From an uncultured Bacteroidia bacterium (GTDB lineage: Bacteria; Bacteroidota; Bacteroidia; Bacteroidales; UBA932), in the NCBI GenBank assembly GCA_902785785.1, contig CADAAA010000006.1:140427-204426 (forward strand): a DNA stretch of 64,000 nucleotides. Reading direction: 5' to 3'. This document shows, piece by piece, positions 1 through 64,000 of the stretch (its first letter is position 1; each line of letters begins with the position of its first letter). The position numbers were made by a program, and so were the translations under genes. Below the pieces are notes generated by a model. That model saw only the letters and a list, made by a program, of their open reading frames with translations, did no database searches and was not told the DNA's origin.

Positions 1-855
1 CATAAGGGTGAGCTTGCACTGCTGGTCGCCGTGCACCGGGATACATGTAGGATGGATCTGTGCGAAGCAGGGATTGGCGAAAAATGCACCCTTCTTGTAG
101 CACTGGAGGGCGGCAGAGCCGTTGGAATTCATTGCATTGGTGGAGAGGAAATAGGTATTTCCATATCCGCCGGTTGCGATGATGACGGCGTGCGCGCCGA
201 AGCGCTCGAGTTTGCCGGTAACGAGGTTGCGGGCGATGATACCCTTGGCTTCACCGTTGATGACTACGAGGTCGAGCATCTCATAACGCGGATAGCTCTT
301 GACGGTACCGGCGGCAATCTGGCGGTTCAGGGCGGCATAGGCACCGAGCAGGAGCTGCTGGCCGGTTTGTCCACGGGCATAGAAAGTACGGCTCACCTGG
401 ACACCTCCGAAGGAACGGTTGGCAAGGTAACCGCCGTATTCGCGGGCGAACGGAATGCCCTGGGCAACACACTGGTCGATGATGGCTGCACTGACTTCCG
501 CAAGACGATATACGTTGGCTTCACGGGCACGGTAGTCTCCACCCTTGATGGTATCGTAGAAAAGGCGGTAGACGGAGTCGTTGTCGTTCTGATAGTTCTT
601 GGCAGCGTTGATACCTCCCTGGGCTGCGATGGAGTGGGCCCTGCGGGGGGAGTCGCTGATGCAGAAAATCTTGACGTTATAACCAAGTTCACCGAGGGAA
701 GCGGCTGCTGAAGCACCTCCGAGACCGGTTCCTACTACGATGATCTCGAGCTTTCTCTTGTTGTTGGGACTGACAAGATGAATCTCCGACTTGCGTTTCG
801 TCCATTTTTCGGCGAGCGGTCCGTCGGGAATCTTTGAGTTTAATTTTTCGGCCAT
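1..855 (-). CDS. sdhA: Fumarate reductase/succinate dehydrogenase flavoprotein subunit, partial
   Basis: Catalytic FAD subunit that interconverts fumarate and succinate at the inner face of the cytoplasmic membrane. The first 285 residues are in the window and the C-terminal part runs off the left edge. Visible are a Rossmann dinucleotide motif (VVGTGLGG, residues 40-47), the [11 protein letters not shown] stretch (71-81) whose His74 is the expected covalent FAD attachment site, and an [10 protein letters not shown] segment. The start is the ATG at 855, which gives the family N-terminus [10 protein letters not shown]. In Bacteroidales the cytochrome b subunit (sdhC) usually lies directly upstream. 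Here that place, 84 bp away, is taken by a secreted hydrolase on the same strand, so sdhC is not visible. sdhB would lie outside the window. Confidence 0.93.
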
Positions 856-938
856 TTTATTGTTGTTATAGATTTGATATTTCAATTCATCCGCAATTTT
901 AGTCATTTTTAGTGAAAAGACCAATCGATTGTCTTCCA

Positions 939-2174
939 TTATTGAAGAAAAGAAGCGAAGTGCTCCAAATATTCTTCAAAATATTTATTGCAGAACGAAA
1001 GATAATCTTCCTTAAAACGGTCGAAACCGTACTCCCCGCGGGTCCACTTTCCGTAAATGTCCTGCCATCCCGTCTCGAGCATGGACTCAGTCACAAGACA
1101 GTTGTGCAGGAGTTCCATCACGTTGTTCATGTCGATGTATGCAGGACCGCTGCTGACGTGGAAACGGAATACGGAGTTGTCCCTGATCTTACGGGAGAGG
1201 TCGCTCATCCACGCATTACCGGATCCGCCGGATGCCTTCATGAAAGAGGGGACCATATCACCGTCACCTGCAAGGAGCGGAACTGTGACCGTACAACATG
1301 GATATCCCAACACCGTCCACATGACGGTATGCTGGGGACTGCTTCCTGGACGGACACCTTCGAAAACAATGGATGATGCAGTACTGCGACGGGGAATAAG
1401 ATCCTGATCTACAATTATTCCAGTGAAACCTACCGAATTCCTGAGAGTATGGTAGTCATTGAGCCAGTCAATTCCCGTCATGGCGTTGCGGTAGGAACGG
1501 GAAATCCCATAGACAAGATCATGCGGGCCTATGTCCATGACACCGTTATCTGCCTGGGCATACATTTCCGCCATGATGGCGGATGCAGTAAGCCAGCGCT
1601 CATATCCCTTGTAATCCTCCTTCCTTCCAGATTCGGAGAAATTGGTAACTACCCTATATCCTTCGGGAATCTCGTTCACGTCATACTTCACCCAACCGTC
1701 GTTGTTTACATCATACCAGGCTGCCCCGCCTGAAGCATCGATGATACCGAAATTCGCTTCTACATACAAAGGTTTGGACATATTGTCCAGCAGATTCTCG
1801 AAATCCTTTACCGTGGCACAGATACCTAGGGCACGGAACATAAGGACGCCTTCGCGGTCCATCATTTCTGCCGGAACGTCGTCATCCTTTATGTTGTAAG
1901 ATGCCGTGTTGATGATGCAGAACCCGGCGGAGTTGGTGCCGGCCCACACTTCTCCTCCCTCAGACTCTGAATTGACCTGTCCTATGAAGCCGTATACCGG
2001 GCCTCGGAAGTATTCGATACGGGTGTCAAGATGGTCCGTATCACGATTCTTGAGCATGAGCGGTTTTCCGCTGGCAGTTGCCTTCCCGGATATGATGACG
2101 GCAGTGCAGGCCCATGAGGGTACAGCGCTCCAAATCCCGGCCAGAATGAGGAGCGAACATATCAACTTTTTCAT
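939..2174 (-). CDS. Secreted Ntn-hydrolase of the C45/choloylglycine-hydrolase-like group
   Basis: 411 residues. A signal peptide ([21 protein letters not shown]) is followed directly by Cys23 in [17 protein letters not shown]-terminal nucleophile amidohydrolases of the choloylglycine hydrolase/acyltransferase (C45, C69) type expose such a Cys by cleavage. The following LKNRD and GTNSAGFCI segments also fit that fold, in which Arg and Asn residues line the active site. Substrate is unknown; linear amides, peptides or conjugated bile acids are all possible. It lies 12 bp downstream of ruvB on the same strand and may be cotranscribed with it. Family level is fairly certain; bile-salt hydrolysis is not implied. 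Confidence 0.75.
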
Positions 2175-2186
2175 AATCAGTAGTTT

Positions 2187-3215
2187 TCAGAAAAGGCTTC
2201 CGGCCTCTGCGGCTGCGGCGCTCTCGAGTCCGAGATGCTTGTAAGCAAGCTCGGTGGCGACGCGGCCGCGCTGCGTGCGGACTATGAATCCTTCCTTGAT
2301 AAGGAAAGGCTCATACACTTCCTCCAGGGTACCTTGATCCTCGCTGATGGCGGTAGCCAGGGTGCCGGCTCCGACCGGACCTCCCTTGAAATTGTTTATG
2401 ATGGTACGGAGTATCTTGTGGTCGATGGAGTCAAGTCCGAGAGTGTCGATCTTGAGCTTGTCAAGCGCGTACTTGGCTATCTTGAGATCGATGTGCCCGT
2501 CGCCCATGACCTGGGCAAAGTCGCGGACGCGCTTCAGCAGCGCGTTGGCGATGCGGGGCGTGCCGCGGCTGCGCATGGCTATCTCCCTCGCGGCCTGCTC
2601 CTCTATACCAATTTTCAGGATGTATGCGCTGCGCTTGACAATCTTGACAAGCTCCTCAGTATCATAATATTCGAGGGCGCATGTGATACCGAATCGCTCG
2701 CGCAGCGGCGCGGTGAGCAGGCCGCTGCGGGTGGTGGCGCCCACCAGCGTGAAATGGTTGAGCGTGATGCGCACCGAACGTGCTCCCGGCCCCTTGTCTA
2801 TCATGATGTCTATTACATAGTCCTCCATGGCGGAATAGAGATACTCTTCCACTTCGGGGGAGAGGCGGTGGATCTCATCGATGAAGAGGACGTCTCCCTC
2901 CTCGAGCGAGGTGAGAAGGCCGGCGAGGTCGCCGGGCTTGTCAAGCACCGGACCGGAAGTAATCTTCATGTTCACTCCCATCTCGTTGGCGATGATATGT
3001 GCAAGGGTGGTCTTTCCAAGGCCAGGAGGACCATGGAAAAGGGTATGGTCCAAAGCCTCCCCGCGGAGTTTGGCAGCCTTGATATAGATATTCAGGTTGG
3101 AGACGATCTCCCTCTGGCCGGTAAAATCTTCCAACTCCTGTGGGCGGATAATTCCGTCCAATTCCTTATCTTTGCTGTCGTTTGTATTGTGGGGGTCGAA
3201 GTCGGTCATGTCCAT
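2187..3215 (-). CDS. ruvB: Holliday junction branch migration helicase RuvB
   Basis: AAA+ motor that drives RuvA-bound Holliday junction migration during recombination repair. With the start at 3215 the protein has 342 residues, the usual length. Walker A is GPPGLGKT (62-69) and Walker B is FIDEIHRL (111-118). A sensor and arginine-finger region ([18 protein letters not shown]) and the C-terminal winged helix ([16 protein letters not shown]) follow. An upstream in-frame ATG at 3317 would add 34 residues encoded across the promoter and AT-rich spacer, so I reject it; ATG 3209 is a second acceptable start. The gene is divergent from mfd across a spacer with DnaA-box-like sites. Confidence 0.95.
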
Positions 3216-3474
3216 CGCTCTTTTACAAATACAAATATATACTTTATTTTTTGAATTTAATGGTTGTGTTAAGGCGGTTGAAATGTTGAAAACTACTGTG
3301 AAAGTATTATTTTTCAAGTGCTTGCAACCATTTATGGACTGTTGAAAAACTGTTGGGGATTACATTGGCGGATAACATTGGGCATACCCTTTCCATCCAT
3401 CAACAATCCCAACTCCGGTTATCAACATGGTTACCGACATTTTTTCAACAGCGTTTTTAAAGAAATGTTGATAA
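3216..3474. other. AT-rich divergent spacer with five DnaA-box-like nonamers (candidate oriC)
   Basis: The spacer between ruvB and mfd is distinctly AT-rich against its surroundings. It holds five nonamers matching TTWTCAACA: TGTTGAAAA at 3284-3292 and 3340-3348, TTATCAACA at 3419-3427, TTTTCAACA at 3442-3450 and TGTTGATAA at 3466-3474. A weaker CCATCAACA lies at 3397-3405. These differ at one position from the classical DnaA box TTWTCCACA. Genes to the left are on the - strand and most genes to the right on the +, as expected on either side of an origin. No DnaA gene is in view, so this is a candidate only. Confidence 0.4.
3232..3239 (-). promoter_or_regulatory. ruvB promoter -7 box
   Basis: On the minus strand the sequence reads TATATTTG, a perfect match to the Bacteroidota TAnnTTTG -7 element, about 17 bases upstream of the ruvB ATG at 3215. 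A TATTTG follows immediately and could act as an alternative. The short leader supports the 3215 start. Confidence 0.6.
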
Positions 3475-6400
3475 GTTCAACTTCCACGTCACTTCTCAGG
3501 AAAAGCATTGCGGAGAGACGTGAAACCTACTGTTTCGGACTGTACCTCTCAGCCCGCTGGTTTGTATTTTCCCAGGCCGCAATTTCCGGCACCCACATGA
3601 TCCTGATGCCAACGAAGGAAGCGGCGGAGTATTGCGCCGCGGATCTTTACAATCTGATAGAAGGAGACAGGATATTCTATCTTCCTTCTTCGGGAAGGGG
3701 GATTGAGAGGAGCAATTATAAATCGTCGCTAGGAGTGCAGCGTACAGCCGCAGTAGGGAAGATATTGGAAGGAAAAGGAGACTTCAATGTATTCGTAACT
3801 TTCCCCGAAGCCCTGGAGGAGATGATACCGGATCCTTCGAGCATACGCGGTTCGATAGTAGTGTTGAAGACGGGTGACGAAGTTCCGTACGACGGTTTGA
3901 AAGAAAAACTGGCTGAAAGCGGATTCGAGAAGGTGGATTTCGTGTCCGCGCCCGGACAGTTCGCTTTCAGGGGGTCGGTTGTAGATATTTTTTCCTATTC
4001 TTCTTCCGATCCGTACAGGCTTTCGTTCTGGGGTGACGAGATAGAGGAAATCCATACATTCGACTGCAATACCCAGTTGTCAAAGGAGAAGTGTGATTCA
4101 GTTGAGATCATATCTTCGATAGTATCGGAAGGGGAGGGGGAGTCACTTGTAGGTATATCTTCAATAATGCCGGATGATACCGTACTTTGGCTCGATTCGT
4201 CCGACATGTATTCACACAGGGAGTTTTTTCAGGGGCTCGACCGTTTCAGGAAAGTCTACATCGATACTCCCATATCCAGTTCTGTAAGTGATAGAATAGT
4301 ATTCTCCATCTCTCCCCAGCCGGTATTCAACAAGAACTTCGAACTCCTGACCGCCGATATCCGTTCGAAGATGGAGACCAAGTACAAGGTATACATCTAC
4401 GGTGAGAAGGAGTCCCAGCTCGGAAGGCTTCGTTCCATACTCCTGCAGAACGGCGCCATCGTACCGCAGTTCGTTTCCGGCAAGAATCTCCACAACGGAT
4501 TCATCGACTCGGAGAACAAGGTTTGCTGCTACTCCGACCATGAGATATTCGACCGTTTCCACAGGGTGAGCCTCAGGCGTACGGTGGACAAGAGCGAACA
4601 ATTGACACTCAACGACCTCAGTGCTTTCAACGTAGGCGATTACGTCGTGCATATCGATCATGGAGTGGGTATATTCGGAGGTCTCGTACGTATGAGGGAC
4701 GACATGGGCCGCGTCAAGGAAGTGGTGAAACTCACTTACAAGGACGGTGACGTAGTGTTCGTGTCCGTTCATGCACTTAACAAGATTTCCCGCTATAAAC
4801 CCAGGGAAGGGGAGGCTCCGAAAATCAATAAACTGGGTTCCAAGAGTTGGCAGGCACTCAAGTCCAACGCAAAGTCCCGCGTCAAGGATATAGCGAAGGA
4901 CCTTATCCAGCTGTATGCGAAGCGCAGGGCTTCGAAAGGATATGCTTTCTCTCCAGATTCGTACCTGCAGGAAGAGTTGGAGTCATCTTTCATGTATGAG
5001 GATACTCCCGATCAGGAACTCGCCACGATCGCAGTCAAGCAGGACATGGAGGACACCTGCCCTATGGACCGCCTTATATGCGGAGACGTGGGCTTCGGTA
5101 AAACGGAGATTGCCATCAGGGCTGCCTTCAAGGCTGCCGCCGACAGCAAGCAGGTGGCAGTGCTCGTTCCTACGACTATCCTGGCACTGCAGCATTTTAC
5201 CACTTTCACTTCCAGGCTCAAGGACCTTCCTTGTACCGTGGATTATGTGAGTCGCCTGCGCACCGACAAGGAGATAAAACTTATCCAGGAAAGGGTGAAG
5301 CAGGGACAGATAGACATTCTGATTGGAACGCACAAGATACTTGGAAAAGGATTCGAATTCAAGGACCTGGGACTTCTCATCATCGATGAGGAACAGAAGT
5401 TCGGCGTGGCCGCGAAGGAGAAACTCCGTCAGATGAAGATGTCCGTCGACACCCTCACCCTTACTGCCACCCCTATTCCCAGGACCTTGCAGTTCTCCCT
5501 GTTAGGTGCTCGTGACCTCTCCATCATCAATACTCCTCCTCCCAACCGCATTCCTGTCCAGACTGAGATAATCCTTTTCGATGAGAAGGAGATAAAGAGC
5601 ATCATCAACTACGAACTCGACAGGGGAGGACAGATATTCTTCCTTCATAACAAGGTGGAAGAACTGTCTTCCATCCATGAGATTCTCCATCGTCTGGTTC
5701 CGGACATGCGTATATGCGTGGCGCACGGACAGATGGAGTCCAAGGAGTTGGAAAACAGGATGCTTGATTTCATGCGGGGAGACTATGACATGCTCCTTTG
5801 TACTACCATCATCGAGAACGGTCTGGATATCCCGAACGCCAACACCATCCTGATAAATCAGGCGCAGAACATCGGCCTGAGCGACCTGCATCAGCTCCGC
5901 GGGCGTGTGGGCAGGTCCAACCGCCGCGCATTCTGCTACCTCATAGTACCTCCGCTCGTTACCATCACCGATGACGCCCGCCGGCGTCTGAAGGCTATCG
6001 AGGAATTCTCGGATCTCGGCAGCGGCTTCAACATCGCCATGCAGGATCTCGACATACGCGGTGCCGGAAACCTGCTCGGCGCTGAACAAAGCGGTTTCAT
6101 CATGGACATGGGCTATGAGACTTATCAGAAGATCTTGGCCGAGGCCATGGAGGAACTTGGAGTAGAAACCGGTATTACTACCAGAAGTTCGAGGAACACC
6201 TTCACCGAGGATTGTACCATCGAGACGGACAAACCGGCATTCATTCCGGATGAATACATAGATATCAATGCTGAGAAAATAAGGATATACAAGCAGCTCG
6301 ATTCGATGATGTCCGAAAAGGAGATAGACCGTTTCGCGGTCCAGACCGCGGACCGCTTCGGCAAACTTCCGCCCGAGGTTGAAAACCTTCTCTATGTAGT

Positions 6401-6650
6401 AAAGGTGCGCAATCTCGGGGCTTCCCTCGGATTCGACAAGATCATCATCAAGAACGGCATGATGATATTCTTCTTCATCTCAAACCCCATGTCGCCGTAC
6501 TACCGTTCATCCGTTTTCAAGGATGTCATGGAGAAAGTCGGCAGGAATCCCATGTTCAGTCTCAAGCAGGTTGAGAACAGGCTGAAACTGGTGGTGAGAG
6601 GCGTTGATTCGATGGAAAAGGCCTATTCCATCTTGAAAAAACTCCGATAA
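3465..6650 (+). CDS. mfd: Transcription-repair coupling factor Mfd
   Basis: ATP-dependent translocase that removes stalled RNA polymerase at lesions and recruits UvrA. From the ATG at 3465 it has 1061 residues. In order: UvrB-like N-terminal domains, the CarD-like RNA-polymerase-interaction domain (GDYVVHIDHGVGIFGG, near residue 391), Walker A GDVGFGKT (near 540), the DEEQ box (near 640), TATPIPRTLQFSLLGARDLS, helicase motif VI region (QLRGRVGRS) and the C-terminal TRCF domain. The frame stays open upstream to an ATG at 3318, but those 49 codons cross the repeat-like spacer and look noncoding. One DnaA-box-like site overlaps the chosen start codon. Confidence 0.95.
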   Translation: MLISSTSTSLLRKSIAERRETYCFGLYLSARWFVFSQAAISGTHMILMPTKEAAEYCAADLYNLIEGDRIFYLPSSGRGIERSNYKSSLGVQRTAAVGKILEGKGDFNVFVTFPEALEEMIPDPSSIRGSIVVLKTGDEVPYDGLKEKLAESGFEKVDFVSAPGQFAFRGSVVDIFSYSSSDPYRLSFWGDEIEEIHTFDCNTQLSKEKCDSVEIISSIVSEGEGESLVGISSIMPDDTVLWLDSSDMYSHREFFQGLDRFRKVYIDTPISSSVSDRIVFSISPQPVFNKNFELLTADIRSKMETKYKVYIYGEKESQLGRLRSILLQNGAIVPQFVSGKNLHNGFIDSENKVCCYSDHEIFDRFHRVSLRRTVDKSEQLTLNDLSAFNVGDYVVHIDHGVGIFGGLVRMRDDMGRVKEVVKLTYKDGDVVFVSVHALNKISRYKPREGEAPKINKLGSKSWQALKSNAKSRVKDIAKDLIQLYAKRRASKGYAFSPDSYLQEELESSFMYEDTPDQELATIAVKQDMEDTCPMDRLICGDVGFGKTEIAIRAAFKAAADSKQVAVLVPTTILALQHFTTFTSRLKDLPCTVDYVSRLRTDKEIKLIQERVKQGQIDILIGTHKILGKGFEFKDLGLLIIDEEQKFGVAAKEKLRQMKMSVDTLTLTATPIPRTLQFSLLGARDLSIINTPPPNRIPVQTEIILFDEKEIKSIINYELDRGGQIFFLHNKVEELSSIHEILHRLVPDMRICVAHGQMESKELENRMLDFMRGDYDMLLCTTIIENGLDIPNANTILINQAQNIGLSDLHQLRGRVGRSNRRAFCYLIVPPLVTITDDARRRLKAIEEFSDLGSGFNIAMQDLDIRGAGNLLGAEQSGFIMDMGYETYQKILAEAMEELGVETGITTRSSRNTFTEDCTIETDKPAFIPDEYIDINAEKIRIYKQLDSMMSEKEIDRFAVQTADRFGKLPPEVENLLYVVKVRNLGASLGFDKIIIKNGMMIFFFISNPMSPYYRSSVFKDVMEKVGRNPMFSLKQVENRLKLVVRGVDSMEKAYSILKKLR

Positions 6651-6681
6651 TTGAGTAAATTCGCATTTTGTATTCCTGGCC

Positions 6682-7410
6682 ATGCAGAATCTTCTGATAG
6701 AAACGGGTAATACGGCGCTCAAGGCCGCGCTTTCCGAGGGGATGACCCTCGGAAAGACTTTCCGTTACCAGGGTGAGAAGAAGACAGAGTTCATCATTTC
6801 TCTCATCGAAAAGGAAAAACCTTCGACCGTAGTCCTTGCTTCGGTATACGACATACCCGCCGCGGACGAGAAGAGGATGCGCAAGGCATGTCCCGACCTC
6901 CTGCTTCTTGACCCTTCGCACAGCGGGATCCTGGCGGATTACGGCATTCCCTCCCACCTGACTTTCGACCGCGCCGCGGCCATCATCGGGACCCGTTATC
7001 TTTTCAAGGGGAAACCTTGTACGCTGATGGATTTCGGTACGACGCTGACCATTGATTTCATCGATGCGGACGGGACTTACCTGGGCGGAAACATCTCGCT
7101 CGGTTGCCGGACTCGTTTCAAGGCTGTGAACCGTTATTCCAAGGCCCTTCCCTCTGTCAACATCCCTGACAATCCCCCTCGGACCGGAATGTCCACGCAG
7201 TCCTCGATCGAGGCTGGGGTCATTTCGGGCATAATGTTTGAAATACAGGGATACGTCGATTCCAGACCGGACAATATCGTCGTATTTACAGGCGGAGATG
7301 CGAATTATTTTGCAAAAAGGATGAAAAACTCCATCTTTGTAGTTTGTAACCTGGTATTGATAGGTTTGGCGTTAATCACGGACGAGTATGTTGAAAGGAA
7401 GACTTTGTAA
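6682..7410 (+). CDS. coaX: Type III pantothenate kinase
   Basis: First step of coenzyme A synthesis: ATP-dependent phosphorylation of pantothenate in the cytoplasm. 242 residues in an ASKHA-type fold. N-terminal IETGNTALK is a variant of the usual D-x-GNT phosphate-binding motif. DFGTTLTIDFID is the central Asp/Gly/Thr motif, and GGNISLGCRTR followed by TQSSIEAGV matches the pantothenate and dimer regions. FTGGDANYFA is the C-terminal nucleotide-site motif. The 3' end overlaps the next gene by 23 bp, so the two are translationally linked at the head of the envelope cluster. Confidence 0.9.
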   Translation: MQNLLIETGNTALKAALSEGMTLGKTFRYQGEKKTEFIISLIEKEKPSTVVLASVYDIPAADEKRMRKACPDLLLLDPSHSGILADYGIPSHLTFDRAAAIIGTRYLFKGKPCTLMDFGTTLTIDFIDADGTYLGGNISLGCRTRFKAVNRYSKALPSVNIPDNPPRTGMSTQSSIEAGVISGIMFEIQGYVDSRPDNIVVFTGGDANYFAKRMKNSIFVVCNLVLIGLALITDEYVERKTL

Positions 7411-8716
7411 GATTCTGGCCGTGTCCCTCGCGATGACTCTCGCGGGGCTGTCCCTGCATGCGCAGGACGGAGCCTATACCGGCTTCACCCCCTATTCCAT
7501 TTTCGGAATAGGCGACATTTTTACCCAAGGCTCAGCGTACAACAAGGGCATGGGCGGTGTCGGCATAGCCACCAGGAACAAGCGCTATATCAATTACCTC
7601 AACCCGGCATCCATCACCGCGAGGGATTCCCTTGCTTTCATGGCTGACATGTCGGTGAACCAGTCCAACAGGTATTTCCGGCAGGGGGACATGTCCTCCG
7701 CCAACAATACCTTCAATGTCAACAGCATAACCATTTCCGTCCCGCTCTTCTACCCTTATTCGGCGATGCTGGTCGGCATAGCCCCTTATTCTTCCACGGG
7801 CTACAGGTATTCGTATATCCTCGATGACCCCGCAGTCATAGGCAATACCGGCAATGCCGTTTACTATTCCGCCGGAACGGGCGGCACCTACCAGCTTTTC
7901 GGTTCCACGGCAGTTACCTTGTGGAGAAGGCTTTCCCTGGGTGTGGAAGGAAGGATACTTTTCGGAAAGATAGCCAAGGAGAGTGTATTCTCTTTCGCAA
8001 AGTCGGCATACAGCAATATCAATTCCGGCAATACTTTGGTACTCAGGGGCAGTTCCGCAAAGTTCGGACTCCAGTATGAGCAGCCGGTTGGAAACAGCAA
8101 CACCATAGGCATCGGAGCCACTTACTCCACAAGTATCGGTCTCAAGGGAACGGTCGAGGATTACCGCATTTCGGTAGGCAGTGCACAGTCCGACACACTG
8201 CGTTTCTCCCGTGATACCCTCGGCGGGACCATGGGCGGAGTCTCAGTCCCGAGCGAGATAGGAATAGGTCTTTCCTTCAATCATTCAGACAATTGGAGAG
8301 CCGAAATCAACTATTCCAGGTCCGACTGGACGCATTCTGGTATGGATGTTGCGAAGGGATTTGCAGTGAAAGGCTCTTCGTACTTCGATACAAGGGTATC
8401 ACAGACGTACAGGGCCGGCTTTGAAATAGTTCCGAACAGGAATGATATCAGGTACTACTACAAGCGATGCGCATACAGGGTCGGCGCTTATTACGAAGAC
8501 TCGCGCTTCGCGGTGGATGGAAACCAGATTAAGGACATCGGCCTTACGTTTGGTGCTTCACTCCCGGTATTCAGGTACTACAACGCCCTGACCTTCGCGG
8601 TCGGCCTCGGCCAGAGGGCGTCGACCGCCGGGAACATGATCCGCGAACGTTATGTCAACTTCACGGTGGGATTCAGTTTCCACGACATGTGGTTCCGGAA
8701 ACTGACTTATATGTAG
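7388..8716 (+). CDS. Outer membrane beta-barrel protein, Bacteroidetes porin-like
   Basis: 442 residues with a signal peptide ending near HAQDG (residues 1-25). The remainder alternates short hydrophobic and polar strands rich in Gly, Ser, Tyr and Phe. It ends with an aromatic terminal strand (VGFSFHDMWFRKLTYM), as expected of an outer membrane barrel, possibly FadL-like. It starts inside coaX and is followed by a TPR protein, LptC and a PpiD-like foldase, an order seen in other Bacteroidales. The substrate or role cannot be read from sequence. The start ATG at 7388 gives a normal signal peptide. Confidence 0.75.
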   Translation: MLKGRLCKILAVSLAMTLAGLSLHAQDGAYTGFTPYSIFGIGDIFTQGSAYNKGMGGVGIATRNKRYINYLNPASITARDSLAFMADMSVNQSNRYFRQGDMSSANNTFNVNSITISVPLFYPYSAMLVGIAPYSSTGYRYSYILDDPAVIGNTGNAVYYSAGTGGTYQLFGSTAVTLWRRLSLGVEGRILFGKIAKESVFSFAKSAYSNINSGNTLVLRGSSAKFGLQYEQPVGNSNTIGIGATYSTSIGLKGTVEDYRISVGSAQSDTLRFSRDTLGGTMGGVSVPSEIGIGLSFNHSDNWRAEINYSRSDWTHSGMDVAKGFAVKGSSYFDTRVSQTYRAGFEIVPNRNDIRYYYKRCAYRVGAYYEDSRFAVDGNQIKDIGLTFGASLPVFRYYNALTFAVGLGQRASTAGNMIRERYVNFTVGFSFHDMWFRKLTYM

Positions 8717-8747
8717 GATGATTTGAAAAACTAACACTATTCAGGAT

Positions 8748-10070
8748 ATGAAAAAGACGATTTTTGCAATTTTGACCATTGCCCTGCTCCTCCCGGGAGC
8801 AAAGATGTCGGCTCAGGGTAAATACGGAGCAGACAGCGCGGAGTGTATCAAGTACCTCTCCTACTATTCGGAGTACTACAAGCAGAAGAATTACGACGAG
8901 GCCCTTCCCAACTGGAGGAAGGCTTACAACCTCTGCCCTCCTACGGCCAGCCAGAACCTCTTCATACATGGTTCCACCCTTCTCAAGCAGGTCATATCCA
9001 AGACCAAGGATGCCGAGGCTCAGCGCGCAGTCATCGACTCGCTCATGACCCTCTATGACATCAGGGCCCAGTACTATCCGAACAACAAGGTCACTTCCCT
9101 CAACAACAAGGGACAGGACATGTACAACTATATCAAGGACAACCCCCAGAGGCTGTATGACACCTACCAGGAGATCATCGGCGAACTGAAGGAGGCCACC
9201 AAGCCCCAGCTCTTCCTGTTCCGCCTCAACTCCGCCATCGACCTGTTCCAGGCCGGCAAGCTTAACGCCGAGGATGTCATCAACGCATATCAGACCTCCA
9301 TGGAGACCCTGAAGAACGCTACCACCGAGAGCGAGGCCGAGGCCGAGCAGCTTGAGAAGGTCAAGACCGACATCGAGTCCCTCTTCATCACCAGCAAGGT
9401 AGCTTCCTGCGACAACCTTATCGCGCTCTTCACCCCCCGCTTCGAGGCTGATCCCAACAACCTTGACCTCGTGAACAACATCGTCAGGATGATGAGCATC
9501 ACCGACGACTGCACCGGCAATGACCTTTATCTCAATGCCGTCACCAACATGTACAAGCTCGATCCTTCGTACAACTCCGCATACTTCCTCTTCAGGCTCA
9601 ACTCCTCGAGGGGCAATGTAGCCGAGGCCATCAGGTACATGGAGGAAGCTATCAATTATCCCGAGTCCGACGCTGCTACCGACGGTGAGTACAACTACGA
9701 GCTTGCGGTCTTCTGCTCCAAGAACGGACAGAACGCCAAGGCTTACGCCGCCGCACAGAAAGCCCTCGAGCTCAATCCTACCTTCGCAGGCAAGGCCTAC
9801 TTCCTGATGGGAACCATCTGGGGTTCGACCAACTGCGGTGGAAACGAGATCGAGCGCAGGGCTCCGTACTGGGTTGCCGTCGACTTCCTGCAGAAGGCCA
9901 AGAACGCCGATCCTTCCCTCACTGAGGATGCCAACAAGCTCATCGGCTCCTACTCCGCATACTATCCGCAGACCGCCGAGGCGTTCATGTATGACCTGAC
10001 CAACGGCCAGTCCTACACCGTCTCCTGCGGCGGCATGAGGGCTACCACCACTGTCAGGACGCAGAAATAA
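8748..10070 (+). CDS. Periplasmic TPR-repeat protein
   Basis: 440 residues. An N-terminal signal peptide (MKKTIFAILTIALLLPGAKMSAQG) is followed by helical tetratricopeptide repeats, for example YSEYYKQKNYDEALPNWRKA (about 41-60), a repeat near AEAIRYMEEAINYP and another near QNAKAYAAAQKALELNPTFA. It should be a soluble periplasmic or outer-membrane-associated scaffold. It lies between a beta-barrel protein and LptC in a tight + strand cluster, which suggests work in envelope assembly. No catalytic motif is visible. Confidence 0.8.
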   Translation: MKKTIFAILTIALLLPGAKMSAQGKYGADSAECIKYLSYYSEYYKQKNYDEALPNWRKAYNLCPPTASQNLFIHGSTLLKQVISKTKDAEAQRAVIDSLMTLYDIRAQYYPNNKVTSLNNKGQDMYNYIKDNPQRLYDTYQEIIGELKEATKPQLFLFRLNSAIDLFQAGKLNAEDVINAYQTSMETLKNATTESEAEAEQLEKVKTDIESLFITSKVASCDNLIALFTPRFEADPNNLDLVNNIVRMMSITDDCTGNDLYLNAVTNMYKLDPSYNSAYFLFRLNSSRGNVAEAIRYMEEAINYPESDAATDGEYNYELAVFCSKNGQNAKAYAAAQKALELNPTFAGKAYFLMGTIWGSTNCGGNEIERRAPYWVAVDFLQKAKNADPSLTEDANKLIGSYSAYYPQTAEAFMYDLTNGQSYTVSCGGMRATTTVRTQK

Positions 10071-10081
10071 TCTTCCGCTCC

Positions 10082-10711
10082 TTGCCGGAATTGAAACATA
10101 CTTTGAAGAGGATGGCAACCGCAGCTGCGGTTGCTTTCCTCTTGTTTTCCTGCAAGGGAAAGCTGGCCGAAGCTGACAAACTCGACCTCAAGACCGTCCC
10201 GCTCCAGACCATAGACAACATGTTCGCCGTGCAGACCAAGAACGGCGTGATAGTGATGCGTCTGGAGGCAGACCTTATGGAGAGGTTCGAGAACGATACG
10301 GCGTCCCGGGAGACTTTCCCGAAGGGGATAGCCGTATACAGCTATACTGACGAAGGACTGCTGGAGACAACGATCTATTCCGATAACGCCTTGCATGAGA
10401 CGGCTAAGCCCGGAGGGGAAGAGCTTTGGGCCGCGTACGGCAACGTCGTCATCCAGAATGTCATCAAGCAGGAAACGATGGAGACGGACACCCTTTACTG
10501 GGACCAGGGAAAGGGAGAGATATGGACGGACTGCTATATCAGGATGTATTCTCCGGACGGTTTCATGCAGGGATACGGGATGCGTTCCGACGACAAGGCG
10601 AGGAACTCGATCATACTCCGTCCCTTCAACAGTTTCGGCGTCGTGGTGCAGGATACGACGGTGGTAATGATTGATTCTGTTAATTTTATAGGTCCATTTC
10701 CTAAAAAATAG
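10082..10711 (+). CDS. lptC: LPS export protein LptC, lipoprotein form
   Basis: About 209 residues. LptC links the LptBFG transporter to the LptA bridge that carries lipopolysaccharide across the periplasm. The N-terminus has a basic patch, a hydrophobic stretch and a lipobox (LLFSC), so it is probably a lipoprotein rather than the single-pass form of E. coli. The body has alternating beta strands of the OstA/LptC jelly-roll type (GEELWAAYGNVVIQN, MYSPDGFMQGYGM). The start is uncertain: TTG at 10082, 10091 or 10103 and ATG at 10112 are in frame. I use the longest because the later ATG would remove the basic residues of the signal. Confidence 0.78.
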   Translation: MPELKHTLKRMATAAAVAFLLFSCKGKLAEADKLDLKTVPLQTIDNMFAVQTKNGVIVMRLEADLMERFENDTASRETFPKGIAVYSYTDEGLLETTIYSDNALHETAKPGGEELWAAYGNVVIQNVIKQETMETDTLYWDQGKGEIWTDCYIRMYSPDGFMQGYGMRSDDKARNSIILRPFNSFGVVVQDTTVVMIDSVNFIGPFPKK

Positions 10712-10713
10712 TG

Positions 10714-10741
10714 TTGTTTTAGCAGAAAATCACTATCTTCG
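10714..10741 (+). promoter_or_regulatory. Promoter for ppiD-like gene
   Basis: A TTG at 10714-10716 lies 17 bases before TATCTTCG at 10734-10741, close to the Bacteroidota -33/-7 pair. It sits just after the lptC stop, about 37 bp from the ppiD-like ATG, so this gene can be transcribed separately from the cluster upstream. Confidence 0.5.
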
Positions 10742-10777
10742 CACCCCAAATCGAATTTTAATTAAAGTAACAATACA

Positions 10778-12883
10778 ATGGCTGTTCTTCAGACCCTACG
10801 CACTAAATTCGGCCTTGCAATCTCAATCATCGTTGCATTGGGCCTTCTCTCATTTATCATAGACCCCGGACAGATCGAGTCCGCGGTCCGTTCCATGTCA
10901 TCCAAATACGATGTCGGCAAGATCAATGGAAAGTCCGTTTCCTACACTGATTTCCAGGAAGATATAGAGCGTTTCACCAGACTCAACGAGCTCATGACCG
11001 GTACCTCCGCCTCTTCCGAGGAGGAGCAGACCAAGATCAGGGACGCCGCCTGGCAGTCGCTCGTCGACAAGTTCCTGTTCGTCAAGGAAGCCAAGGATGC
11101 CGGTATCACCGTCGGCGAAGCCGAGATGCTCGACCTTACCACCGGTGCCAACCCTTCTCCAATCATTGCCCAGAACGCAATGTTCCTTGACGGCAACGGC
11201 AACTTCTCTCCCGACATGGTCGTTGACTTCGTCAGGCTCGTGAACACCGACGACAACTACAAGCTTTACTGGAACTATCTTCAGAACTCCGTCTATACCC
11301 AGCAGTTCTACCAGAAGTACGGCGCCCTCTTCAACGCCAGCTCCTACCAGAACCCGTTGATGCTCCGCCGCGCCATCGCCGAGAACAACGAGACCACCGA
11401 CGTTGACTTCGTTATGGTCCCTCTCATGTATGCCGTCGATTCCACCATCGTCGTTTCCGACGACGAGATCAAGAATTATTACAATTCCCATAAGGATTTC
11501 TTCCGTCAGAACGCCAGCCGCGACCTTGAGTACGTGGTGTTCGAGGTCGTCCCTTCTGCTGATGACATTGCAGCCGTAGCAGACAAGATGGCCGAGATCC
11601 ACGAGGAGTTCGCCACTACGGACAACATGAAGAACTTCCTCCTCAAGAATTCCGACCGTCCTCTTTCCACCTACTGGTACAAGGAGGGAGAGCTCGGCAC
11701 CATCAACTCCGACGTCGACGCGTTCGCATTCTCCGGACAGGAGGGCGCATCCCCGGTCTACACCACCGGCGACACCTTCTATTCCGTCAAGGTGATGGAT
11801 ACCGCGATGGTTCCGGATTCCGCATTCGTGAAGCATATCCTTCTCACCGGTGACAACGCCGCCCATCTGGCCGACAGCCTCGTGCAGGTCGCTTCGCAGA
11901 AGGACGCCAGTTTCTCCAACCTCGCCGCTCTCTATTCCGCCGACCAGTCCACCGCTGCAAACGGTGAGCTCGGATCCATCGGCTGGATGACCCAGACCTA
12001 CATGATTCCCGGTTTCGAGTCCGTCATCGAGGCTCCCGTCGGCAAGCCGTTCGTGCTGAACACAGTTTACGGAACCCACGTCGTCCTCGTCTCCGAGAAG
12101 TCCGCCCCTGTCCTCAAGAAGCAGGTTGCCATCCTCGAGAAGACCGCCGTTCCCAGCAACGAGACCTACAACGGCTACTATGCCAAGGCCAACAAGTTCG
12201 CCACCATCGCCCATACCGGCAAGAAGGGCGGCAGCGCCGAGGCCTACAAGGCTGCGCTTGACTCCCTCGGAGTCTATTCTCACCCGATGAACCGCGTCAC
12301 CGAGGCCACCTCTTCCTATGGTGCCATCGACAACGCCAAGGAGCTCACCCGCTGGGCTTTCGACCACAAGCCGGGCAATGTCTCCGACATCATCACCGTG
12401 AACCAGAACTACTTCTTCATCGCTCTCCTCAACGGTATCCATGAGGAAGGTTATGCTACGGTTGCCGAGGCTGCCACGAGCATCCGTGATGAGCTCTACA
12501 ACACCAAGCTCGGAGAGAAGAAGGCCCAGGAGGTCGCAGAGAAGATCAAGGGTCTGACCGACCTGCAGTCTGTTGCCGACGCGCTTGACGCTACCATCAG
12601 CAGCCAGACCGGCGTTACCTTCGCTACCCTCGGCTCCAGCGCCCTCGACCCGAAGTTCGTCGGTGCTCTCGTCAACACCCCTGTCGGTGTCCTCAGCGGC
12701 CCCGTTGCCGGTCTCATCGGCGTCTATGTCTATGAGGTCAAGGGTCACGACACCGGTGCTTTCTACACCGAGGATGACGCCGCCCGTTACGAACAGCAGA
12801 AGAACCAGTACAATTCCCAGATGCTCATGTCCGTCATGATGGATGACGCCGAAGTGAAGGACAACAGGGCCCGTTTCTTCTAG
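10778..12883 (+). CDS. ppiD: PpiD/SurA-like periplasmic peptidyl-prolyl isomerase
   Basis: 701 residues, the length of Bacteroidetes PpiD-like foldases. One transmembrane helix near residues 12-30 (AISIIVALGLLSFII) anchors the protein in the inner membrane with its body in the periplasm. A SurA-N type chaperone region follows (GKINGKSVSYTDFQEDIERF). A PPIC-type parvulin domain starts near residue 349 (FVKHILLTGDNAAHL, then GELGSIGWMTQTYMIPGFE and GTHVVLVSEK), with a second, weaker parvulin-like region behind it. It should assist folding of outer membrane proteins. It has its own promoter and ends at a strong terminator. Confidence 0.85.
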   Translation: MAVLQTLRTKFGLAISIIVALGLLSFIIDPGQIESAVRSMSSKYDVGKINGKSVSYTDFQEDIERFTRLNELMTGTSASSEEEQTKIRDAAWQSLVDKFLFVKEAKDAGITVGEAEMLDLTTGANPSPIIAQNAMFLDGNGNFSPDMVVDFVRLVNTDDNYKLYWNYLQNSVYTQQFYQKYGALFNASSYQNPLMLRRAIAENNETTDVDFVMVPLMYAVDSTIVVSDDEIKNYYNSHKDFFRQNASRDLEYVVFEVVPSADDIAAVADKMAEIHEEFATTDNMKNFLLKNSDRPLSTYWYKEGELGTINSDVDAFAFSGQEGASPVYTTGDTFYSVKVMDTAMVPDSAFVKHILLTGDNAAHLADSLVQVASQKDASFSNLAALYSADQSTAANGELGSIGWMTQTYMIPGFESVIEAPVGKPFVLNTVYGTHVVLVSEKSAPVLKKQVAILEKTAVPSNETYNGYYAKANKFATIAHTGKKGGSAEAYKAALDSLGVYSHPMNRVTEATSSYGAIDNAKELTRWAFDHKPGNVSDIITVNQNYFFIALLNGIHEEGYATVAEAATSIRDELYNTKLGEKKAQEVAEKIKGLTDLQSVADALDATISSQTGVTFATLGSSALDPKFVGALVNTPVGVLSGPVAGLIGVYVYEVKGHDTGAFYTEDDAARYEQQKNQYNSQMLMSVMMDDAEVKDNRARFF

Positions 12884-12910
12884 AATCATACCGGAATACC
12901 GGTCATGAAG

Positions 12911-12944
12911 GATGCATCTCCCTTTCGGGAGGTGCATCTTTTTT
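12911..12944 (+). terminator. Rho-independent terminator after ppiD
   Basis: GATGCATCTCCC and GGGAGGTGCATC form a near-perfect stem around a short loop, followed by a run of six T. Confidence 0.85.
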
Positions 12945-13003
12945 AAACAAAAAGCCCCTTGTTCCGTCTATTGGTAAAACATGTTTACCAAACAGACAAG
13001 AAT

Positions 13004-14527
13004 ATGAAAAGAATCTTCAGAATCGCTTGGGTCGCGGCAATCGCCGTCGCCCTGGTCATGGCGCCTGAGCAGTCATCTGCTCAGTCAAGGGGCGGAGGCG
13101 GCCGTTCGTCGTCTTCCTCCGTCAGCCGCGGATCGTCTTCTGCGGGTTCCGTTTCCCGGTCTTCAAGTGCCGGACGTTCTTCATACGGTGGCGGCGCCAG
13201 CCGCTCTTCTTCAAGTGTTTCCAGGCCGTCCGGCGGCGGCTCGCGCTCTTCCGCGAGCGTCGGCCGCTCAAGCAGCAGCCGTCCTTCGGCCAGCGTAAAC
13301 CGCTCGTCTTCGAGCGCTTCGCGCCCGTCTGCAAGCGCTTCGCGCTCCAGCAGTTCGGCTTCCCGCCCTTCGGTCAGCACCCAGAACAGGCGTTCCTCCA
13401 GCGGAACGGCCTCCCGCTCGTCCTCGAGCGCCGGCCGTTCGTCATCGGGCGTCAGCCGCTCTTCGTCGAGCACTTCGCGTTCCAACGGCAGTGCAGCACG
13501 TCCTTCGACAAGCACCCAGAACAGACGTTCCTCCACCGGAACGGCCTCCCGCTCGTCTTCGAGCACCGGACGCTCTTCATCGAGCGTAAGCCGCTCCTCG
13601 TCCGGTTCGTCCCGCTCCAGCGGAACGGTCAACCGTTCCAGCAGCAGCAACGGCCGGGCTTCCGTGAACGGAAGGTCGTCTTCGGGACAGGCACGCTCCG
13701 GCGGCTCTGCCGCGGGACGGCCCGCAAGGACCGTCACGCCGGCCCGCCCGCAGGGTGCCGCCGGTAATCGTCCCGGAGCGCAGGCTGGTACGCGCGGAAA
13801 CATCCGCGCCTCGCAGCCGCCGCGCGACAACGGTCCCCGCATCCATCCACGCGAGCGCGATTTCATCGAGCACGGACGTCCCACCCTGTTCTATCACAGG
13901 GGACCCCACTTCTTCGGATACAGGGTCCGTGTCCTGCCCGCGCACTACATCGTAAGGCCTTATTGGGGTATTGACTACTATATCTGCGACGGCATCTACT
14001 ACCGCTGGTGGAATGACTGCTACTATGTCTGCAGGCCGCCCTTCGGCATCTTCTTCGACCGTGCCCTGTACAACCTCGACCTCGTACTCTGCGACTTTGC
14101 TTACTACAGCACTGTCCGCCGCACCTACAGGATCGTGAACGACAACTACAGGACCATCGCCGAGCAGAACGACATCATCGCGCAGAACAACGCTACGATC
14201 GCAGCCCAGAACGCTGCCATCGCCAACGGTAATCTCGCTGCCGACGCGTCGTACAACCTCGCCTCGCGCCTCGGGCTCTTCCAGAGCTACGCGAACGCCA
14301 ACCAGCAGTACTACTATGACGACGGCATCTTCTTCATAGAAGGCGCCAACGGACAGTACCAGACCATAGTCCCTCCGGCAGGCGCCCTCATTGCAGAGCT
14401 CCCGGACGACTACGAGATCATCACCCTCGACGGGGTGGAGTATTACAAGGTTGATGACACGGTGTACCGCACCGTGGTCGTGGATGGCAAGGCCCTCTTC
14501 GAGGTCCTCGGCCAGCTCCAGAACTAG
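13004..14527 (+). CDS. Secreted Ser/Arg-rich repeat protein with C-terminal DUF6515-like domain
   Basis: 507 residues from the ATG at 13004, which gives a clean signal peptide ending near SSAQS; an ATG at 12959 would place 15 odd residues before it. Residues about 28-260 are low complexity, almost only Ser, Arg, Gly and Ala in patterns such as SRSSSSAGRSS, with a 45-residue tandem duplication. The C-terminal part is Tyr-rich (PYWGIDYYICDGIYYRWW, then CYYVCRPPFGIFFDR) and resembles DUF6515. It then has an Asn/Gln-rich coil and a final domain containing EYYKVDDTVYRTVVVDG. Probably displayed on or outside the outer membrane. Function unknown. Its stop overlaps that of the convergent ychF. Confidence 0.75.
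   Translation: MKRIFRIAWVAAIAVALVMAPEQSSAQSRGGGGRSSSSSVSRGSSSAGSVSRSSSAGRSSYGGGASRSSSSVSRPSGGGSRSSASVGRSSSSRPSASVNRSSSSASRPSASASRSSSSASRPSVSTQNRRSSSGTASRSSSSAGRSSSGVSRSSSSTSRSNGSAARPSTSTQNRRSSTGTASRSSSSTGRSSSSVSRSSSGSSRSSGTVNRSSSSNGRASVNGRSSSGQARSGGSAAGRPARTVTPARPQGAAGNRPGAQAGTRGNIRASQPPRDNGPRIHPRERDFIEHGRPTLFYHRGPHFFGYRVRVLPAHYIVRPYWGIDYYICDGIYYRWWNDCYYVCRPPFGIFFDRALYNLDLVLCDFAYYSTVRRTYRIVNDNYRTIAEQNDIIAQNNATIAAQNAAIANGNLAADASYNLASRLGLFQSYANANQQYYYDDGIFFIEGANGQYQTIVPPAGALIAELPDDYEIITLDGVEYYKVDDTVYRTVVVDGKALFEVLGQLQN
13376..13645 (+). repeat. 135-bp tandem duplication in the Ser/Arg-rich gene
   Basis: Two copies start at 13376 and 13511, exactly 135 bp (45 codons) apart, each beginning AGCACCCAGAACAG. 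They encode the diverged blocks that start STQNRRSSSG and STQNRRSSTG. The in-frame period suggests expansion by slippage or unequal crossover. Confidence 0.7.
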
Positions 14528-15627
14528 ACGTTGAACAGGAAGTGCATTATGTCGCCGTCCTTGACGACATAATCCTTCCCTTCTATGCCCATCTTGCCCG
14601 CAGCGCGGACAGCCGCCTCGGTCTTGTAGGTCATATAGTCATCGTATTTGATGACTTCGGCACGGATGAAGCCCCTCTCAAAGTCGGAATGGATGACACC
14701 GGCGGCGCGAGGGGCTTTGTCGCCTTTGCGGATGGTCCAGGCACGGCACTCGTCGGCTCCGGCCGTGAAGAAGGTCTGCAGGCCGAGCAGGCGGTACGCG
14801 CCCTGGATGAGGCGGACTACGCCGGACTCCTCCAGACCGAGTTCCTCAAGGAACATCTGCCTGTCGTCGTAGTCCTCGATCTCTGCGATCTCAGACTCGG
14901 TCTTGGCGGCGATGACCAGGATTTCCGCGTTCTCGTCCTTGACGGCCTCGCGGACGGCGTCGACGTAGGCGTTGCCGGACGCGGCTGAGGCCTCGTCGAC
15001 ATTGCAGACATACATCACCGGTTTGTTCGTGAGGAGGTAAAGGTCTTTGGCCAGGGCCTCCTCTTCTTCGTTGACGGGGACGACAGTACGGCAGGACTTG
15101 CCTTCGAGCAGCGCCGCGCGGTAGCGCTCCAGCAGGTCGGCCAGTTTGCGGGCTTCCTTGTCGGAGCCCATCTTGGCCTGCTTCTGCACCTTTGCCAGGC
15201 GAGACTCCACGGTCTCGAGGTCCTTGATCTGCAGCTCGGCATCCACGACTTCCTTGTCGCGGACCGGATCGACGCTGCCGTCGACATGGACTATATTGCC
15301 GTCATCGAAGCAGCGCAGGACGTGCAGGATGGCGTCGGTCTCGCGGATATTGGCCAGGAACTGGTTGCCGAGGCCCTCGCCCTTGCTGGCGCCCTTAACC
15401 AGGCCGGCGATGTCGACGATGTCGACCGTGGCCGGAATGGTCCGCTTCGGCTGGCAGAGCTCCGACAGGGCCTCCAGGCGCTTGTCGGGAACGTTTGTGG
15501 AGCCGAGGTTGGGTTCTATGGTGCAGAAGGGGAAATTGGCGCTCTGGGCCTTTCCTGAGCTGATACAGTTGAAGAGAGTGGATTTACCGACGTTCGGAAG
15601 ACCGACTATACCGCATTTCAGTGACAT
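14524..15627 (-). CDS. ychF: Redox-regulated ATPase YchF/OLA1
   Basis: 367 residues, the family length. YchF is an Obg-like P-loop NTPase of the translation and stress machinery that prefers ATP. G1 is GLPNVGKST (residues 9-17), G3 is DIAGLV, and the G4 region is NVDE, a departure from NKxD that fits ATP preference. The C-terminal TGS domain is clear (TFFTAGADECRAWTIRKG, then GIEGKDYVVKDGDIMHFLFNV). The stop shares a CTAG with the stop of the convergent gene, so the two end on overlapping bases. Confidence 0.95.
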   Translation of the reverse strand: MSLKCGIVGLPNVGKSTLFNCISSGKAQSANFPFCTIEPNLGSTNVPDKRLEALSELCQPKRTIPATVDIVDIAGLVKGASKGEGLGNQFLANIRETDAILHVLRCFDDGNIVHVDGSVDPVRDKEVVDAELQIKDLETVESRLAKVQKQAKMGSDKEARKLADLLERYRAALLEGKSCRTVVPVNEEEEALAKDLYLLTNKPVMYVCNVDEASAASGNAYVDAVREAVKDENAEILVIAAKTESEIAEIEDYDDRQMFLEELGLEESGVVRLIQGAYRLLGLQTFFTAGADECRAWTIRKGDKAPRAAGVIHSDFERGFIRAEVIKYDDYMTYKTEAAVRAAGKMGIEGKDYVVKDGDIMHFLFNV

Positions 15628-15649
15628 ACAAATTCATTCTTTTGTTGCA

Positions 15650-15657
15650 CAAAGGTA
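15650..15657 (-). promoter_or_regulatory. ychF promoter -7 box
   Basis: Minus-strand TACCTTTG, a match to TAnnTTTG, about 23 bases before the ychF start codon. Confidence 0.55.
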
Positions 15658-15830
15658 CGAATTTGTAGGATTAATACGAATCCTTATCCTATTTTTACTA
15701 CTGCCCCGTCGCTTGGTCAGCGTTGTACCCCTTCGGCCATATCGCTTCCCTCCATCGCCGCAATCCGACACCCCAACATGCATTGTATTCTTCCCGGGGC
15801 AAAACTGTTTGAAAAGGTTTATTTAAAACA

Positions 15831-17186
15831 ATGATAATGAAAAGGATAGTATTGATTGTCCCTGTTGTGTTTTTGGCCGTGGCGGTTTTGTTTGGGGCAA
15901 CGGAATCAGCGGGTACCGGAAGAGAGATCACCGTGATGTTCTGGAATATGGAGAACTTTTTCGATTTCAAGGATGACGGGACGGGGGAGTCCGACGCGGA
16001 GTTTTCGGCTACAGGGCCGAGACGATGGAGCAAGGCAAGATTCTACAGGAAATGCCACGCTGTTGCAAAAACCATTTTGTGGGCGGGAAGCGGAACGGTA
16101 CGAGGCGGCGACAATAATGCCTATACCTCTTTGCCTGATGTCGTGGGAATGGCGGAGGTAGAGAACGGGTTTGTCCTGACGCAGCTTGTGACCAAGACGG
16201 CATTGCGTAAACTGGACTACAAGATCGTGCATTTCGACTCTCCGGATCCACGGGGGATTGATTGCGCGCTGCTGTACAGGGCTTCCAGGCTCACGCTGGT
16301 GAGCGCGAAGCCTTGCCGGGTCAGCGCGCCGGGACTTCAGACCCGTGACATCTTGCTGGCACAGTTCATTACAGCCGCCGGGGACAGTCTTGCGGTGCTG
16401 GTAAACCATCATCCGTCCAAATATGGCGGCGGGGAGACGGACTGGCGGCGTGAGGTCGCCGTGGCCCGCTTGCGGGCCCTGGGCGACTCCCTGGCCACCT
16501 CCGGCTGGCCTTTGGCCGTCGCCGTAGGGGACTTCAACGACACCCCGGACAACCCCCTCTTCACCCGCCTCCTCCCGGCTTTTTCCCTTTGTAGGATGAC
16601 CGAGCCGGCAACAGCACATGAAAACCGTCTGGAAAGGCTGTCTTCGGAGGGGGATGCCGCCGGGCGAGCATTTATCCGGAACGGGTCGGCGCCCCCCGCC
16701 AGGGGCATTAGCAGACGTGAGCTGGCGGCATCCCTCTCCGAGGACGCCAGCCAACTCCAAAAAGGCACTCTTTACGATGACTTCGGAAATGATCGATCTT
16801 CTGCGTTCTCGCATGAGGGCAAATCGTCATTGCGGGGACAGGGCAGTATACGGTTCAACGGGGAGTGGCAACTGATTGACTTGTGCTTCGTATCGCCGGC
16901 GCTGGCGGATGCGGCGTCCTTCTCCGTCCTGGAACCTCCGTTCCTGACGGAGCGTGACGCCGCCCACTCCGGCGAGAAGCCCCTCCGGACCTATTCCGGC
17001 CCCCGCTACCTCGGCGGCGTCAGTGACCACCGCCCCATCCTCGTCCATGTCACCTTGCCTGATGCACCCTCTTTCCCTTCACCCAAATACAGCTTGTACA
17101 AAAGAATCATCCAGAATAGAAACTACATGTACAAGTGGTGGGCTAATAATAGAAAACAACACGAAACACAAACAGCTTGTACATAA
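15831..17186 (+). CDS. Secreted endonuclease/exonuclease/phosphatase-fold protein, altered by repeat insertions
   Basis: 451 residues with an N-terminal signal or anchor. The EEP (DNase I-like) fold is shown by MFWNMENFFDF, PDVVGMAEVEN (metal-binding Glu), LVNHHPSKYGG, AVGDFNDTP and the C-terminal SDHRPILVHV (catalytic Asp-His). Similar proteins act on nucleic acids or phosphoesters outside the cytoplasm. Two oddities stand out. Residues about 269-307 are encoded by a 117-bp hairpin element (16636-16752) inserted exactly in frame. After HVTLP the last 40 or so residues read through the 45-bp palindromic units beside the transposase and stop inside the second one, so the original C-terminus has been replaced. 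All catalytic motifs remain, so it may still work. Confidence 0.8.
   Translation: MIMKRIVLIVPVVFLAVAVLFGATESAGTGREITVMFWNMENFFDFKDDGTGESDAEFSATGPRRWSKARFYRKCHAVAKTILWAGSGTVRGGDNNAYTSLPDVVGMAEVENGFVLTQLVTKTALRKLDYKIVHFDSPDPRGIDCALLYRASRLTLVSAKPCRVSAPGLQTRDILLAQFITAAGDSLAVLVNHHPSKYGGGETDWRREVAVARLRALGDSLATSGWPLAVAVGDFNDTPDNPLFTRLLPAFSLCRMTEPATAHENRLERLSSEGDAAGRAFIRNGSAPPARGISRRELAASLSEDASQLQKGTLYDDFGNDRSSAFSHEGKSSLRGQGSIRFNGEWQLIDLCFVSPALADAASFSVLEPPFLTERDAAHSGEKPLRTYSGPRYLGGVSDHRPILVHVTLPDAPSFPSPKYSLYKRIIQNRNYMYKWWANNRKQHETQTACT
16636..16752. repeat. Hairpin element, copy A, inserted in frame in the EEP gene
   Basis: Arms 16636-16661 and 16724-16752 are inverted repeats: about 24 of 26 positions pair, with one 3-base bulge. 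The 62-base loop holds GAGCATTT, two bases, then CCGGAACGGGTC. A 5-bp mini-hairpin (GCCCC, six bases, GGGGC) follows, then ATTAGCAGA. The same loop elements occur in a second copy at 47413-47525 with unrelated arms. The length of 117 bp is 39 codons, which keeps the host frame open. Confidence 0.65.
17092..17136. repeat. 45-bp palindromic unit 1 (upstream pair)
   Basis: GCTTGTACA, 27 variable bases, TGTACAAGT. This is the first of four 45-bp units around the Y1 transposase. It lies 83 bp before unit 2 and is read as part of the C-terminus of the EEP gene. Confidence 0.8.
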
Positions 17187-17219
17187 AATCCTCCTCAAAA
17201 CGAGAATCAGCGTACAAGC
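17175..17219. repeat. 45-bp palindromic unit 2 (upstream pair)
   Basis: GCTTGTACA, 27 variable bases, CGTACAAGC. It ends 17 bp before the transposase ATG at 17237, and the EEP stop codon (17184-17186) falls inside it. The 38-bp spacer between units 1 and 2 has the same length as that between units 3 and 4. Confidence 0.8.
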
Positions 17220-17236
17220 CACTAAGACTAAAACGA

Positions 17237-18175
17237 ATGAAAACACTCAAACATCTTTGCTACACATCACATGGAGAGGTGATGTTCAGGAATGTGGACG
17301 ATATGAACTACGCGTTCAATTCCCTGTGTTCAGCCTTGTATAAAACTGACAGCATCTGTCTGGCGGAGGCATTTATCTCGACCCACCATCACGGCTGTTA
17401 TCTGACTTCCCTTCCGAGGGAACTGATGCATATCCATAGGACGTCCTATACAAAATATTTCAACAATAAGTATGGCAGAACAGGATCCTTGGGAGAAAAA
17501 GGCTTCTTCATGCAGGAGATAGACGGCCTAAGACACCAGGTATCGGCAATTACTTATGTATTGAAGAATCCTGTCCATCATGGGATCAGCGCAACTCCGT
17601 TTGCATATCCGTATTGTTCTGCCAACGCATTCTTCAGGAAAGATCTTGGAAAGGATTTTTCGCCTCGTTTGCTGACAAGTGAACAAATACGGATGTCCCT
17701 TCCGCGACGTGCAGAATTCGATCCGTCCTGGAAGATGGGAACGGAAGGGGTCTTTCTGCGCGAATCGGTATTGGAAACGGCAATGGTTGAAAGCTTGTAT
17801 TCCACTCCTCAGGCATTCAACTATATGCTTTCCAGGAAAAGCGGGGAAGACTGGGTAAAGGAACAGGACATGGACTCCGTCTCTTGTCCTCCGGTTACCC
17901 TTGAGAATATTGAATCACCACTCTTCACCGGTGGCTCGGGCAAAGAAGACTCTTTGTTCCATATGCTGCAGAATGAACGTTCGCGTTTCAACCGTTCCGT
18001 AATGACAGACCTCAGACTGTGCGGGATTGTCGACATGGAATTAGCATCCGGGAAAGCCCCGCGGACGGTCTATCAATTGTCCAACGAAGAAAAGATATGC
18101 CTGGCGAATGAAATACACAGGCGTTTCCATTGTGGTAAGGAGCAGATCAGACGTTGTCTAGCAATGAATGGTTAA
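17237..18175 (+). CDS. REP-associated-type Y1 transposase (IS200-like fold)
   Basis: 312 residues from the ATG at 17237; earlier starts lie inside palindromic unit 2. HUH single-strand transposases cut and join DNA at hairpins with a Tyr. Visible are an HHH-G motif for metal binding (FISTHHHGCYLT), a NKYGRTGSLGEKGFF segment, and ITYVLKNPVHHG, which matches the Y-x-x-N-P-V-x-x-G signature of TnpA-REP proteins and probably carries the catalytic Tyr. A C-terminal helical region (SNEEKICLANEIHRRFHCGK) may be a DNA-binding helix-turn-helix. Two 45-bp palindromic units lie on each side with equal spacing, the layout expected if this enzyme acts on them. Confidence 0.8.
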   Translation: MKTLKHLCYTSHGEVMFRNVDDMNYAFNSLCSALYKTDSICLAEAFISTHHHGCYLTSLPRELMHIHRTSYTKYFNNKYGRTGSLGEKGFFMQEIDGLRHQVSAITYVLKNPVHHGISATPFAYPYCSANAFFRKDLGKDFSPRLLTSEQIRMSLPRRAEFDPSWKMGTEGVFLRESVLETAMVESLYSTPQAFNYMLSRKSGEDWVKEQDMDSVSCPPVTLENIESPLFTGGSGKEDSLFHMLQNERSRFNRSVMTDLRLCGIVDMELASGKAPRTVYQLSNEEKICLANEIHRRFHCGKEQIRRCLAMNG

Positions 18176-18178
18176 ACA

Positions 18179-18223
18179 GCATGTACACCAAATACCTTTA
18201 TGAATGAGATTTTGTGTACAAGA
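18179..18223. repeat. 45-bp palindromic unit 3 (downstream pair)
   Basis: GCATGTACA, 27 variable bases, TGTACAAGA. It begins 4 bp after the transposase stop and is followed by a 38-bp spacer and unit 4, so the downstream pair repeats the 83-bp step of the upstream pair. Confidence 0.8.
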
Positions 18224-18261
18224 AGTAAACGAAATGGGAAAAACAGCAGGAAACGGTATCC

Positions 18262-18306
18262 TCTTGTACAGCTACATTTCAAAGAATAGCAATTCTATGT
18301 ACAAGC
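18262..18306. repeat. 45-bp palindromic unit 4 (downstream pair)
   Basis: TCTTGTACA, 27 variable bases, TGTACAAGC. Its interior shares AGAATAG at the same offset as unit 1, which suggests common descent beyond the palindromic ends. Confidence 0.8.
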
Positions 18307-18507
18307 TGTTCGAAGCGATTGGGAAAGTCAACCTTTTGAGGCGACGGAGGGGTGTTACTTCTGGCGGCTGGGAAAATAGGAGGCGGAAAGGGTGATGGCT
18401 TGGCGGAGGAAATGGGATAGAAAAAAGCGGAAGGAGCAGGAAGAAGTATGACAATCTTTTCGTAAATTTGTAAGAATGCAAAAAGGATAACGAATAAAAC
18501 TATAACC
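18307..18507. other. Purine-rich intergenic stretch before galK
   Basis: No gene seen. The + strand from about 18335 to 18445 is strongly purine-biased (runs of GGAGG, GGCGGAAAGGG), then becomes AT-rich at the galK promoter. It may be debris from transposase-flank insertion; no stable hairpin or RNA is apparent to me. Confidence 0.5.
18463..18470 (+). promoter_or_regulatory. galK promoter -7 box
   Basis: TAAATTTG, a match to TAnnTTTG, about 37 bases before the galK ATG. No convincing -33 element. Confidence 0.5.
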
Positions 18508-19665
18508 ATGGCAATGAAAGAGAGAATCCAGGAGAAATTCCGCACCCTTTACGGGCGCGACGGAGAAGTGTTCGCATCGGCAGGACGCATCAATCTTATC
18601 GGTGAACATACCGACTATAACGGAGGATATGTATTCCCCGGAGCCATTGACAAAGGCATCATGGCGGAGATAGCGCTCAACGGGACGGACAAGGTCAAGG
18701 CGTATTCCCTCGACTATGACGAGTTCGTAGAGTTCGGACTCAAGGAGGAAGACAAACCCGAGCAGGCTTGGGCCCGCTATATTTTCGGCGTATGCCGCGA
18801 GACGGCCAAGCGCGGCGGCAAGGTCGCCGGCTTCGACACGGTCTTCGCCGGCGACGTCCCGCTCGGCGCGGGCCTCTCCTCGTCGGCCGCCCTTGAGAGC
18901 ACTTTTGCCTTTGCCATCAACGAGTTGAACGGTAACGGTATCGACAAGTTCGAGCTCGCCAAGATCGGCCAGTCCACCGAGCACAATTACTGCGGTGTCA
19001 ACTGCGGCATCATGGACCAGTTCGCCTCCTGTTTCGGCAAGGCAGGATGCCTTATCCGCCTCAACTGCAAGACGCTGGAGTACAAATACTTCCCCTTCGA
19101 TCCAGAAGCGGCCGGCTACAAGCTCGTGCTGCTTGACTCCTGTGTCAAGCACGAGCTCGCCTCGTCGGCCTACAACAAGCGCCGCGCCTCCTGCGAGAAT
19201 GCCGCGGCCGCCATCCGCAAGAACCATCCCGACGTAGAGTTCCTCTCCGACGCTAAACGTGTCTGGCTTGAGGAAGTGCGTGCCGAGATTCCGGAGGAGG
19301 ATTTCCTCCGCGCGGAGTACGTCATCGGCGAGGTCCAGCGCGTGCTGGACGTCTGCGACGCCCTTGAGCGCGGAGACTATGAGACTGCCGGCGAGATGAT
19401 GTACCAGACTCATTTCGGCATGAGCAAACTCTACGAAGTCAGCTGCGAAGAGCTTGATTTCCTCAACAAACTTGCCCGCAAGATGGACGTCTCCGGCTCC
19501 CGCGTCATGGGCGGCGGCTTCGGAGGCTGCACCATCAACCTCGTCAAGAAGGAGCTCTATCAGCCCTTCGTAGACGCTGCTGTCGAGCAGTTCACGGCAA
19601 AGTTCGGCCACGCGCCGAAGGTCTACGACGTCGTCATCTCCGACGGCGCGCGAAAGCTTGACTAG
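18508..19665 (+). CDS. galK: Galactokinase
   Basis: 385 residues, GHMP kinase fold. It phosphorylates alpha-D-galactose to galactose-1-phosphate in the Leloir pathway. The sugar-binding signature GRINLIGEHTDYNGG begins near residue 27, the ATP-binding PLGAGLSSSAALE near 118-130, and the C-terminal GSRVMGGGFGGCTI near 329-342. The probable catalytic Asp lies in NCGIMDQFAS. Aldose 1-epimerase, the previous step, is at 32.5 kb in this window but not in the same operon. The gene has its own promoter and terminator. Confidence 0.95.
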   Translation: MAMKERIQEKFRTLYGRDGEVFASAGRINLIGEHTDYNGGYVFPGAIDKGIMAEIALNGTDKVKAYSLDYDEFVEFGLKEEDKPEQAWARYIFGVCRETAKRGGKVAGFDTVFAGDVPLGAGLSSSAALESTFAFAINELNGNGIDKFELAKIGQSTEHNYCGVNCGIMDQFASCFGKAGCLIRLNCKTLEYKYFPFDPEAAGYKLVLLDSCVKHELASSAYNKRRASCENAAAAIRKNHPDVEFLSDAKRVWLEEVRAEIPEEDFLRAEYVIGEVQRVLDVCDALERGDYETAGEMMYQTHFGMSKLYEVSCEELDFLNKLARKMDVSGSRVMGGGFGGCTINLVKKELYQPFVDAAVEQFTAKFGHAPKVYDVVISDGARKLD

Positions 19666-19677
19666 AGAATAAATGAT

Positions 19678-19704
19678 AGGCCCGCATCACACCGGGCCTT
19701 TTTT
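19678..19704 (+). terminator. Terminator after galK
   Basis: AGGCCCG and CGGGCCT pair around an 8-base loop and are followed by a T run. It lies between the convergent galK and LytTR genes; the minus strand has no comparable T run. Confidence 0.8.
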
Positions 19705-19709
19705 GTGTC

Positions 19710-20414
19710 CTATAGACTGCTGAAGGCAGAGATGACGGACTCCTTGTATTTGCGTGATACAGGGAGTTTGGTCTCTCCGACCGAGACCGTGTCGGCAGAA
19801 ACCAGCTTTGCGGAAGCGGCATTCACCAGATAAGAACGGTGAATGCGCAGGAAGCCTTCGCCCAGGAGGTTTTCCCATTGGGTGATACCGGTCTTGTTGC
19901 GGTACGACTCTCCGGCCTGGGTGATGATACGGACTTCGGTATCGTTAGACTCGACGTATGCGATGTCCGCAACCTTGAGCGTGACGCTCTGGCGGTCGGA
20001 AAAGAAAGTGACGGTACGGTCCTGCTCCTTGAAGCGCCCGGACAGCCATTTCGCCCATAAGAAATCACCGACAGAAAGTGCGGTAAGGATCAGCCCCAGG
20101 AATGCCGGATTGATCAGCATGGGCGGTATGTCCTTCCTGTTAGCGACAAGCCTGTCAGATGTAATCTCGTACCATACGCAATAGTGCAGGACGATGATAA
20201 GCAGGACGACCGATATGAGGACGGCCAGTGAAAGATAGACCTTGTCCATCGGTTTCCTGGCCTGAGGCATGAAGTACTCCAGCGCGAGAGCGCAAGGGCA
20301 GAACAGCAACGAGACGAGGACGGCCTGGACCGTTGTATAGTCCAGGCTGACGAGGATGGCGGCGAGAACAACGATGGCCGCCAGCCAATATGCAATGCGT
20401 CCGACTGTCTTCAT
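19710..20414 (-). CDS. Membrane-anchored LytTR-type transcription regulator
   Basis: 234 residues from the ATG at 20414. A longer frame to 20561 would run through its own promoter. The N-terminal half has about four hydrophobic helices (IAYWLAAIVVLAAILVSL, AVLVSLLFCPCALALEYF, VYLSLAVLISVVLLIIVL, FLGLILTALSVGDFLW) instead of a receiver domain. The C-terminal half is a LytTR DNA-binding domain (DIAYVESNDTEVRIITQAG, then LRIHRSYLVN). It may sense a membrane signal directly. It is divergent from a small three-helix membrane protein, a likely target. Confidence 0.85.
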   Translation of the reverse strand: MKTVGRIAYWLAAIVVLAAILVSLDYTTVQAVLVSLLFCPCALALEYFMPQARKPMDKVYLSLAVLISVVLLIIVLHYCVWYEITSDRLVANRKDIPPMLINPAFLGLILTALSVGDFLWAKWLSGRFKEQDRTVTFFSDRQSVTLKVADIAYVESNDTEVRIITQAGESYRNKTGITQWENLLGEGFLRIHRSYLVNAASAKLVSADTVSVGETKLPVSRKYKESVISAFSSL

Positions 20415-20421
20415 CTCAAAA

Positions 20422-20452
20422 CAAAAATAGACATTTTCAGCAGTGTCTGCAA
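20422..20452 (-). promoter_or_regulatory. Promoter of the LytTR gene
   Basis: On the minus strand TTG (20452-20450), 20 bases, then TATTTTTG (20429-20422). The spacing fits Bacteroidota promoters and supports the start at 20414. Confidence 0.6.
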
Positions 20453-20501
20453 GGCTAAATGTCTTACAGAGGGTTTTGACACGCCTGGAGAAGGTTTCAA
20501 C

Positions 20502-20534
20502 TTTGGAGAAATCGGCAGACTTGCCGTAACTTTG
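20502..20534 (+). promoter_or_regulatory. Promoter of the small membrane protein gene
   Basis: TTTG at 20502-20505, 21 bases, then TAACTTTG at 20527-20534. One of the best -33/-7 pairs in the window, 25 bases before the ATG at 20560. Back-to-back with the LytTR promoter, so the regulator could bind between them. Confidence 0.65.
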
Positions 20535-20559
20535 TGTCGAACCAAAACAACAAATAGTC

Positions 20560-20949
20560 ATGAAAGAAGAAGTATATTACGTTGTGGATTCTCTGGGTGT
20601 AACACATTCGGAGACCATCGAGAGGACGCGCGCGTCTATCGGTCAATTGTTCGTTGAAGGCGGTCTTGGATATATGATCATCATCTCCGTCTTCCTTATC
20701 CTGCTTCTCCTCGCCGCGTGGAAGGCTCCCCGCTGGGTCAAGGAGATCGGCATCGGAGCGCTGGTAGTTTCCGCTTTCGCAACCCTTTTGGGATTGCTGC
20801 AGGTATTCGATGTACTACAGAGATTCGGCGACGTCTCTACCGCCGTCCTCTGCGGCGGGCTAAAGGTTTTGATGATTCCTTTTTTCTACGGACTCATCGT
20901 TTATTTCATCTCCCTGGTCATCCGCGTCATCCAGAAACCGAGGATCTGA
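20560..20949 (+). CDS. Small three-helix inner membrane protein
   Basis: 129 residues, family not recognised. An N-terminal segment of about 35 residues is followed by hydrophobic helices near 38-54 (YMIIISVFLILLLLAAW), 65-82 (IGALVVSAFATLLGLLQV) and 104-122 (LMIPFFYGLIVYFISLVIR). Helix arrangement and the name of a MotA/ExbB-like channel fragment come to mind, but no diagnostic residue is present. It is transcribed away from the LytTR gene from a strong promoter and is a good candidate target of that regulator. A perfect hairpin downstream may end its transcript. Confidence 0.6.
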   Translation: MKEEVYYVVDSLGVTHSETIERTRASIGQLFVEGGLGYMIIISVFLILLLLAAWKAPRWVKEIGIGALVVSAFATLLGLLQVFDVLQRFGDVSTAVLCGGLKVLMIPFFYGLIVYFISLVIRVIQKPRI

Positions 20950-20958
20950 CAAGAGTGT

Positions 20959-21066
20959 CGTGCAATGTAATCGCCTGGAACACAGGCAAATAGACAATGT
21001 TCCTGTTCTGATTTCAGAACAGGAACATTGCTTTTATGCCAGAAAACCAATAGGTTACATTGCACG
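20959..21066. repeat. Nested perfect inverted repeats between the membrane protein and ECF sigma genes
   Basis: Outer 12-bp perfect arms CGTGCAATGTAA (20959-20970) and TTACATTGCACG (21055-21066) enclose an inner perfect 15-bp hairpin: CAATGTTCCTGTTCT (20995-21009), six bases, AGAACAGGAACATTG (21016-21030). The inner hairpin is followed by CTTTTATG, a weak T run, so it may also terminate the upstream gene. The nested form with TIR-like ends resembles a 108-bp miniature element. Confidence 0.65.
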
Positions 21067-21086
21067 CATTATGTTATTTATTGTTT

Positions 21087-21094
21087 TACTTTTG
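21087..21094 (+). promoter_or_regulatory. ECF sigma operon -7 box
   Basis: TACTTTTG, an exact match to TAnnTTTG, 36 bases before the sigma factor ATG at 21131. No clear -33 element. Confidence 0.45.
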
Positions 21095-21130
21095 TGTCCG
21101 TTGTGCTACCATAATGTAGAAACGATAGGA

Positions 21131-21634
21131 ATGACCAGACAGGAATTCGACATATTCTCGGAAAGCGTCCTCGCGAAACTGCTTGCAGTGGCGCGCTCGT
21201 TCAACCGCTTCAATGCGGCTGGCGGAGATGAGTCCGAGGATATCGTACAGGAGGCGCTAGCTGACCTGTGGGGCCTGTATGGGAGCGGTTATCCGGTACG
21301 GGATGCTGAGGCACTGGCCGTGAAGATAACGAAGACAGTGTGCGTCGCGCATTACCGGCGCCGCAAGCTGCGGCATCAGCCCCTGCGGGGCGATGCCTAC
21401 GAAGGCGGCGCCCCAGCTACGGCGGCCACGGACCTGTCCGATTTCGTCGAGATCAGGCGCCGCCTCTACGCCGGCTTGAGCGATACAGAGCGTATCTGCC
21501 TGGATTTGCGGAACACAGACGGTTTGTCGCTCGACGAGATAGCTGCCGCCACGGGCAAACCCAAAGACAGTGTGAAGACGACGATCTCTGCAGCACGACG
21601 CAAAATGCTTGAACAATTGAAAAAGGAAATATAA
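21131..21634 (+). CDS. ECF RNA polymerase sigma factor
   Basis: 167 residues from the ATG at 21131; the frame extends upstream to 20960 but only through the inverted-repeat region. Sigma-70 region 2 shows in FNRFNAAGGDESEDIVQEALADLW. Region 4 is the C-terminal helix-turn-helix (SDTERICLDLRNTDGLSLDE, then AAATGKPKDSVKTTISAARR). It should direct RNA polymerase to a small regulon in response to an envelope signal. The stop TAA overlaps the next ATG (TAATG), so the downstream membrane protein is translationally coupled and fits an anti-sigma factor. Confidence 0.9.
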   Translation: MTRQEFDIFSESVLAKLLAVARSFNRFNAAGGDESEDIVQEALADLWGLYGSGYPVRDAEALAVKITKTVCVAHYRRRKLRHQPLRGDAYEGGAPATAATDLSDFVEIRRRLYAGLSDTERICLDLRNTDGLSLDEIAAATGKPKDSVKTTISAARRKMLEQLKKEI

Positions 21635-22233
21635 TGGAAAACCTGACGGATAAGAATATACGAGGTGAGTTGATAGCGCGCTACCTGGAGGCGGAAACGG
21701 ATGCCCGCGAGGAAACGCTCTTGACGGAGTATTTCGCAGAGCACGCGCCTGAGGCGGATGAAGCCGCCGTGGCGCGGCTCCTGCTGGCGGAGCGCCCCGA
21801 GGCGCTCCTGGCCGCCGGCGAGCGCGCCTTCGCCACGCAACCTTCGACCAGCGGTCGACGGCTACACGGGGAAAGGCAACAACCTTCTACCAGCGATCGA
21901 AGGTTAAAGGGGCAGTGGCCGGAGCGGCAAGCGGGCGCGGCCCGGCGCGGCAGGCGGCTCCTTTGGAGCTGCGCCGCCGCGGCCGCCGCGCTCGCGCTCT
22001 TCCTCCTGCTGCGCCTCGCGGCGCAGCAGGCCCCGGCCTTCACTCCGCTGGAGGTCGCCGAGAGCCTCAGCGCCATAGCCAACCTCGGCCTCGGCGACAT
22101 CGAGTCCGTCACCGCCGTGCCCTCCGGGGCCAATTTCCTGGTGACCGTCCACCTCAAGGACGGAAGCGACCTGCCATTCATCATGTCCAAGGACGGAGAT
22201 ACCGGTGCCCTGTCCCTGGCTTCAACAGAATAA
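21634..22233 (+). CDS. Probable anti-sigma factor, single-pass membrane protein
   Basis: 199 residues. A cytoplasmic N-terminal part (about 1-105), one transmembrane helix near 110-126 (LWSCAAAAAALALFLLL) and a periplasmic domain of about 70 residues ending FIMSKDGDTGALSLASTE. Assignment as anti-sigma factor rests on coupling to the ECF gene and this topology, not on a recognised motif. Residues about 70-97 (two blocks with PSTSGRRL and PSTSDRRL) are encoded by a tandem palindromic repeat inserted in frame in the linker before the membrane helix. Confidence 0.65.
   Translation: MENLTDKNIRGELIARYLEAETDAREETLLTEYFAEHAPEADEAAVARLLLAERPEALLAAGERAFATQPSTSGRRLHGERQQPSTSDRRLKGQWPERQAGAARRGRRLLWSCAAAAAALALFLLLRLAAQQAPAFTPLEVAESLSAIANLGLGDIESVTAVPSGANFLVTVHLKDGSDLPFIMSKDGDTGALSLASTE
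21841..21903. repeat. Two tandem 21-bp palindromes, 42-bp period, inside the anti-sigma gene
   Basis: Copies at 21841-21861 (CCTTCGACC-AGC-GGTCGACGG) and 21883-21903 (CCTTCTACC-AGC-GATCGAAGG). Together they imply a perfect palindromic ancestor with arms CCTTCGACC and GGTCGAAGG around AGC. The 42-bp period is 14 codons and keeps the frame. This is a REP-like repeat in coding sequence. Confidence 0.65.
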
Positions 22234-22246
22234 AACAACACAGATT

Positions 22247-22795
22247 ATGACAAGCATTATCCTTACCACCATTTGCGCCTTTGCGCTGAACGCTGCTTCC
22301 ATCCCTGCCCAGGCGGACACGAACGACATTTATCTGATTGACCTTACCAAAGTCGAGAACTTCGACGGTTCTCAGCTCGCAGGCAAGACCATCCGTGCTT
22401 ATAGTATCCAGAGGGAAAACGTAGGAGGCGTACCGACCCGCATACATCTCATCACAACGAAGACGGACGGGGCCCAGAATCCCGTGGTCGCCATATTTGA
22501 CAATGATTTCAACAATGCCACATCGGTTACGGTCGGAGATAAGAGCCAACCGTCGATAAACATAAGGACCACCGATCCTTCCTTGTCCGTGGATGATATA
22601 GTCTATATCGTGGACGGCAAACAGACAAGCTCGGACGATTTCAGGAAACTTGACCCCAAGAACATAAAATCTATAGAGGTGATGAAAGGCTCCTCTGCCG
22701 CCAAATACCTTCAGGACCTGAAGGATCAGGGCAAATACCAGGGAGAGACCAATGCTCCCGGAGGCTTGATAATAGTTACGCTGAAGAAAGCATAA
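22247..22795 (+). CDS. Secreted protein with TonB plug-like C-terminal domain
   Basis: 182 residues from the ATG at 22247, with a signal peptide (TSIILTTICAFALNAASIPAQA). The C-terminal 65 residues resemble the plug of a SusC/TonB receptor: DDIVYIVDGKQ, then PKNIKSIEVMKGSSAAKYL and GGLIIVTLKK. No barrel follows, so this is a free-standing plug-like domain, perhaps a signalling or interaction module for the preceding ECF sigma and anti-sigma pair. It lies 13 bp after the anti-sigma stop, probably in the same operon. Confidence 0.7.
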   Translation: MTSIILTTICAFALNAASIPAQADTNDIYLIDLTKVENFDGSQLAGKTIRAYSIQRENVGGVPTRIHLITTKTDGAQNPVVAIFDNDFNNATSVTVGDKSQPSINIRTTDPSLSVDDIVYIVDGKQTSSDDFRKLDPKNIKSIEVMKGSSAAKYLQDLKDQGKYQGETNAPGGLIIVTLKKA

Positions 22796-22825
22796 AGTCC
22801 ACAGCAGGGAACAAAAAAACCGGCA

Positions 22826-23104
22826 TCAGTGCCGGTCGATCCACTTCCAGAGTGCGTACATCAGCGCCCCCCAGGCGAGGAACAGCAGGACATAGACGAT
22901 GTAGGGGATGGATGTGGGATTGCTCTCCCCGCCGACATATTTCTCAAATTCAGGGATGTCGGCATAGTAGTAAGCTCCCGCCCCGAAATCCAGGTCCTTC
23001 GAGAGCCCTGCTCCCCGGACCATGATGACGATTGCAACAATCAAAACAGCCACGGCGACGCATGCCGTGGCTATTTTGAATATCTTCTTTCCTTTCGGGC
23101 CCAC
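22826..23104 (-). CDS. Small two-helix membrane protein beside the YeiH-type transporter
   Basis: 92 residues from a GTG at 23104 that overlaps the stop of the upstream transporter (TAGTG), so the two are coupled. Two hydrophobic helices: near 10-28 (IATACVAVAVLIVAIVIMV) and near 68-86 (IVYVLLFLAWGALMYALW), with an acidic, Tyr-rich loop between. Family not recognised. It may be an accessory subunit of the transporter. Confidence 0.6.
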   Translation of the reverse strand: MGPKGKKIFKIATACVAVAVLIVAIVIMVRGAGLSKDLDFGAGAYYYADIPEFEKYVGGESNPTSIPYIVYVLLFLAWGALMYALWKWIDRH

Positions 23105-24432
23105 TACTTGAACAGGTCAAGCACGGGAACCTTGAACACAACGCCGCTGAGCAGGAACCACACGGCGAAGAGCGTCAGGGCGATGTTGAAGATCTGGCCG
23201 ACGATATAGAGCCACAGGACCTTGCCGCCCTGCATCTGCTTGGCGATCTCCTTGAAGTTGGTGTCGAGGCCGATGCTGGTGAAAGCAAGGACGAAGCACC
23301 AGTTCTTGTACTGGTCGAGGACCTTGTTGATGGCGCTCACCTGGTCGCCGCCGAAGACGGGCTGGAACAGGAAGGAAGCCAGCAGGGAAGCTACGAAGAA
23401 ACCGATGATGAACTTCGGGAAACGCTTCCAGATCTCGCCGGCGCCGACTTTCTGTGCACCGCTGTTCTCCACGCGGGTGGCGAAGAAGATGGCCACGAAG
23501 AAGGCGATGAAGCCGATAAGGATGTTCTGGATGCTCTTGACGAGCACGGCGGCCTGCTCAGCCTCTGGGCCGAGGGCGTTGCCGGCGAGCACCACGGCGC
23601 CCGTCGAGTCGACGGTGCCGCCGATGAGCGCGCCGCCCATGAGCTGGTTCATGCCGCAGGCGCGGATGATCATGGGCTCGAACACCATCATCAGGATGGT
23701 GAATATGATCGAGATGGAAATGGCGATGGAAAGGTCATCCTTCTTGCACTTGGCGGCCGCGCCCGTAGCGATGGCTGCGGAAGTACCGCAGACCGAGGTC
23801 GCGGCGGCAAGCGTTATGACCAAAGGCTTGTTGTCGAGCTTCAGGACCTTGGTACCGAATCACCACATGAAGATGATGACGATCGGGGTGACGATCCATG
23901 CGATGCCGAGGCCGTAAAGTCCGAACTTGGCGATGTTGCTGAAGAGCACGGAGAATCCCATGACCACGAGACCGACCTTGATGTAGAACTCAGTACGTAC
24001 GGCAGGTTTGAGCCACTCGGGGACTCCGACGGTATTGGAAACCAGCAGGCCGACGATCAGAGCCCAGAAAGCCCACTCGAGATAGCGGTTGAGGGTGAAC
24101 TCCGCACTGATGAGGCGGACGATGATTGCCAGGAAGAACAGCATCAGGAATGCCGGGATGTACTTCTTGAGATCGCCCCCCTGGATCTTGACAGCTCCGG
24201 CGAAAAGCACCATGAGCACGGCGCAGGTCAGGACGAGCTTGCCAAGGAATCCCCAGGTGAACTGGCTCCAGAGGCTCGAAGCCGTGGCGGCTTTCTCGCC
24301 AAGGGTCCATGTGCCGAATTTGAGGGCGGAGAAATCGAACCAGCCGGTCAGGACAGCGACCGCGCCGATGAAAATGATGATGAAACCTATCCAACAGGCC
24401 ATCCAATCATCAGATTTCCAATTTTCTTTCAT
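23104..24432 (-). pseudogene. YeiH-family putative sulfate exporter, interrupted by one in-frame TGA
   Basis: A multi-helix membrane protein of the YeiH family. Codons 1-190 are open from the ATG at 24432. Codon 191 (23862-23860) is TGA, and the same frame then continues without a shift to the stop at 23104. Sequence on both sides is coherent (IVTPIVIIFMW, then FGTKVLKLDNKPLVITLAAA), so homology runs straight across. A single G-to-A change from TGG would create it. Everything else is intact, including CGTSAAIATGAA and GGTVDSTGAVVLAGN. It may be a recent nonsense mutation, a sequencing or assembly error, or a site of readthrough. Confidence 0.8.
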
Positions 24433-24460
24433 AACGGTTTGGGTTTAGCGTTAAACATAG

Positions 24461-24468
24461 CAAAAATA
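24461..24468 (-). promoter_or_regulatory. Promoter -7 box for the YeiH-type gene
   Basis: Minus-strand TATTTTTG about 28 bases before the start codon at 24432. It lies back to back with the CpXC gene promoter. Confidence 0.5.
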
Positions 24469-24480
24469 GCATTTTTTTCT

Positions 24481-24488
24481 TATTTTTG
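24481..24488 (+). promoter_or_regulatory. Promoter -7 box for the CpXC gene
   Basis: TATTTTTG, 25 bases before the ATG at 24514, preceded by an AT-rich stretch. Confidence 0.5.
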
Positions 24489-24513
24489 TCACATAGCCTA
24501 TAATTAACGACCG

Positions 24514-25161
24514 ATGACATCAAGGGCAGAAGTCTCCTGCAGCCACTGTGGCGCACGGAATTCCGTCATTACATACGATAGCATAAACGCCGTTGATAAT
24601 CCTGAGCTTAAAGCACGGGTACTCGACGGGTCGTTGTTCGTATGGGAATGCCAGCACTGCGGGGCCAGGAACCTGCTGCGCAGCCAGACCTTGTATCACG
24701 ATCCTTCGGAACGGCTGATGGTCTGGCTTACCGGGGGCTCGGAGGAGCTTGAACGGAAGGTCCGGGAGGCTTACGGCGGACTCGAAGAGATGAAGGGTTA
24801 TACTGCGCGCTTCGTGGACGACCCAGGGTCGCTGATAGAGAAGGTCAAGGTCTTCGACGCGGGACTTGACGACGTGGTCATGGAAATGGCCAAGTATGTA
24901 AGCCGTATCGAAGTGGCGGAGAGCCGCAAGGACCGTTCGGAGGATATCCTGAACGCAGCGTTCCGTTTCCTGAAGCTGGACGGTGCGGACAATGAGATGA
25001 CCTTTGCGTACCCTCTCGACGGACAGATGCAGATGGTGGCCGTGGGATTCAATGTCTATGAGGATTGCCGGGGGATACTTAAGCGCAACCCCGGGATGGC
25101 GGCAGCGGCCGCAGGCTTCGCCCGGGTGGACGCGGCCTTCGTCGAACGTTTTTTTAGATAA
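24514..25161 (+). CDS. CpXC-domain zinc-ribbon protein
   Basis: 215 residues. The N-terminal 60 residues carry two C-x-x-C pairs (CSHCGARNSV and CQHCGARNLL), a pattern of the CpXC family, where the two knuckles bind one zinc. No signal peptide or membrane segment, so it is cytoplasmic. The rest is helical and acidic with no catalytic motif I recognise. The function of CpXC proteins is unknown. It is monocistronic or weakly linked to the secreted phosphatase 20 bp downstream. Confidence 0.75.
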   Translation: MTSRAEVSCSHCGARNSVITYDSINAVDNPELKARVLDGSLFVWECQHCGARNLLRSQTLYHDPSERLMVWLTGGSEELERKVREAYGGLEEMKGYTARFVDDPGSLIEKVKVFDAGLDDVVMEMAKYVSRIEVAESRKDRSEDILNAAFRFLKLDGADNEMTFAYPLDGQMQMVAVGFNVYEDCRGILKRNPGMAAAAAGFARVDAAFVERFFR

Positions 25162-25181
25162 TCATCATAAAATCTAACGAT

Positions 25182-26546
25182 ATGAAAAAACTGTTTGTCT
25201 TTTCCTTGCTGATGGCCCTCTGCCTCAGCCTCGGCGCCCAGGAAGATGCTGTGAGACTCTTCACCGAGAACCCCGACAGGGCAGCCAACAACATGCACTC
25301 CTACGAGTTCGATCCCATTGTCGACACCAAGGCCCCGAAGGGTTTCAAGCCGTTCTACATCTCACATTACGGACGTCACGGCTCCCGTTACGAGCAGAAC
25401 TCCACCTTTGCCCGCGCCGCCATTGAGGGCTTCGCATATCTTGACTCCCTGAACCTTCTCACCGATGCCGGGAAGGCTCTCTATTCCGACGTCAATGCCG
25501 TTGTGGAGGCCCACAAGGGCATGGAAGGTTCCCTTACCCCCCGCGGTGCGCGCGAGCACAAACTTCTGGCCCAGAGGATGTATGAGCGCTTCACTCCGGT
25601 GTTCAAGGACAAGGACCGCATGGAGATCAACAGCTTCTCCAGCACCAATTTCCGTTGCATCGTAAGTATGTGCAACTTCACCAACAGCCTGACGGTGAAA
25701 TGCCCCGACCACGATTTCTCATTCACCAGCGCGGAAAGGTTCATGTCCTACATCAACCCCAGCCTCAGCGTCCGCAGGCCCGGCGAGGCGCCCAGGGAGC
25801 GCCCTGCTATGCCGGCCGGCTTTCGTCCACCGACCGCTTCTGCAGCGCCCCGTGCGTATACTCCCGCCACGGGCACTCCCGGCTATGATTTCAAGCGCTT
25901 CCTGACCCCTCTGTTCAAGGATTATGACGCTGCCCTCGCCGCCCTCGGCAACCCCGAGAGCTTCGTCCGCGCGATCTATACCGCCGGAGGTCTCTGCCAG
26001 GTCATCGACTTCCTCGGCGTCGATATCTACAGGAAGTATTTCACCCCCCAGGAGCTGGTCTATTTCTGGGCCAGCGGCAATGACAATATCTACCGCATGT
26101 GGGGCGGCTCCGTCGAGAACGGCGACGTCATCCGCTATGCCATCCGTCCGCTCCTTCAGGATTTCATCGATAAGGCGGACGCCGCCATCAAGCCCGGCAG
26201 CCACCGTGCCGCCGACTTGCGTTTCGGTCACGACACCTCCCTTCTGCCCCTCTTCGCCCTGATGGGCATTGACGACCCGCAGCATCGTATCATGCCGTAC
26301 CAGCAGGCCCACAATATGGGCTGGTATTCCTTCTTCCAGATCGGCATGGCCGCCAACTGCCAGATGATCTTCTACCGCAACAAGAAGGGTGAGGTCCTGA
26401 CCAAGGTCCTCTACAACGAGAAGGAGGTCCTTATCCCCGATGTCCAACCCGTCTCCGGCCCTTATTACCGTTGGACCGACCTCAAGGCCCATTTCCTCGA
26501 GCAGATCAAGAAGGCCGAGGAGCCTTGGACCAGGGCACAGATGTAG
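25182..26546 (+). CDS. Secreted histidine-type (acid/inositol polyphosphate) phosphatase
   Basis: 454 residues. Signal peptide (MKKLFVFSLLMALCLSLGAQ), then a clade-2 histidine phosphatase domain. The catalytic RHG is in ISHYGRHGSRY (near residue 65) and the proton-donor HD in LRFGHDTSLLPLF (near 350). The phosphohistidine mechanism follows from these. The lineage resembles MINPP-type phytases of gut Bacteroides, which release phosphate from inositol polyphosphates in the periplasm or on vesicles, but other phosphate esters are possible. A Pro/Ala-rich insertion (near 205-225) separates the two halves. No operon partner is evident. Confidence 0.85.
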   Translation: MKKLFVFSLLMALCLSLGAQEDAVRLFTENPDRAANNMHSYEFDPIVDTKAPKGFKPFYISHYGRHGSRYEQNSTFARAAIEGFAYLDSLNLLTDAGKALYSDVNAVVEAHKGMEGSLTPRGAREHKLLAQRMYERFTPVFKDKDRMEINSFSSTNFRCIVSMCNFTNSLTVKCPDHDFSFTSAERFMSYINPSLSVRRPGEAPRERPAMPAGFRPPTASAAPRAYTPATGTPGYDFKRFLTPLFKDYDAALAALGNPESFVRAIYTAGGLCQVIDFLGVDIYRKYFTPQELVYFWASGNDNIYRMWGGSVENGDVIRYAIRPLLQDFIDKADAAIKPGSHRAADLRFGHDTSLLPLFALMGIDDPQHRIMPYQQAHNMGWYSFFQIGMAANCQMIFYRNKKGEVLTKVLYNEKEVLIPDVQPVSGPYYRWTDLKAHFLEQIKKAEEPWTRAQM

Positions 26547-26553
26547 TTGGGGA

Positions 26554-29500
26554 TCAAGGCATGTCGACTGTGAATACTAAGCCGAAGCGGTGGCTTTGGA
26601 TCTTGAAATTACGGTCGACAAGTTCATGGGCGACCGCTCCGCCGTTGTAATTGTAGGAGACACCGATGCGTGCGGCATAGGGGATCCAAAGGAGATTGCC
26701 GAGGCGGACGGCCAGGTCGGCTCCGGCGCTGTACAGGAACTTGCCGGCAGTGTATCCCTGCAGGTCTGAAGGCTTCATGAGGAAGCATCCGTCAGCGTGG
26801 AGCGTGAGTTCGAAATTGCGGACATAGGCCACGGGGCCGAGGCCGGACCAGTCGACGGGAACAAGCGGCATGGCGTAGTCCAGTGTAAGCTTGGCCTGTG
26901 AAACATACCTTGAAAGCAAGAAGGACTGAAGCCCGGAAACGCCGCTCATACCCCTCGGGAGGATGTTCACGATACCATCCGGGAACCTTCCGTCGAAACG
27001 TGTCTGATAGACGGCGGTGATCTTCGTGCCGTGAGTTTCCATCAGTCCCGGAATGTATCCGTACACATACGCGTATGCCGAGGGGGCGAACATGTCGGTG
27101 GCCCCGGGGCGCATGCCGACGCCGGTCTCGGCGCCGATGCCCCAGCGCGGGTAGATGGCGGAACGGGCGCGGCCGAGCACCGCGTAGCCGCGCAGGGCGC
27201 CGGCGGTGCACACCAGCGGCACGCGCCGCCCCGGGTCCACTCCGACAGGGACCCTTACAAGCCCGGGCTTCTCGCCTATCATGTCGATCAGGTCATGGAA
27301 GATCTCGGAGGTATTGACAATATCGTTGGAATAGATGACATCCAGGCGCGGGACCAGACCTCGGTACCATCCTGCCCTGGAGAAATCCCACGGGATATAG
27401 ACCGACGCCTGCGTCCTTACAGACGGGATGTCGGTCTCTTTCGACTGGAGGGTAAGCGTCTTTCGCCCGTCGTGCAGGATGCTGTTGCACATGTATCTGC
27501 GGGCGAGGTTCCCTCCGATGTCCGCGCTGATCTCGATGACCGGATACAGGCCGCTGTAGGTGAATTGTCCGTGGAAGGAATGGTTCCACTGCGGCGAATC
27601 GTCTACATTTTCCCTCCTTGCCGAGTAACCCGCTATGGCGTTGGCGGTGCCCAGGTCGTTCTGGAAGAAGGCCGTAGCTCCAAGCCCTGCGGTTGAGGAG
27701 AGCGTCTCGAAGCTGAAGTTGGATACGGCATCGAAGTCTATGAATACCGGTGCCCAGGAGTGCAGGCGGAGCAGATGGGGGAGCTTGCGGTAAGGACGGG
27801 GAGCGGAGAATGCGGCTTCACTTGCAGGGGCAGAGACGGAGATTGAGGCCTCCTGCTCGGACAGCCGGTCGGCGACAGGCCAGGAGCCATTGTCGACCGA
27901 AAAGGGCGCAGCCAGAGGCTCCCGATAGAGCATCCTGCCTTCAGTTGAAAGGGCTGCGAAGACCAGGCTGTCTCCCGACGGCAGGAAGTCAGATGCTCCG
28001 AAACGGTTGTTGGTCAGCCGGACCACTGTACCACGGGAGGGCATCCCCGTGACGGTAGATCCGGCCGGGACGGAAAGCCGGTAAAGCTCGTTCACGCCGT
28101 TGCGGTCGCTGACGAACAGTACGCCGTCCGGAGCGGTCCTCAGCTGCTTTATCTTGACAGGCATCGGTTCCGTCAGCTGACGGAATCCGTCCATGACATC
28201 GTAGAAGGCGAAACCGCCGTCAGTAATGGCGCTGGCGACAGGCCTTCCGGCCAGCCAGGCCGTTTCCACGACCTGCATGCCGTCCGGCGCGGCATAGTGC
28301 CTGAGCGTCCTTCCGTCACGGCCGTCTATGATGCGGACTGTGGACCTTCCCTGTACGGTATACTCCGTCACGGCCAATTCTGTCCCGGACGGAGCCGGGG
28401 CTGGGTTGGACAGGCTGCCGTCTGTCGTGAGCTTATGTGCCTTCTTGCTTCCGGGCTCCAGGTAGAATACGTGCGAATCGGACTTGAGCGACCACCGGAG
28501 GTCCGGTGTGATTTCACTCCAGAACAGCCGTCCCAGGCTCTCGGAATAGCGCAATGCGCTCGTACCCGTGGCGAAAGGACGGACGGCAGTCACCTGCCCG
28601 TCAGGGCGCACCCTTATCAACTGCGGTGCCAGAGTCTGTCCCTGGCGAACGGCGTAAACGTCGTTCCCGGCAGTTTCCGGACTTAGGTACTCGGTGTAAA
28701 ACCGACCGGGGCGTGTGATCTGTACCGGCGTGCCGAACGGCCCGCGTGCGGCTTCGTCCGCCGCCCACGCGGCCTGCTGCGCGGCCGCTATCTCCGCCCA
28801 GGTCGCGTTGAGGCCCTTTCCCGATGCCTGCCGCAGCGTCCGCTGCAGCACGAAGAACGGGAACGGCCACCAGGGCTTCACGATGTTTTCGTAATACCGC
28901 TTGGTGAACAGCGGGTCATCATACAGTGACCTCGTACCCGCGACCAGCATATACCCGGCGCGGTAGTGGTCCGGTGTGTAAAGCCTTTGCGAACCCCAGC
29001 GCCACCTGTACCAGTCCCTGTAGTCCCCGGCTGCGAAACTCACCCGGTAATATTCCAGGAAATCCGCCGAGCGCCCCCGGCCGGCCGGCGTGAGGCCGGT
29101 CTCCGTGGCGACTGCGTCGCCTTCGAGCAGGCCCGGCCCGGGATATAAGGCCGCCATGGCGCCCGTGAACAGTTCGCCCGTGACCGCACTGAACACTCCG
29201 AATCCCCGGTCCCGTGCGAACTGCATCTGCGCCACGTGCCGTGACTCGTGCACAGCGAGTTCCGTGATCCATTCCAAGGGTTCCGGCGAGAGGGACTGCG
29301 GACGCGTGAAAAGGTCCATCCTTCGCGGAGCCCAGACCACCGATCCGTTGGCCCTTGCCGTGTGCGCGTGGAGGATGACAGGCATCGGACGGCGGTACTG
29401 TGCATTCGGCCGGTAGCCTATGCTTGCGCCCACAGGCTCAAGGTACCGCTCCAGGGCCAGCCCGTAGCGCAGGGCCAGTGAGTCATTCCCTGCAGGATAA

Positions 29501-29631
29501 ATCAGCCGGAAATGCTCAGACGAAATGGTATTCCATTTCACCCCTCCCGGGTCGTCCCCGGAGGAGAAGAGCTGCGCCCTTGCGGGAAACACTGCGAGAA
29601 GCAGGAAAAATATGGCCCCGATACGTTTCAT
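26554..29631 (-). CDS. Large secreted protein: HExxH metallopeptidase-like domain, beta-propeller and outer-membrane barrel
   Basis: 1025 residues with a signal peptide (KRIGAIFFLLLAVFPARAQ). The first part resembles a gluzincin-type peptidase: ELAVHESRHVAQMQ gives HExxH near residue 131, and GLLEGDAVATET offers a distal Glu. The middle (about 310-610) has WD/TolB-like propeller strands (VRVIDGRDGRTLRHY, LFVSDRNGVNELYRLS). The last 350 residues alternate short beta strands and end with an aromatic strand (HRFGLVFTVDMP), as in an outer membrane barrel. It might act as a surface protease or display module; activity is untested. It has its own promoter, divergent from the phosphate transporter. 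Confidence 0.7.
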   Translation of the reverse strand: MKRIGAIFFLLLAVFPARAQLFSSGDDPGGVKWNTISSEHFRLIYPAGNDSLALRYGLALERYLEPVGASIGYRPNAQYRRPMPVILHAHTARANGSVVWAPRRMDLFTRPQSLSPEPLEWITELAVHESRHVAQMQFARDRGFGVFSAVTGELFTGAMAALYPGPGLLEGDAVATETGLTPAGRGRSADFLEYYRVSFAAGDYRDWYRWRWGSQRLYTPDHYRAGYMLVAGTRSLYDDPLFTKRYYENIVKPWWPFPFFVLQRTLRQASGKGLNATWAEIAAAQQAAWAADEAARGPFGTPVQITRPGRFYTEYLSPETAGNDVYAVRQGQTLAPQLIRVRPDGQVTAVRPFATGTSALRYSESLGRLFWSEITPDLRWSLKSDSHVFYLEPGSKKAHKLTTDGSLSNPAPAPSGTELAVTEYTVQGRSTVRIIDGRDGRTLRHYAAPDGMQVVETAWLAGRPVASAITDGGFAFYDVMDGFRQLTEPMPVKIKQLRTAPDGVLFVSDRNGVNELYRLSVPAGSTVTGMPSRGTVVRLTNNRFGASDFLPSGDSLVFAALSTEGRMLYREPLAAPFSVDNGSWPVADRLSEQEASISVSAPASEAAFSAPRPYRKLPHLLRLHSWAPVFIDFDAVSNFSFETLSSTAGLGATAFFQNDLGTANAIAGYSARRENVDDSPQWNHSFHGQFTYSGLYPVIEISADIGGNLARRYMCNSILHDGRKTLTLQSKETDIPSVRTQASVYIPWDFSRAGWYRGLVPRLDVIYSNDIVNTSEIFHDLIDMIGEKPGLVRVPVGVDPGRRVPLVCTAGALRGYAVLGRARSAIYPRWGIGAETGVGMRPGATDMFAPSAYAYVYGYIPGLMETHGTKITAVYQTRFDGRFPDGIVNILPRGMSGVSGLQSFLLSRYVSQAKLTLDYAMPLVPVDWSGLGPVAYVRNFELTLHADGCFLMKPSDLQGYTAGKFLYSAGADLAVRLGNLLWIPYAARIGVSYNYNGGAVAHELVDRNFKIQSHRFGLVFTVDMP

Positions 29632-29639
29632 CCGTTAGG

Positions 29640-29647
29640 CAAATCTA
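29640..29647 (-). promoter_or_regulatory. Promoter -7 box of the propeller/barrel gene
   Basis: Minus-strand TAGATTTG, about 9 bases before the start at 29631, so the transcript would be nearly leaderless. Confidence 0.45.
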
Positions 29648-29658
29648 ACAAAAATCAG

Positions 29659-29666
29659 TAAATTTG
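29659..29666 (+). promoter_or_regulatory. Promoter -7 box of the Na/Pi transporter gene
   Basis: TAAATTTG about 29 bases before the ATG at 29696, in the 64-bp spacer shared with the divergent gene. Confidence 0.5.
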
Positions 29667-29695
29667 TCTCGAAATCTAGAAGAGTTATATAACAC

Positions 29696-31432
29696 ATGAG
29701 TACGTTTCTCCAAGTCTGCACGATGTTAGGCTCCCTGGGCATGTTCCTGTACGGAATGTCCCTCATGAGCGGCGGACTTCAGAAGATGGCGGGTGACAAG
29801 CTGAGGTCTTTCATGGCCGCCATGACTTCAACAGCGTTCAAACGGGTCCTTACCGGTATCGTCGTCACGGCCCTCGTCCAGTCTTCAACCGCAACGACGT
29901 TGATGCTGGTCAGTTTCGTAAATGCCGGTCTCCTTTCCCTGGCCAATGCCATCGGCGTCATCATGGGTGCCAACATCGGTACTACGGTGACGGCCTGGAT
30001 TTTCGCCCTCTCGTTCGGCGGCGGATCCTTCAGCCTCGGCGCCATCGCCGTGCCGCTGATGTTCCTCGGCTACCTCCTGATCGCATCCAAGAAGAAGAAC
30101 AACAAGAACTTCGGCGAGTTCGTGATGGGCTTCGCCTTCCTTTTCCTTGGTCTCAGCACCTTGCGCGAGACATCCACGATGCTTCTGGACAACGATCCGG
30201 TCCGCGTCTTCCTGTCGCACCTGACGGGCTTCGGCATCGGCTCGATCCTGATATTCATGGTGACGGGCGCCATCATGACGCTCATGCTCCAGTCCTCAGC
30301 GGCCACGATGGCCATCACCATGGTCCTCGTTGCCAACGGCTACATTCCGTTCGAGATGGCTGCGGCCATGGTCCTTGGTGAGAATATCGGTACCACCATC
30401 ACTTCCAACATCGCAGCGTCCGTGGCCAACGTCTCAGCAAAGAGGACGGCGCGCGCCCACATGCTGTTCAATGTATTCGGCGTGTGCTGGGTGTTCTGCT
30501 TGTTCCATCCTTTCTTGAAGCTGGTAGGTTCGATAGTCGAGTTGTTCGGATTCCCCAATCCTGCCACGACCGATTTCGGTGCTGCGGATGAGACAACGCG
30601 CCATGCCCTCGTGGCCTCCCTGCCTTACAGCGTGGCTACGCTCCACTCCCTCTTCAACATCATCAACACCATGATCCTCATCTGGTTCGTACCTGTGATC
30701 GAGAAGATCGTCACTTGGATGGTGCCTTCCCCGAAGGGAGAGGAAGAGGTGTTCCGTCTCAAGTACATCAGCCGCGGTCCGCTCAATACCGCCGAGCTTT
30801 CGCTCAATGAAGCCAAGCAGGAGGTCGTGCACTTCGGCGAGATCTGTTACAAGGACTTCGCCTATATCCGTCAGGCTGTCAACGAGCCCGATCCGGAGAA
30901 GTTCGAGCAGATCAATGACAAACTGGTCAAGTACGAAGCCATCACGGACAATATCGAATACGAGATCGCACAGTATCTGGGAGAAGTCTCCAAGGGAGAG
31001 CTTTCCAGCTCGTCCACCGAGCGCATCAAGAGCATCTACAAGATCATCGGCGAGATGGAGAGCCTCGGTGACTCCGGAGAGGCCATCGGCCGCATGATCC
31101 GCCGCATCCATGTCCATGGAAAGCATTTCGATGCCAACATGCTGCGCAAGCTCAACCGTCTGATGGACTATGTTGAGGTCGCATACAAGACCATGCTCGA
31201 CAATCTCAAGATAGGATACAAGAACCTCAGGGATATCTCCAACGCCTCCGATGCCGAGTACAATATCAACGGCTACCGCAACAGTCTCCGCGAGGAGCTG
31301 ATCTCGCACATCGATGACAACAAATACGAGATGGGAGTCTTCTACATGGACGTCGTCAACGAACTTGAGCGCATAGGCGACTTCATCATCAATGTATCAG
31401 AGGCCCTTCTGGTCGAGAACAATGAAGCTTAG
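29696..31432 (+). CDS. Na/Pi cotransporter family protein with PhoU domain
   Basis: 578 residues. The N-terminal 350 residues hold the inverted-repeat transport core, with the QSSTATT motif (LVQSSTATTLMLVSFVN, near 61-77) and its second copy LQSSAATMAITMV (near 201). The GANIGTT and GENIGTT pairs that mark NptA/SLC34-type transporters are also present. The C-terminal 200 residues form a helical PhoU-like domain (LNEAKQEVVHFGEICYKDFA). It should move phosphate with sodium across the inner membrane. The next gene begins inside its 3' end. Confidence 0.9.
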   Translation: MSTFLQVCTMLGSLGMFLYGMSLMSGGLQKMAGDKLRSFMAAMTSTAFKRVLTGIVVTALVQSSTATTLMLVSFVNAGLLSLANAIGVIMGANIGTTVTAWIFALSFGGGSFSLGAIAVPLMFLGYLLIASKKKNNKNFGEFVMGFAFLFLGLSTLRETSTMLLDNDPVRVFLSHLTGFGIGSILIFMVTGAIMTLMLQSSAATMAITMVLVANGYIPFEMAAAMVLGENIGTTITSNIAASVANVSAKRTARAHMLFNVFGVCWVFCLFHPFLKLVGSIVELFGFPNPATTDFGAADETTRHALVASLPYSVATLHSLFNIINTMILIWFVPVIEKIVTWMVPSPKGEEEVFRLKYISRGPLNTAELSLNEAKQEVVHFGEICYKDFAYIRQAVNEPDPEKFEQINDKLVKYEAITDNIEYEIAQYLGEVSKGELSSSSTERIKSIYKIIGEMESLGDSGEAIGRMIRRIHVHGKHFDANMLRKLNRLMDYVEVAYKTMLDNLKIGYKNLRDISNASDAEYNINGYRNSLREELISHIDDNKYEMGVFYMDVVNELERIGDFIINVSEALLVENNEA

Positions 31433-32396
31433 GCTTCTTATACTTGCGGCAGCGTCCGTGCTGGCAGCCGGATGCGGGCCCCGTCAGGGCCGGGCATCCG
31501 CTACCGAGTCCGCGCCCGTCCGCGACTTCCCGATGACTCAGATCCCTGCCATGTATACCGAAGCGGCCGACAGGCAGGCATACGCCACGGAGCATTACTG
31601 GGACCGTTTCTTCTCCGGTGGCGAAGGGTTCCGTTGTGATTCCCTGACCGTCATGGGCGTGTCCAGGGACAAGCTTGAGGAACATTTCTCCACGTATGTG
31701 GCCATACTTGAGGCCCAGGATGTCCAGGCCGGACGCAAGGGTGTCGGGTCGCTTTTCTCGAAGGTCGAGGCGGCGCAGTCCGCAGATTCCCTGTCCAATG
31801 TCCTGGAGGTTTTCTCCTGGTTTGCCGAACACTACCTCTACGACCCGAACTCCCCGTTCCGCAGCGAGGACCTCTATCTGCCGTATGTCAAGGGGCTCGC
31901 GGAGTCTCCGCTCACCGACCCGGACCAGGCGCCCTCCTACGCTTTCACTGCGCGCATGTGCGCGATGAACGCCATCGGGACGCCGGCCGCCGATTTCGCT
32001 TTCAAGGACAACGCCGGCCGTACCCGCCGCCTGTATGACATCCGTGCCGGACATACCCTCCTGTTCTTCTCCAACCCCGGCTGCGAGGCCTGCAAGGAGA
32101 TCATAGAGAAACTCAGGTCGATGCCGTTTCTCCCCGGGATGATCTCCGACGGCCGTCTGGCCGTGGTCAACGTGTATATCGACGGGGACATCCAGGCGTG
32201 GAAGGATTACCAGTCATTCTACCCCCGCGAATGGTTCAACGGCTATGACCCTGACGGGATCATTCGTCAGGACCTCCTGTACCACGTCCGCGCAATCCCT
32301 TCCCTCTATGTCCTTGACACGGACAAACGCGTCATCATGAAAGACGCACCAGAGGAGCGCGTTTTCGCCTTTTTGGAGTCCATGCGTAGGGATTAA
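31422..32396 (+). CDS. Lipoprotein with C-terminal thioredoxin-like fold (DUF5106-like)
   Basis: 324 residues from the ATG at 31422, which gives a lipoprotein signal with lipobox (LAAGC, Cys18). Start and upstream stop overlap by 11 bp. The middle is helical (EEHFSTYVAILEAQD) and resembles DUF5106. The C-terminal 130 residues resemble TlpA: LLFFSNPGCEACKEI carries a C-x-x-C (CEAC), and AIPSLYVLDTDKRV has the cis-Pro position. A periplasmic redox or scaffolding role is likely, at inner or outer membrane. Confidence 0.7.
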   Translation: MKLRLLILAAASVLAAGCGPRQGRASATESAPVRDFPMTQIPAMYTEAADRQAYATEHYWDRFFSGGEGFRCDSLTVMGVSRDKLEEHFSTYVAILEAQDVQAGRKGVGSLFSKVEAAQSADSLSNVLEVFSWFAEHYLYDPNSPFRSEDLYLPYVKGLAESPLTDPDQAPSYAFTARMCAMNAIGTPAADFAFKDNAGRTRRLYDIRAGHTLLFFSNPGCEACKEIIEKLRSMPFLPGMISDGRLAVVNVYIDGDIQAWKDYQSFYPREWFNGYDPDGIIRQDLLYHVRAIPSLYVLDTDKRVIMKDAPEERVFAFLESMRRD

Positions 32397-32409
32397 CGTT
32401 TTTTTTGTT

Positions 32410-32417
32410 TAAATTTG
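32410..32417 (+). promoter_or_regulatory. galM operon -7 box
   Basis: TAAATTTG, 41 bases before the galM ATG at 32459. No convincing -33 element. Confidence 0.5.
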
Positions 32418-32458
32418 ACATTCACACGCATCAATGTCGAAATTAAACAGAAAAGACC

Positions 32459-33481
32459 ATGGATATCAAGAAAACAGCCCGTTACTACACCCTTACCAAT
32501 TCCAAGGGAGCGAGTGTCGTCCTCTCCGAACTGGGAGCCTGCATCGTCTCCATCTGCGTCCCCGACAAGGACGGAAAGCTCGCCGACGTAGTCCTCGGAT
32601 ACGACTCTCAAGAGGCATATTACCATGACGGCCCGTTCATGGGCAAGGTCCCCGGACGTTTCGCCAACCGCATCGCCAACGGCAAGTTCACCCTTGACGG
32701 AGTGGAGTATACCCTTCCCATCAACAACGGTCCCAACAGCCTCCATGGCGGCCCTGAGGGCTTTGCCGAGAGGATTTGGGACAGCCGCATCGTAGGCGAT
32801 GCCGTCGAGTTCATGTATTTCTCCGAGGACGGCGAGCAGGGCTATCCCGGCAACCTCAAGGTCGTGGCCCACTACGAGTGGAGCGAGGACTGCGAGCTGA
32901 AGCTCACCTTCACCGCCGAGTGCGACGCCCCTACCGTGGTGAACCTCACCAACCATGTCTATTTCAATCTTGACGGCGAAGGCAGCGGCACCATCCTCGA
33001 CCACATGCTCAAGCTCAACTGCTCCGAGTATCTGCCGACCGACGATACCCAGATCCCTCTCGGCGACAGCGAGCCCGTGGCCGGAACCCCGATGGATTTC
33101 GTCAACGCCAAGCCTATCGGCCGCGACATCCGCGCGGACTTCGGCCCCCTCAAGATCGGCAACGGCTATGACCATTGCTGGGTCATCGACGGCGCGGAGC
33201 CCGGCCAGCTCCAGGCTGCCGCCAAGCTCTGGTCGGAGAAGAGCGGCCGCCTGGTGGAGATCTTCACCACCCAGCCCGGCATCCAGGTCTATACCGGCAA
33301 CTGGCTCGCAGGCTGCCCCGTGGGCAAGTCCGGCCATGTCTACGGCAACAATTACGGCGTAGCCCTCGAGTGCCAGCACTTCCCGGATTCGCCCAACAAG
33401 CCCGAGTATCCCAGCACCGTCCTCCGTCCCGGCGAGGTGTACCAGGAGGCCATCATCTTCGCTTTCAGGACCGTAGAATGA
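32459..33481 (+). CDS. galM: Aldose 1-epimerase (mutarotase)
   Basis: 340 residues. It interconverts the alpha and beta anomers of galactose or glucose ahead of GalK. Family signatures: [36 protein letters not shown] (catalytic His), [14 protein letters not shown] (second His) and the C-terminal [16 protein letters not shown] with a catalytic Glu. No signal peptide, so cytoplasmic. Its TGA overlaps the thyA ATG by 4 bp (ATGA), putting it in an operon with thyA and folA, an unusual partner set for a sugar enzyme. Confidence 0.93.
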
Positions 33482-34272
33482 AACAGTATCTCGACCTGCT
33501 CAGGCGCATCCGCAGCGAGGGCGTCATCAAGAAAGACCGCACGGGGGTCGGCACGCAGAGCGTGTTCGGCCACCAGATGCGTTTCGACCTGAGCGAAGGC
33601 TTCCCGCTCCTCACCACCAAGAAGGTGCACCTGAAGTCCATCATCTACGAGCTGCTCTGGTTCATCGCCGGTGATACCAACATCAAGTATCTCAAGGACC
33701 ACGGGGTCTCCATCTGGGACGAGTGGGCAGATGAGAACGGCGACCTGGGGCCGGTGTACGGCCACCAGTGGCGCAGCTGGCCGGCCCCCGACGGCCGTGC
33801 CATCGACCAGCTCTCGCAGGTGATCGACACCATCAGGAACAATCCCGATTCGCGCCGCATGATCGTCAGCGCCTGGAATCCCGGCGAAGTGGACAGGATG
33901 GCCCTGCCGCCCTGCCATTGCCTGTTCCAGTTCTACGTTGCGGAAGGAAAGCTTTCCTGTCAGCTGTACCAGCGCAGTGCGGACACCTTCCTCGGCGTGC
34001 CTTTCAACATCGCATCCTATGCGCTGCTGACCATGATGATAGCGCAGGTCTGCGGCCTTCAGCCCGGTGAGTTCGTACACACGACGGGTGACACGCACAT
34101 CTACCTGAACCATTTCGAGCAGGTGGACCTGCAGCTCTCGCGCGAGCCGCGCCCGCTCCCCAGGATGATCCTCAATCCCGAGGTTAAGAGTATATTTGAC
34201 TTTGATTACGGGGACTTCACGCTGGAGGGATACGATCCCTGGCCGGCCATCAAGGCCCCGGTAGCAGTATGA
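33478..34272 (+). CDS. thyA: Thymidylate synthase
   Basis: 264 residues, the standard ThyA length. It methylates dUMP to dTMP using methylene-tetrahydrofolate. The catalytic Cys is Cys146 in PPCHC, as in E. coli. Other signatures: [49 protein letters not shown] and [12 protein letters not shown]. The start is the ATG at 33478 overlapping the galM stop; an upstream open frame to 33175 lies entirely in galM. It overlaps folA by 4 bp, the classical pairing that regenerates the folate cofactor. Confidence 0.97.
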
Positions 34273-34772
34273 GTATGGAGAAATGCCTGATAGTGGCCGT
34301 GGCCGACGACTGGGCCATCGGCGTCAAAGGCGGGCTGCCCTGGCACCTGTCCGAAGACCTGAAGTATTTCAAGGAGAAAACCAAGGGATTCCCCGTCATC
34401 ATGGGGCGCACGACCTATTTCTCCCTGCCTTTCCGGCCTTTGAAGGGCCGGAAGAACATCGTCCTCAACCTCGGGTGGGACCCGATCCCGGACGATGTCA
34501 TCTGCGTCAATTCCTTCGAGGAGGCCTATGCCGCCGCAGAGGGCGCGGAGAAATGCTTCATCATGGGCGGCGCGTCCGTGTACCGCGCCGCGCTCATGGA
34601 CATGGACACGCTCTACATCACCCACGTCCATACGACCATCCCGGAGGCGGACGCTTTCTTCCCCGTCATCGAGGAGGAGTACTGGGAGAAGGTCTCCGTG
34701 TCGGAGACCCATTTCGACGAGGCTACCGGATACGAGTTCGAGTTCGTCGTGTACAAGAAACGCCAGGCATAG
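34269..34772 (+). CDS. folA: Dihydrofolate reductase
   Basis: 167 residues. It reduces dihydrofolate made by ThyA back to tetrahydrofolate with NADPH. Visible motifs: [27 protein letters not shown] (adenosine and substrate sites; the acidic residue is Asp or Glu around position 28-30), [27 protein letters not shown] and [17 protein letters not shown]. The start overlaps the thyA end by 4 bp. A terminator overlaps its last codons. Confidence 0.93.
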
Positions 34773-34784
34773 GCGTTTCTTTTT
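34756..34784 (+). terminator. Terminator overlapping the folA 3' end
   Basis: AGAAACGCC and GGCGTTTCT pair around a 7-base loop and are followed by TTTT. The left arm lies inside the folA coding sequence. Confidence 0.75.
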
Positions 34785-34810
34785 GGTATACAGTTAGTTA
34801 GTAGCAGGAT

Positions 34811-36178
34811 ATGGAAAAGAAAAGAGAAGGCTTCGGCAGCCGGACTGCCGTCATTTTCGCCATGGCCGGATCGGCGATCGGCCTCGGCAACATCTGGCGC
34901 TTCCCGTACATGGTGGGGGAGCATGGCGGAGCGGTATTCGTCTTGATCTACATCGTCGCCACGATCCTCTTCTCGCTGCCCATCTTCGTCGCCGAGGTCA
35001 TCATCGGCCGGCGCAGCCACACCAACGCCCGCGACGCGTTCGTCAAGCTGGCTCCCGGCAAACCGTTCTGGAGACTGGTCAGCATCCTGCCGATCGTCAT
35101 CCCGACCATCATCGCATCCTACTACAGCGTCATCGGCGGCTGGTCCCTGGAGTATTTCATCAAGGCCTGTTCGCTGGACTTCCTTCGGACGGCCCCGGAC
35201 ATGGCCACCGACCTTTTCGGCGGTTTCGTGTCCTCGACATGGGTTCCGGTGATAATGCATCTCGTCTTCCTTGCCATGTCGGCTGTGGTGGTCGCCCTGG
35301 GCGTCAAGGCCGGCATCGAGAAGTTCAGCAAGTTCATCCTTCCTGTTCTGTTCATACTTATAGTACTGATTGCGCTGTATTCCATGAGCCTGCCAGGCGC
35401 CGGCGAAGGTGTCCGTTACCTTTTCTGGGCCGACTTCTCTGAATTCACTCCCCGGACTTTCGCGTATGCGCTCGGACAGAGTTTCTACTCGCTGTCCCTC
35501 GGCATGGGCATCATAATCACTTACGGCTCCTATGTCCGCAAGGATGAGAATATCCTCGCTTCCAGCGCGGGAACGGCGGTCTCCGACCTGATGTTCGCGC
35601 TGCTTGCCGGCCTGGCCATCATGCCGGCGGTCTTCGCCGCCGGTATCGAGCCCGGCGCCGGCCCCGGCCTCATCTTCCAGAGCATACCGTACATCTTCTG
35701 CAAGATGGGCCAGGAGGCTCCTACCCTCAGTACCATTGCTTCCGTCCTGTTCTTCTTCACGGTCATCGTGGCTGCCATGACTTCGCTGATCTCCCTCATC
35801 GAGGTCGGTACCGCATTCCTGGTGGAAAAGTTCGGTATGAAGCGCGTACGGGCAGTCTTTGCCATGTTCCTGATATGCGGTACGGCCGGCGTGCTCTGCT
35901 CGCTGTCGTTCGGTCCGCTGTCCGGCCTGACGGTCGCGGGGATGAACATCTTCGACATCTTCGACTGGGTCGCTTCCAACATCCTGCTGCTCATCATGGC
36001 TTTCCTGTCCGTGGTCTTCGTCGGGTTCGTCATGAAGAAGGAGGATGTCCGGGACGAGTTCACCAACGGCGGTGCCAAACGACGTAACGCCCCGCTGTTC
36101 AATGCCGTGTATTTCCTCATCAAATGGGTGGCCCCTATCGCCGTTCTCCTGATATTCTTCACCAATTTCATCCTGTAG
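34811..36178 (+). CDS. Sodium-dependent (NSS/SNF) transporter 1
   Basis: 455 residues with about 11-12 membrane helices in the LeuT fold. The N-terminal GSAIGLGNIWRFPYM (TM1, sodium and substrate site), the TM6 region SLSLGMGIIITYGSYV, and AGIEPGAGPGLIFQSIPYIF mark the family. The solute is probably an amino acid or amine, taken up with Na+. Bacterial members of this clade often have 11 helices. It is followed after 3 bp by a second, closely related copy, an apparent tandem duplication. Confidence 0.9.
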   Translation: MEKKREGFGSRTAVIFAMAGSAIGLGNIWRFPYMVGEHGGAVFVLIYIVATILFSLPIFVAEVIIGRRSHTNARDAFVKLAPGKPFWRLVSILPIVIPTIIASYYSVIGGWSLEYFIKACSLDFLRTAPDMATDLFGGFVSSTWVPVIMHLVFLAMSAVVVALGVKAGIEKFSKFILPVLFILIVLIALYSMSLPGAGEGVRYLFWADFSEFTPRTFAYALGQSFYSLSLGMGIIITYGSYVRKDENILASSAGTAVSDLMFALLAGLAIMPAVFAAGIEPGAGPGLIFQSIPYIFCKMGQEAPTLSTIASVLFFFTVIVAAMTSLISLIEVGTAFLVEKFGMKRVRAVFAMFLICGTAGVLCSLSFGPLSGLTVAGMNIFDIFDWVASNILLLIMAFLSVVFVGFVMKKEDVRDEFTNGGAKRRNAPLFNAVYFLIKWVAPIAVLLIFFTNFIL

Positions 36179-36181
36179 CGC

Positions 36182-37552
36182 ATGGCGAAGGACAGGGGCA
36201 GTTTCAACAGCCGCTTCACGGCTATCATGGCCATGGCCGGTTCGGCCATAGGCCTTGGCAATATCTGGCGTTTCCCCTACATGGTGGGACAGAACGGCGG
36301 AGCTGCTTTCATCCTCGTATACCTGTTCTCCGCGATATTCCTCTGCATCCCCATCTTCCTGGCCGAGTCCATCATAGGCAAAAGGACGCATCTGAGCACC
36401 TTCGGTGCCATGGAAAAGCTTGCTCCGGGCACCCGCTGGAAATGGCTGGGCTTCCTGACGGTGTTCACCCCGCTGATCATCCTGTCGTACTACAGCGTCG
36501 TGGGTGGCTGGTCCATAGAGTATTTCCTCAAGTCGCTCACATTGTCGTTCTCCGATCCGGCGGTGAGCATGGAGGAGCATTCCGCCGTGTTCGGCGGTTT
36601 CATCTCCTCGGCATGGCGTCCGCTCGTACTGCACACGGTATTCCTGTTGATCAATGCAGTCGTCGTCATCTTCGGGGTACGCGGGGGCATCGAGAGGTTC
36701 ACCAAACTGACGACTCCGGTGCTGTTCATCCTGATAGTGCTGATAATGCTTTATTCGGTGAACCTCCCCGGGGCCTCGGCCGGTATCGATTATCTGATAC
36801 ATCCCGATTTTTCGAAGATCACGGGCTCCGCACTGCTTTCAGCCATGGGGCAAGCATTCTTCTCGCTTTCGTTGGGAGTCGGCTGCATCCTGACATACGC
36901 GTCTTACCTCAAGTCTGATGAGAACCTTCTGGCAACAGGAATATTCACGTCGATGTTCGACCTGCTGTTCGCCATCATCGCCGGCTTCGCCATCATGCCG
37001 GCGGTCTTCGCGGCCGGCATCGAGCCCGGGGCTGGCCCGGGACTCATTTTCGAGACCCTTCCTTACATCTTCTCCACGATGGGAGTGGATGCCCCGTGGC
37101 TTTGCAACATAGTGGCTATACTTTTCTTCCTGACCATCCTTTTCGCGGCGCTTACTTCGTCGATCTCCATGCTTGAGGTCGGCGTGGCCTATCTGGTGGA
37201 CCAGCGCAAGATGTCGCGCACTAAGGCTACGGCCCTGCTTTTCGCAGGATGCTGGATCCTCGGCGTGCTCTGCTCGCTGTCTTTCGGCCCGTTGAGGGAC
37301 CTGCACGTTTTCGGCATGACCGTTTTCGATGCCTGCGACCATCTGACTTCCGATTTCCTCATGACCTTCGGCAGCCTGCTGTTCGTATTCTTCGTCGGTT
37401 GGAAGATGAAACGCGCGGAGGTGCGGGATGAGTTCACCAACTGCGGGACGCTGCGTTTCAACAGCCGGGTTTTCGGAGTGGTATACTTCTTCATCAGGTA
37501 TGTGGCTCCTGCGGCGATCATCGCCATTTTCCTGTCCAACCTATTGATATAA
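36182..37552 (+). CDS. Sodium-dependent (NSS/SNF) transporter 2
   Basis: 456 residues, aligned along its length with the preceding gene, for instance GSAIGLGNIWRFPYM near the N-terminus, SLSLGVGCILTYASYL near TM6 and AGIEPGAGPGLIFETLPYIF. Divergence is concentrated in loops (LSFSDPAVSMEEHSAVFGGF replaces a different stretch), suggesting an older duplication with changed specificity. The two genes are separated by 3 bp and are probably one transcript. Confidence 0.9.
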   Translation: MAKDRGSFNSRFTAIMAMAGSAIGLGNIWRFPYMVGQNGGAAFILVYLFSAIFLCIPIFLAESIIGKRTHLSTFGAMEKLAPGTRWKWLGFLTVFTPLIILSYYSVVGGWSIEYFLKSLTLSFSDPAVSMEEHSAVFGGFISSAWRPLVLHTVFLLINAVVVIFGVRGGIERFTKLTTPVLFILIVLIMLYSVNLPGASAGIDYLIHPDFSKITGSALLSAMGQAFFSLSLGVGCILTYASYLKSDENLLATGIFTSMFDLLFAIIAGFAIMPAVFAAGIEPGAGPGLIFETLPYIFSTMGVDAPWLCNIVAILFFLTILFAALTSSISMLEVGVAYLVDQRKMSRTKATALLFAGCWILGVLCSLSFGPLRDLHVFGMTVFDACDHLTSDFLMTFGSLLFVFFVGWKMKRAEVRDEFTNCGTLRFNSRVFGVVYFFIRYVAPAAIIAIFLSNLLI

Positions 37553-37572
37553 CCGTTTTTTTCTTACCTTTG
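37544..37572 (+). promoter_or_regulatory. Promoter of the thioredoxin-like lipoprotein gene
   Basis: TTG at 37544-37546 (inside the last codons of the transporter), 18 bases, then TACCTTTG at 37565-37572. It is 23 bases before the ATG at 37595. Confidence 0.55.
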
Positions 37573-37594
37573 CACGGTTTTAAAGATTTTGAAA

Positions 37595-38419
37595 ATGAAG
37601 AAATTGCTTTTCATTGCGGCTGCCGTCATCATCGCAGCCGTGTCCTGCAACAGCGGTCCCAAGACCAACGCCGAGAAGACCGCAGCCTTCGAGGCTGAGA
37701 TGCAGAAGATCATGGACGAATACGAGCAGGCTGAGGATCCCGATGCCATCGAGGACGAGACTATCAAGAAGCTCGTGGACCTGAGCCTGGCCACCATGAA
37801 GAAATATCCTTCGGACACCGTAGCCCTCGAGGCCCTTCAGGCGTGCTACTATTACGCCGATCCCGAGGATCTCAAGGACGCCATCGCCCTCCTGAGCGAC
37901 GAGTTCAAGGAGGAGCCTTTCGTGAAGATGGTCGCCGACGGACTCGACACCAAGATCGCCACCAAGGAAGGCCAGCCTTTCGTGGACTTCACCGTGGAGC
38001 ATGTCCTCGACGAGAATCCTGACGGAACCCTCGTTACCGAGCAGCGCAAGCTTTCCGACTATGTCGGCAAGGGCAAGTACATCCTCGTGGACTTCTGGTC
38101 TCCCTGGTGCCCTCCCTGCAAGGCTGAGCTCCCGAACATCGTGAACGTATACAACAAGTACCACGGAGACAAGTTCGACATCCTCAGCGTAGCAGTCTGG
38201 GAAGAGAGCCGCGGCATGAACTGGAAGGATACCAGGGATACCGCCGTCGTCTACGGCATCACCTGGAACCAGATGAACAACGGCCATCAGGAGCCTGCTG
38301 CCCTCTACGGCATCGAAGGCATCCCCCACGTGATCCTGTTCGGTCCCGACGGTACCATCGTCAAGCGCGAGCTCCGCGGCAAGGCCCTTGAGGAAGCCGT
38401 TGCGGCTATCGCCCAGTAG
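37595..38419 (+). CDS. TlpA-like thioredoxin lipoprotein
   Basis: 274 residues. Lipoprotein signal (KKLLFIAAAVIIAAVSC, lipobox AVSC). The middle (25-140) is helical and acidic. The C-terminal 140 residues hold an AhpC/TSA-TlpA domain with the active-site pair CPPC in DFWSPWCPPCKAELPN and cis-Pro in GIEGIPHVILFGPDG. It should reduce or shuffle disulfides in the periplasm. Start at the ATG 37595, since the TTG at 37589 precedes it by only 6 bases. It ends on a TAG that overlaps the uvrC GTG start. Confidence 0.88.
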   Translation: MKKLLFIAAAVIIAAVSCNSGPKTNAEKTAAFEAEMQKIMDEYEQAEDPDAIEDETIKKLVDLSLATMKKYPSDTVALEALQACYYYADPEDLKDAIALLSDEFKEEPFVKMVADGLDTKIATKEGQPFVDFTVEHVLDENPDGTLVTEQRKLSDYVGKGKYILVDFWSPWCPPCKAELPNIVNVYNKYHGDKFDILSVAVWEESRGMNWKDTRDTAVVYGITWNQMNNGHQEPAALYGIEGIPHVILFGPDGTIVKRELRGKALEEAVAAIAQ

Positions 38420-40227
38420 TGGACGTAAGAGAGAAAATAGACCTTCTACCGCATTCCCCCGGAGTTTACCGTTACTACAACTCCGAGGGAACGGTCATTT
38501 ATGTCGGCAAGGCAAAGGACCTGTTCAAGCGGGTCCACCAGTATTTCGTGCCGCCGGAGCGGCTCAATACCAAGACCCGCATCCTGGTCTCGAAGATAGC
38601 CGACGTCCAGTACTCGGTGGTCGACACCGAAGCTGACGCCCTGCTGCTTGAGAACAATCTCATCAAGCAGTACAAGCCCAAGTACAACATCCTACTCAAG
38701 GACTCCAAGACCTATCCCTGGATATGCGTCACGGCCGAGCCGTATCCGCGCGTGTTCCTGACCAGGCGACTGGTCCAGAACGGGTCGCGTTATTACGGCC
38801 CGTACAGCTCAGCCACCTATGCGCACAATCTCCTGGACTTCTTCAACGCCAACTACCCGCTGCGCTCCTGCAAGCACAAGATCGATTCCGACTCGATCCT
38901 GAGGAAGAAGGTGCGGCCGTGCCTGGATTTCCATATCGGGAGATGCAAGGGCTGCTGCGCCGGCGCTGTCTCCATCGAGGAGTACGGAGGCTGGATAGAG
39001 GAGATCACCGCCCTGCTGAAGGGCGGCGTGGGCGACATCCTGCGCCGCTATCGCGAGCGGATGTCGCAGGCCGCCGAGGCGCTCGACTTCGAGTCGGCGC
39101 AGGAGTTCAAGGAGAGGATCGCTTCGCTTGAGAAGCACTATTCCCACTCCATCATTTCCGCGGCGCGGGATACGGATGCCGATGTCTTCTCGCTCGTTTT
39201 CGACGGCGCGGAGGCGTTCGGCAATTTCCTCCGCATCCGCTCCGGGTCGGTCGTGCAGTCGCTCAACCTAGGGTTTAAGATGAACATCGAGGAGGAGCAG
39301 GAGTCGGTCCTCAGCTCTTTCCTGGCTGAGATAGAGTCCAAGTTCGGAGACCTGTCGAAGGAGGTGATCGTGCCGTTCCTTCCCGATGTGGAGATCCCCG
39401 GAGTGGAGTTCCGCATCCCGGTCAAGGGGGACAAGCTCGCACTTCTCTCGCTGAGTCTCAAGAATGCCAAGGAGTTCCAGTTCAACGCCATGAAGCAGCG
39501 CGAGCACACCGATCCGGATGCTTTCCATGCAGCGGTCGTCGAGGAGATACGCGTGGCGCTCGGGATGAAGGAAGCCCCAGTGCACATGGAGTGTTTCGAC
39601 AACTCCAATATCCAGGGAACCAATCCTGTGGCATCATGCGTTGTGTTCAGGGGCGGCGTTCCGTCCAAGAAGGATTACAGGAAATTCAAGATCAAGACTG
39701 TCGTGGGAGCGAACGATTTCGCTTCGATGAAGGAGATAGTCAACCGGCGGTACTCGCGCCTGCTGGCGGAAGCCCCCGACGATTTGCCGCAGCTCGTGGT
39801 CATCGACGGCGGCAAGGGCCAGCTCGGTCAGGCCTGGGAGGCCTTGTGCGAGCTGGGCATACAGGACCGCATTACGATAGTCGGCCTGGCAAAACGTCTG
39901 GAGGAAGTCATAAGGATCGGGGACCCGTATCCGCTTTTCCTTGACCGCAACTCCCAGGCGTTCAGGGTGATAACCCATATCCGTGACGAAGCTCACCGCT
40001 TTGGCATCACATTCCACCGGGACCTGCGCAGCAAGGCCCAGGTGCATTCCGCCCTGCGGGATATCCCCGGCGTGGGCGAAAAGACGGAGCAGCGGCTGCT
40101 GATGCATTTCGGCAGCGTGGCGCGCATAGCGGCGGCGCCGCCGGACGACCTCGCGAAGCTGGTCGGTCCGGCCCTGGCCGCCCGCATCCGAGCCGCCTTG
40201 GCCGCGCCCGAAAACTCACTCGGATAG
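38419..40227 (+). CDS. uvrC: Excinuclease ABC subunit C
   Basis: 602 residues, starting at a GTG that overlaps the previous stop by one base. UvrC makes the dual incisions in nucleotide excision repair. The order is GIY-YIG nuclease (SPGVYRYY, then IYVGKAKDL, near 13-35), a UVR domain (EALDFESAQEFKERIASLEK, near 215), a Cys-rich linker (RPCLDFHIGRCKGCCAGAVS), an RNase-H-like second nuclease (HMECFDNSNIQGTNPVAS, VVIDGGKGQL) and the C-terminal helix-hairpin-helix (DIPGVGEKTEQRLLMHFGS). Confidence 0.95.
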   Translation: MDVREKIDLLPHSPGVYRYYNSEGTVIYVGKAKDLFKRVHQYFVPPERLNTKTRILVSKIADVQYSVVDTEADALLLENNLIKQYKPKYNILLKDSKTYPWICVTAEPYPRVFLTRRLVQNGSRYYGPYSSATYAHNLLDFFNANYPLRSCKHKIDSDSILRKKVRPCLDFHIGRCKGCCAGAVSIEEYGGWIEEITALLKGGVGDILRRYRERMSQAAEALDFESAQEFKERIASLEKHYSHSIISAARDTDADVFSLVFDGAEAFGNFLRIRSGSVVQSLNLGFKMNIEEEQESVLSSFLAEIESKFGDLSKEVIVPFLPDVEIPGVEFRIPVKGDKLALLSLSLKNAKEFQFNAMKQREHTDPDAFHAAVVEEIRVALGMKEAPVHMECFDNSNIQGTNPVASCVVFRGGVPSKKDYRKFKIKTVVGANDFASMKEIVNRRYSRLLAEAPDDLPQLVVIDGGKGQLGQAWEALCELGIQDRITIVGLAKRLEEVIRIGDPYPLFLDRNSQAFRVITHIRDEAHRFGITFHRDLRSKAQVHSALRDIPGVGEKTEQRLLMHFGSVARIAAAPPDDLAKLVGPALAARIRAALAAPENSLG

Positions 40228-40228
40228 T

Positions 40229-40993
40229 ATGGAAGAGAGATTCAACAAATGGTTCAACGCGTTCATCCTGATAGGGATGACTGTGGCGATCGTGCTGACC
40301 ACGATCCTCAAGTTCGACGCGGCGGAGAGCGGCCGCATCGGCCTGCTCATCGCGGCCTTCGGCTCGCTGATGGGCATCCTCAGCGTCGTATGCTCCGCCA
40401 ACGGCCGCATCCTCACTTTCCTGTTCGGCCTGCTCGACGTGGCGATATATGCCGTCATGTGCTTCGTGACCTGGAAGCGCGGCGGCGCAGGACTCGGCAA
40501 CGCCATCATCAACGGCCTGTATTTCGTCCCGATGCAGTTCATCGGCTTCGCCCAATGGAAGAAGCGTGGCGCGGAGGCGCACAAGCAGGTCAACGCGCGG
40601 CGTCTTTCAGGAAAGCAATGGATGTTGTTTTCCGCGTTGTTTCTTGTCGGTACCATTGTAGTTTATCTTATCCTTTGTTCCGTGGACAAGGAGGCCGCAG
40701 GCCGTTTCCTGAGGGTGGCAGTATTGATGGATGCCGTCAGCATGGTCTGCAACATTCTCGGCCAGTACCTCCTTTCGACCGCCTACATGGAACAGTGGAT
40801 ATTCTGGATACTGGTGAACATCGCTTCCGTGATAATGTGGAGCGTATCCCTGCACCAGACATCAGACCAATACTCAGCGATTTACGTCGTGAAATACGCC
40901 TTCTACCTCCTCAATTCGCTGAACGGACTGAGGATCTGGATCAACCTGAGCAAACGGCACGATGATTGCAAAGAGCAGGTTCAGCAGGGGTGA
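40229..40993 (+). CDS. pnuC: Nicotinamide mononucleotide transporter family protein PnuC
   Basis: 254 residues with about seven hydrophobic helices. It resembles PnuC/SWEET-like vitamin transporters: GSLMGILSVVCSANGRILTF, a conserved W near FAQWKK, and a late ILVNIASVIMWSVSL helix, where Trp and Asn hold the nicotinamide riboside ring. Substrate could be nicotinamide riboside or a related vitamin. It begins one base after the uvrC stop, so the two are in one transcription unit. Annotated as PnuC rather than a thiamine transporter by overall pattern only. Confidence 0.8.
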   Translation: MEERFNKWFNAFILIGMTVAIVLTTILKFDAAESGRIGLLIAAFGSLMGILSVVCSANGRILTFLFGLLDVAIYAVMCFVTWKRGGAGLGNAIINGLYFVPMQFIGFAQWKKRGAEAHKQVNARRLSGKQWMLFSALFLVGTIVVYLILCSVDKEAAGRFLRVAVLMDAVSMVCNILGQYLLSTAYMEQWIFWILVNIASVIMWSVSLHQTSDQYSAIYVVKYAFYLLNSLNGLRIWINLSKRHDDCKEQVQQG

Positions 40994-41019
40994 TCTGCGC
41001 AGGGCAAAAAGGCCGCAAG

Positions 41020-41051
41020 TTTGGAGAATTGAAAAATAATTCGTTACTTTG
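41020..41051 (+). promoter_or_regulatory. acpP promoter
   Basis: TTTG at 41020-41023 and TACTTTG at 41045-41051, spaced 21 bases, fit the Bacteroidota -33/-7 pair. The ATG follows 53 bases later. Confidence 0.6.
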
Positions 41052-41103
41052 CGGAACATTGCAAAGAAGTGTATTTTTAAAACATAAACTAAATCTTTGA
41101 ATT

Positions 41104-41349
41104 ATGCAGTACGAGGAAATCGTAAAAAAGGTTAAGGAGATCATCGTCGACAAGCTCGGCGTCGAGGCTTCGGAGGTCACTGAGACCGCGAACTTCACCA
41201 ATGATCTCGGTGCTGACTCTCTCGATACCGTAGAGCTTCTCATGGAGTTCGAAAGGGTGTTCGGCATTAAGATTCCGGATGAGGAAACTAGCGCTATCGC
41301 TACTGTACAGGATGCCATTGACAAGGTCAAGGAAAAGCTTGGCGAGTAG
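41104..41349 (+). CDS. acpP: Acyl carrier protein
   Basis: 81 residues, small and acidic, the classical ACP. The 4'-phosphopantetheine attachment Ser is in [16 protein letters not shown], in the family position near residue 39. It carries growing acyl chains for fatty acid and lipid A synthesis in the cytoplasm. It is flanked by a promoter and a strong terminator and so is monocistronic; fabF, its usual neighbour in many bacteria, is not adjacent. Confidence 0.97.
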
Positions 41350-41371
41350 TCGGATACAGCGTAAACACAAA

Positions 41372-41405
41372 GAGGATGACCATAACGGTCATCCTCATTT
41401 TTTTA
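41372..41405 (+). terminator. Terminator after acpP
   Basis: GAGGATGACC and GGTCATCCTC pair perfectly around a 5-base loop (ATAAC) and are followed by A and seven T. Confidence 0.9.
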
Positions 41406-41421
41406 TTCCAATCCGAAGAAC

Positions 41422-43125
41422 CTATTCCTTCGGGAGAGCGTAGATCACGCGCAATGTGGGAACCCTTCCGTCAGGGGAGTCCGGACCGTTCAGGACGGCG
41501 TCGAAATAGCGGTCCTTGTCCATCTCGATCTTGGACTTGCGGTTCGAGGTCGACGACGATGAATTGTACATGGATGCAAGCAGCGCCATGCTGTAATAGT
41601 TGGACATGCCGTATCCGTAACCGTATCCGCCGTACCCGCCATAGCCATATCCGCCATAACCTCCGTAACCACCGTATCCGTAGCCTCCGTATCCGCCGTA
41701 CCCGCCATAGCCATAGAGCTGGTTGAGGTACATCATCTGCTGCATCTGGTACAGGTAATCGCTCATCTTGGAGGAATTGTCAACCTCCGACATGAAATAC
41801 TCCGTGCTCATCAGCAGGGTCCAGATATCGTAGTTGGAGAGGTTGATGCCGTCCTTGGCCGAAAGGAGTTTCTGGACATGGTAGGTGATGTCCGGAGCGT
41901 ACTGGAGCAGCGAGCGGTTGAGCTTGCCGGGGTCCTCGTTGGAGGAGGAGACGTCGGTCAGGCTGGCGAAGGTTACTCCTTCGCTGTAGCTGCGGCGGCA
42001 GGTCGGGCTGAGATAATCCGGATACTTGTACATCTCGGTGTAGTCCTCAGGGAACTCGAAAGGCAGTATCAAGGATGCACGCGTGATGATGGCCTCCGAG
42101 GGATCGCCATGCTTCGAGATATCCTCGCGTAGCTTGTCGCGCATCTCCCTTGCGGAGAAAACCGCCTTGAGGCCGGCACCGCCCTCGATATGTATCTTGT
42201 CGGTGGCGAAACCCTCCATTTCTTGCGTCTCGTGCGAAGTGGAGTTGAAGCAGTACTGCGGGAAGGTATAATAGTCAGGATAATCGGCGTTGCTCTTGGC
42301 CTGGACCAGCTGGTCGAGGTCGAGGAAGTCGTTGGGGCTGAAATAGAACAGGAACGAAGTGTCCTTGCGGACGCCGCCGTATTCGCCGGTGAACGCGAGT
42401 TCGGCGAAATCCTTGGTAATGTATCCGTAGGACGTGTTCACGCCAAGCTGGAGGTTGAACATGTTGATGCGTCCGCCCATGCCGTCAGGCTCGTCGGTGT
42501 CGATGTAGATACCGGGGAACTTGGCCAGGTACTTGTCCATCTCCTTGAGGTCCTCGAGCTTGATCTGCATGTATTTCTCACCGAATTCGCGGCTGAAGTA
42601 GAACGTGAGCGAATCCTTGCCGTTGTATACGGGGATGCCGTCGGTGATCCTTCCGGGCTTGTGCTCTATGGGGGTGTTGAGGTCCACGATGGTGAAGTCC
42701 ATCGGCTTAGCGAGCTCGTAGACGTTGATGTTCTGGATGATGTCCTTCTCCTTGGTGTCGGCCACGCTGAAGGTGTCCCGGGCAGCGGAGAAGCGGAAAT
42801 AACGCAGGGAAGGGTTGCGCCCGAAGTCGAGCGTATCGGCGATAGGGACGAGCGAAAGGGCGCAGCCGCGCGTGGTGAGCCCGAACTCGGGATCGCGGAT
42901 GGCGCCGATGGTCATGCGGGTGTTGGAATAGCCGGAGAGGCTGTCCAGCATCTTCATGCTGATCTCGGTCAGCGGGAACTCGAGCGTATAGACGTCATAA
43001 AGATGTGACAGCGGGACGAGGTTGGAACCGAGGGTGTCGTCCCTGGTCACGCAGGATTGTACGCCATATATGACGAGGGCCGAGGCGAGCAGGCCTCCGA
43101 CCCTTCTCAAGAGTCTTGAAGTCAT
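41422..43125 (-). CDS. DUF4270-like lipoprotein with Gly-Tyr repeat tract
   Basis: 567 residues. The signal has a lipobox (YGVQSC, Cys25 or near), so it is a lipoprotein facing the periplasm or surface. The body (30-450) is mostly beta-stranded and matches DUF4270, found almost only in Bacteroidota and of unknown role; it commonly follows a glycogen synthase-like gene, as here. A tract at about residues 472-505 is built from GY and GGY units. Start and stop of the two genes are 3 bp apart, so they form one operon. Confidence 0.75.
   Translation of the reverse strand: MTSRLLRRVGGLLASALVIYGVQSCVTRDDTLGSNLVPLSHLYDVYTLEFPLTEISMKMLDSLSGYSNTRMTIGAIRDPEFGLTTRGCALSLVPIADTLDFGRNPSLRYFRFSAARDTFSVADTKEKDIIQNINVYELAKPMDFTIVDLNTPIEHKPGRITDGIPVYNGKDSLTFYFSREFGEKYMQIKLEDLKEMDKYLAKFPGIYIDTDEPDGMGGRINMFNLQLGVNTSYGYITKDFAELAFTGEYGGVRKDTSFLFYFSPNDFLDLDQLVQAKSNADYPDYYTFPQYCFNSTSHETQEMEGFATDKIHIEGGAGLKAVFSAREMRDKLREDISKHGDPSEAIITRASLILPFEFPEDYTEMYKYPDYLSPTCRRSYSEGVTFASLTDVSSSNEDPGKLNRSLLQYAPDITYHVQKLLSAKDGINLSNYDIWTLLMSTEYFMSEVDNSSKMSDYLYQMQQMMYLNQLYGYGGYGGYGGYGYGGYGGYGGYGYGGYGGYGYGYGMSNYYSMALLASMYNSSSSTSNRKSKIEMDKDRYFDAVLNGPDSPDGRVPTLRVIYALPKE
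41617..41716. repeat. Gly-Tyr coding tandem repeat
   Basis: The plus strand repeats CCGCCGTA, CCGCCATA and CCGTA blocks, encoding GYGGYGYGGYGGYGG-type peptide. Mixed synonymous codons argue for an old expansion. The repeats could expand or contract by slippage and alter the length of the tract. Confidence 0.7.
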
Positions 43126-43128
43126 TTC

Positions 43129-43947
43129 TTACAACTGATCATAAAAACTGTTGTACTCGTCGACGTAAGTCCCGTCCGCAAGCGATCCTGCGTTGAAGGG
43201 AAGCATGGGGACGCCCTTTTCCTTGCAGCATTCCACGAGCTCCGGCCTTACGTCGGGGGACGCGAGAATGACGCCGTCCGAGTACTGTACCGCTGTTTTC
43301 GCAAGATTTATGCCATCGGGATGCTCCAGCAGGGGAACGTCTGCGGCGGTAAGCCCTCCGAACAGAACGGTCTTCTGGAAACCCTCTCCGAGGGAATCGT
43401 CCGTAACGTCGTCGAATAGGGACAGCACGACCTTGCTTCCGGAGAAGATCGGGTCATCCTTGTAGGCCTTCTTCAGATAGAGGGGGAGGACATGGGAGAT
43501 CCATCCCTGGCAGTGGATGACATCCGGTGCCCAGCGGAGCTTCTTGACCGTCTCGAGGACGCCGCGCGCGAAGAATACGGCGCGCTCGCCGTTGTCCGCG
43601 AAGAAGCGGCCTTCGTCGTCGAAGAAGGTCTGCTTGCGGCGGAAATAATCCTCATTGTCGATGAAATATACCTGCAGGCGCGCTGCAGAGATGGATGCAA
43701 CCTTGATGATGAGGGGCCTGTCGACGTCGCTGATGATGATGTTCATCCCGGAGAGGCGGATGACTTCGTGCAACTGGTTCTTGCGCTCGTTGATGCAGCC
43801 GTAGCGGGGCATGAACGAGCGGATCTCTTTCTTCTTCTCCTGGATACCCTGTGGAAGATGGCGGCCAATGGATGCTATTTCCGATTCCGGAAGGTACGGG
43901 GACATTTCGGAATTGACGAACAGTACTCTTTTTACGGACTCTTCCAT
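43129..43947 (-). CDS. Starch/glycogen synthase N-terminal-domain protein without the C-terminal domain
   Basis: 272 residues from the ATG at 43947. It resembles the N-terminal Rossmann domain of GT5 glycogen synthases (RVLFVNSEMSPYLPESE, SFMPRYG, APDVIHCQGWISHVLPLYL). The KTGGL motif that binds ADP-glucose is absent here (ESEIASIGRHL stands in its place), and the C-terminal nucleotide-binding domain is missing. So classical glycogen synthesis is doubtful; a regulatory, scaffold or altered transferase role is more likely. The pair with a DUF4270 lipoprotein recurs in Bacteroidota. Confidence 0.75.
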   Translation of the reverse strand: MEESVKRVLFVNSEMSPYLPESEIASIGRHLPQGIQEKKKEIRSFMPRYGCINERKNQLHEVIRLSGMNIIISDVDRPLIIKVASISAARLQVYFIDNEDYFRRKQTFFDDEGRFFADNGERAVFFARGVLETVKKLRWAPDVIHCQGWISHVLPLYLKKAYKDDPIFSGSKVVLSLFDDVTDDSLGEGFQKTVLFGGLTAADVPLLEHPDGINLAKTAVQYSDGVILASPDVRPELVECCKEKGVPMLPFNAGSLADGTYVDEYNSFYDQL

Positions 43948-43975
43948 TTGTCTGCTATAAACTAATATACAAATA

Positions 43976-43983
43976 CAAAGGTA
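43976..43983 (-). promoter_or_regulatory. Promoter -7 box of the GT5-like/DUF4270 operon
   Basis: Minus-strand TACCTTTG about 29 bases before the start at 43947. Confidence 0.5.
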
Positions 43984-44013
43984 AGATTTTTTTTTCATAT
44001 TTCGATATTTCAC

Positions 44014-44021
44014 TATCTTTG
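44014..44021 (+). promoter_or_regulatory. ftsX operon -7 box
   Basis: TATCTTTG, 24 bases before the ftsX ATG at 44045. It is separated by 31 bp from the divergent promoter, so the two share their upstream AT-rich stretch. Confidence 0.55.
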
Positions 44022-44044
44022 AGTTTTGATTGCACTACAGGTCT

Positions 44045-44923
44045 ATGTCCAAAGCGGAGAACAGAATGATGCGCCGGCGCCTTCGCAGCGCCTATCTTTC
44101 CACGGTGCTCAGCATCAGTCTCGTGCTGTTGCTGGTGGGCGTGGCGAGCCTGCTGCTGGTCAATGCGCGCGGCGTTTCGGACTATTTCAAGGAGCACATG
44201 CAGATATCCGTCCTGATGAAACCTGACATCAGCGACGCGCAGACGCTGGAGTACCAGGTCGAGCTTGACGCCATGGATTTCGTGCTTTCCACGGAGTTCA
44301 TTTCCAAGGCCCAGGGCACCCGCGAGATGGAGCAGATGCTGGGCGAGGGCTTCCTTGATATATTCGAGGCTTCGCCGATCCCGGCGTCGGTCAATGTCCG
44401 GCTGAAAGCCGGGTACGTGTCGCCGGACAGCCTCGACCTCGTCAAGTCCGCGATCATGGAGTCGCCCCTCGTGGACGAGGTCGAGTACCAGCAGTCCCTT
44501 ATCGAGGCGCTCAACGCCAATCTCAAGAAGATATCCCTGGTGCTCGGCATCCTCATCGTGCTGCTGCTCTTCATCTCCTTCGTGCTGATCAACAATACCG
44601 TCCGCCTGAACGTCTTCGCCCGGCGCTTCACCATCCATACGATGAAGCTCGTCGGCGCCACGCGTTCGTTCATCAGGGGCCCGTTCCTTGTCCAGGCGGT
44701 GTTCCAGGGGCTTTTCTCCGCCTTCATCGCCATCCTCCTGCTGATCGGACTGCTGTTCTTCGTGCGCAGCGAGTTCGCCCAGCTCTTCGAGATATTCTCG
44801 CTTAGGCTGCTGCTGATGGTGATGGGCATCGTGCTGGTCAGCGGTGTGCTCATCTGCGTGGTCAGTACCTATTTCGTCGTAAACAAGCTTGTCGCTTCCG
44901 GCAAGGATGAACTATACTATTGA
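44045..44923 (+). CDS. ftsX: Cell division protein FtsX (permease-like)
   Basis: 292 residues from the ATG at 44045 with the MacB-type permease layout: one N-terminal helix (TVLSISLVLLLVGVASLLLV), a periplasmic loop of about 120 residues (SVLMKPDISDAQTLEYQVEL, then DEVEYQQSLIEALN), and three C-terminal helices (ILIVLLLFISFVLINN, LFSAFIAILLLIGLLFFV and MVMGIVLVSGVLICVVS). It pairs with FtsE to activate septal peptidoglycan hydrolases; ftsE is not adjacent here. It overlaps the next gene by one base and heads the ftsX-DUF3098-uppP cluster. Confidence 0.9.
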   Translation: MSKAENRMMRRRLRSAYLSTVLSISLVLLLVGVASLLLVNARGVSDYFKEHMQISVLMKPDISDAQTLEYQVELDAMDFVLSTEFISKAQGTREMEQMLGEGFLDIFEASPIPASVNVRLKAGYVSPDSLDLVKSAIMESPLVDEVEYQQSLIEALNANLKKISLVLGILIVLLLFISFVLINNTVRLNVFARRFTIHTMKLVGATRSFIRGPFLVQAVFQGLFSAFIAILLLIGLLFFVRSEFAQLFEIFSLRLLLMVMGIVLVSGVLICVVSTYFVVNKLVASGKDELYY

Positions 44924-45171
44924 TGATGGAAGACAATCCTAAGATGGCCATTACCCGCAAGGGTCTGACGCAGCTCATCATCGGTCTGCTGGTGATGGTT
45001 GCGGGCTATATCCTGATGATGGGAGGAGGGGTCAAGGACCCTCAGGTGTTCAACTATGACATGTTCGATTTCAGGCGCATCGTGGCCGCTCCGCTGGTAA
45101 TCGTCGCCGGCGTCGTGATCGAAGTGCTCGCGATAATGGGTGTCCTGAAAGGACGCAAGGGCAAGGAGTAG
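44923..45171 (+). CDS. DUF3098 small membrane protein
   Basis: 82 residues with two hydrophobic helices, LIIGLLVMVAGYILMMGGG and VAAPLVIVAGVVIEVLAIMGV. The ATG at 44923 overlaps the ftsX stop; a second ATG follows at once. DUF3098 is found in Bacteroidota between ftsX and uppP; no function is known. The tight spacing implies a role in division or wall lipid recycling. Confidence 0.8.
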   Translation: MMEDNPKMAITRKGLTQLIIGLLVMVAGYILMMGGGVKDPQVFNYDMFDFRRIVAAPLVIVAGVVIEVLAIMGVLKGRKGKE

Positions 45172-45174
45172 GAG

Positions 45175-45981
45175 ATGGACTGGTTGCAGGCTCTCATCCT
45201 CGGACTGGTGCAGGGACTAACGGAGTTCCTGCCCGTCAGCAGCAGCGGCCACCTCGCCATCGGCCGCGAAATCCTCGGCGTCGAGGCGGCGGAGGACCTC
45301 GTTTTCGAGATCACCGTCCACGTCGCCACCGTCCTCGCCACCATCATCGTGTTCCGCAAGCAGATATGGAAGCTGCTCTGCGGACTGTTCAAGTTCAAAT
45401 ACAACGACGAGACCGACTACATTCTCAAGATATGTGTGTCGATGATCCCCGTTTTCATCGTGGGAATGTTCTTCAAGGACAAGGTCGAGTCGCTCTTTTC
45501 TTCTCTTCTGGTGGTCGGCCTCGCACTTGTCGTTACCGCCATGCTGCTGCTCTTCTCCGACATCTACGGAGGCCGTGGCAAGGTCGCTGCGCGCCGGTAC
45601 CGCAACGGCATCGGCTGGTGGCAGGCGCTGACGGTCGGCATCGGCCAGGCATTCGCCGTGATCCCCGGCCTTTCCCGCTCCGGAACGACCATCAGCACCG
45701 GTCTGCTTTGCGGTGTCAAGCGTGAGGCAGTGGCGCAGTTCTCGTTCCTCATGGTGCTCGTACCCATCCTCGGAGAGGCTTTCCTCGACCTGGTGGGAGG
45801 AGACGTGGCGGCATCATCCGTCGGGACGCTGCCGCTCCTGGTCGGCTTCCTCGCCGCGTTCGTGTCCGGACTTTTCGCCTGCAAGGTGATGATCGCCCTG
45901 GTCAAGAAGGCGAAACTCAGATGGTTCGCGCTCTACTGCGCCATCGTCGGCCTTGTCGTCATCATCTACACGATGCTGTAG
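45175..45981 (+). CDS. uppP: Undecaprenyl-diphosphatase UppP/BacA
   Basis: 268 residues, eight hydrophobic helices. It removes a phosphate from undecaprenyl diphosphate to recycle the lipid carrier for peptidoglycan and O-antigen. The family motifs are both present: GLTEFLPVSSSGHL (E-x3-PVSSSGHL, near 14-27) and the second PGLSRSGTTISTG (near 162-174), with the conserved Arg and Ser facing the periplasm. It lies 3 bp after DUF3098 and 3 bp before the lpxH-like gene. Confidence 0.95.
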   Translation: MDWLQALILGLVQGLTEFLPVSSSGHLAIGREILGVEAAEDLVFEITVHVATVLATIIVFRKQIWKLLCGLFKFKYNDETDYILKICVSMIPVFIVGMFFKDKVESLFSSLLVVGLALVVTAMLLLFSDIYGGRGKVAARRYRNGIGWWQALTVGIGQAFAVIPGLSRSGTTISTGLLCGVKREAVAQFSFLMVLVPILGEAFLDLVGGDVAASSVGTLPLLVGFLAAFVSGLFACKVMIALVKKAKLRWFALYCAIVGLVVIIYTML

Positions 45982-45984
45982 GCG

Positions 45985-46737
45985 ATGGCGGAGCGCAAGG
46001 GGGTATATTTCGTTTCAGACGTACATCTCGGGCTTGAGGTCAAGGACCCTGCGGACCGCGAGGCACGCTTCGTGTCCTTCCTCAGGGGCATCCCGAAGGA
46101 TACTACTCTGGCGCTGTATCTCCTGGGCGATATCTGGGATTTCTGGTACGAATACCGCGACGTAGTCCCGAAGGGATACGTCCGCGTCTTTGCCGCGCTC
46201 ATGGACCTCATGGACGCCGGGGTGAAGGTGTATTTCTTCCCCGGCAACCACGATATCTGGTGTTATGGCTATTTCGCTTCGATGGGCATCACCGTCGTGC
46301 ATGACCAGCCCCAGCTCGTAGAGATAGGGGGCAAGGTTTTCTGCATCGGGCACGGCGACGGGCTCGGCCCAGGCCTTGGCGGCTACAAGTTCATGAACTC
46401 CGTTTTCAAATGCCGGTTCGTGCAGCGGCTGTTCAGCACGCTGCATCCCTGGATAGCCTTCAGGCTCGGAAACGGATGGTCGCGGCACAGCCGCCTGGCC
46501 CGCAATGAGGAATATGTCTTCAAGGGCCCTGAGGAGCCTTTATACAAGTGGGCGCTTGACTTCTCGGAGCGCACGCACGTCGACTGCTTCATCTTCGGGC
46601 ACCTGCATGCGCAGGTCGACCTGACGCTGCCCACAGGGGCGCGCCTGATCGTGATGAAAGACTGGATGGACCGGTCTCAGTACTGGTATTTCGACGGGAT
46701 CTTGGTCGGAGTGGGCCACTCCATGAACACCGAATAG
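45985..46737 (+). CDS. lpxH: UDP-2,3-diacylglucosamine diphosphatase-like metallophosphoesterase
   Basis: 250 residues with calcineurin-type metal sites: VSDVHLG, LLGDIWDFW, FPGNHDIW, IGHGDGLG and FGHLHAQVD. LpxH releases UMP from UDP-2,3-diacylglucosamine in lipid A synthesis. A cytoplasmic membrane-peripheral enzyme is expected and no signal peptide is seen. Similar-sized lpxH-like enzymes exist in Bacteroidales, so the name is likely but not certain. Its last 61 bp overlap the convergent DUF4294 gene. Confidence 0.82.
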   Translation: MAERKGVYFVSDVHLGLEVKDPADREARFVSFLRGIPKDTTLALYLLGDIWDFWYEYRDVVPKGYVRVFAALMDLMDAGVKVYFFPGNHDIWCYGYFASMGITVVHDQPQLVEIGGKVFCIGHGDGLGPGLGGYKFMNSVFKCRFVQRLFSTLHPWIAFRLGNGWSRHSRLARNEEYVFKGPEEPLYKWALDFSERTHVDCFIFGHLHAQVDLTLPTGARLIVMKDWMDRSQYWYFDGILVGVGHSMNTE

Positions 46738-47363
46738 TACAGGCGGTCGAACTCTCCCGCCTCCCATGCCTTGACGAGCTCCTCGGTCTTCGCGTCCTGG
46801 CCCTTCGGGTCGTACGCGCTCTTGAGGTTCTGGCCGAACAGGCGCGCGACGCCCTGCCAGAACACGGCTGACACGCTGCTCCTGTAGTCCTTGACGATCT
46901 TGTACGAAGTCCTGGAAGTCTCACGGTCGACAAGGCGCATCAGCAGCTGGCCCTGTGAGACGGTCATCTTGCGGATGATGGGCTCGAAGTCCTTGAGCAC
47001 CTGCTTCTGCCATTCGTTGGTGTAACGGTTCTCCTCGGCTCTCTTGAAATGGTTGGCCTCGATGGTGCTGTCGACATGGTTCAGCACGTGGCTGACCATT
47101 ATGGCGTAGGGATATACCTTGTTGAAATTGTAGACGAGCTTGTAGTAGTTGCGCCAGTCCTTCCTGTCGCGGCGCGTTCCCTTGGGGAAACACCAGACGG
47201 GCGGAAGCTCGTCGTAGAAGATGGTGTCGCCCTGGTCTATGTAGTATGCCATGTACACGCCTTTCTGGCCCTTGTTCTGCGCGGCGGAACGTGGGCTCTG
47301 GATACCGGTCGCCAGGAGGATGGCGGCGACGACGGCGACAAGTATGGCGGTACTTTTCTTCAC
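46677..47363 (-). CDS. DUF4294 secreted or membrane-anchored protein
   Basis: 228 residues from a GTG at 47363 that gives MKKSTAILVAVVAAILLA, a signal sequence or N-terminal anchor. An earlier TTG at 47372 lies inside the -7 box and is unlikely. The body matches DUF4294 (DTIFYDELPPVWCFPKG, YYKLVYNFNKVYPYA, MTVSQGQLLMRLVDRETS), a Bacteroidota family of unknown function, with long amphipathic helices. The 3' end overlaps lpxH by 61 bp on the opposite strand. Confidence 0.78.
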   Translation of the reverse strand: MKKSTAILVAVVAAILLATGIQSPRSAAQNKGQKGVYMAYYIDQGDTIFYDELPPVWCFPKGTRRDRKDWRNYYKLVYNFNKVYPYAIMVSHVLNHVDSTIEANHFKRAEENRYTNEWQKQVLKDFEPIIRKMTVSQGQLLMRLVDRETSRTSYKIVKDYRSSVSAVFWQGVARLFGQNLKSAYDPKGQDAKTEELVKAWEAGEFDRLYYSVFMEWPTPTKIPSKYQY

Positions 47364-47369
47364 AACTTG

Positions 47370-47377
47370 CAAATATA
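47370..47377 (-). promoter_or_regulatory. DUF4294 promoter -7 box
   Basis: Minus-strand TATATTTG only 7 bases before the GTG start, implying a very short leader. Confidence 0.5.
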
Positions 47378-47412
47378 AGGACTTTTTTCCGCTTCAAATA
47401 TCCGGCCATATT

Positions 47413-47525
47413 TTTTCGGCGCCGCCGTAACAGGCCTTCGGGAGCATTTGCCCGGAACGGGTCCGCGTTGCGTGAAACGCACTTAGCGGATAGCGACCGA
47501 AGGCCTGTTACGGCGGTGTCGAAAA
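47413..47525. repeat. Hairpin element, copy B, upstream of rplP
   Basis: Arms 47413-47441 and 47497-47525 pair over 29 bases with two mismatches; 20 consecutive bases next to the loop are perfect. The 55-base loop holds GAGCATTT, two bases and CCGGAACGGGTC, then a mini-hairpin (GCGTT, six bases, AACGC) and ACTTAGCGGA. The loop elements match copy A (16636-16752) while both arms and the mini-hairpin stem differ in sequence but keep pairing. It separates the DUF4294 promoter region from the ribosomal operon. Confidence 0.7.
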
Positions 47526-47747
47526 CCAGGCGAAATAGTTTTTCACAGGGTGTGTTAAGTCGTTGAAAAAACGAAAATTAACTATTCGGATTCCGTGTCG
47601 AAAATAAGTGAAAAATTATCTTAAAAATATTTCATATTCAGGTTTTTTTTGTATCTTTGCAGTCCCCAAATTGAGGAGAAGTGTGCCCAACCAGCTGATT
47701 CTCAGGTATTTAGGGAAGTTTGAAATTTATTTTAAAGTTATACAGAG
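47526..47747 (+). promoter_or_regulatory. Promoter and leader of the rplP-rplQ ribosomal operon
   Basis: An AT-rich stretch leads to TATCTTTG (47652-47659), an exact -7 box, preceded by a T-rich segment. A leader of about 85 bases follows to the rplP ATG. The leader has a GAGGAGAA stretch that could pair with TTCTC about 20 bases on, which may be regulatory. No gene is seen here, and no S10-operon ribosomal gene precedes it. Confidence 0.6.
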
Positions 47748-48167
47748 ATGTTACAACCTAAGAGAACAAAATTTAGAAGGGAACAGAAAGGCCGCATGAA
47801 AGGCAATGCCCAGAGGGGTAACCAGCTTGCGTTCGGTTCCTTCGGACTCAAGACTCTCGAGAATTGCTGGCTTACCGCCCAGCAGATTGAGGCCGCCCGT
47901 CAGGCTATCTCGCGCTATATGAACCGTGAGGGTCAGATCTGGATCAGGGTCTTCCCTGTCAAGCCGGTCACCAAGAAGCCCCTCTCCACCCGTATGGGTA
48001 AAGGTAAGGGAGATCCCTACGGATTCGTAGCTCCGATCACTCCCGGCCGCATCATCTTCGAGGCCGAGGGCGTGTCCCTTCCGATCGCAAAGGAGGCTAT
48101 GCGCCTCGCAGCCAACAAGCTTCCGGTTGCCACCAAGTTTGTCGTGCGCAGAGATTATGTTGAATAA
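47748..48167 (+). CDS. rplP: Large subunit ribosomal protein L16
   Basis: 139 residues. It binds 23S rRNA near the A-site finger and the tRNA elbow. The basic N-terminus ([16 protein letters not shown]), [20 protein letters not shown] and [17 protein letters not shown] are family signatures, the last being the conserved loop. It is the first gene of this ribosomal cluster. In nearly all bacteria it follows rpsC, which is not present upstream. Confidence 0.97.
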
Positions 48168-48185
48168 TATTAATGGAGAAAGAAA

Positions 48186-48383
48186 ATGAAAGTTTCAGAA
48201 GTACGCGAAATGTCCATAGCGGATCTGCGCGACCGCATCGAGGTGGAGAAGTCCAATCTTGATACCATGAAGATCAATCATGCCATCTCTCCATTGGAGG
48301 ATACGTCCAGGTTCAGGAAGACCCGGCAGGATATTGCCCGCATGATCACTATCCTCGCTGAAAAAGAAAAATCACAGATTTAA
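48186..48383 (+). CDS. rpmC: Large subunit ribosomal protein L29
   Basis: 65 residues, two long helices with the pattern [20 protein letters not shown] and [20 protein letters not shown]29 sits beside the peptide exit tunnel and helps dock the chaperone trigger factor and SRP. Standard position between rplP and rpsQ, 18 bp after rplP. Confidence 0.95.
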
Positions 48384-48394
48384 AAAGATATCCC

Positions 48395-48649
48395 ATGGAA
48401 AGAAATCTTCGCAAGGAAAGAATAGGCGTAGTGGTCAGCGACAAGATGGACAAGACCATCGTCGTGGCCTCCGAGGTCAGGGAGAAGCATCCCCTTTACG
48501 GCAAGTTCGTCAAGAGGACTACCAAGTTCGTCGCCCATGACGACAAGAACGAGTGCGGTGTCGGCGACACCGTCCGCATCATGGAGACCCGCCCGCTCAG
48601 CAAGACCAAGAATTGGAGATTAGTTGAAATCGTAGAAAAAGCCAAGTAA
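48395..48649 (+). CDS. rpsQ: Small subunit ribosomal protein S17
   Basis: 84 residues of OB-fold. Signatures are [18 protein letters not shown] and the terminal [20 protein letters not shown]. It is a primary 16S rRNA binder in the lower body. Start at ATG 48395 follows rpmC by 11 bp. Confidence 0.96.
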
Positions 48650-48651
48650 TT

Positions 48652-49017
48652 ATGATACAGCAGGAAACACGTTTACAGGTAGCCGACAACAGCGGAGCGA
48701 AGGAAGTCCTTTGCATCCGTGTGCTTGGAGGTACCCATCACCGTTATGCCACTGTTGGCGACACTATCGTCGTGGCAGTCAAGAGCGCCATCCCCGGTTC
48801 CGACGCCAAGAAGGGCACTGTCACCAAGGCAGTCGTGGTCCGCACCAAGAAGGAGATCCGCAGGCCGGACGGTTCCTATATCCGTTTCGACGACAACGCA
48901 TGTGTCCTTCTCAACAACGCAGGCGAACTCCGCGGCACCCGTATCTTCGGCCCTGTCGCCAGGGAGCTCCGCGACCAATACATGAAGATCGTTTCACTGG
49001 CACCCGAGGTCCTTTAA
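48652..49017 (+). CDS. rplN: Large subunit ribosomal protein L14
   Basis: 121 residues, one of the best conserved ribosomal proteins. The [20 protein letters not shown] start, [20 protein letters not shown] and [13 protein letters not shown] are typical. It contacts L19 and helps the intersubunit bridge B8. It follows rpsQ by 2 bp. Confidence 0.97.
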
Positions 49018-49029
49018 AAGTATAAGATC

Positions 49030-49347
49030 ATGAAGAAACTCAATATCAAGAAAGGCGATACCGTGTATGTAAACGCCGGTAACGACAAGGGCAAGACCGG
49101 AAAGGTCCTTTCCGTCATCCCCGCCAAGGACCGCGCCATCGTCGAGGGCATCAACCTCGTCAGCAAGCACACCAAGCCGAATGCAAAGCAGCCTCAGGGC
49201 GGCATCGTCAAGCAGGAGGCCGGCATCCATATTTCCAACCTTCAGCTTATCGACCCCCAGTCCGGCAAGCCCACCAGGGTCGGCCACAAGGTCGTCGATG
49301 GCAAGAAGATCCGTTACGCTAAAAAGTCAGGGGAGGAGATCAAATAA
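49030..49347 (+). CDS. rplX: Large subunit ribosomal protein L24
   Basis: 105 residues with an N-terminal KOW motif ([20 protein letters not shown]) and [13 protein letters not shown]24 starts 50S assembly and later flanks the exit tunnel. Normal length and position between rplN and rplE. Confidence 0.96.
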
Positions 49348-49349
49348 TT

Positions 49350-49952
49350 ATGGCAAAGAAAGCTACCAACAAGCCTGCAGAGGTGCTGGCAGTGCCCGCA
49401 GGATACGTACCTACTCTCAAGAAGGTCTATAAAGAGGAAATCGTGGAGAAACTCATGAAGCAGTTCTCCTATACTACCGTAATGCAGGTCCCCAGGCTCG
49501 TCAAGATCACCATCAACGAAGGTGTCGGCGACGCTACCCAGGACAAGAAGATCGTCGAGGAGGCAGCTGAAGAGCTCAGCCTCATCACCGGACAGAAGGC
49601 TGTCATCACCTCTTCTACCAAGGACGTCTCCAACTTCAAGCTCCGTAAGGGCATGCCCATCGGAACCAAGGTCACCCTCCGTGACGTGAAGATGTACGAG
49701 TTCCTCGAGAAACTCATCCGTGTCACCCTTCCCCGTATCCGTGACTTCAACGGCGTCGCCGAGAAGCTCGACGGTCAGGGCAACTACACCCTCGGTCTCA
49801 AGGAGCAGATCATCTTCCCCGAGATCGACATCGACAAGAACCCCCGCATCCACGGCCTTGAGATCACTTTCGTGACCACTGCCAAGACTGACGAAGAGGC
49901 TTACGCCCTCCTCAAGGAGTTCGGTATTCCGTTCAAGAAACATAATAAATAA
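49350..49952 (+). CDS. rplE: Large subunit ribosomal protein L5
   Basis: 200 residues, about 20 longer than the E. coli protein because of an N-terminal extension ([18 protein letters not shown]). Signatures: [33 protein letters not shown] and [20 protein letters not shown]. It binds 5S rRNA and the central protuberance. It follows rplX by 2 bp. Confidence 0.96.
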
Positions 49953-49960
49953 GAATATCT

Positions 49961-50230
49961 ATGGCAAAAGAATCAATGAAAGCCCGCGAGGTGAAGCGCG
50001 CCAAGATGGTCGCCAAGTACGCCGAGAAGAGGAAGGCTCTCAAGGAGGCCGGTGACTGGGCAGCTCTCGACAAGCTCCCCAAGAACTCTTCCGCCGTCCG
50101 TCTTCACAACCGCTGCTCCCTGACCGGTCGTCCGAAGGGATATATGCGTGAATTCGGCCTCAGCCGCATCCAGTTCCGCGAGATGGCCTCCAACGGCCTC
50201 ATCCCTGGAGTCAAGAAGGCTAGCTGGTAA
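49961..50230 (+). CDS. rpsN: Small subunit ribosomal protein S14 (zinc-free type)
   Basis: 89 residues. The C-terminal [20 protein letters not shown] is the S14 signature. No C-x-x-C pairs are present, so it is the long zinc-independent form. It helps assemble the 30S head. It is followed by a 90-bp gap with two hairpins, the longest gap inside the cluster. Confidence 0.96.
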
Positions 50231-50239
50231 ACATCCTGG

Positions 50240-50299
50240 CGCCGTGTGCGCCATATGATATAATATTAACAATCGGATATCGGGCGTCATGCAGACGCC
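50240..50299 (+). other. Two hairpins in the rpsN-rpsH gap
   Basis: GGCGC/GCGCC with a 5-base loop (50240-50254) and GGCGTC/GACGCC with a 5-base loop (50283-50299) lie in the only sizeable gap of the ribosomal cluster, just before rpsH. S8 regulates the spc operon by binding mRNA in some bacteria, so a translational control site is possible. There is no T run, so they are not obvious terminators. Confidence 0.45.
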
Positions 50300-50320
50300 G
50301 GTCCACAAACAGACAAAAAA

Positions 50321-50716
50321 ATGACTGATCCAATTGCAGATTATCTCACCAGGATCCGTAATGCTTACCTCGCCGGTAAGAAGGTCGTCGAGATCCCCAC
50401 TTCCAAGATGAAGGTGGCTCTCACCAAGATCCTCTGTGAGAAGGGTTACATCCTCAGCTACAAGCTGATCGACGAAAAGCCCCAGGGCACCATCAAGATC
50501 GCCCTCAAATATCATCCCCAGACCAAGGCTCCCGCGATCAAGAAGATCGAGCGCGTGTCCACCCCGGGTCTGAGGCGTTACACCGACGTGGAGAACATGC
50601 CGCGCGTCCTCAACGGCCTCGGCATCGCCATCATTTCCACTTCGAAGGGTATCATCACTGACAAGGAGGCGAAAGACCTCAACGTCGGCGGTGAGGTTGT
50701 TTGCTATGTTTATTAA
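50321..50716 (+). CDS. rpsH: Small subunit ribosomal protein S8
   Basis: 131 residues. N-terminal [19 protein letters not shown] and C-terminal [20 protein letters not shown] are family signatures. S8 is a primary 16S rRNA binder and, in other bacteria, the repressor of its own operon. The two hairpins just upstream are candidates for such a site. Confidence 0.96.
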
Positions 50717-50736
50717 TTAAAAACGTACAGAATAAA

Positions 50737-51297
50737 ATGTCACGAATTGGTAAATTGCCTGTAAACCTTCCGGCCGGAGTGAGCGCAGAGATTCTCGACG
50801 GCAACGTTGTCAAGGTTAAAGGACCTCTTGGTGAGATGTGCCAGAAAGTTGATCCGGACATCGAGGTCACCATCGAGGGAAGTGAAATCAAATTCACCCG
50901 TCCTACGGACCAGCCCCGCCACCGTTCCATGCACGGTCTCTACCGCGCTCTCGTGAACAACATGGTCGTCGGCGTGTCCCAGGGTTTCGAAGTCAAGCAG
51001 GAGTTCGTCGGTGTCGGTTACCGCGTAGAGGTCCAGGGCCAGATGGTCATCCTCAACCTCGGTTATTCCCACAGCATCAATCTTCTCCTCCCCAAGGAGG
51101 TCAAGGCCGAGACTCCCCAGGTCAAGAAGGGTGAGAACCCCGTCCTCGTCCTCAAGAGCTGTGACAAGCAGCTTGTCGGCCAGGTGGCCGCCAAGATCCG
51201 CTCCTTCCGTGAGCCGGAGCCTTACAAGGGCAAGGGTATTAAGTATGTCGGCGAGCAGCTTCGTCGCAAGGCCGGTAAGTCTGCATCCGCTAAATAA
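50737..51297 (+). CDS. rplF: Large subunit ribosomal protein L6
   Basis: 186 residues from ATG 50737 (MSRIGKLPVNLPAGVS). An upstream ATG at 50701 lies inside rpsH and would add 12 residues, so it is rejected. Typical motifs: VKGPLGEMCQKVDPDIEV, RALVNNMVVGVSQGFEVK and REPEPYKGKGIKYVGEQLRR. It binds near the sarcin-ricin loop and the GTPase centre. Confidence 0.96.
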   Translation: MSRIGKLPVNLPAGVSAEILDGNVVKVKGPLGEMCQKVDPDIEVTIEGSEIKFTRPTDQPRHRSMHGLYRALVNNMVVGVSQGFEVKQEFVGVGYRVEVQGQMVILNLGYSHSINLLLPKEVKAETPQVKKGENPVLVLKSCDKQLVGQVAAKIRSFREPEPYKGKGIKYVGEQLRRKAGKSASAK

Positions 51298-51311
51298 TAG
51301 GAGATTGAGTT

Positions 51312-51674
51312 ATGGCATTGAATAGAATTGAAAGAAGAAGAAGGATTCACTACCGTATCCGCAAGCATGTCAGCGGGACCGCTGAGAAGCCGAGGATGAA
51401 TGTCTTCCGTAGCAACAAGCAGATCTACGTCCAGGTGATCGATGACGAGCAGGGCAAGACCCTCGTCGCCGCCGCATCCAACGACAAGGCCCTTGCCGCC
51501 CAGTGCAAAGGCAAGACCGGTATCGAGGCCGCTGCCATCGTCGGCAAGGCCATCGCAGAGCGCTGTCTCGAGAAGGGTATCACCACCATCGCTTTCGACC
51601 GTGGCGGTTACCTTTTCCATGGCAGGGTGAAAAGTTTGGCAGACGCTGCCCGCGAAGGCGGCCTTAAATTCTAA
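51312..51674 (+). CDS. rplR: Large subunit ribosomal protein L18
   Basis: 120 residues. [21 protein letters not shown] at the start and [19 protein letters not shown] in the second half are typical, as is the [22 protein letters not shown] terminus. It delivers 5S rRNA to the 50S subunit together with L5. Confidence 0.96.
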
Positions 51675-51684
51675 TTGAAAGACT

Positions 51685-52203
51685 ATGGCAAATACAAATG
51701 TTAAGAGAGTAAAGACCTCTGACCTTGAACTCAAGGACAGACTCGTCGCCATCCAGAGGGTGACCAAGGTCACCAAGGGCGGACGTCACTTCCGTTTCGC
51801 GGCCATCGTCGTCGTCGGTGACGAGAACGGCGTTGTGGGCTATGGTCTGGGCAAGGCCAACGAAGTCACTTCGGCCATCGCCAAGGGTGTCGAGGATGCC
51901 AAGAAGAATCTTGTCAAGATCCCGATCATCAATACTACCATTCCTCACGAGCAGGAGGCCAAGTTCGGCGGTTCCCGCGTTTTCATGAAGCCCGCAGCTC
52001 CCGGTACCGGTGTCAAGGCCGGTGGTGCTATGCGCGCCGTCTTCGAGTCGGCCGGCATCCAGAACGTTCTGGCCAAGTCCAAGGGTTCTTCCAACCCTCA
52101 CAACCTCGTCAAGGCCACCATCGCCGGCCTTACCGAGATGAGGGACGCCTACACCGTAGCCGGACTCCGCGGTATCCCCATGAGCAAAGTGTTTAACGGA
52201 TAA
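51685..52203 (+). CDS. rpsE: Small subunit ribosomal protein S5
   Basis: 172 residues. Two S5 signatures: [20 protein letters not shown] and the C-terminal [20 protein letters not shown] with [14 protein letters not shown]5 contributes to decoding accuracy and mRNA unwinding at the entry tunnel. It follows rplR by 10 bp. Confidence 0.97.
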
Positions 52204-52218
52204 GAGGAGGGCAAGATT

Positions 52219-52401
52219 ATGGCAAAACTCAGAATTACACAGGTTATCAGCTCCAACGGTGAGACCCGCAGGCAGATCGCGAATCTTCGCTGCCTCGGTA
52301 TCCGCAGGATGCATCAGACAGTCGAGGTGGAGAAGACCCCCGTTTCGATGGGCATGCTTGAGAAGGTCCGTCACCTCGTAAAGGTTGAAGAAATTGACTA
52401 A
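52219..52401 (+). CDS. rpmD: Large subunit ribosomal protein L30
   Basis: 60 residues with LRITQVISSNGETRRQIANL and LGIRRMHQTVEVEKTP, the short bacterial form of L30. Normal place between rpsE and rplO. Confidence 0.95.
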   Translation: MAKLRITQVISSNGETRRQIANLRCLGIRRMHQTVEVEKTPVSMGMLEKVRHLVKVEEID

Positions 52402-52416
52402 GAGGAGGATCGGATT

Positions 52417-52866
52417 ATGAAACTTGAAAATTTGACCCCCGCCAAGGGCGCTACCAAGAATAGCAAGAGAATCGGCCGTGGAGAAGGCTCCGGTAAGGGC
52501 GGCACCGCCACCCGTGGTACCAAGGGAGCACAGGCTCGCGCCGGTTATGAGCACAAGATCGGTTTTGAAGGCGGCCAGATGCCTATCCAGAGAAGGCTTC
52601 CCAAGTTCGGCTTCAAGAACCCCACCCGCGTAGAGTACAAGGCCGTCAACGTGGCTGCCGTCCAGGCTGTCGCCGAGGCGCTCTCCGTCTCCGAGATCAA
52701 TACTGAGGATCTCGTGAGGGCAGGTCTCGCTTCCAAGAACGACCTCGTGAAGGTCCTTGGCAACGGCGAGTTCACCGCAGCCCTTAACGTCACCGCCCAT
52801 GCATTCTCCAAGTCCGCTGTCTCCAAGATCGAGGCTGCCGGTGGAAAGGCTATCGTAATCGAGTAA
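52417..52866 (+). CDS. rplO: Large subunit ribosomal protein L15
   Basis: 149 residues. The Gly-rich N-terminal tail (GRGEGSGKGGTATRGTKG) and GFEGGQMPIQRRLPKFGFKN are signatures. The tail reaches into 23S rRNA domains II and V during late assembly. It is followed by secY after 5 bp. Confidence 0.96.
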   Translation: MKLENLTPAKGATKNSKRIGRGEGSGKGGTATRGTKGAQARAGYEHKIGFEGGQMPIQRRLPKFGFKNPTRVEYKAVNVAAVQAVAEALSVSEINTEDLVRAGLASKNDLVKVLGNGEFTAALNVTAHAFSKSAVSKIEAAGGKAIVIE

Positions 52867-52871
52867 GGAAA

Positions 52872-54209
52872 ATGAAGAAGTTTTTCGAGACAATCAAGAA
52901 TATCTTCAAGATCGAAGAGCTGCGCAAGAGGCTTGTCTATACCCTCATGCTGATCCTGGTCTACCGCTTTGGCTGCCAGGTAGTGCTCCCGGGTATCGAC
53001 GCCACCCTCCTTGCGGAGTTCCAGAGCAGCACCCAGGAAGGTCTCGTCGGCCTCCTGAACATGTTCTCCGGCGGCGCCTTCGGTAACGCTTCGATCTTCG
53101 CACTGGGCGTGATGCCGTACATCTCGGCATCCATCATCGTCCAGCTTCTCGGTGTTTTCGTCCCCTATTTCAGAAAACTCCAGATGGAGGGCGAGAGCGG
53201 TCGCAAGAAGATGAACCAGCTGACCAGATACCTGACCATCCTGGTTCTCTGCATCCAGGGTCCCGCCTACATGGCAGCCCTTCACAACCAGATCCCCGGC
53301 CAGGCATTCGTGGCCGTGAACCAGCTCGGCTGGAGCAACTTCTGGTTCAACCTCGTTTCCACGATCATCCTGATGGCTGGTTCCATGTTCGTTATGTGGC
53401 TCGGTGAGCGCATCACCGACCGCGGTATCGGCAACGGTATCTCCCTCATCATCATGATCGGTATCGTGGCCCGTTTCCCTCACGCCATCGTCGCTGAGGC
53501 CGGCGAGAAGCTCACTACCACCAATGGAGGTGTCCTTCTCTTCATCGTCGAGCTCCTTCTCTGGTTCTTCGTCGTCGTCGCCGCCATCGCGCTCGTCCAG
53601 GCTGTCAGGAGGGTTCCCGTCCAGTATGCCAAGCGCGTCATCGGCAACCGCCAGTACGGTGGTGTCCGTCAGTACATTCCGTTGAAGATCAATGCGGCCG
53701 GCGTTATGCCTATCATCTTCGCCCAGGCCCTCATGCTCTTCCCGCTCCTGTTCTCGCGTTGGGATGCTACCCGCGGACTTGCCGCCACGCTCGGAAACTA
53801 TACCGGATTCTGGTATAACTTCATCTTCTTCATCTTCGTCGTCATCTTCACGTACTTCTACACTGCAGTGACCGTGAATCCTACGATGATGGCCGAGGAC
53901 ATGAAGAGGAACGGTGGCTTCATCCCTGGAGTCAAGCCGGGCAAGAAAACCGTCGAGTACCTCGACTCCGTTATGTCGAAGGTTACTCTCCCCGGTTCCA
54001 TTTTCCTCGGCTTCATCGCCATCCTCCCCGCTTTCGCGATGATCGCGGGCGTGAACAACTCCTTCGCCAGCTTCTTCGGCGGTACTTCGCTGTTGATCCT
54101 CGTGGGCGTTGTCCTGGATACCCTCCAGCAGATCGAAAGCTATTTGCTCATGCGTCACTACGACGGTCTCATGAAGACCGGCCGTCTGACCGGACGCTCA
54201 GGAATGTAA
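52872..54209 (+). CDS. secY: Protein translocase subunit SecY
   Basis: 445 residues with ten membrane helices, the core of the Sec channel. Signatures: VYRFGCQVVLPGIDA at TM1, the plug region SGGAFGNASIFALGVMPYISAS (TM2 signature), RITDRGIGNGISL, VRRVPVQYAKRVIG and a final QQIESYLLMRHYDGLMK. Standard position after rplO. Bacteroidota often have an extended loop here; the FVAVNQLGWSNFW segment may correspond. Confidence 0.97.
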   Translation: MKKFFETIKNIFKIEELRKRLVYTLMLILVYRFGCQVVLPGIDATLLAEFQSSTQEGLVGLLNMFSGGAFGNASIFALGVMPYISASIIVQLLGVFVPYFRKLQMEGESGRKKMNQLTRYLTILVLCIQGPAYMAALHNQIPGQAFVAVNQLGWSNFWFNLVSTIILMAGSMFVMWLGERITDRGIGNGISLIIMIGIVARFPHAIVAEAGEKLTTTNGGVLLFIVELLLWFFVVVAAIALVQAVRRVPVQYAKRVIGNRQYGGVRQYIPLKINAAGVMPIIFAQALMLFPLLFSRWDATRGLAATLGNYTGFWYNFIFFIFVVIFTYFYTAVTVNPTMMAEDMKRNGGFIPGVKPGKKTVEYLDSVMSKVTLPGSIFLGFIAILPAFAMIAGVNNSFASFFGGTSLLILVGVVLDTLQQIESYLLMRHYDGLMKTGRLTGRSGM

Positions 54210-54231
54210 TTTGAAATAGAATAATAGGAAG

Positions 54232-55011
54232 ATGGTCAAGCCGAAAACCGAGGAAGAGATCGAGCTGTTGCGCGAGAATGCCATAATCGTCTCGAAGACG
54301 CTGGCGGAAGTCGGTAAAAGGGTCGCTCCTGGTGTGACAACCTTAGAGTTGAATAGAGTGGCCGACGAGTTCATCCGTGACAACGGTGCGATACCGAGCT
54401 TCCTTGGATATGACGGCTTCCCCGCAGCTCTCTGCATGTCCGTGAACGACGTGGTGGTCCATGGATTTCCTTCGGACTACGTCCTCAAGGAGGGCGACAT
54501 CGTGTCGGTGGACTGCGGGACGTTGTACAAGGGCTATAACGGTGATTCGGCATACACTTTCCCCGTCGGGGAAGTGGATGCCGGGACCCGGAAGCTCCTT
54601 GACGTGACGAAGGCTTCGCTCTACAAGGGCATCGAAGCCGCTGTGGCAGGCAACCGGACCGGCGATATCGGATACGCGGTGCAAACGTATGTAGAATCAT
54701 TCGGGTTCTCCGTGGTACGCGAATTGGAAGGCCACGGACTCGGTAAGGAGATGCACGAAGAGCCTGGCGTCCCGAACTACGGGCGCAGGGGCAAGGGCAC
54801 CCACCTCGTCGAGGGAATGGTTATCTGTATCGAACCGATGATCAATGCCGGTGGCAGGGGTGTGTATTTAGCTAGGAATGGTTGGGCAGTACACACCGCC
54901 GATCACCGCAAATCGGCTCATTACGAACTTACGGTTGTTGTCCGTAAAGGTCGTGCCGAGCAGCTGTCGACCTATGATTTTATCGAGAAAGATGGAACTA
55001 TCAATTATTAA
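54232..55011 (+). CDS. map: Methionine aminopeptidase, type I
   Basis: 259 residues. It removes initiator Met from nascent chains. Metal ligands are visible in VSVDCGTLYKGYNGDSAY (two Asp), LEGHGLGKEMHEEPG (His), MVICIEPMINA (Glu) and TADHRKSAHYELTVVV (Glu). The motif order and length fit the E. coli-type enzyme. It sits between secY and infA, its usual place in Bacteroidota. Confidence 0.96.
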   Translation: MVKPKTEEEIELLRENAIIVSKTLAEVGKRVAPGVTTLELNRVADEFIRDNGAIPSFLGYDGFPAALCMSVNDVVVHGFPSDYVLKEGDIVSVDCGTLYKGYNGDSAYTFPVGEVDAGTRKLLDVTKASLYKGIEAAVAGNRTGDIGYAVQTYVESFGFSVVRELEGHGLGKEMHEEPGVPNYGRRGKGTHLVEGMVICIEPMINAGGRGVYLARNGWAVHTADHRKSAHYELTVVVRKGRAEQLSTYDFIEKDGTINY

Positions 55012-55023
55012 AGTGTTATTTCG

Positions 55024-55242
55024 ATGTCGAAACAAGTAGCAATAGAACAAGATGGAAAAGTCATCGAGACTCTTCCGAACGCCATGTTCAAGGTGGAGCT
55101 TGAGAACGGTCATGTCCTTCTCTGCAACATCTCAGGCAAGATGCGCATGAACTTCATCCATATCCTTCTGGGCGACAGGGTCCGTGTTGAAATTTCACCT
55201 TATGATTTGACAAAGGGCAGAATATCTTTCAGATACAAATAA
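55024..55242 (+). CDS. infA: Translation initiation factor IF-1
   Basis: 72 residues of S1-type OB fold. [20 protein letters not shown] and [20 protein letters not shown] are signatures. IF-1 occupies the A site during initiation. It begins 12 bp after map. Confidence 0.96.
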
Positions 55243-55254
55243 AATTTACACAAT

Positions 55255-55371
55255 ATGAAAGTCAAAACATCCATCAAAAAGCGTAGCGAGGATTGCAAAA
55301 TCGTCAGGCGCAAAGGCCGTCTCTATGTGATCTGCAAGAAGAACCCCAAGTTCAAGATGCGCCAAGGATAA
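55255..55371 (+). CDS. rpmJ: Large subunit ribosomal protein L36
   Basis: 38 residues, [20 protein letters not shown] followed by [18 protein letters not shown]. Only Cys14 and Cys27 of the usual three Cys and one His zinc ligands remain, so it is a partially or fully zinc-independent form, similar to other Bacteroidales. The gene is too short for most ORF callers but the position between infA and rpsM is canonical. Confidence 0.93.
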
Positions 55372-55408
55372 TATTCAGTTGTATAACAAGTAAACGATAG
55401 AATAAATT

Positions 55409-55786
55409 ATGGCAAGAATAGCCGGTGTTGATTTACCCAACAACAAGAGAGGGGAGATAGGCCTCACCTATATCTTCGGTATCGGCCGCAGCTCCGCCAA
55501 GAAGATCCTTGACAAGTGCGGCATCGATTATGGCATCAAGGTTGGCGACTGGAATGACGAGCAGATCGCAGCCGTCCGTGCCGAGGTCGGCGACAACTAC
55601 AAGATCGAAGGCGAGCTCCGCTCCTCCGTCCAGATGGACATCAAGCGTCTCATGGATATCGGTTGCTACAGAGGCATCCGTCACCGCAACGGCCTTCCCG
55701 TCCGCGGCCAGAGCACCAAGAACAACGCCCGTACCAGGAAGGGCAGGAAGAAGACCGTCGCCAACAAGAAGAAGGCGACCAAGTAA
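55409..55786 (+). CDS. rpsM: Small subunit ribosomal protein S13
   Basis: 125 residues. [37 protein letters not shown] and [20 protein letters not shown] are signatures. S13 sits in the 30S head and forms bridges to 50S. It heads the alpha-operon segment (rpsM-rpsK-rpsD-rpoA-rplQ). Confidence 0.97.
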
Positions 55787-55799
55787 AAACAGATGAATT

Positions 55800-56186
55800 A
55801 TGGCAAAGAAAACTCAAACATCTAAGAGGGTTGTCAAGGTTGACGCTTATGGCGAGGCCCATATTTCATCGACCTTCAACAATGTCATCGTTTCCCTTAC
55901 CAACGCCCAGGGCCAGGTCATCAGCTGGTCTTCGGCCGGAAAGTGCGGCTTCCGCGGCTCCAAGAAGAACACCCCTTATGCTGCCCAGATGGCTGCTGAG
56001 GATGCTTCCAAGACCGCTTACGATGCCGGCCTCCGCAAGGTTAAGGCTTACGTGAAGGGACCCGGATCGGGCCGTGAGTCCGCTATCAGGACCATCAACA
56101 ATGCAGGTATCATCGTGACCGAGATCATCGACGTCACCCCCATGCCGCACAACGGTTGCAGACCTAAAGGCCGTCGTAAAGTTTAA
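55800..56186 (+). CDS. rpsK: Small subunit ribosomal protein S11
   Basis: 128 residues. [40 protein letters not shown] and [18 protein letters not shown] are signatures. S11 lies on the 30S platform near the mRNA exit. Confidence 0.97.
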
Positions 56187-56212
56187 TTGTCCCACATTAA
56201 AAACAGATTACC

Positions 56213-56815
56213 ATGGCAAGATATACTGGTCCTACCACCAAGATCGCCCGTAAGTTCGGCGAGCCTATTTTCGGCGCTGACAAGGATTTTGAGAAGCGTA
56301 ACTATCCTCCGGGACAGCACGGTCTCGCTTCAAAGCGCAAGAAGTCCAAGGAATACGGCAACCAGCTCAAGGAGAAGCAGAAAGTCAAATACATGTACGG
56401 TGTTCTCGAGCGTCAGTTCCACAACACTTACGACAAGGCCTCCCGCATGGCCGGCCAGAAGGGTGAGAACCTCATCATCCTCCTCGAGTCCCGTCTTGAC
56501 AACGTCGTCTACCGTCTCGGTATCGCCCCCACCAGGGCCGCTGCAAGGCAGCTTGTGTCGCATCATCACATTACCCTCAACGGCAATGTCTGCAACATCC
56601 CGTCCGCTATCGTGAAGCCGGGCGACGCCGTCGCAGTCAGGGAGCGCTCCAAGAGCCTTGAGGTCATCCAGAACAGCGTCGCATCCGCGGCGAAGTACTC
56701 CTGGCTCGAGTTCGATCCCCAGACCCTTTCGGGCAAGTTCCTCAACGCCCCCGTCAGGGCAGAGGTTCCGGAGAACATCAACGAGCAGCTCATCGTCGAC
56801 CTCTACTCCAAGTAA
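56213..56815 (+). CDS. rpsD: Small subunit ribosomal protein S4
   Basis: 200 residues. [20 protein letters not shown] and the S4 RNA-binding domain ([33 protein letters not shown]) are typical. The N-terminal Cys zinc ligands are absent, so this is the zinc-free form. S4 nucleates 30S assembly. Confidence 0.97.
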
Positions 56816-56833
56816 CATTTAACACCTAACAAT

Positions 56834-57841
56834 ATGGCAATCTTAGCATTTCAAAAACCGGACAAGGTGATCATGCTCGAAGGCACCGACACCGTCGGCC
56901 GTTTCGAATTCAGGCCTCTTGAGCCCGGATACGGACAGACCATCGGCAACGCCCTCCGCCGCATCCTCCTTGCTTCTCTTGAAGGCTTTGCTATCAGTCA
57001 GATCAAGATCTCCGGCGTGGACCACGAGTTCGCCACCATTCCCGGCGTCATCGAGGGCATGCAGGACATCATCCTCAACCTCAAGCAGGTCCGTTTCAAG
57101 AGGATGGTCGAGAGCGTTGATTCCGAGGTAGCAAACATCGTTATCAGCGGCAAGCAGGAGTTTACCGCCGAGGATATTTCAAAGGGATTGTCTTCCTTCA
57201 AGGTGTTGAATCCCGAACAGCATATCTGTTCGCTCGAACCTTCCGTCAAGCTTGAGATCACGCTCACCATCACCAAGGGCCGCGGCTTCGTTCCGGCCGA
57301 GGAGAGCAGGGATGAGAACACGCCGATCGGCACCATCGCCGTCGACGCCATCTACACCCCTATCAAGAAGGTGAACTGGACCGTCGAGAACTGGCGCGTC
57401 GAGCAGAAGACCGACTACGAGAAACTGAACCTCGAGATCGTTACCGACGGTTCCATTTCTCCGAATGCGGCCCTTCAGGATGCTGCCGGCATTCTTATTT
57501 ACCATTTCAAGCTTTTCACCGACGAGCGTACCGTCACCATCGGTCCCGCTACCGAGTCCGAGTCCAAGGAGCTTGACGAGGAGTCGCTGCGCATGCGCCA
57601 TCTCCTCCTGACCAAGCTCTCAGACATGGGTCTCTCCGTCAGGGCGTTCAACTGCCTGAAGGCTGCCGACATCGACACCTTCGCCGACCTCGTGTCCTAC
57701 TCCAGGGCCGAGCTCATGAAGTTCCGCAACTTCGGCCGCAAGTCGCTCAACGAGATCGACCTCCTCGTCGAGAAGATGAAGCTTTCGTTTGGAATGGATG
57801 TTACCAAGTATAATATTGAACCCAAGAAAAAGACCGTATAA
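56834..57841 (+). CDS. rpoA: RNA polymerase alpha subunit
   Basis: 335 residues. The N-terminal dimerisation domain shows [20 protein letters not shown] and [11 protein letters not shown]. The C-terminal domain carries the UP-element binding region ([20 protein letters not shown], then [19 protein letters not shown]). It scaffolds RNA polymerase assembly. Position between rpsD and rplQ is canonical. Confidence 0.97.
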
Positions 57842-57843
57842 CA

Positions 57844-58329
57844 ATGAGGCACAATAAAGCAATCAATCACCTTGGTCGCAAGAGCGGTCACCGCAAGGCT
57901 CTCCTCGCCAACATGGCTTCTTCCCTGATCCTCCACAAGCGGATCAACACCACCGTGGCGAAGGCTAAGGCCCTCAAGAGCTACGTCGAGCCCCTCATCA
58001 CCAAGTCCAAGGAAGATTCCACACATTCACGTCGCGTAGTGTTCAGCTACCTGAAGAACAAGGAAGCTGTTACCGAGCTCTTCCGCACCGTCGCTCCGAA
58101 GATCGCCGACCGTCCGGGCGGATACACCCGCGTGCTCCACACCGGTTTCCGTCAGGGAGACGCCGCCGAGATGGCTCTGATCGAGCTGGTCGACTTCAAT
58201 GAGGCCGCCCTCGCATCCGCCCCTCAGAAGGCCGCCAAGAAGAGCACCCGCCGCAGCCGCGCCAAGAAGGCCGAGGCTGCCGTCGAGGCTCCCGCAGAGG
58301 CCGCTGCCGAGGCTCCTAAGGCTGAGTAA
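57844..58329 (+). CDS. rplQ: Large subunit ribosomal protein L17
   Basis: 161 residues. The core, [20 protein letters not shown] and the later [22 protein letters not shown], is typical. About 37 extra C-terminal residues are basic then Ala/Glu-rich ([17 protein letters not shown]), a disordered tail common in Bacteroidota. It is the last gene of the cluster and is followed by a strong terminator. Confidence 0.96.
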
Positions 58330-58353
58330 CAAGCGTTTCAGACTTGATTTTTT

Positions 58354-58393
58354 AAAGAAGTCCGGCCGAACAGGCCTGACTTCTTTGTTTTTT
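58354..58393 (+). terminator. Terminator of the ribosomal operon
   Basis: AAAGAAGTC-C-GGCC and GGCC-T-GACTTCTTT form a 13-bp stem with one mismatch around a 5-base loop, followed by G and six T. Confidence 0.9.
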
Positions 58394-58395
58394 AT

Positions 58396-58403
58396 TATAT
58401 TTG
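58396..58403 (+). promoter_or_regulatory. lacI-family gene -7 box
   Basis: TATATTTG, an exact match, immediately after the ribosomal terminator and 21 bases before the ATG at 58425. Confidence 0.6.
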
Positions 58404-58424
58404 CGGATATAATTGACTCGGATT

Positions 58425-59447
58425 ATGAAAAAGATCACCATCAAGGATGTCGCCCGCGAGGCCGGCGTATCTGTTACGCTGGTATCTTTCGTCATGAATG
58501 CAAAGGTCGGCGAGGACGGCAGGCTGGATTGCCCCGTCAATCCTGAGACTGCCGCCCGTGTGCTCGAAGTCGCAAAGCGCCTCGGCTACAGGCGCAACGC
58601 CGCTGCCGCCTCGCTTCGCAGCGGACGCTCCAACACCATCGCCGTCATCACCACCGACATCGCCAACAACTATTTCGCAGGTATCTCCCGGTATATCGAG
58701 GACAAGTCCGCGCAGTACGGCTATACCGTGCTGTTCTGCTCGTCCGACGAGAACGCCGAAAAGCTTGCCTCCGTCATTGACACCGTCTTGGCCTACAATA
58801 TCGACGGTCTCATCGTGGCGCCGGTTCCCGGCGGCCAGGAGGCCATTTCCAAGGCCATCGACGCCCGTGTGCCCGTGGTCCTGCTGGACCGCGACATCGA
58901 GGGCCTCGAGAACGTCGGCAAGGTCCTGCTCAATGATGTTGAGGCTGGTGACATGGCTACCGAGTGCCTTATCAACAACGGCTACCGCAAGATCGAGATG
59001 ATCTCCTACGACCTCGATATCTCCAGTATCTCGGAGAGGGCCGAGGGCTACCGCAGGACCATGGCCGCCCACGGACTCGAGAGCCACGTCAATACCACCA
59101 CTTACGGCGATCCGCAGAAGCTCATGCCCAATATTATCAAGGGTGCGCTCGAGCGTGGAGTTGAGGCTTTCTTCCTGCCGACATATTCGCTGACTGCCCT
59201 TGCTTTCGGCGCCATGAACGAGCTGAATCTCAGCACTCCCCGCGACATCGGCATCGTTGCCTTCGACGAGAGCGACCTCTATCGCCTCGGCGCCAGCACT
59301 ATCGCACACATCGTCCAGCCTCTGCGCGAACTCGGTGAAAAGTCGTTCGAGGTGTTGCACGCCATGATAGAGAATGAACCTTGCGAGCGAAACATCATCC
59401 TCAAACCGGAGCTTGTTCCTGGAGGCTCGGTAATAAAGAAGGCTTAG
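58425..59447 (+). CDS. LacI-family transcriptional regulator
   Basis: 340 residues from ATG 58425, which gives the canonical MKKITIKDVAREAGVSVTLV helix-turn-helix and a hinge helix (LGYRRNAAAASLRSGRSNT). The rest is a periplasmic-binding-protein-like sensor domain (AVITTDIANNYFAGISRYIE, IDGLIVAPVPGG, GIVAFDESDLYRLG). It should control a sugar-use regulon. No catabolic genes are next to it, so the target is unknown. Own promoter and terminator. Confidence 0.92.
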   Translation: MKKITIKDVAREAGVSVTLVSFVMNAKVGEDGRLDCPVNPETAARVLEVAKRLGYRRNAAAASLRSGRSNTIAVITTDIANNYFAGISRYIEDKSAQYGYTVLFCSSDENAEKLASVIDTVLAYNIDGLIVAPVPGGQEAISKAIDARVPVVLLDRDIEGLENVGKVLLNDVEAGDMATECLINNGYRKIEMISYDLDISSISERAEGYRRTMAAHGLESHVNTTTYGDPQKLMPNIIKGALERGVEAFFLPTYSLTALAFGAMNELNLSTPRDIGIVAFDESDLYRLGASTIAHIVQPLRELGEKSFEVLHAMIENEPCERNIILKPELVPGGSVIKKA

Positions 59448-59466
59448 GTTTTTCCTAAGCCTTTTT
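59439..59466. terminator. Terminator after the lacI-family gene, possibly bidirectional
   Basis: AAGGCTTAGG and CCTAAGCCTT pair around TTTTT, followed by TTTC. It lies between convergent genes and the opposite strand also has a T-rich side (TTCTTTATT), so it may serve both. Confidence 0.75.
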
Positions 59467-59505
59467 CATTGTCGTCGTCTGCCGGCCGATCAGCCGGGAA
59501 ACGTA

Positions 59506-60759
59506 CTATTCCCCGTAAAGGTAGGCCCGCTGCTCGGGCGTGAGGACGTCGATCTCGCAGCCCCAGGAGGCGAGTTTGCGCTCGGCGACGGTGCGGTCGA
59601 TCTCCTCCGGGACGTCGATGGCCATCCGGCCGGGCTCGCGCGCGATGCGGTCGCGGTTCGCGACCAGCCAGCGCGCGCTCAGCGCCTGGATGGCGAAGGA
59701 CATGTCCATGATCTCGGCCGGGTGGCCGTCGCCCGCCGCAAGGTTGACGAGGCGGCCTTCGGCTATGATGTATATCTTGCGTCCGTCCGGCAGGGTATAG
59801 CCCATGATGTTGCGGCGGGCGGGCTTGGCCTCGACGGCCAGCTTCGCCAGCCCGGCGACGTCGACTTCGCAGTCGAAGTGGCCGGCGTTGCAACAGATGG
59901 CGCCGTCCTTCATCGCGAGGAAGTCCTCGCGGGTGATGACGCCGTCGCAGCCGGTCACGGTGATGAAAAAGTCGCCCAGAGGGGCCGCCTGGCGCATCTT
60001 CATCACGCTGAAGCCGTCCATCACGGCCTCCATTGCCTTGACGGGGTTCACTTCCGTGACGATTACCTGGGCGCCGAGGCCCTTGGCACGCATCGCGACG
60101 CCCTTGCCGCACCAGCCGTAGCCGGCCACGACCACGGTCTTGCCGGCCACGATCAGGTTCGTGGTGCGGTTGATGCCGTCCCAGACGGACTGGCCGGTGC
60201 CGTAACGGTTGTCGAAGAAATGCTTGCATTCCGCGTTGTTGACCAGCACCATCGGGATGCGGAGCTTGTGCTCACGGTCGAGGCGCTGCAGGCGCAGGAT
60301 ACCCGTAGTGGTCTCCTCGCATCCGCCGATGACCTGGGGGATCAGCTCCGGGAACTCCGTATGGAGCAGGTGGACCAGGTCGCCGCCATCGTCAATGATG
60401 ACGTTGGGCCCGGCCTCGATGACGCGGCGGCAGTGCCGCGCGTACTCCTCGGCCGTGGCGTCGTACCATGCAAAGACGTTGAGGCCGGCATGCACGAGCG
60501 CGGCGGCCACGTCGTCCTGCGTCGACAGCGGATTGCTGCCGGTGACGAACATCTCGGCGCCTCCGGCGGCCAGTACCTCGCAGAGGTACGCCGTCTTCGC
60601 CTCGAGATGGACCGAGAGGGCTATTTTCAGGCCCTTGAAGGGCTGTTCAGCCTTGAACTCGTCCTCCAGGCCATTGAGCAGCGGCATGTGGTGCCTTACC
60701 CATTCTATTTTCAATTCTCCGTCCGGCCACAGGGCCGCATTCCTGATTTCGCTTGCCAT
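59506..60759 (-). CDS. ahcY: Adenosylhomocysteinase (S-adenosylhomocysteine hydrolase)
   Basis: 417 residues from the ATG at 60759. It splits S-adenosylhomocysteine into adenosine and homocysteine, using tightly bound NAD. The NAD Rossmann motif is VVVAGYGWCGKGVAMRAKGLG. Substrate-site motifs are NNAECKHFFDNRYGTGQSVWDGI, VTGCDGVITREDFLAMKDGA and NAGHFDCEVD. It lacks the C-terminal insertion of the longer bacterial form, so it belongs to the shorter archaeal/Thermotoga-like type. The longer frame upstream overlaps the HAD gene and is rejected. It lies 28 bp after that gene, on the same strand. Confidence 0.93.
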   Translation of the reverse strand: MASEIRNAALWPDGELKIEWVRHHMPLLNGLEDEFKAEQPFKGLKIALSVHLEAKTAYLCEVLAAGGAEMFVTGSNPLSTQDDVAAALVHAGLNVFAWYDATAEEYARHCRRVIEAGPNVIIDDGGDLVHLLHTEFPELIPQVIGGCEETTTGILRLQRLDREHKLRIPMVLVNNAECKHFFDNRYGTGQSVWDGINRTTNLIVAGKTVVVAGYGWCGKGVAMRAKGLGAQVIVTEVNPVKAMEAVMDGFSVMKMRQAAPLGDFFITVTGCDGVITREDFLAMKDGAICCNAGHFDCEVDVAGLAKLAVEAKPARRNIMGYTLPDGRKIYIIAEGRLVNLAAGDGHPAEIMDMSFAIQALSARWLVANRDRIAREPGRMAIDVPEEIDRTVAERKLASWGCEIDVLTPEQRAYLYGE

Positions 60760-60787
60760 ATTGTTGTCAGTTTTTATTCCTTTGTCG

Positions 60788-61414
60788 TCATCTCGCCTCT
60801 GCGAGGACTTTTCCCACCTCTTCTGCGATGTCCATCCCCGGCCGCAGCCAGAGCGTCGTGATGCCCGTCGCGGCTGCCGCCTCGACATTGTCCTCCGCAT
60901 CGTCGATGAACAGTATCTCCTCCGGTTTCACCCCTATCCTCCCGATCACGCACTCGAACATCTCCCTCGCGGGCTTAAGCATGTGCATCTCGTACGAGTA
61001 GAACTGCTGCTTGAAAACCTCCTCCGGATCAAGCCCGCGCTCCTTCAGCATGTCGCAGAAATACGCCCTTGAGATGGGATTGTTGTTGCTCAGCACGTAC
61101 AGGTCGTACCGGCCCCTCAGCGAACGGATCAGTTCCACCGAATCCTCCTCCACCCCGTCCAGCAGCGAGCAGAAGCAGTAGCGAACCGTCTCCGCCGTAG
61201 TCCCCGGCCGGCTGTGCCTCAGGCACTCCCGGTCGAAATCCTCCGGCGTAGTCTTGCCCTCCTCCAGGTCACTGATGAAGCCCTTCTGGTGGAACCTGTC
61301 CAGGTACTCCTCTATATCCTCGAACCCGGCGAGCTCCTTGAAGTTGGCAATGCACGTATCCATGTCCAGCCTCACAATCACTCCGCCCATATCGAAAACG
61401 ATGGCCTTTATCAT
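60788..61414 (-). CDS. HAD-superfamily hydrolase, subfamily IA
   Basis: 208 residues from the ATG at 61414. Motif I is IVFDMGGVIV, where the second Asp of the usual DxD is Gly, as in many YihX/alpha-glucose-1-phosphatase-like members. Motif II is YVLSNNNP. The motif III Lys is in MLKPAREMFE and motif IV is ILFIDDAEDNVEAA. A phosphatase of sugar or nucleotide phosphates is likely; the substrate is not known. It probably shares a transcript with ahcY downstream. The frame upstream to 61612 crosses its promoter. Confidence 0.85.
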   Translation of the reverse strand: MIKAIVFDMGGVIVRLDMDTCIANFKELAGFEDIEEYLDRFHQKGFISDLEEGKTTPEDFDRECLRHSRPGTTAETVRYCFCSLLDGVEEDSVELIRSLRGRYDLYVLSNNNPISRAYFCDMLKERGLDPEEVFKQQFYSYEMHMLKPAREMFECVIGRIGVKPEEILFIDDAEDNVEAAAATGITTLWLRPGMDIAEEVGKVLAEAR

Positions 61415-61466
61415 ATCTGTCTCATTCGTTTCACTAAAAACATCCCGTTCATTCCATTCAAGGATG

Positions 61467-61474
61467 CAAAGATA
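61467..61474 (-). promoter_or_regulatory. HAD-ahcY promoter -7 box
   Basis: Minus-strand TATCTTTG, an exact match, about 53 bases before the start at 61414. Confidence 0.55.
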
Positions 61475-61688
61475 CGCTTTTTCCCGTTCTCCGAAAATAC
61501 AGCGCTGCCAAATGTCGCTTTGCATTGATAGCCATGGCACACGATCGCCGCGGCTTACCCAGCAGTATCCCGTTCTCCGTCTGCTGTCCGAGCACCCGTC
61601 TCTGTCTGCCACCCTCCGCCGATTCCGTCCTTCCTCTTCCTCCTCCGATTCCGTCCAAGCGCATAATCGGCGTTCTACGGCTCTTTTC

Positions 61689-61724
61689 GCTCTTCATGCC
61701 ACATTATAATCCCGCATGAAGAGC
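61689..61724. repeat. 11-bp perfect inverted repeat
   Basis: GCTCTTCATGC (61689-61699) and GCATGAAGAGC (61714-61724) around a 14-base AT-rich loop that contains TATAAT. No T run follows, so not a simple terminator on either strand. Confidence 0.6.
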
Positions 61725-61789
61725 ATTTTCCGCTCTCAGAGGCCGTTTTTGCGCTTGATCCAAATCGCACTACCCCCGCTTCTCCGCCC

Positions 61790-61871
61790 CCGTGCGGGTT
61801 TTCCGCCATTTCGCGCACCGATTCCCTCAAATCTCCCCTTCCGTGCGCGTTTTCGGCCAAATCCCGCACGG
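61790..61871. repeat. Two 31-bp palindromic units in tandem, 51-bp period
   Basis: Units at 61790-61820 and 61841-61871 both begin CCGTGCG, pass through GTTTTC and GCCA, and end CGCAC followed by CG or GG. They agree at most positions. Each unit folds on itself (GTGCG with CGCAC), and the first CCGTGCGGG also pairs with the last CCCGCACGG. Confidence 0.55.
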
Positions 61872-61897
61872 CTTCCTCATTATTACCAAGTTTTTCT

Positions 61898-61905
61898 TAT
61901 ATTTG
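61898..61905 (+). promoter_or_regulatory. tRNA-Leu promoter -7 box
   Basis: TATATTTG, 11 bases before the mature tRNA 5' end. Confidence 0.6.
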
Positions 61906-61916
61906 CCACGGAAAAT

Positions 61917-62226
61917 GCCCTGGTGGTGAAATGGTAGACACGAGGGACTTAAACTAATTGAGTGCGCTTTCCGAAAGGAGAGATGTAGAATGTCGTAAAT
62001 TCAAGGAAGCCTTAACGGGTAACGCCGATGGTAATCTTGAGCCAAGCCTCCCAAAGGAGGAAGGTGCAGAGACTAGACACGACACACCTAAAGATTGAAA
62101 TCCATGGTGAAGGAATAGTCCAGACCCCAAACAGGTGCGGTCTGCCGTCCTGATAGTGAAAACTATAGTGGTACGAAAATCCCTTGGGCCGAAAGGCCCG
62201 TGCGGGTTCGATTCCCGCCCGGGGCA
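61917..62226 (+). tRNA. tRNA-Leu(UAA), interrupted by a group I intron
   Basis: Exons 61917-61950 (34 nt) and 62176-62226 (51 nt) join to an 85-nt class II tRNA. The acceptor stem GCCCTGG/CCGGGGC (one U-G) and discriminator A are clear. So are the anticodon stem AGGGA/TCCCT with loop CTTAAAA (anticodon TAA), the long variable arm (GGGCC-GAAA-GGCCC) and the T arm GCGGG-TTCGATT-CCCGC. The intron lies between U34 and A35, as in cyanobacterial and plastid tRNA-Leu(UAA). CCA is not fully encoded (CCT follows). A tyrosine recombinase gene begins 150 bp downstream. Confidence 0.95.
61951..62175 (+). ncRNA. Group I intron (IC3-like) in tRNA-Leu(UAA)
   Basis: 225 nt with no ORF. P1 forms between the exon end ACTT (61947-61950) and intron GAGT (61960-61963), with the standard U-G at the splice site. 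The core segments match group IC3 introns of tRNA-Leu: P/Q as AATTCAAGGAAGCC with AATCTTGAGCCAAGCC (P4), R/S as GGTGCAGAGACTAGAC with GAATAGTCC (P7, G-binding site), and P9-like AGACC/GGTCT. The intron ends in G (62175) and the 3' exon starts AAAATCCC. It should self-splice; excision restores a normal tRNA-Leu. Confidence 0.93.
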
Positions 62227-62244
62227 CCTAGGAATGTTTTTGAA

Positions 62245-62268
62245 GTTTTTCAAGCATTTCTTGAAAAC
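62245..62268. repeat. Inverted repeat between tRNA-Leu and integrase
   Basis: GTTTTTCAAG, CATTT, CTTGAAAAC: an imperfect palindrome with 5-base loop, 19 bp past the tRNA. A possible integrase arm site or attachment-region element. Confidence 0.45.
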
Positions 62269-62271
62269 GGA

Positions 62272-62312
62272 AAAGTCTAACAATTAGCTAGTTGCTGTTG
62301 TTAGACTTTTTT
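62272..62312 (+). terminator. Terminator after tRNA-Leu
   Basis: AAAGTCTAACAA and TTGTTAGACTTT form a perfect 12-bp stem with a 14-base loop, followed by TTT. It ends the tRNA transcript before the integrase promoter. Confidence 0.7.
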
Positions 62313-62321
62313 AGCTGGTGC

Positions 62322-62352
62322 TTGCTATTTCGGAAAATAGCTTGTATTTTTG
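62322..62352 (+). promoter_or_regulatory. Integrase promoter
   Basis: TTG at 62322-62324, 20 bases, then TATTTTTG at 62345-62352. It overlaps an alternative in-frame TTG start, which supports the later ATG for the integrase. Confidence 0.55.
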
Positions 62353-62353
62353 T

Positions 62354-62374
62354 CTTGTAAGAAAAATTTACAAG
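62354..62374. repeat. Palindromic operator-like site before the integrase gene
   Basis: CTTGTAA, seven bases, TTACAAG: a perfect 7-bp inverted repeat between the -7 box and the ATG. Placement over the transcription start suggests a repressor or self-regulation site. Confidence 0.4.
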
Positions 62375-62376
62375 CT

Positions 62377-63696
62377 ATGGCTGTAACCTTCTATCTCTTC
62401 ACGAGACCGGACAAGAAAGGCGACCATCCGATCTACACTTCCATTTATCTGAACGGGAGCAGGTTCTGCTCCAGCATCGGGTATAGCATCAGCCCGGAAA
62501 AGTGGGATGACGAAAAGATGAAAGTGAAGCATGGCGCGAGCAATGCCCGTAAAGTGCCTTTCAATACCATTAATTCCAGGATCGCAGCAATTTCGTCCAG
62601 GTTCGACACCCTTGAAGCGAATAACGCCAAGTTATCCAAGGAACAGATCAAGAAGCAGCTTGCAGAAGTGGTCGGTCGTGCAGCAAAAGAGTCGGACACA
62701 CCGGAGAAGTATGGCCCTGTCAATTTCTTCCACTATTTCGATGCTTTCATCCTTGATGGTAAGTTGAATCATAAGTGGGCGCTGAATACGGTCAAGAAGT
62801 GGGGGACACTCCGTGCTCATATGAAGAAATTCAACCCGGACATTACGCTGGATGACTTTGATAAGGAGACCCTCGATGCCTATGTCCGTTTCGGCGCGAC
62901 GGAAATCCATATGCTGGATGTCTCGATCAGGAAGGAATTGAGCCTTCTTCGCTGGTATCTCGGCTGGTGCGTTGACAAGGGATACACTACGAATCAGACC
63001 TTCTCCAAGTACCGGGCAAGATTGAAGGATACGAAAAAGCCTGTCATATTCCTTGAGAAAGATGAGCTCCTGAAGTTGTATGGTTTCAAGATTCCAAAGA
63101 ACGGGACAGAGGTGGTTCTCCATGATATGGATGGAGAGGAATACAGGAAAGTTGTTACGGAGAAAGCGTCCATGGACAAAGTCCGGGATCTGTTCTGCTT
63201 CTGCTGCTTCACTTCGTTACGCTACTCAGACCTTGCCCAGTTGCAAAGGACAAACATTCAGGACGGCTATATCCAATTGACCACGATCAAGACTGACGAC
63301 ACGGTCAATATCCCCCTCAATGAACAAGCCCAGGCAATCCTGAACAAGTACGCGGCCTTTGACTTCGACGGACTGGCCCTTCCTGTTATCAGTAATCAGA
63401 AAATGAACCAGTATCTCAAAGAAATCTGCGAGCTGTGCGAGTTCACAACACCTGTAACCATTGTCCAGTACATTGATGGAAAGAGAAAGGATATCTGTCA
63501 GCCGAAATGGAAACTGATGGCTACTCACGCCGCGAGGCGGACATTCATCTGTACCGCTCTGGCAGCAGGAATCCCTCCCCAGGTCATCATGAAAATGACC
63601 GGTCATTCTGACTACAAAGCAATGAAACCCTACATCGAGGTCGCGGAGAGAACCAAGGATGATGCAATGGTGAAGTTTGCCAACTTTCTTAAATAG
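62377..63696 (+). CDS. Tyrosine recombinase (integrase) of a Bacteroidales integrative element
   Basis: 439 residues from the ATG at 62377. N-terminal arm-binding domain (YSISPEKWDDEKMKVKHG) and SAM-like core-binding domain, then a catalytic domain with all key residues: Arg in FTSLRYSDLAQL (near 281), His and Arg in THAARRTFICTALAAG (near 383-388), His in MTGHSDYKA (near 411) and the nucleophilic Tyr in MKPYIEVAERT (near 421). Such integrases commonly use tRNA 3' ends as attachment sites, and tRNA-Leu is directly upstream. It marks the left end of an element running past the window. Confidence 0.93.
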   Translation: MAVTFYLFTRPDKKGDHPIYTSIYLNGSRFCSSIGYSISPEKWDDEKMKVKHGASNARKVPFNTINSRIAAISSRFDTLEANNAKLSKEQIKKQLAEVVGRAAKESDTPEKYGPVNFFHYFDAFILDGKLNHKWALNTVKKWGTLRAHMKKFNPDITLDDFDKETLDAYVRFGATEIHMLDVSIRKELSLLRWYLGWCVDKGYTTNQTFSKYRARLKDTKKPVIFLEKDELLKLYGFKIPKNGTEVVLHDMDGEEYRKVVTEKASMDKVRDLFCFCCFTSLRYSDLAQLQRTNIQDGYIQLTTIKTDDTVNIPLNEQAQAILNKYAAFDFDGLALPVISNQKMNQYLKEICELCEFTTPVTIVQYIDGKRKDICQPKWKLMATHAARRTFICTALAAGIPPQVIMKMTGHSDYKAMKPYIEVAERTKDDAMVKFANFLK

Positions 63697-63704
63697 AGCG
63701 AGCT

Positions 63705-64000
63705 ATGAATATACTTCTCATTATTGCCTATTCTCTCCTGGCGGTCCTCGCCGTGTGGGCAGCCTATTGGTTCTTTAAGGATCCAGGGCATTTCCTTCTC
63801 TTGGACAACAAATACAGGATGATGGTGAGAATCCGCGAATGTTATTTAAAGGGACAGAAGGCTCAGCCTCAGGACAGCGAAGATTACTTCCTGAGAAAGG
63901 CGACAAAGATCATCAACGACTATAAGCCAGTCTTCGGGCCGATTGAGATAAAGGCAGATCTCCGGTTCCACAAAGAGACCGTCACCAATATGCTTTCCAG
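63705..64000 (+). CDS. Small membrane protein of the integrated element, partial
   Basis: An open frame from ATG 63705 runs off the window after at least 98 residues, starting 8 bp after the integrase stop. Residues 3-24 form one hydrophobic helix (ILLIIAYSLLAVLAVWAAYW). The rest is a charged soluble part (YRMMVRIRECYLKGQ, then SEDYFLRKATKIINDYKPVF). Family not recognised. The overlap in codon use with the integrase and the tight spacing suggest an element-encoded gene. Confidence 0.6.
   Translation, partial: MNILLIIAYSLLAVLAVWAAYWFFKDPGHFLLLDNKYRMMVRIRECYLKGQKAQPQDSEDYFLRKATKIINDYKPVFGPIEIKADLRFHKETVTNMLS

Follow-up and report, generated by a model that had tools for sequence, protein, structure and literature searches.

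The tRNA-Leu(UAA) gene of an uncultured Bacteroidales bacterium is interrupted between U34 and A35 by a group I intron. We put at roughly 85% the probability that this intron is an ORF-less member of a mobile family that homes by means of an HNH endonuclease, loses the endonuclease by decay, and is then lost from its site and re-invades it. The intron lies in a stretch of 64,000 nucleotides that we analyzed as a whole and refer to as the window; its host is inferred to group with Ca. Cryptobacteroides. What is new is the family to which it belongs: introns of tRNA-Leu(UAA), probably mobile, that can carry an HNH gene and that come and go within a single gut genus, together with phage forms in which the ribozyme is contained within the endonuclease gene. 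A literature search at title and abstract level, covering few subscription journals, found no such description for tRNA-Leu introns of the Bacteroides type or of Cryptobacteroides, for trnL intron endonucleases or for phage tRNA introns.

A group I intron in the only tRNA-Leu(UAA) gene found in the assembly

An earlier note, made from the letters of the window alone, had proposed a group I intron at this site, and comparison with the Rfam model bore this out. The insert matched RF00028 over positions 61941-62137 with 50.4 bits (cmscan, E 3.1e-11), just above the gathering score of 50, and was the only such match in the whole 2.36 Mb assembly (completeness 96.18%); covariation across the genus, described below, supports the same assignment. 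Against our own genus covariance model the intron scores 208 bits, being a member by construction. With the exon boundaries at 61950/62176, the exons joined in silico give a normal tRNA-Leu(TAA) in ARAGORN, while the unspliced gene is missed by the program and, when introns are allowed, misnamed tRNA-Ser. Both core strings that the note had named are present (CTTGAGCCAAGCC at 62036-62048 and GGTGCAGAGACT at 62063-62074), as are the splice-site features, namely a U-G pair at the 5' site (CUU/AA, the slash marking the site, pairs with UUGAG) and a G at the 3' end of the intron. The intron is presumably of subgroup IC3. A tRNA scan of the assembly found 44 other tRNA genes, none with a UAA anticodon (Leu CAA, CAG, GAG and TAG are present). 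The features discussed here and below are as follows.

61898..61905, + strand: TATATTTG, a putative Bacteroidota-type -7 promoter motif (TAnnTTTG) 5' of the tRNA, read from the sequence
61917..61950, + strand: 5' exon of tRNA-Leu(UAA), ending at U34 (sequence reading; ARAGORN on joined exons)
61951..62175, + strand: group I intron, 225 nt, with terminal G (RF00028; covariation; own genus model)
61958..62095, + strand: 46 codons open in the frame that the relatives' HNH gene uses in the core, followed by a TGA stop at 62096-62098
61967-61972 with 61977-61982, + strand: P2 hairpin, with double-sided changes in 4 of 6 pairs
61991..61996, + strand: 5' strand of P3, pairing with 62079-62084; fully paired (100%), with double-sided changes in 2 of 6 pairs
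62001..62006, + strand: 5' strand of P4, pairing with 62035-62040; invariant in the genus, with a compensatory change in one phage (L309)
62009..62032, + strand: P5 and inner helix (62009-62011 with 62030-62032); one P5 pair is non-standard (A-C) in 16 of 29 genus cores
62041-62043 with 62063-62065, and 62047-62051 with 62056-62060, + strand: P6, invariant, and P6a, in which 5 of 5 pairs change on both sides
62071..62075, + strand: 5' strand of P7, GACTA, pairing with P7' TAGTC at 62116-62120; invariant
62085..62109, + strand: P8 and a short L8 (CACC 62085-62088 with GGTG 62106-62109), from the genus alignment
62116..62118, + strand: TAG inside P7', at which the endonuclease frame of a number of relatives ends; out of frame in the window
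62176..62226, + strand: 3' exon of tRNA-Leu(UAA), starting at A35 (sequence reading; ARAGORN on joined exons)
62350-63696: gene for a tyrosine integrase with Arm-DNA-bind_5 and Phage_int_SAM_5 domains, immediately downstream of the tRNA gene

We take TAnnTTTG to be the Bacteroidota -7 promoter motif, both for the window tRNA and for the intron L1 and phage genes discussed below.

In an alignment of 29 cores from the genus, 97.7% of cells were paired. Fifteen of 44 pairs changed on both sides, compared with a mean of 8.0 after shuffling, and none of 500 shuffles reached 15; when the partners were slid by 1-3 columns, paired cells fell to 34-45% and double-sided changes to 3-4 pairs. The number of further pair types, used as a control measure on the same 29 cores, showed no excess (26, against 26.4 when shuffled). 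Because P4, P6 and P7 are invariant in the genus, the covariation comes from P2, P3 and P6a together with the inner helices, and P8 contributes little. The window intron thus contains the P3-P8 and P4-P6 domains with a P7 pseudoknot, P4, P6 and P7 being without covariation support in the genus, and is a sound, ORF-less member of a known intron class.

Distribution across the genus, the order and the phylum

The genus covariance model (R1) matched 58 of 151 genus genomes, of which 46 hold a full intron of the window's type (type A), 3 a partial one and 9 diverged types. Flanking sequence places 57 of the 58 matches in tRNA-Leu(UAA); the other, in G009, is a fragment at a contig end. An intron-free UAA gene was matched in 63 of the 151, or about 61 once two matches judged false were set aside (G095, with a CAA anticodon, and G090, an intron start). 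At least one UAA allele, intron-bearing or free, was found in 117 of the 151 genomes, neither form in 34, and both in G047 and G081. Absences in these searches are uncertain, since filters were strict and few candidates were scored per genome (18 in the genus, 7 in the order and the phylum), and for the same reason counts outside the genus are lower bounds: 3 of 393 order genomes (the window's, one more with a tRNA-Leu(UAA) intron and one with an intron in a tRNA read as Ile(UAU)) and 29 of 395 phylum genomes, with introns in tRNA-Leu and, by flank reading, other tRNAs. In agreement with the earlier note, the intron is not a standard feature of Bacteroidales; nor is it clearly a frozen relic.

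A scan of named records returned at least 117 stretches, at least 99 of them of the window's type. Those of this type that were listed come from Bacteroidales, Bacteroidia or families within them, mostly as rumen or gut MAGs, with one titled only Bacterium. At least 18 of the listed stretches are not of this type and belong to Omnitrophota (12) and archaea (6); these group I introns (L169, L170, L172, L175, L200, L205, L212, L214, L258 and others) share the core string and, by eye, occupy another tRNA site.

Other tRNA genes are interrupted as well. In another family of the order, G405 has a related intron between U34 and A35 of an apparent tRNA-Ile(UAU) (L131), and other families of the phylum have group I introns in apparent Arg and initiator Met tRNA genes (L158-L160, L162-L167), with two matches each in seven genomes of this group. 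Two RF00028 matches in the genus were not counted as tRNA-Leu introns. G069 is intron-free, and its match of 24 bits, next to a tRNA, is spurious; the match in G087 is a second, different group I intron outside any tRNA (L120, about 1287-1567), with a nuclease-like frame upstream.

Rapid turnover with some inheritance

Intron presence turns over rapidly within the genus, with some inheritance. On a host tree built from rpsK, rpsD, rpoA and rplQ of 89 genomes (36 with type A, 6 with type B, 2 with type C and 45 intron-free), presence required at least 29 changes, 24 of them forced by supported branches; the shuffled mean was 30.1, and 200 of 500 shuffles were as low. Some hosts separated by as little as about 2-5% on the tree differed in presence (G005/G037, G051/G054, G110/G027). 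Type A alone did cluster (21 changes versus 28.3 shuffled, 0 of 500 as low), which makes some inheritance of window-type introns likely, and the four states together clustered too (29 versus 34.7, 7 of 200 as low). Since mis-binning of MAGs could inflate patchiness, we also considered the 57 genomes whose genes lie on contigs of at least about 20 kb, where 14 changes were needed versus 18.5 shuffled (6 of 200 as low). In the contig-restricted and core-tree tests G069 was set aside as a two-allele genome, though it is intron-free. Core and host distances were weakly correlated across 36 genomes (r 0.21, a value reached by 20 of 2000 permutations), and the cores of G074 and G005 differ by 2.2% while their hosts differ by 20.6%.

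Loci were also compared by their upstream genes. Intron-bearing and free alleles occur together in three of the upstream gene families defined on 71 loci (9 intron-bearing with 5 free, 7 with 1, and 6 with 3). A fourth family, that of the window, comprises 8 intron-bearing loci, its only free member being the second allele of G047; ORFs of both strands were used, and some of these are not real genes. In at least 6 of 11 compared pairs the alignment was limited to the tRNA and its edges within the examined flank of up to 600 nt, and orthology, judged from upstream genes, therefore holds for part of the set. Within these limits of binning and flanks, presence at this one site is patchy among close relatives. 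Of the two origins that the earlier note had offered, recurrent horizontal gain fits these data better than an ancient relic, with some clustering of window-type introns on the host tree.

HNH endonucleases in the P1 loop

The window intron has only 7 nt between its 5' splice site and the P1 guide strand, and no homing endonuclease. The description of it as ORF-less therefore holds, but relatives have a gene for an HNH endonuclease in L1, the loop of P1, so that this state is most likely a stage of a cycle. We classified 48 window-type introns of the genus with a readable core and 5' exon, the window's included. L1 is at least 450 nt long in 16 of them (an insert of about 520 nt), 14 with an intact HNH frame at one site. 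It is 30-449 nt long in 6, where 3 keep HNH remnants by pattern and L032 keeps the end of the gene by eye, and shorter than 30 nt in 26, the window's among them. The named introns (at least 93, overlapping the genus set) gave at least 23 with L1 of at least 450 nt, at least 14 intermediate and at least 56 short.

The encoded protein matches Pfam HNH_3 above cut-off in both cases tested, and HNH in one; it also matches PHROG 10822 (E 2.5e-44). A Bacteroidota-type promoter motif precedes the endonuclease start within L1 in 8 of 18 introns. Three of 7 type B introns have a related HNH gene at the same place despite their different cores. The simplest reading is an old association of intron and endonuclease with repeated decay. 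Across 36 hosts the endonuclease state shows a scattered pattern (11 changes, 9.5 when shuffled), and the poorly resolved core tree forces only 3 changes, so that it accommodates both loss and repeated gain of the endonuclease; these counts took L1 of at least 290 nt by an older pattern and include degraded genes (e.g., G018). On sequence evidence, the window intron most plausibly represents a homing cycle at its endonuclease-less stage, probably reached by loss.

In window-type introns the endonuclease frame continues in phase past the HNH region into the ribozyme core, commonly stopping in P6a or at the TAG of P7'. We rejected protein selection as the cause in bacteria: the core frame is open to P7' in 13 of 27 introns with an intact endonuclease and in 31 of 71 with a short L1 (p 0.82). 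A coding frame thus overlaps the ribozyme core in relatives and not in the window, where RNA conservation alone may explain the openness of the 46 codons. An apparent class of introns of about 504 nt, including the rows with L1=298 in the core-frame comparison, proved to be an artefact in which the 5' exon pattern had matched inside the endonuclease gene.

A proposed homing cycle and its alternatives

These data suggest a cycle in which the group I ribozyme would excise itself from the transcript of the sole tRNA-Leu(UAA) gene found, and an HNH endonuclease expressed from the P1 loop of armed introns would cut intron-free tRNA-Leu(UAA) genes at the anticodon. Repair of the cut gene would copy the intron in. 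After fixation the endonuclease gene would decay, leaving ORF-less introns like that of the window, which may later be lost and their sites re-invaded. Transfer from host to host could plausibly be mediated by phages that have a tRNA-Leu(UAA) gene with the same intron.

The patchiness could also have arisen if whole tRNA-Leu genes, intron included, were moved or replaced by integrative elements, with no homing into a resident gene. This explanation would account for the tyrosine integrase encoded 124 nt downstream of the window's tRNA, for its homologues adjoining tRNA-Leu in several relatives, and for the dissimilar flanks of at least 6 of 11 compared pairs. Both alleles nevertheless occur within three upstream-gene classes, and neither the window's own assembly nor the downstream sequence of nine short integrase-bearing stretches contained the second tRNA 3' end that would mark an attachment-site repeat. 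We therefore regard such replacement as unlikely. Somewhat less likely still is an ancient, vertically inherited intron with many losses, some copies of which were later invaded by endonucleases. The clustering of window-type introns on the host tree, the slight correlation of core and host distances and the related tRNA-Leu introns elsewhere in the phylum all speak for it, and G116, the nearest host relative of the window, is also intron-bearing and shares a small fork of the core tree with it. Against it stand the few matches in the rest of the order and the near-identical cores in distant hosts. In addition, introns of two core lineages, A and B, occupy the same site within a single genus, and HNH genes occur in the L1 of each lineage. 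That the window gene is a decayed, unspliced tRNA, with UUA read by a gene absent from the assembly, is very improbable. It could draw on the assembly being about 96% complete and on the rarity of UUA (ten window genes contain 4 TTA codons, including one in rpoA), yet the exons make a normal tRNA, the core is intact and covarying, and a UAA allele is found across most of the genus, with both kinds in two genomes. Homing with endonuclease decay and re-invasion remains the reading that we prefer.

The tRNA-Leu gene may be an integration hotspot. In other genus genomes, loci for this tRNA have integrases about 85-89% identical to that of the window, both with and without the intron (L052, L141, L051, L080). 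The contig ends at window position 64000.

The window intron shares its gene, its U34/A35 site and its kind of small ribozyme with the tRNA-Leu(UAA) introns of cyanobacteria and plastids, and differs from these classic trnL introns in that its close relatives carry an HNH endonuclease in L1. We know of no classic trnL intron with an endonuclease. In the parts of the literature available, recent gain or loss has been proposed for the cyanobacterial introns (PMC5733544), plastid ones are called immobile, and movement has so far been argued from distribution. The closest parallel in another tRNA is the Synechocystis tRNA-fMet intron, which has an endonuclease in P1 and a coding overlap with P1/P2 of 61 nt according to Table 1 of PMC3073962. 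The Goddard-Burt homing cycle is described for organellar introns in the accessible part of a review (PMC8393795); here, as there, empty, armed, intermediate and disarmed alleles coexist, in this case within one genus, but the target is a bacterial tRNA gene with no second UAA copy found. With all four kinds of allele in one genus and no second copy in the window genome, the homing cycle is directly testable.

Phage introns in which the ribozyme lies within the endonuclease gene

By eye, five distinct phage introns occupy tRNA-Leu(UAA) genes (L289, L291=L292, L294, L298 and L309; L296 is a partial copy), although in L298 the 3' exon is a poor fit and none of the split phage genes is called by ARAGORN. 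Each contains one frame of 277-287 codons (about 280) that begins with an HTH and HNH region in L1, crosses the core through P1'-P2-P3-P4-P5-P6-P7-P3'-P8, encodes a zinc/HTH region in L8 and ends at the TAG of P7'; it overlaps the core by 129-141 nt, plus the P8'/P7' end. The ribozyme is preserved nonetheless: P3, P4, P6 and P7 are fully paired in 9 of 9 sequences, five of them from phages, with compensatory changes in P3 and P4, and the P8 strands form four pairs in each of the nine by eye. A Bacteroidota-type promoter motif precedes the gene in 4 of the 5 phage versions.

Several lines of evidence suggest that this is one protein. In L289 a single PHROG 10822 match spans both protein parts (profile positions 4-243 of 245), and free-standing relatives align on both sides of the core-coded stretch, apart from one record that aligns on the N side only. 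Between the core and the zinc motif there is no ATG, GTG, TTG or CTG codon in the four phages tested, and an ATT in two. The four phage comparisons gave dN/dS of 0.11-0.21 for the L1 part and 0.10-0.38 for the L8 part, as against 0.20, 0.92, 1.03 and 1.44 for the core, where dS was 0.13-0.29 versus 0.33-2.09 in the flanks. The flanks thus appear to evolve as protein and the core as RNA. An AlphaFold2 model of one phage protein, used only to tell domain from disorder (mean pLDDT 68.6, pTM 0.31), had pLDDT below 50 at residues 150-205 (the core-coded part), 56-67 and 1-3, and on this basis the core-coded linker is predicted to be disordered. A structure search gave no convincing PDB relative (best E 0.015, a McrA-type HNH), and the core-coded peptide had no match in annotated phages and plasmids.

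PHROG 10822 proteins are found near tRNA-Leu in Klebsiella phage KP13-7 and Salmonella phage Munch, with the same N-terminal HTH/HNH and C-terminal zinc/HTH regions; they are free-standing, and their linker, of similar length, is by eye unlike the core-coded peptide. We think it probable, though less so than the homing cycle itself, that the phage core is a translated, in-frame part of the endonuclease, that its lastingly open frame and built-in stop may have been exploited repeatedly, and that the window intron is what remains after loss of both protein parts.

The nearest published phenomenon is 'core creep' (Edgell et al. 2011, PMC3073962), in which, as far as the available part of that paper goes, ORF ends creep into the core, by at most 81 nt in Table 1. 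As there, an endonuclease frame enters the ribozyme and stops in it, over a length that varies between cases. In the phage tRNA-Leu introns, however, a conserved domain follows the core, so that the core lies inside the protein and is not merely overrun by its end. The Synechocystis tRNA-fMet case of the same table also differs, in its tRNA, its PD-(D/E)XK nuclease and its shorter overlap. The phage forms extend published core creep. They also bear on the statement, in the accessible text of a 2014 review (PMC3984707), that phage introns were then known in protein-coding genes only; a 2025 paper on phage introns, likewise available in part, mentions overlap of conserved elements with nuclease genes. 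In these forms one stretch of sequence would serve as both RNA enzyme and protein linker, with an essential RNA helix supplying the stop codon, and such a dual-use core bears on how an endonuclease and a ribozyme become one mobile element.

The core frame in other phage introns

A wider scan gave 53 viral stretches which, with 14 found earlier, yielded 44 distinct cores. Frames that cross the core motif, with at least 10 codons before it and at least 60 after, lie in the same frame in 15 cases, in the second in 1 and in the third in none; the ribozyme itself closes the third frame, through a TAG in P7, and part of this bias is thus imposed by the RNA sequence. Seven of the 15 same-frame cases are endonuclease VII genes by sequence likeness (L423, L431, L432, L437, L445, L450, L466), and all three tested match PF02945 above cut-off. 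In these genes a short initial part lies in the core and the nuclease follows in L8, and the P7' TAG ends 5 of 7; translation could begin at a later start codon in them, so that threading of the frame through the core is firm only for the tRNA-Leu phage introns. Between six of them, compared pairwise, pooled pS was 0.125 in the core and 0.765 in L8. Their flanks look like what we take to be a capsid gene.

A few further viral introns carry HNH-like genes. In L299, L454 and L295, the last of which is cut by a contig end, the gene is in L8 and its frame is open back through the core; all three introns apparently interrupt a DNA polymerase gene. The protein of L299 (3508-4017) matches HNH_3 above cut-off, in a gene that is DNA-polymerase-like by eye; L454 resembles it, with no Pfam family matched. 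In viral L297 an HNH-like frame is read through the core to the P7' TAG.
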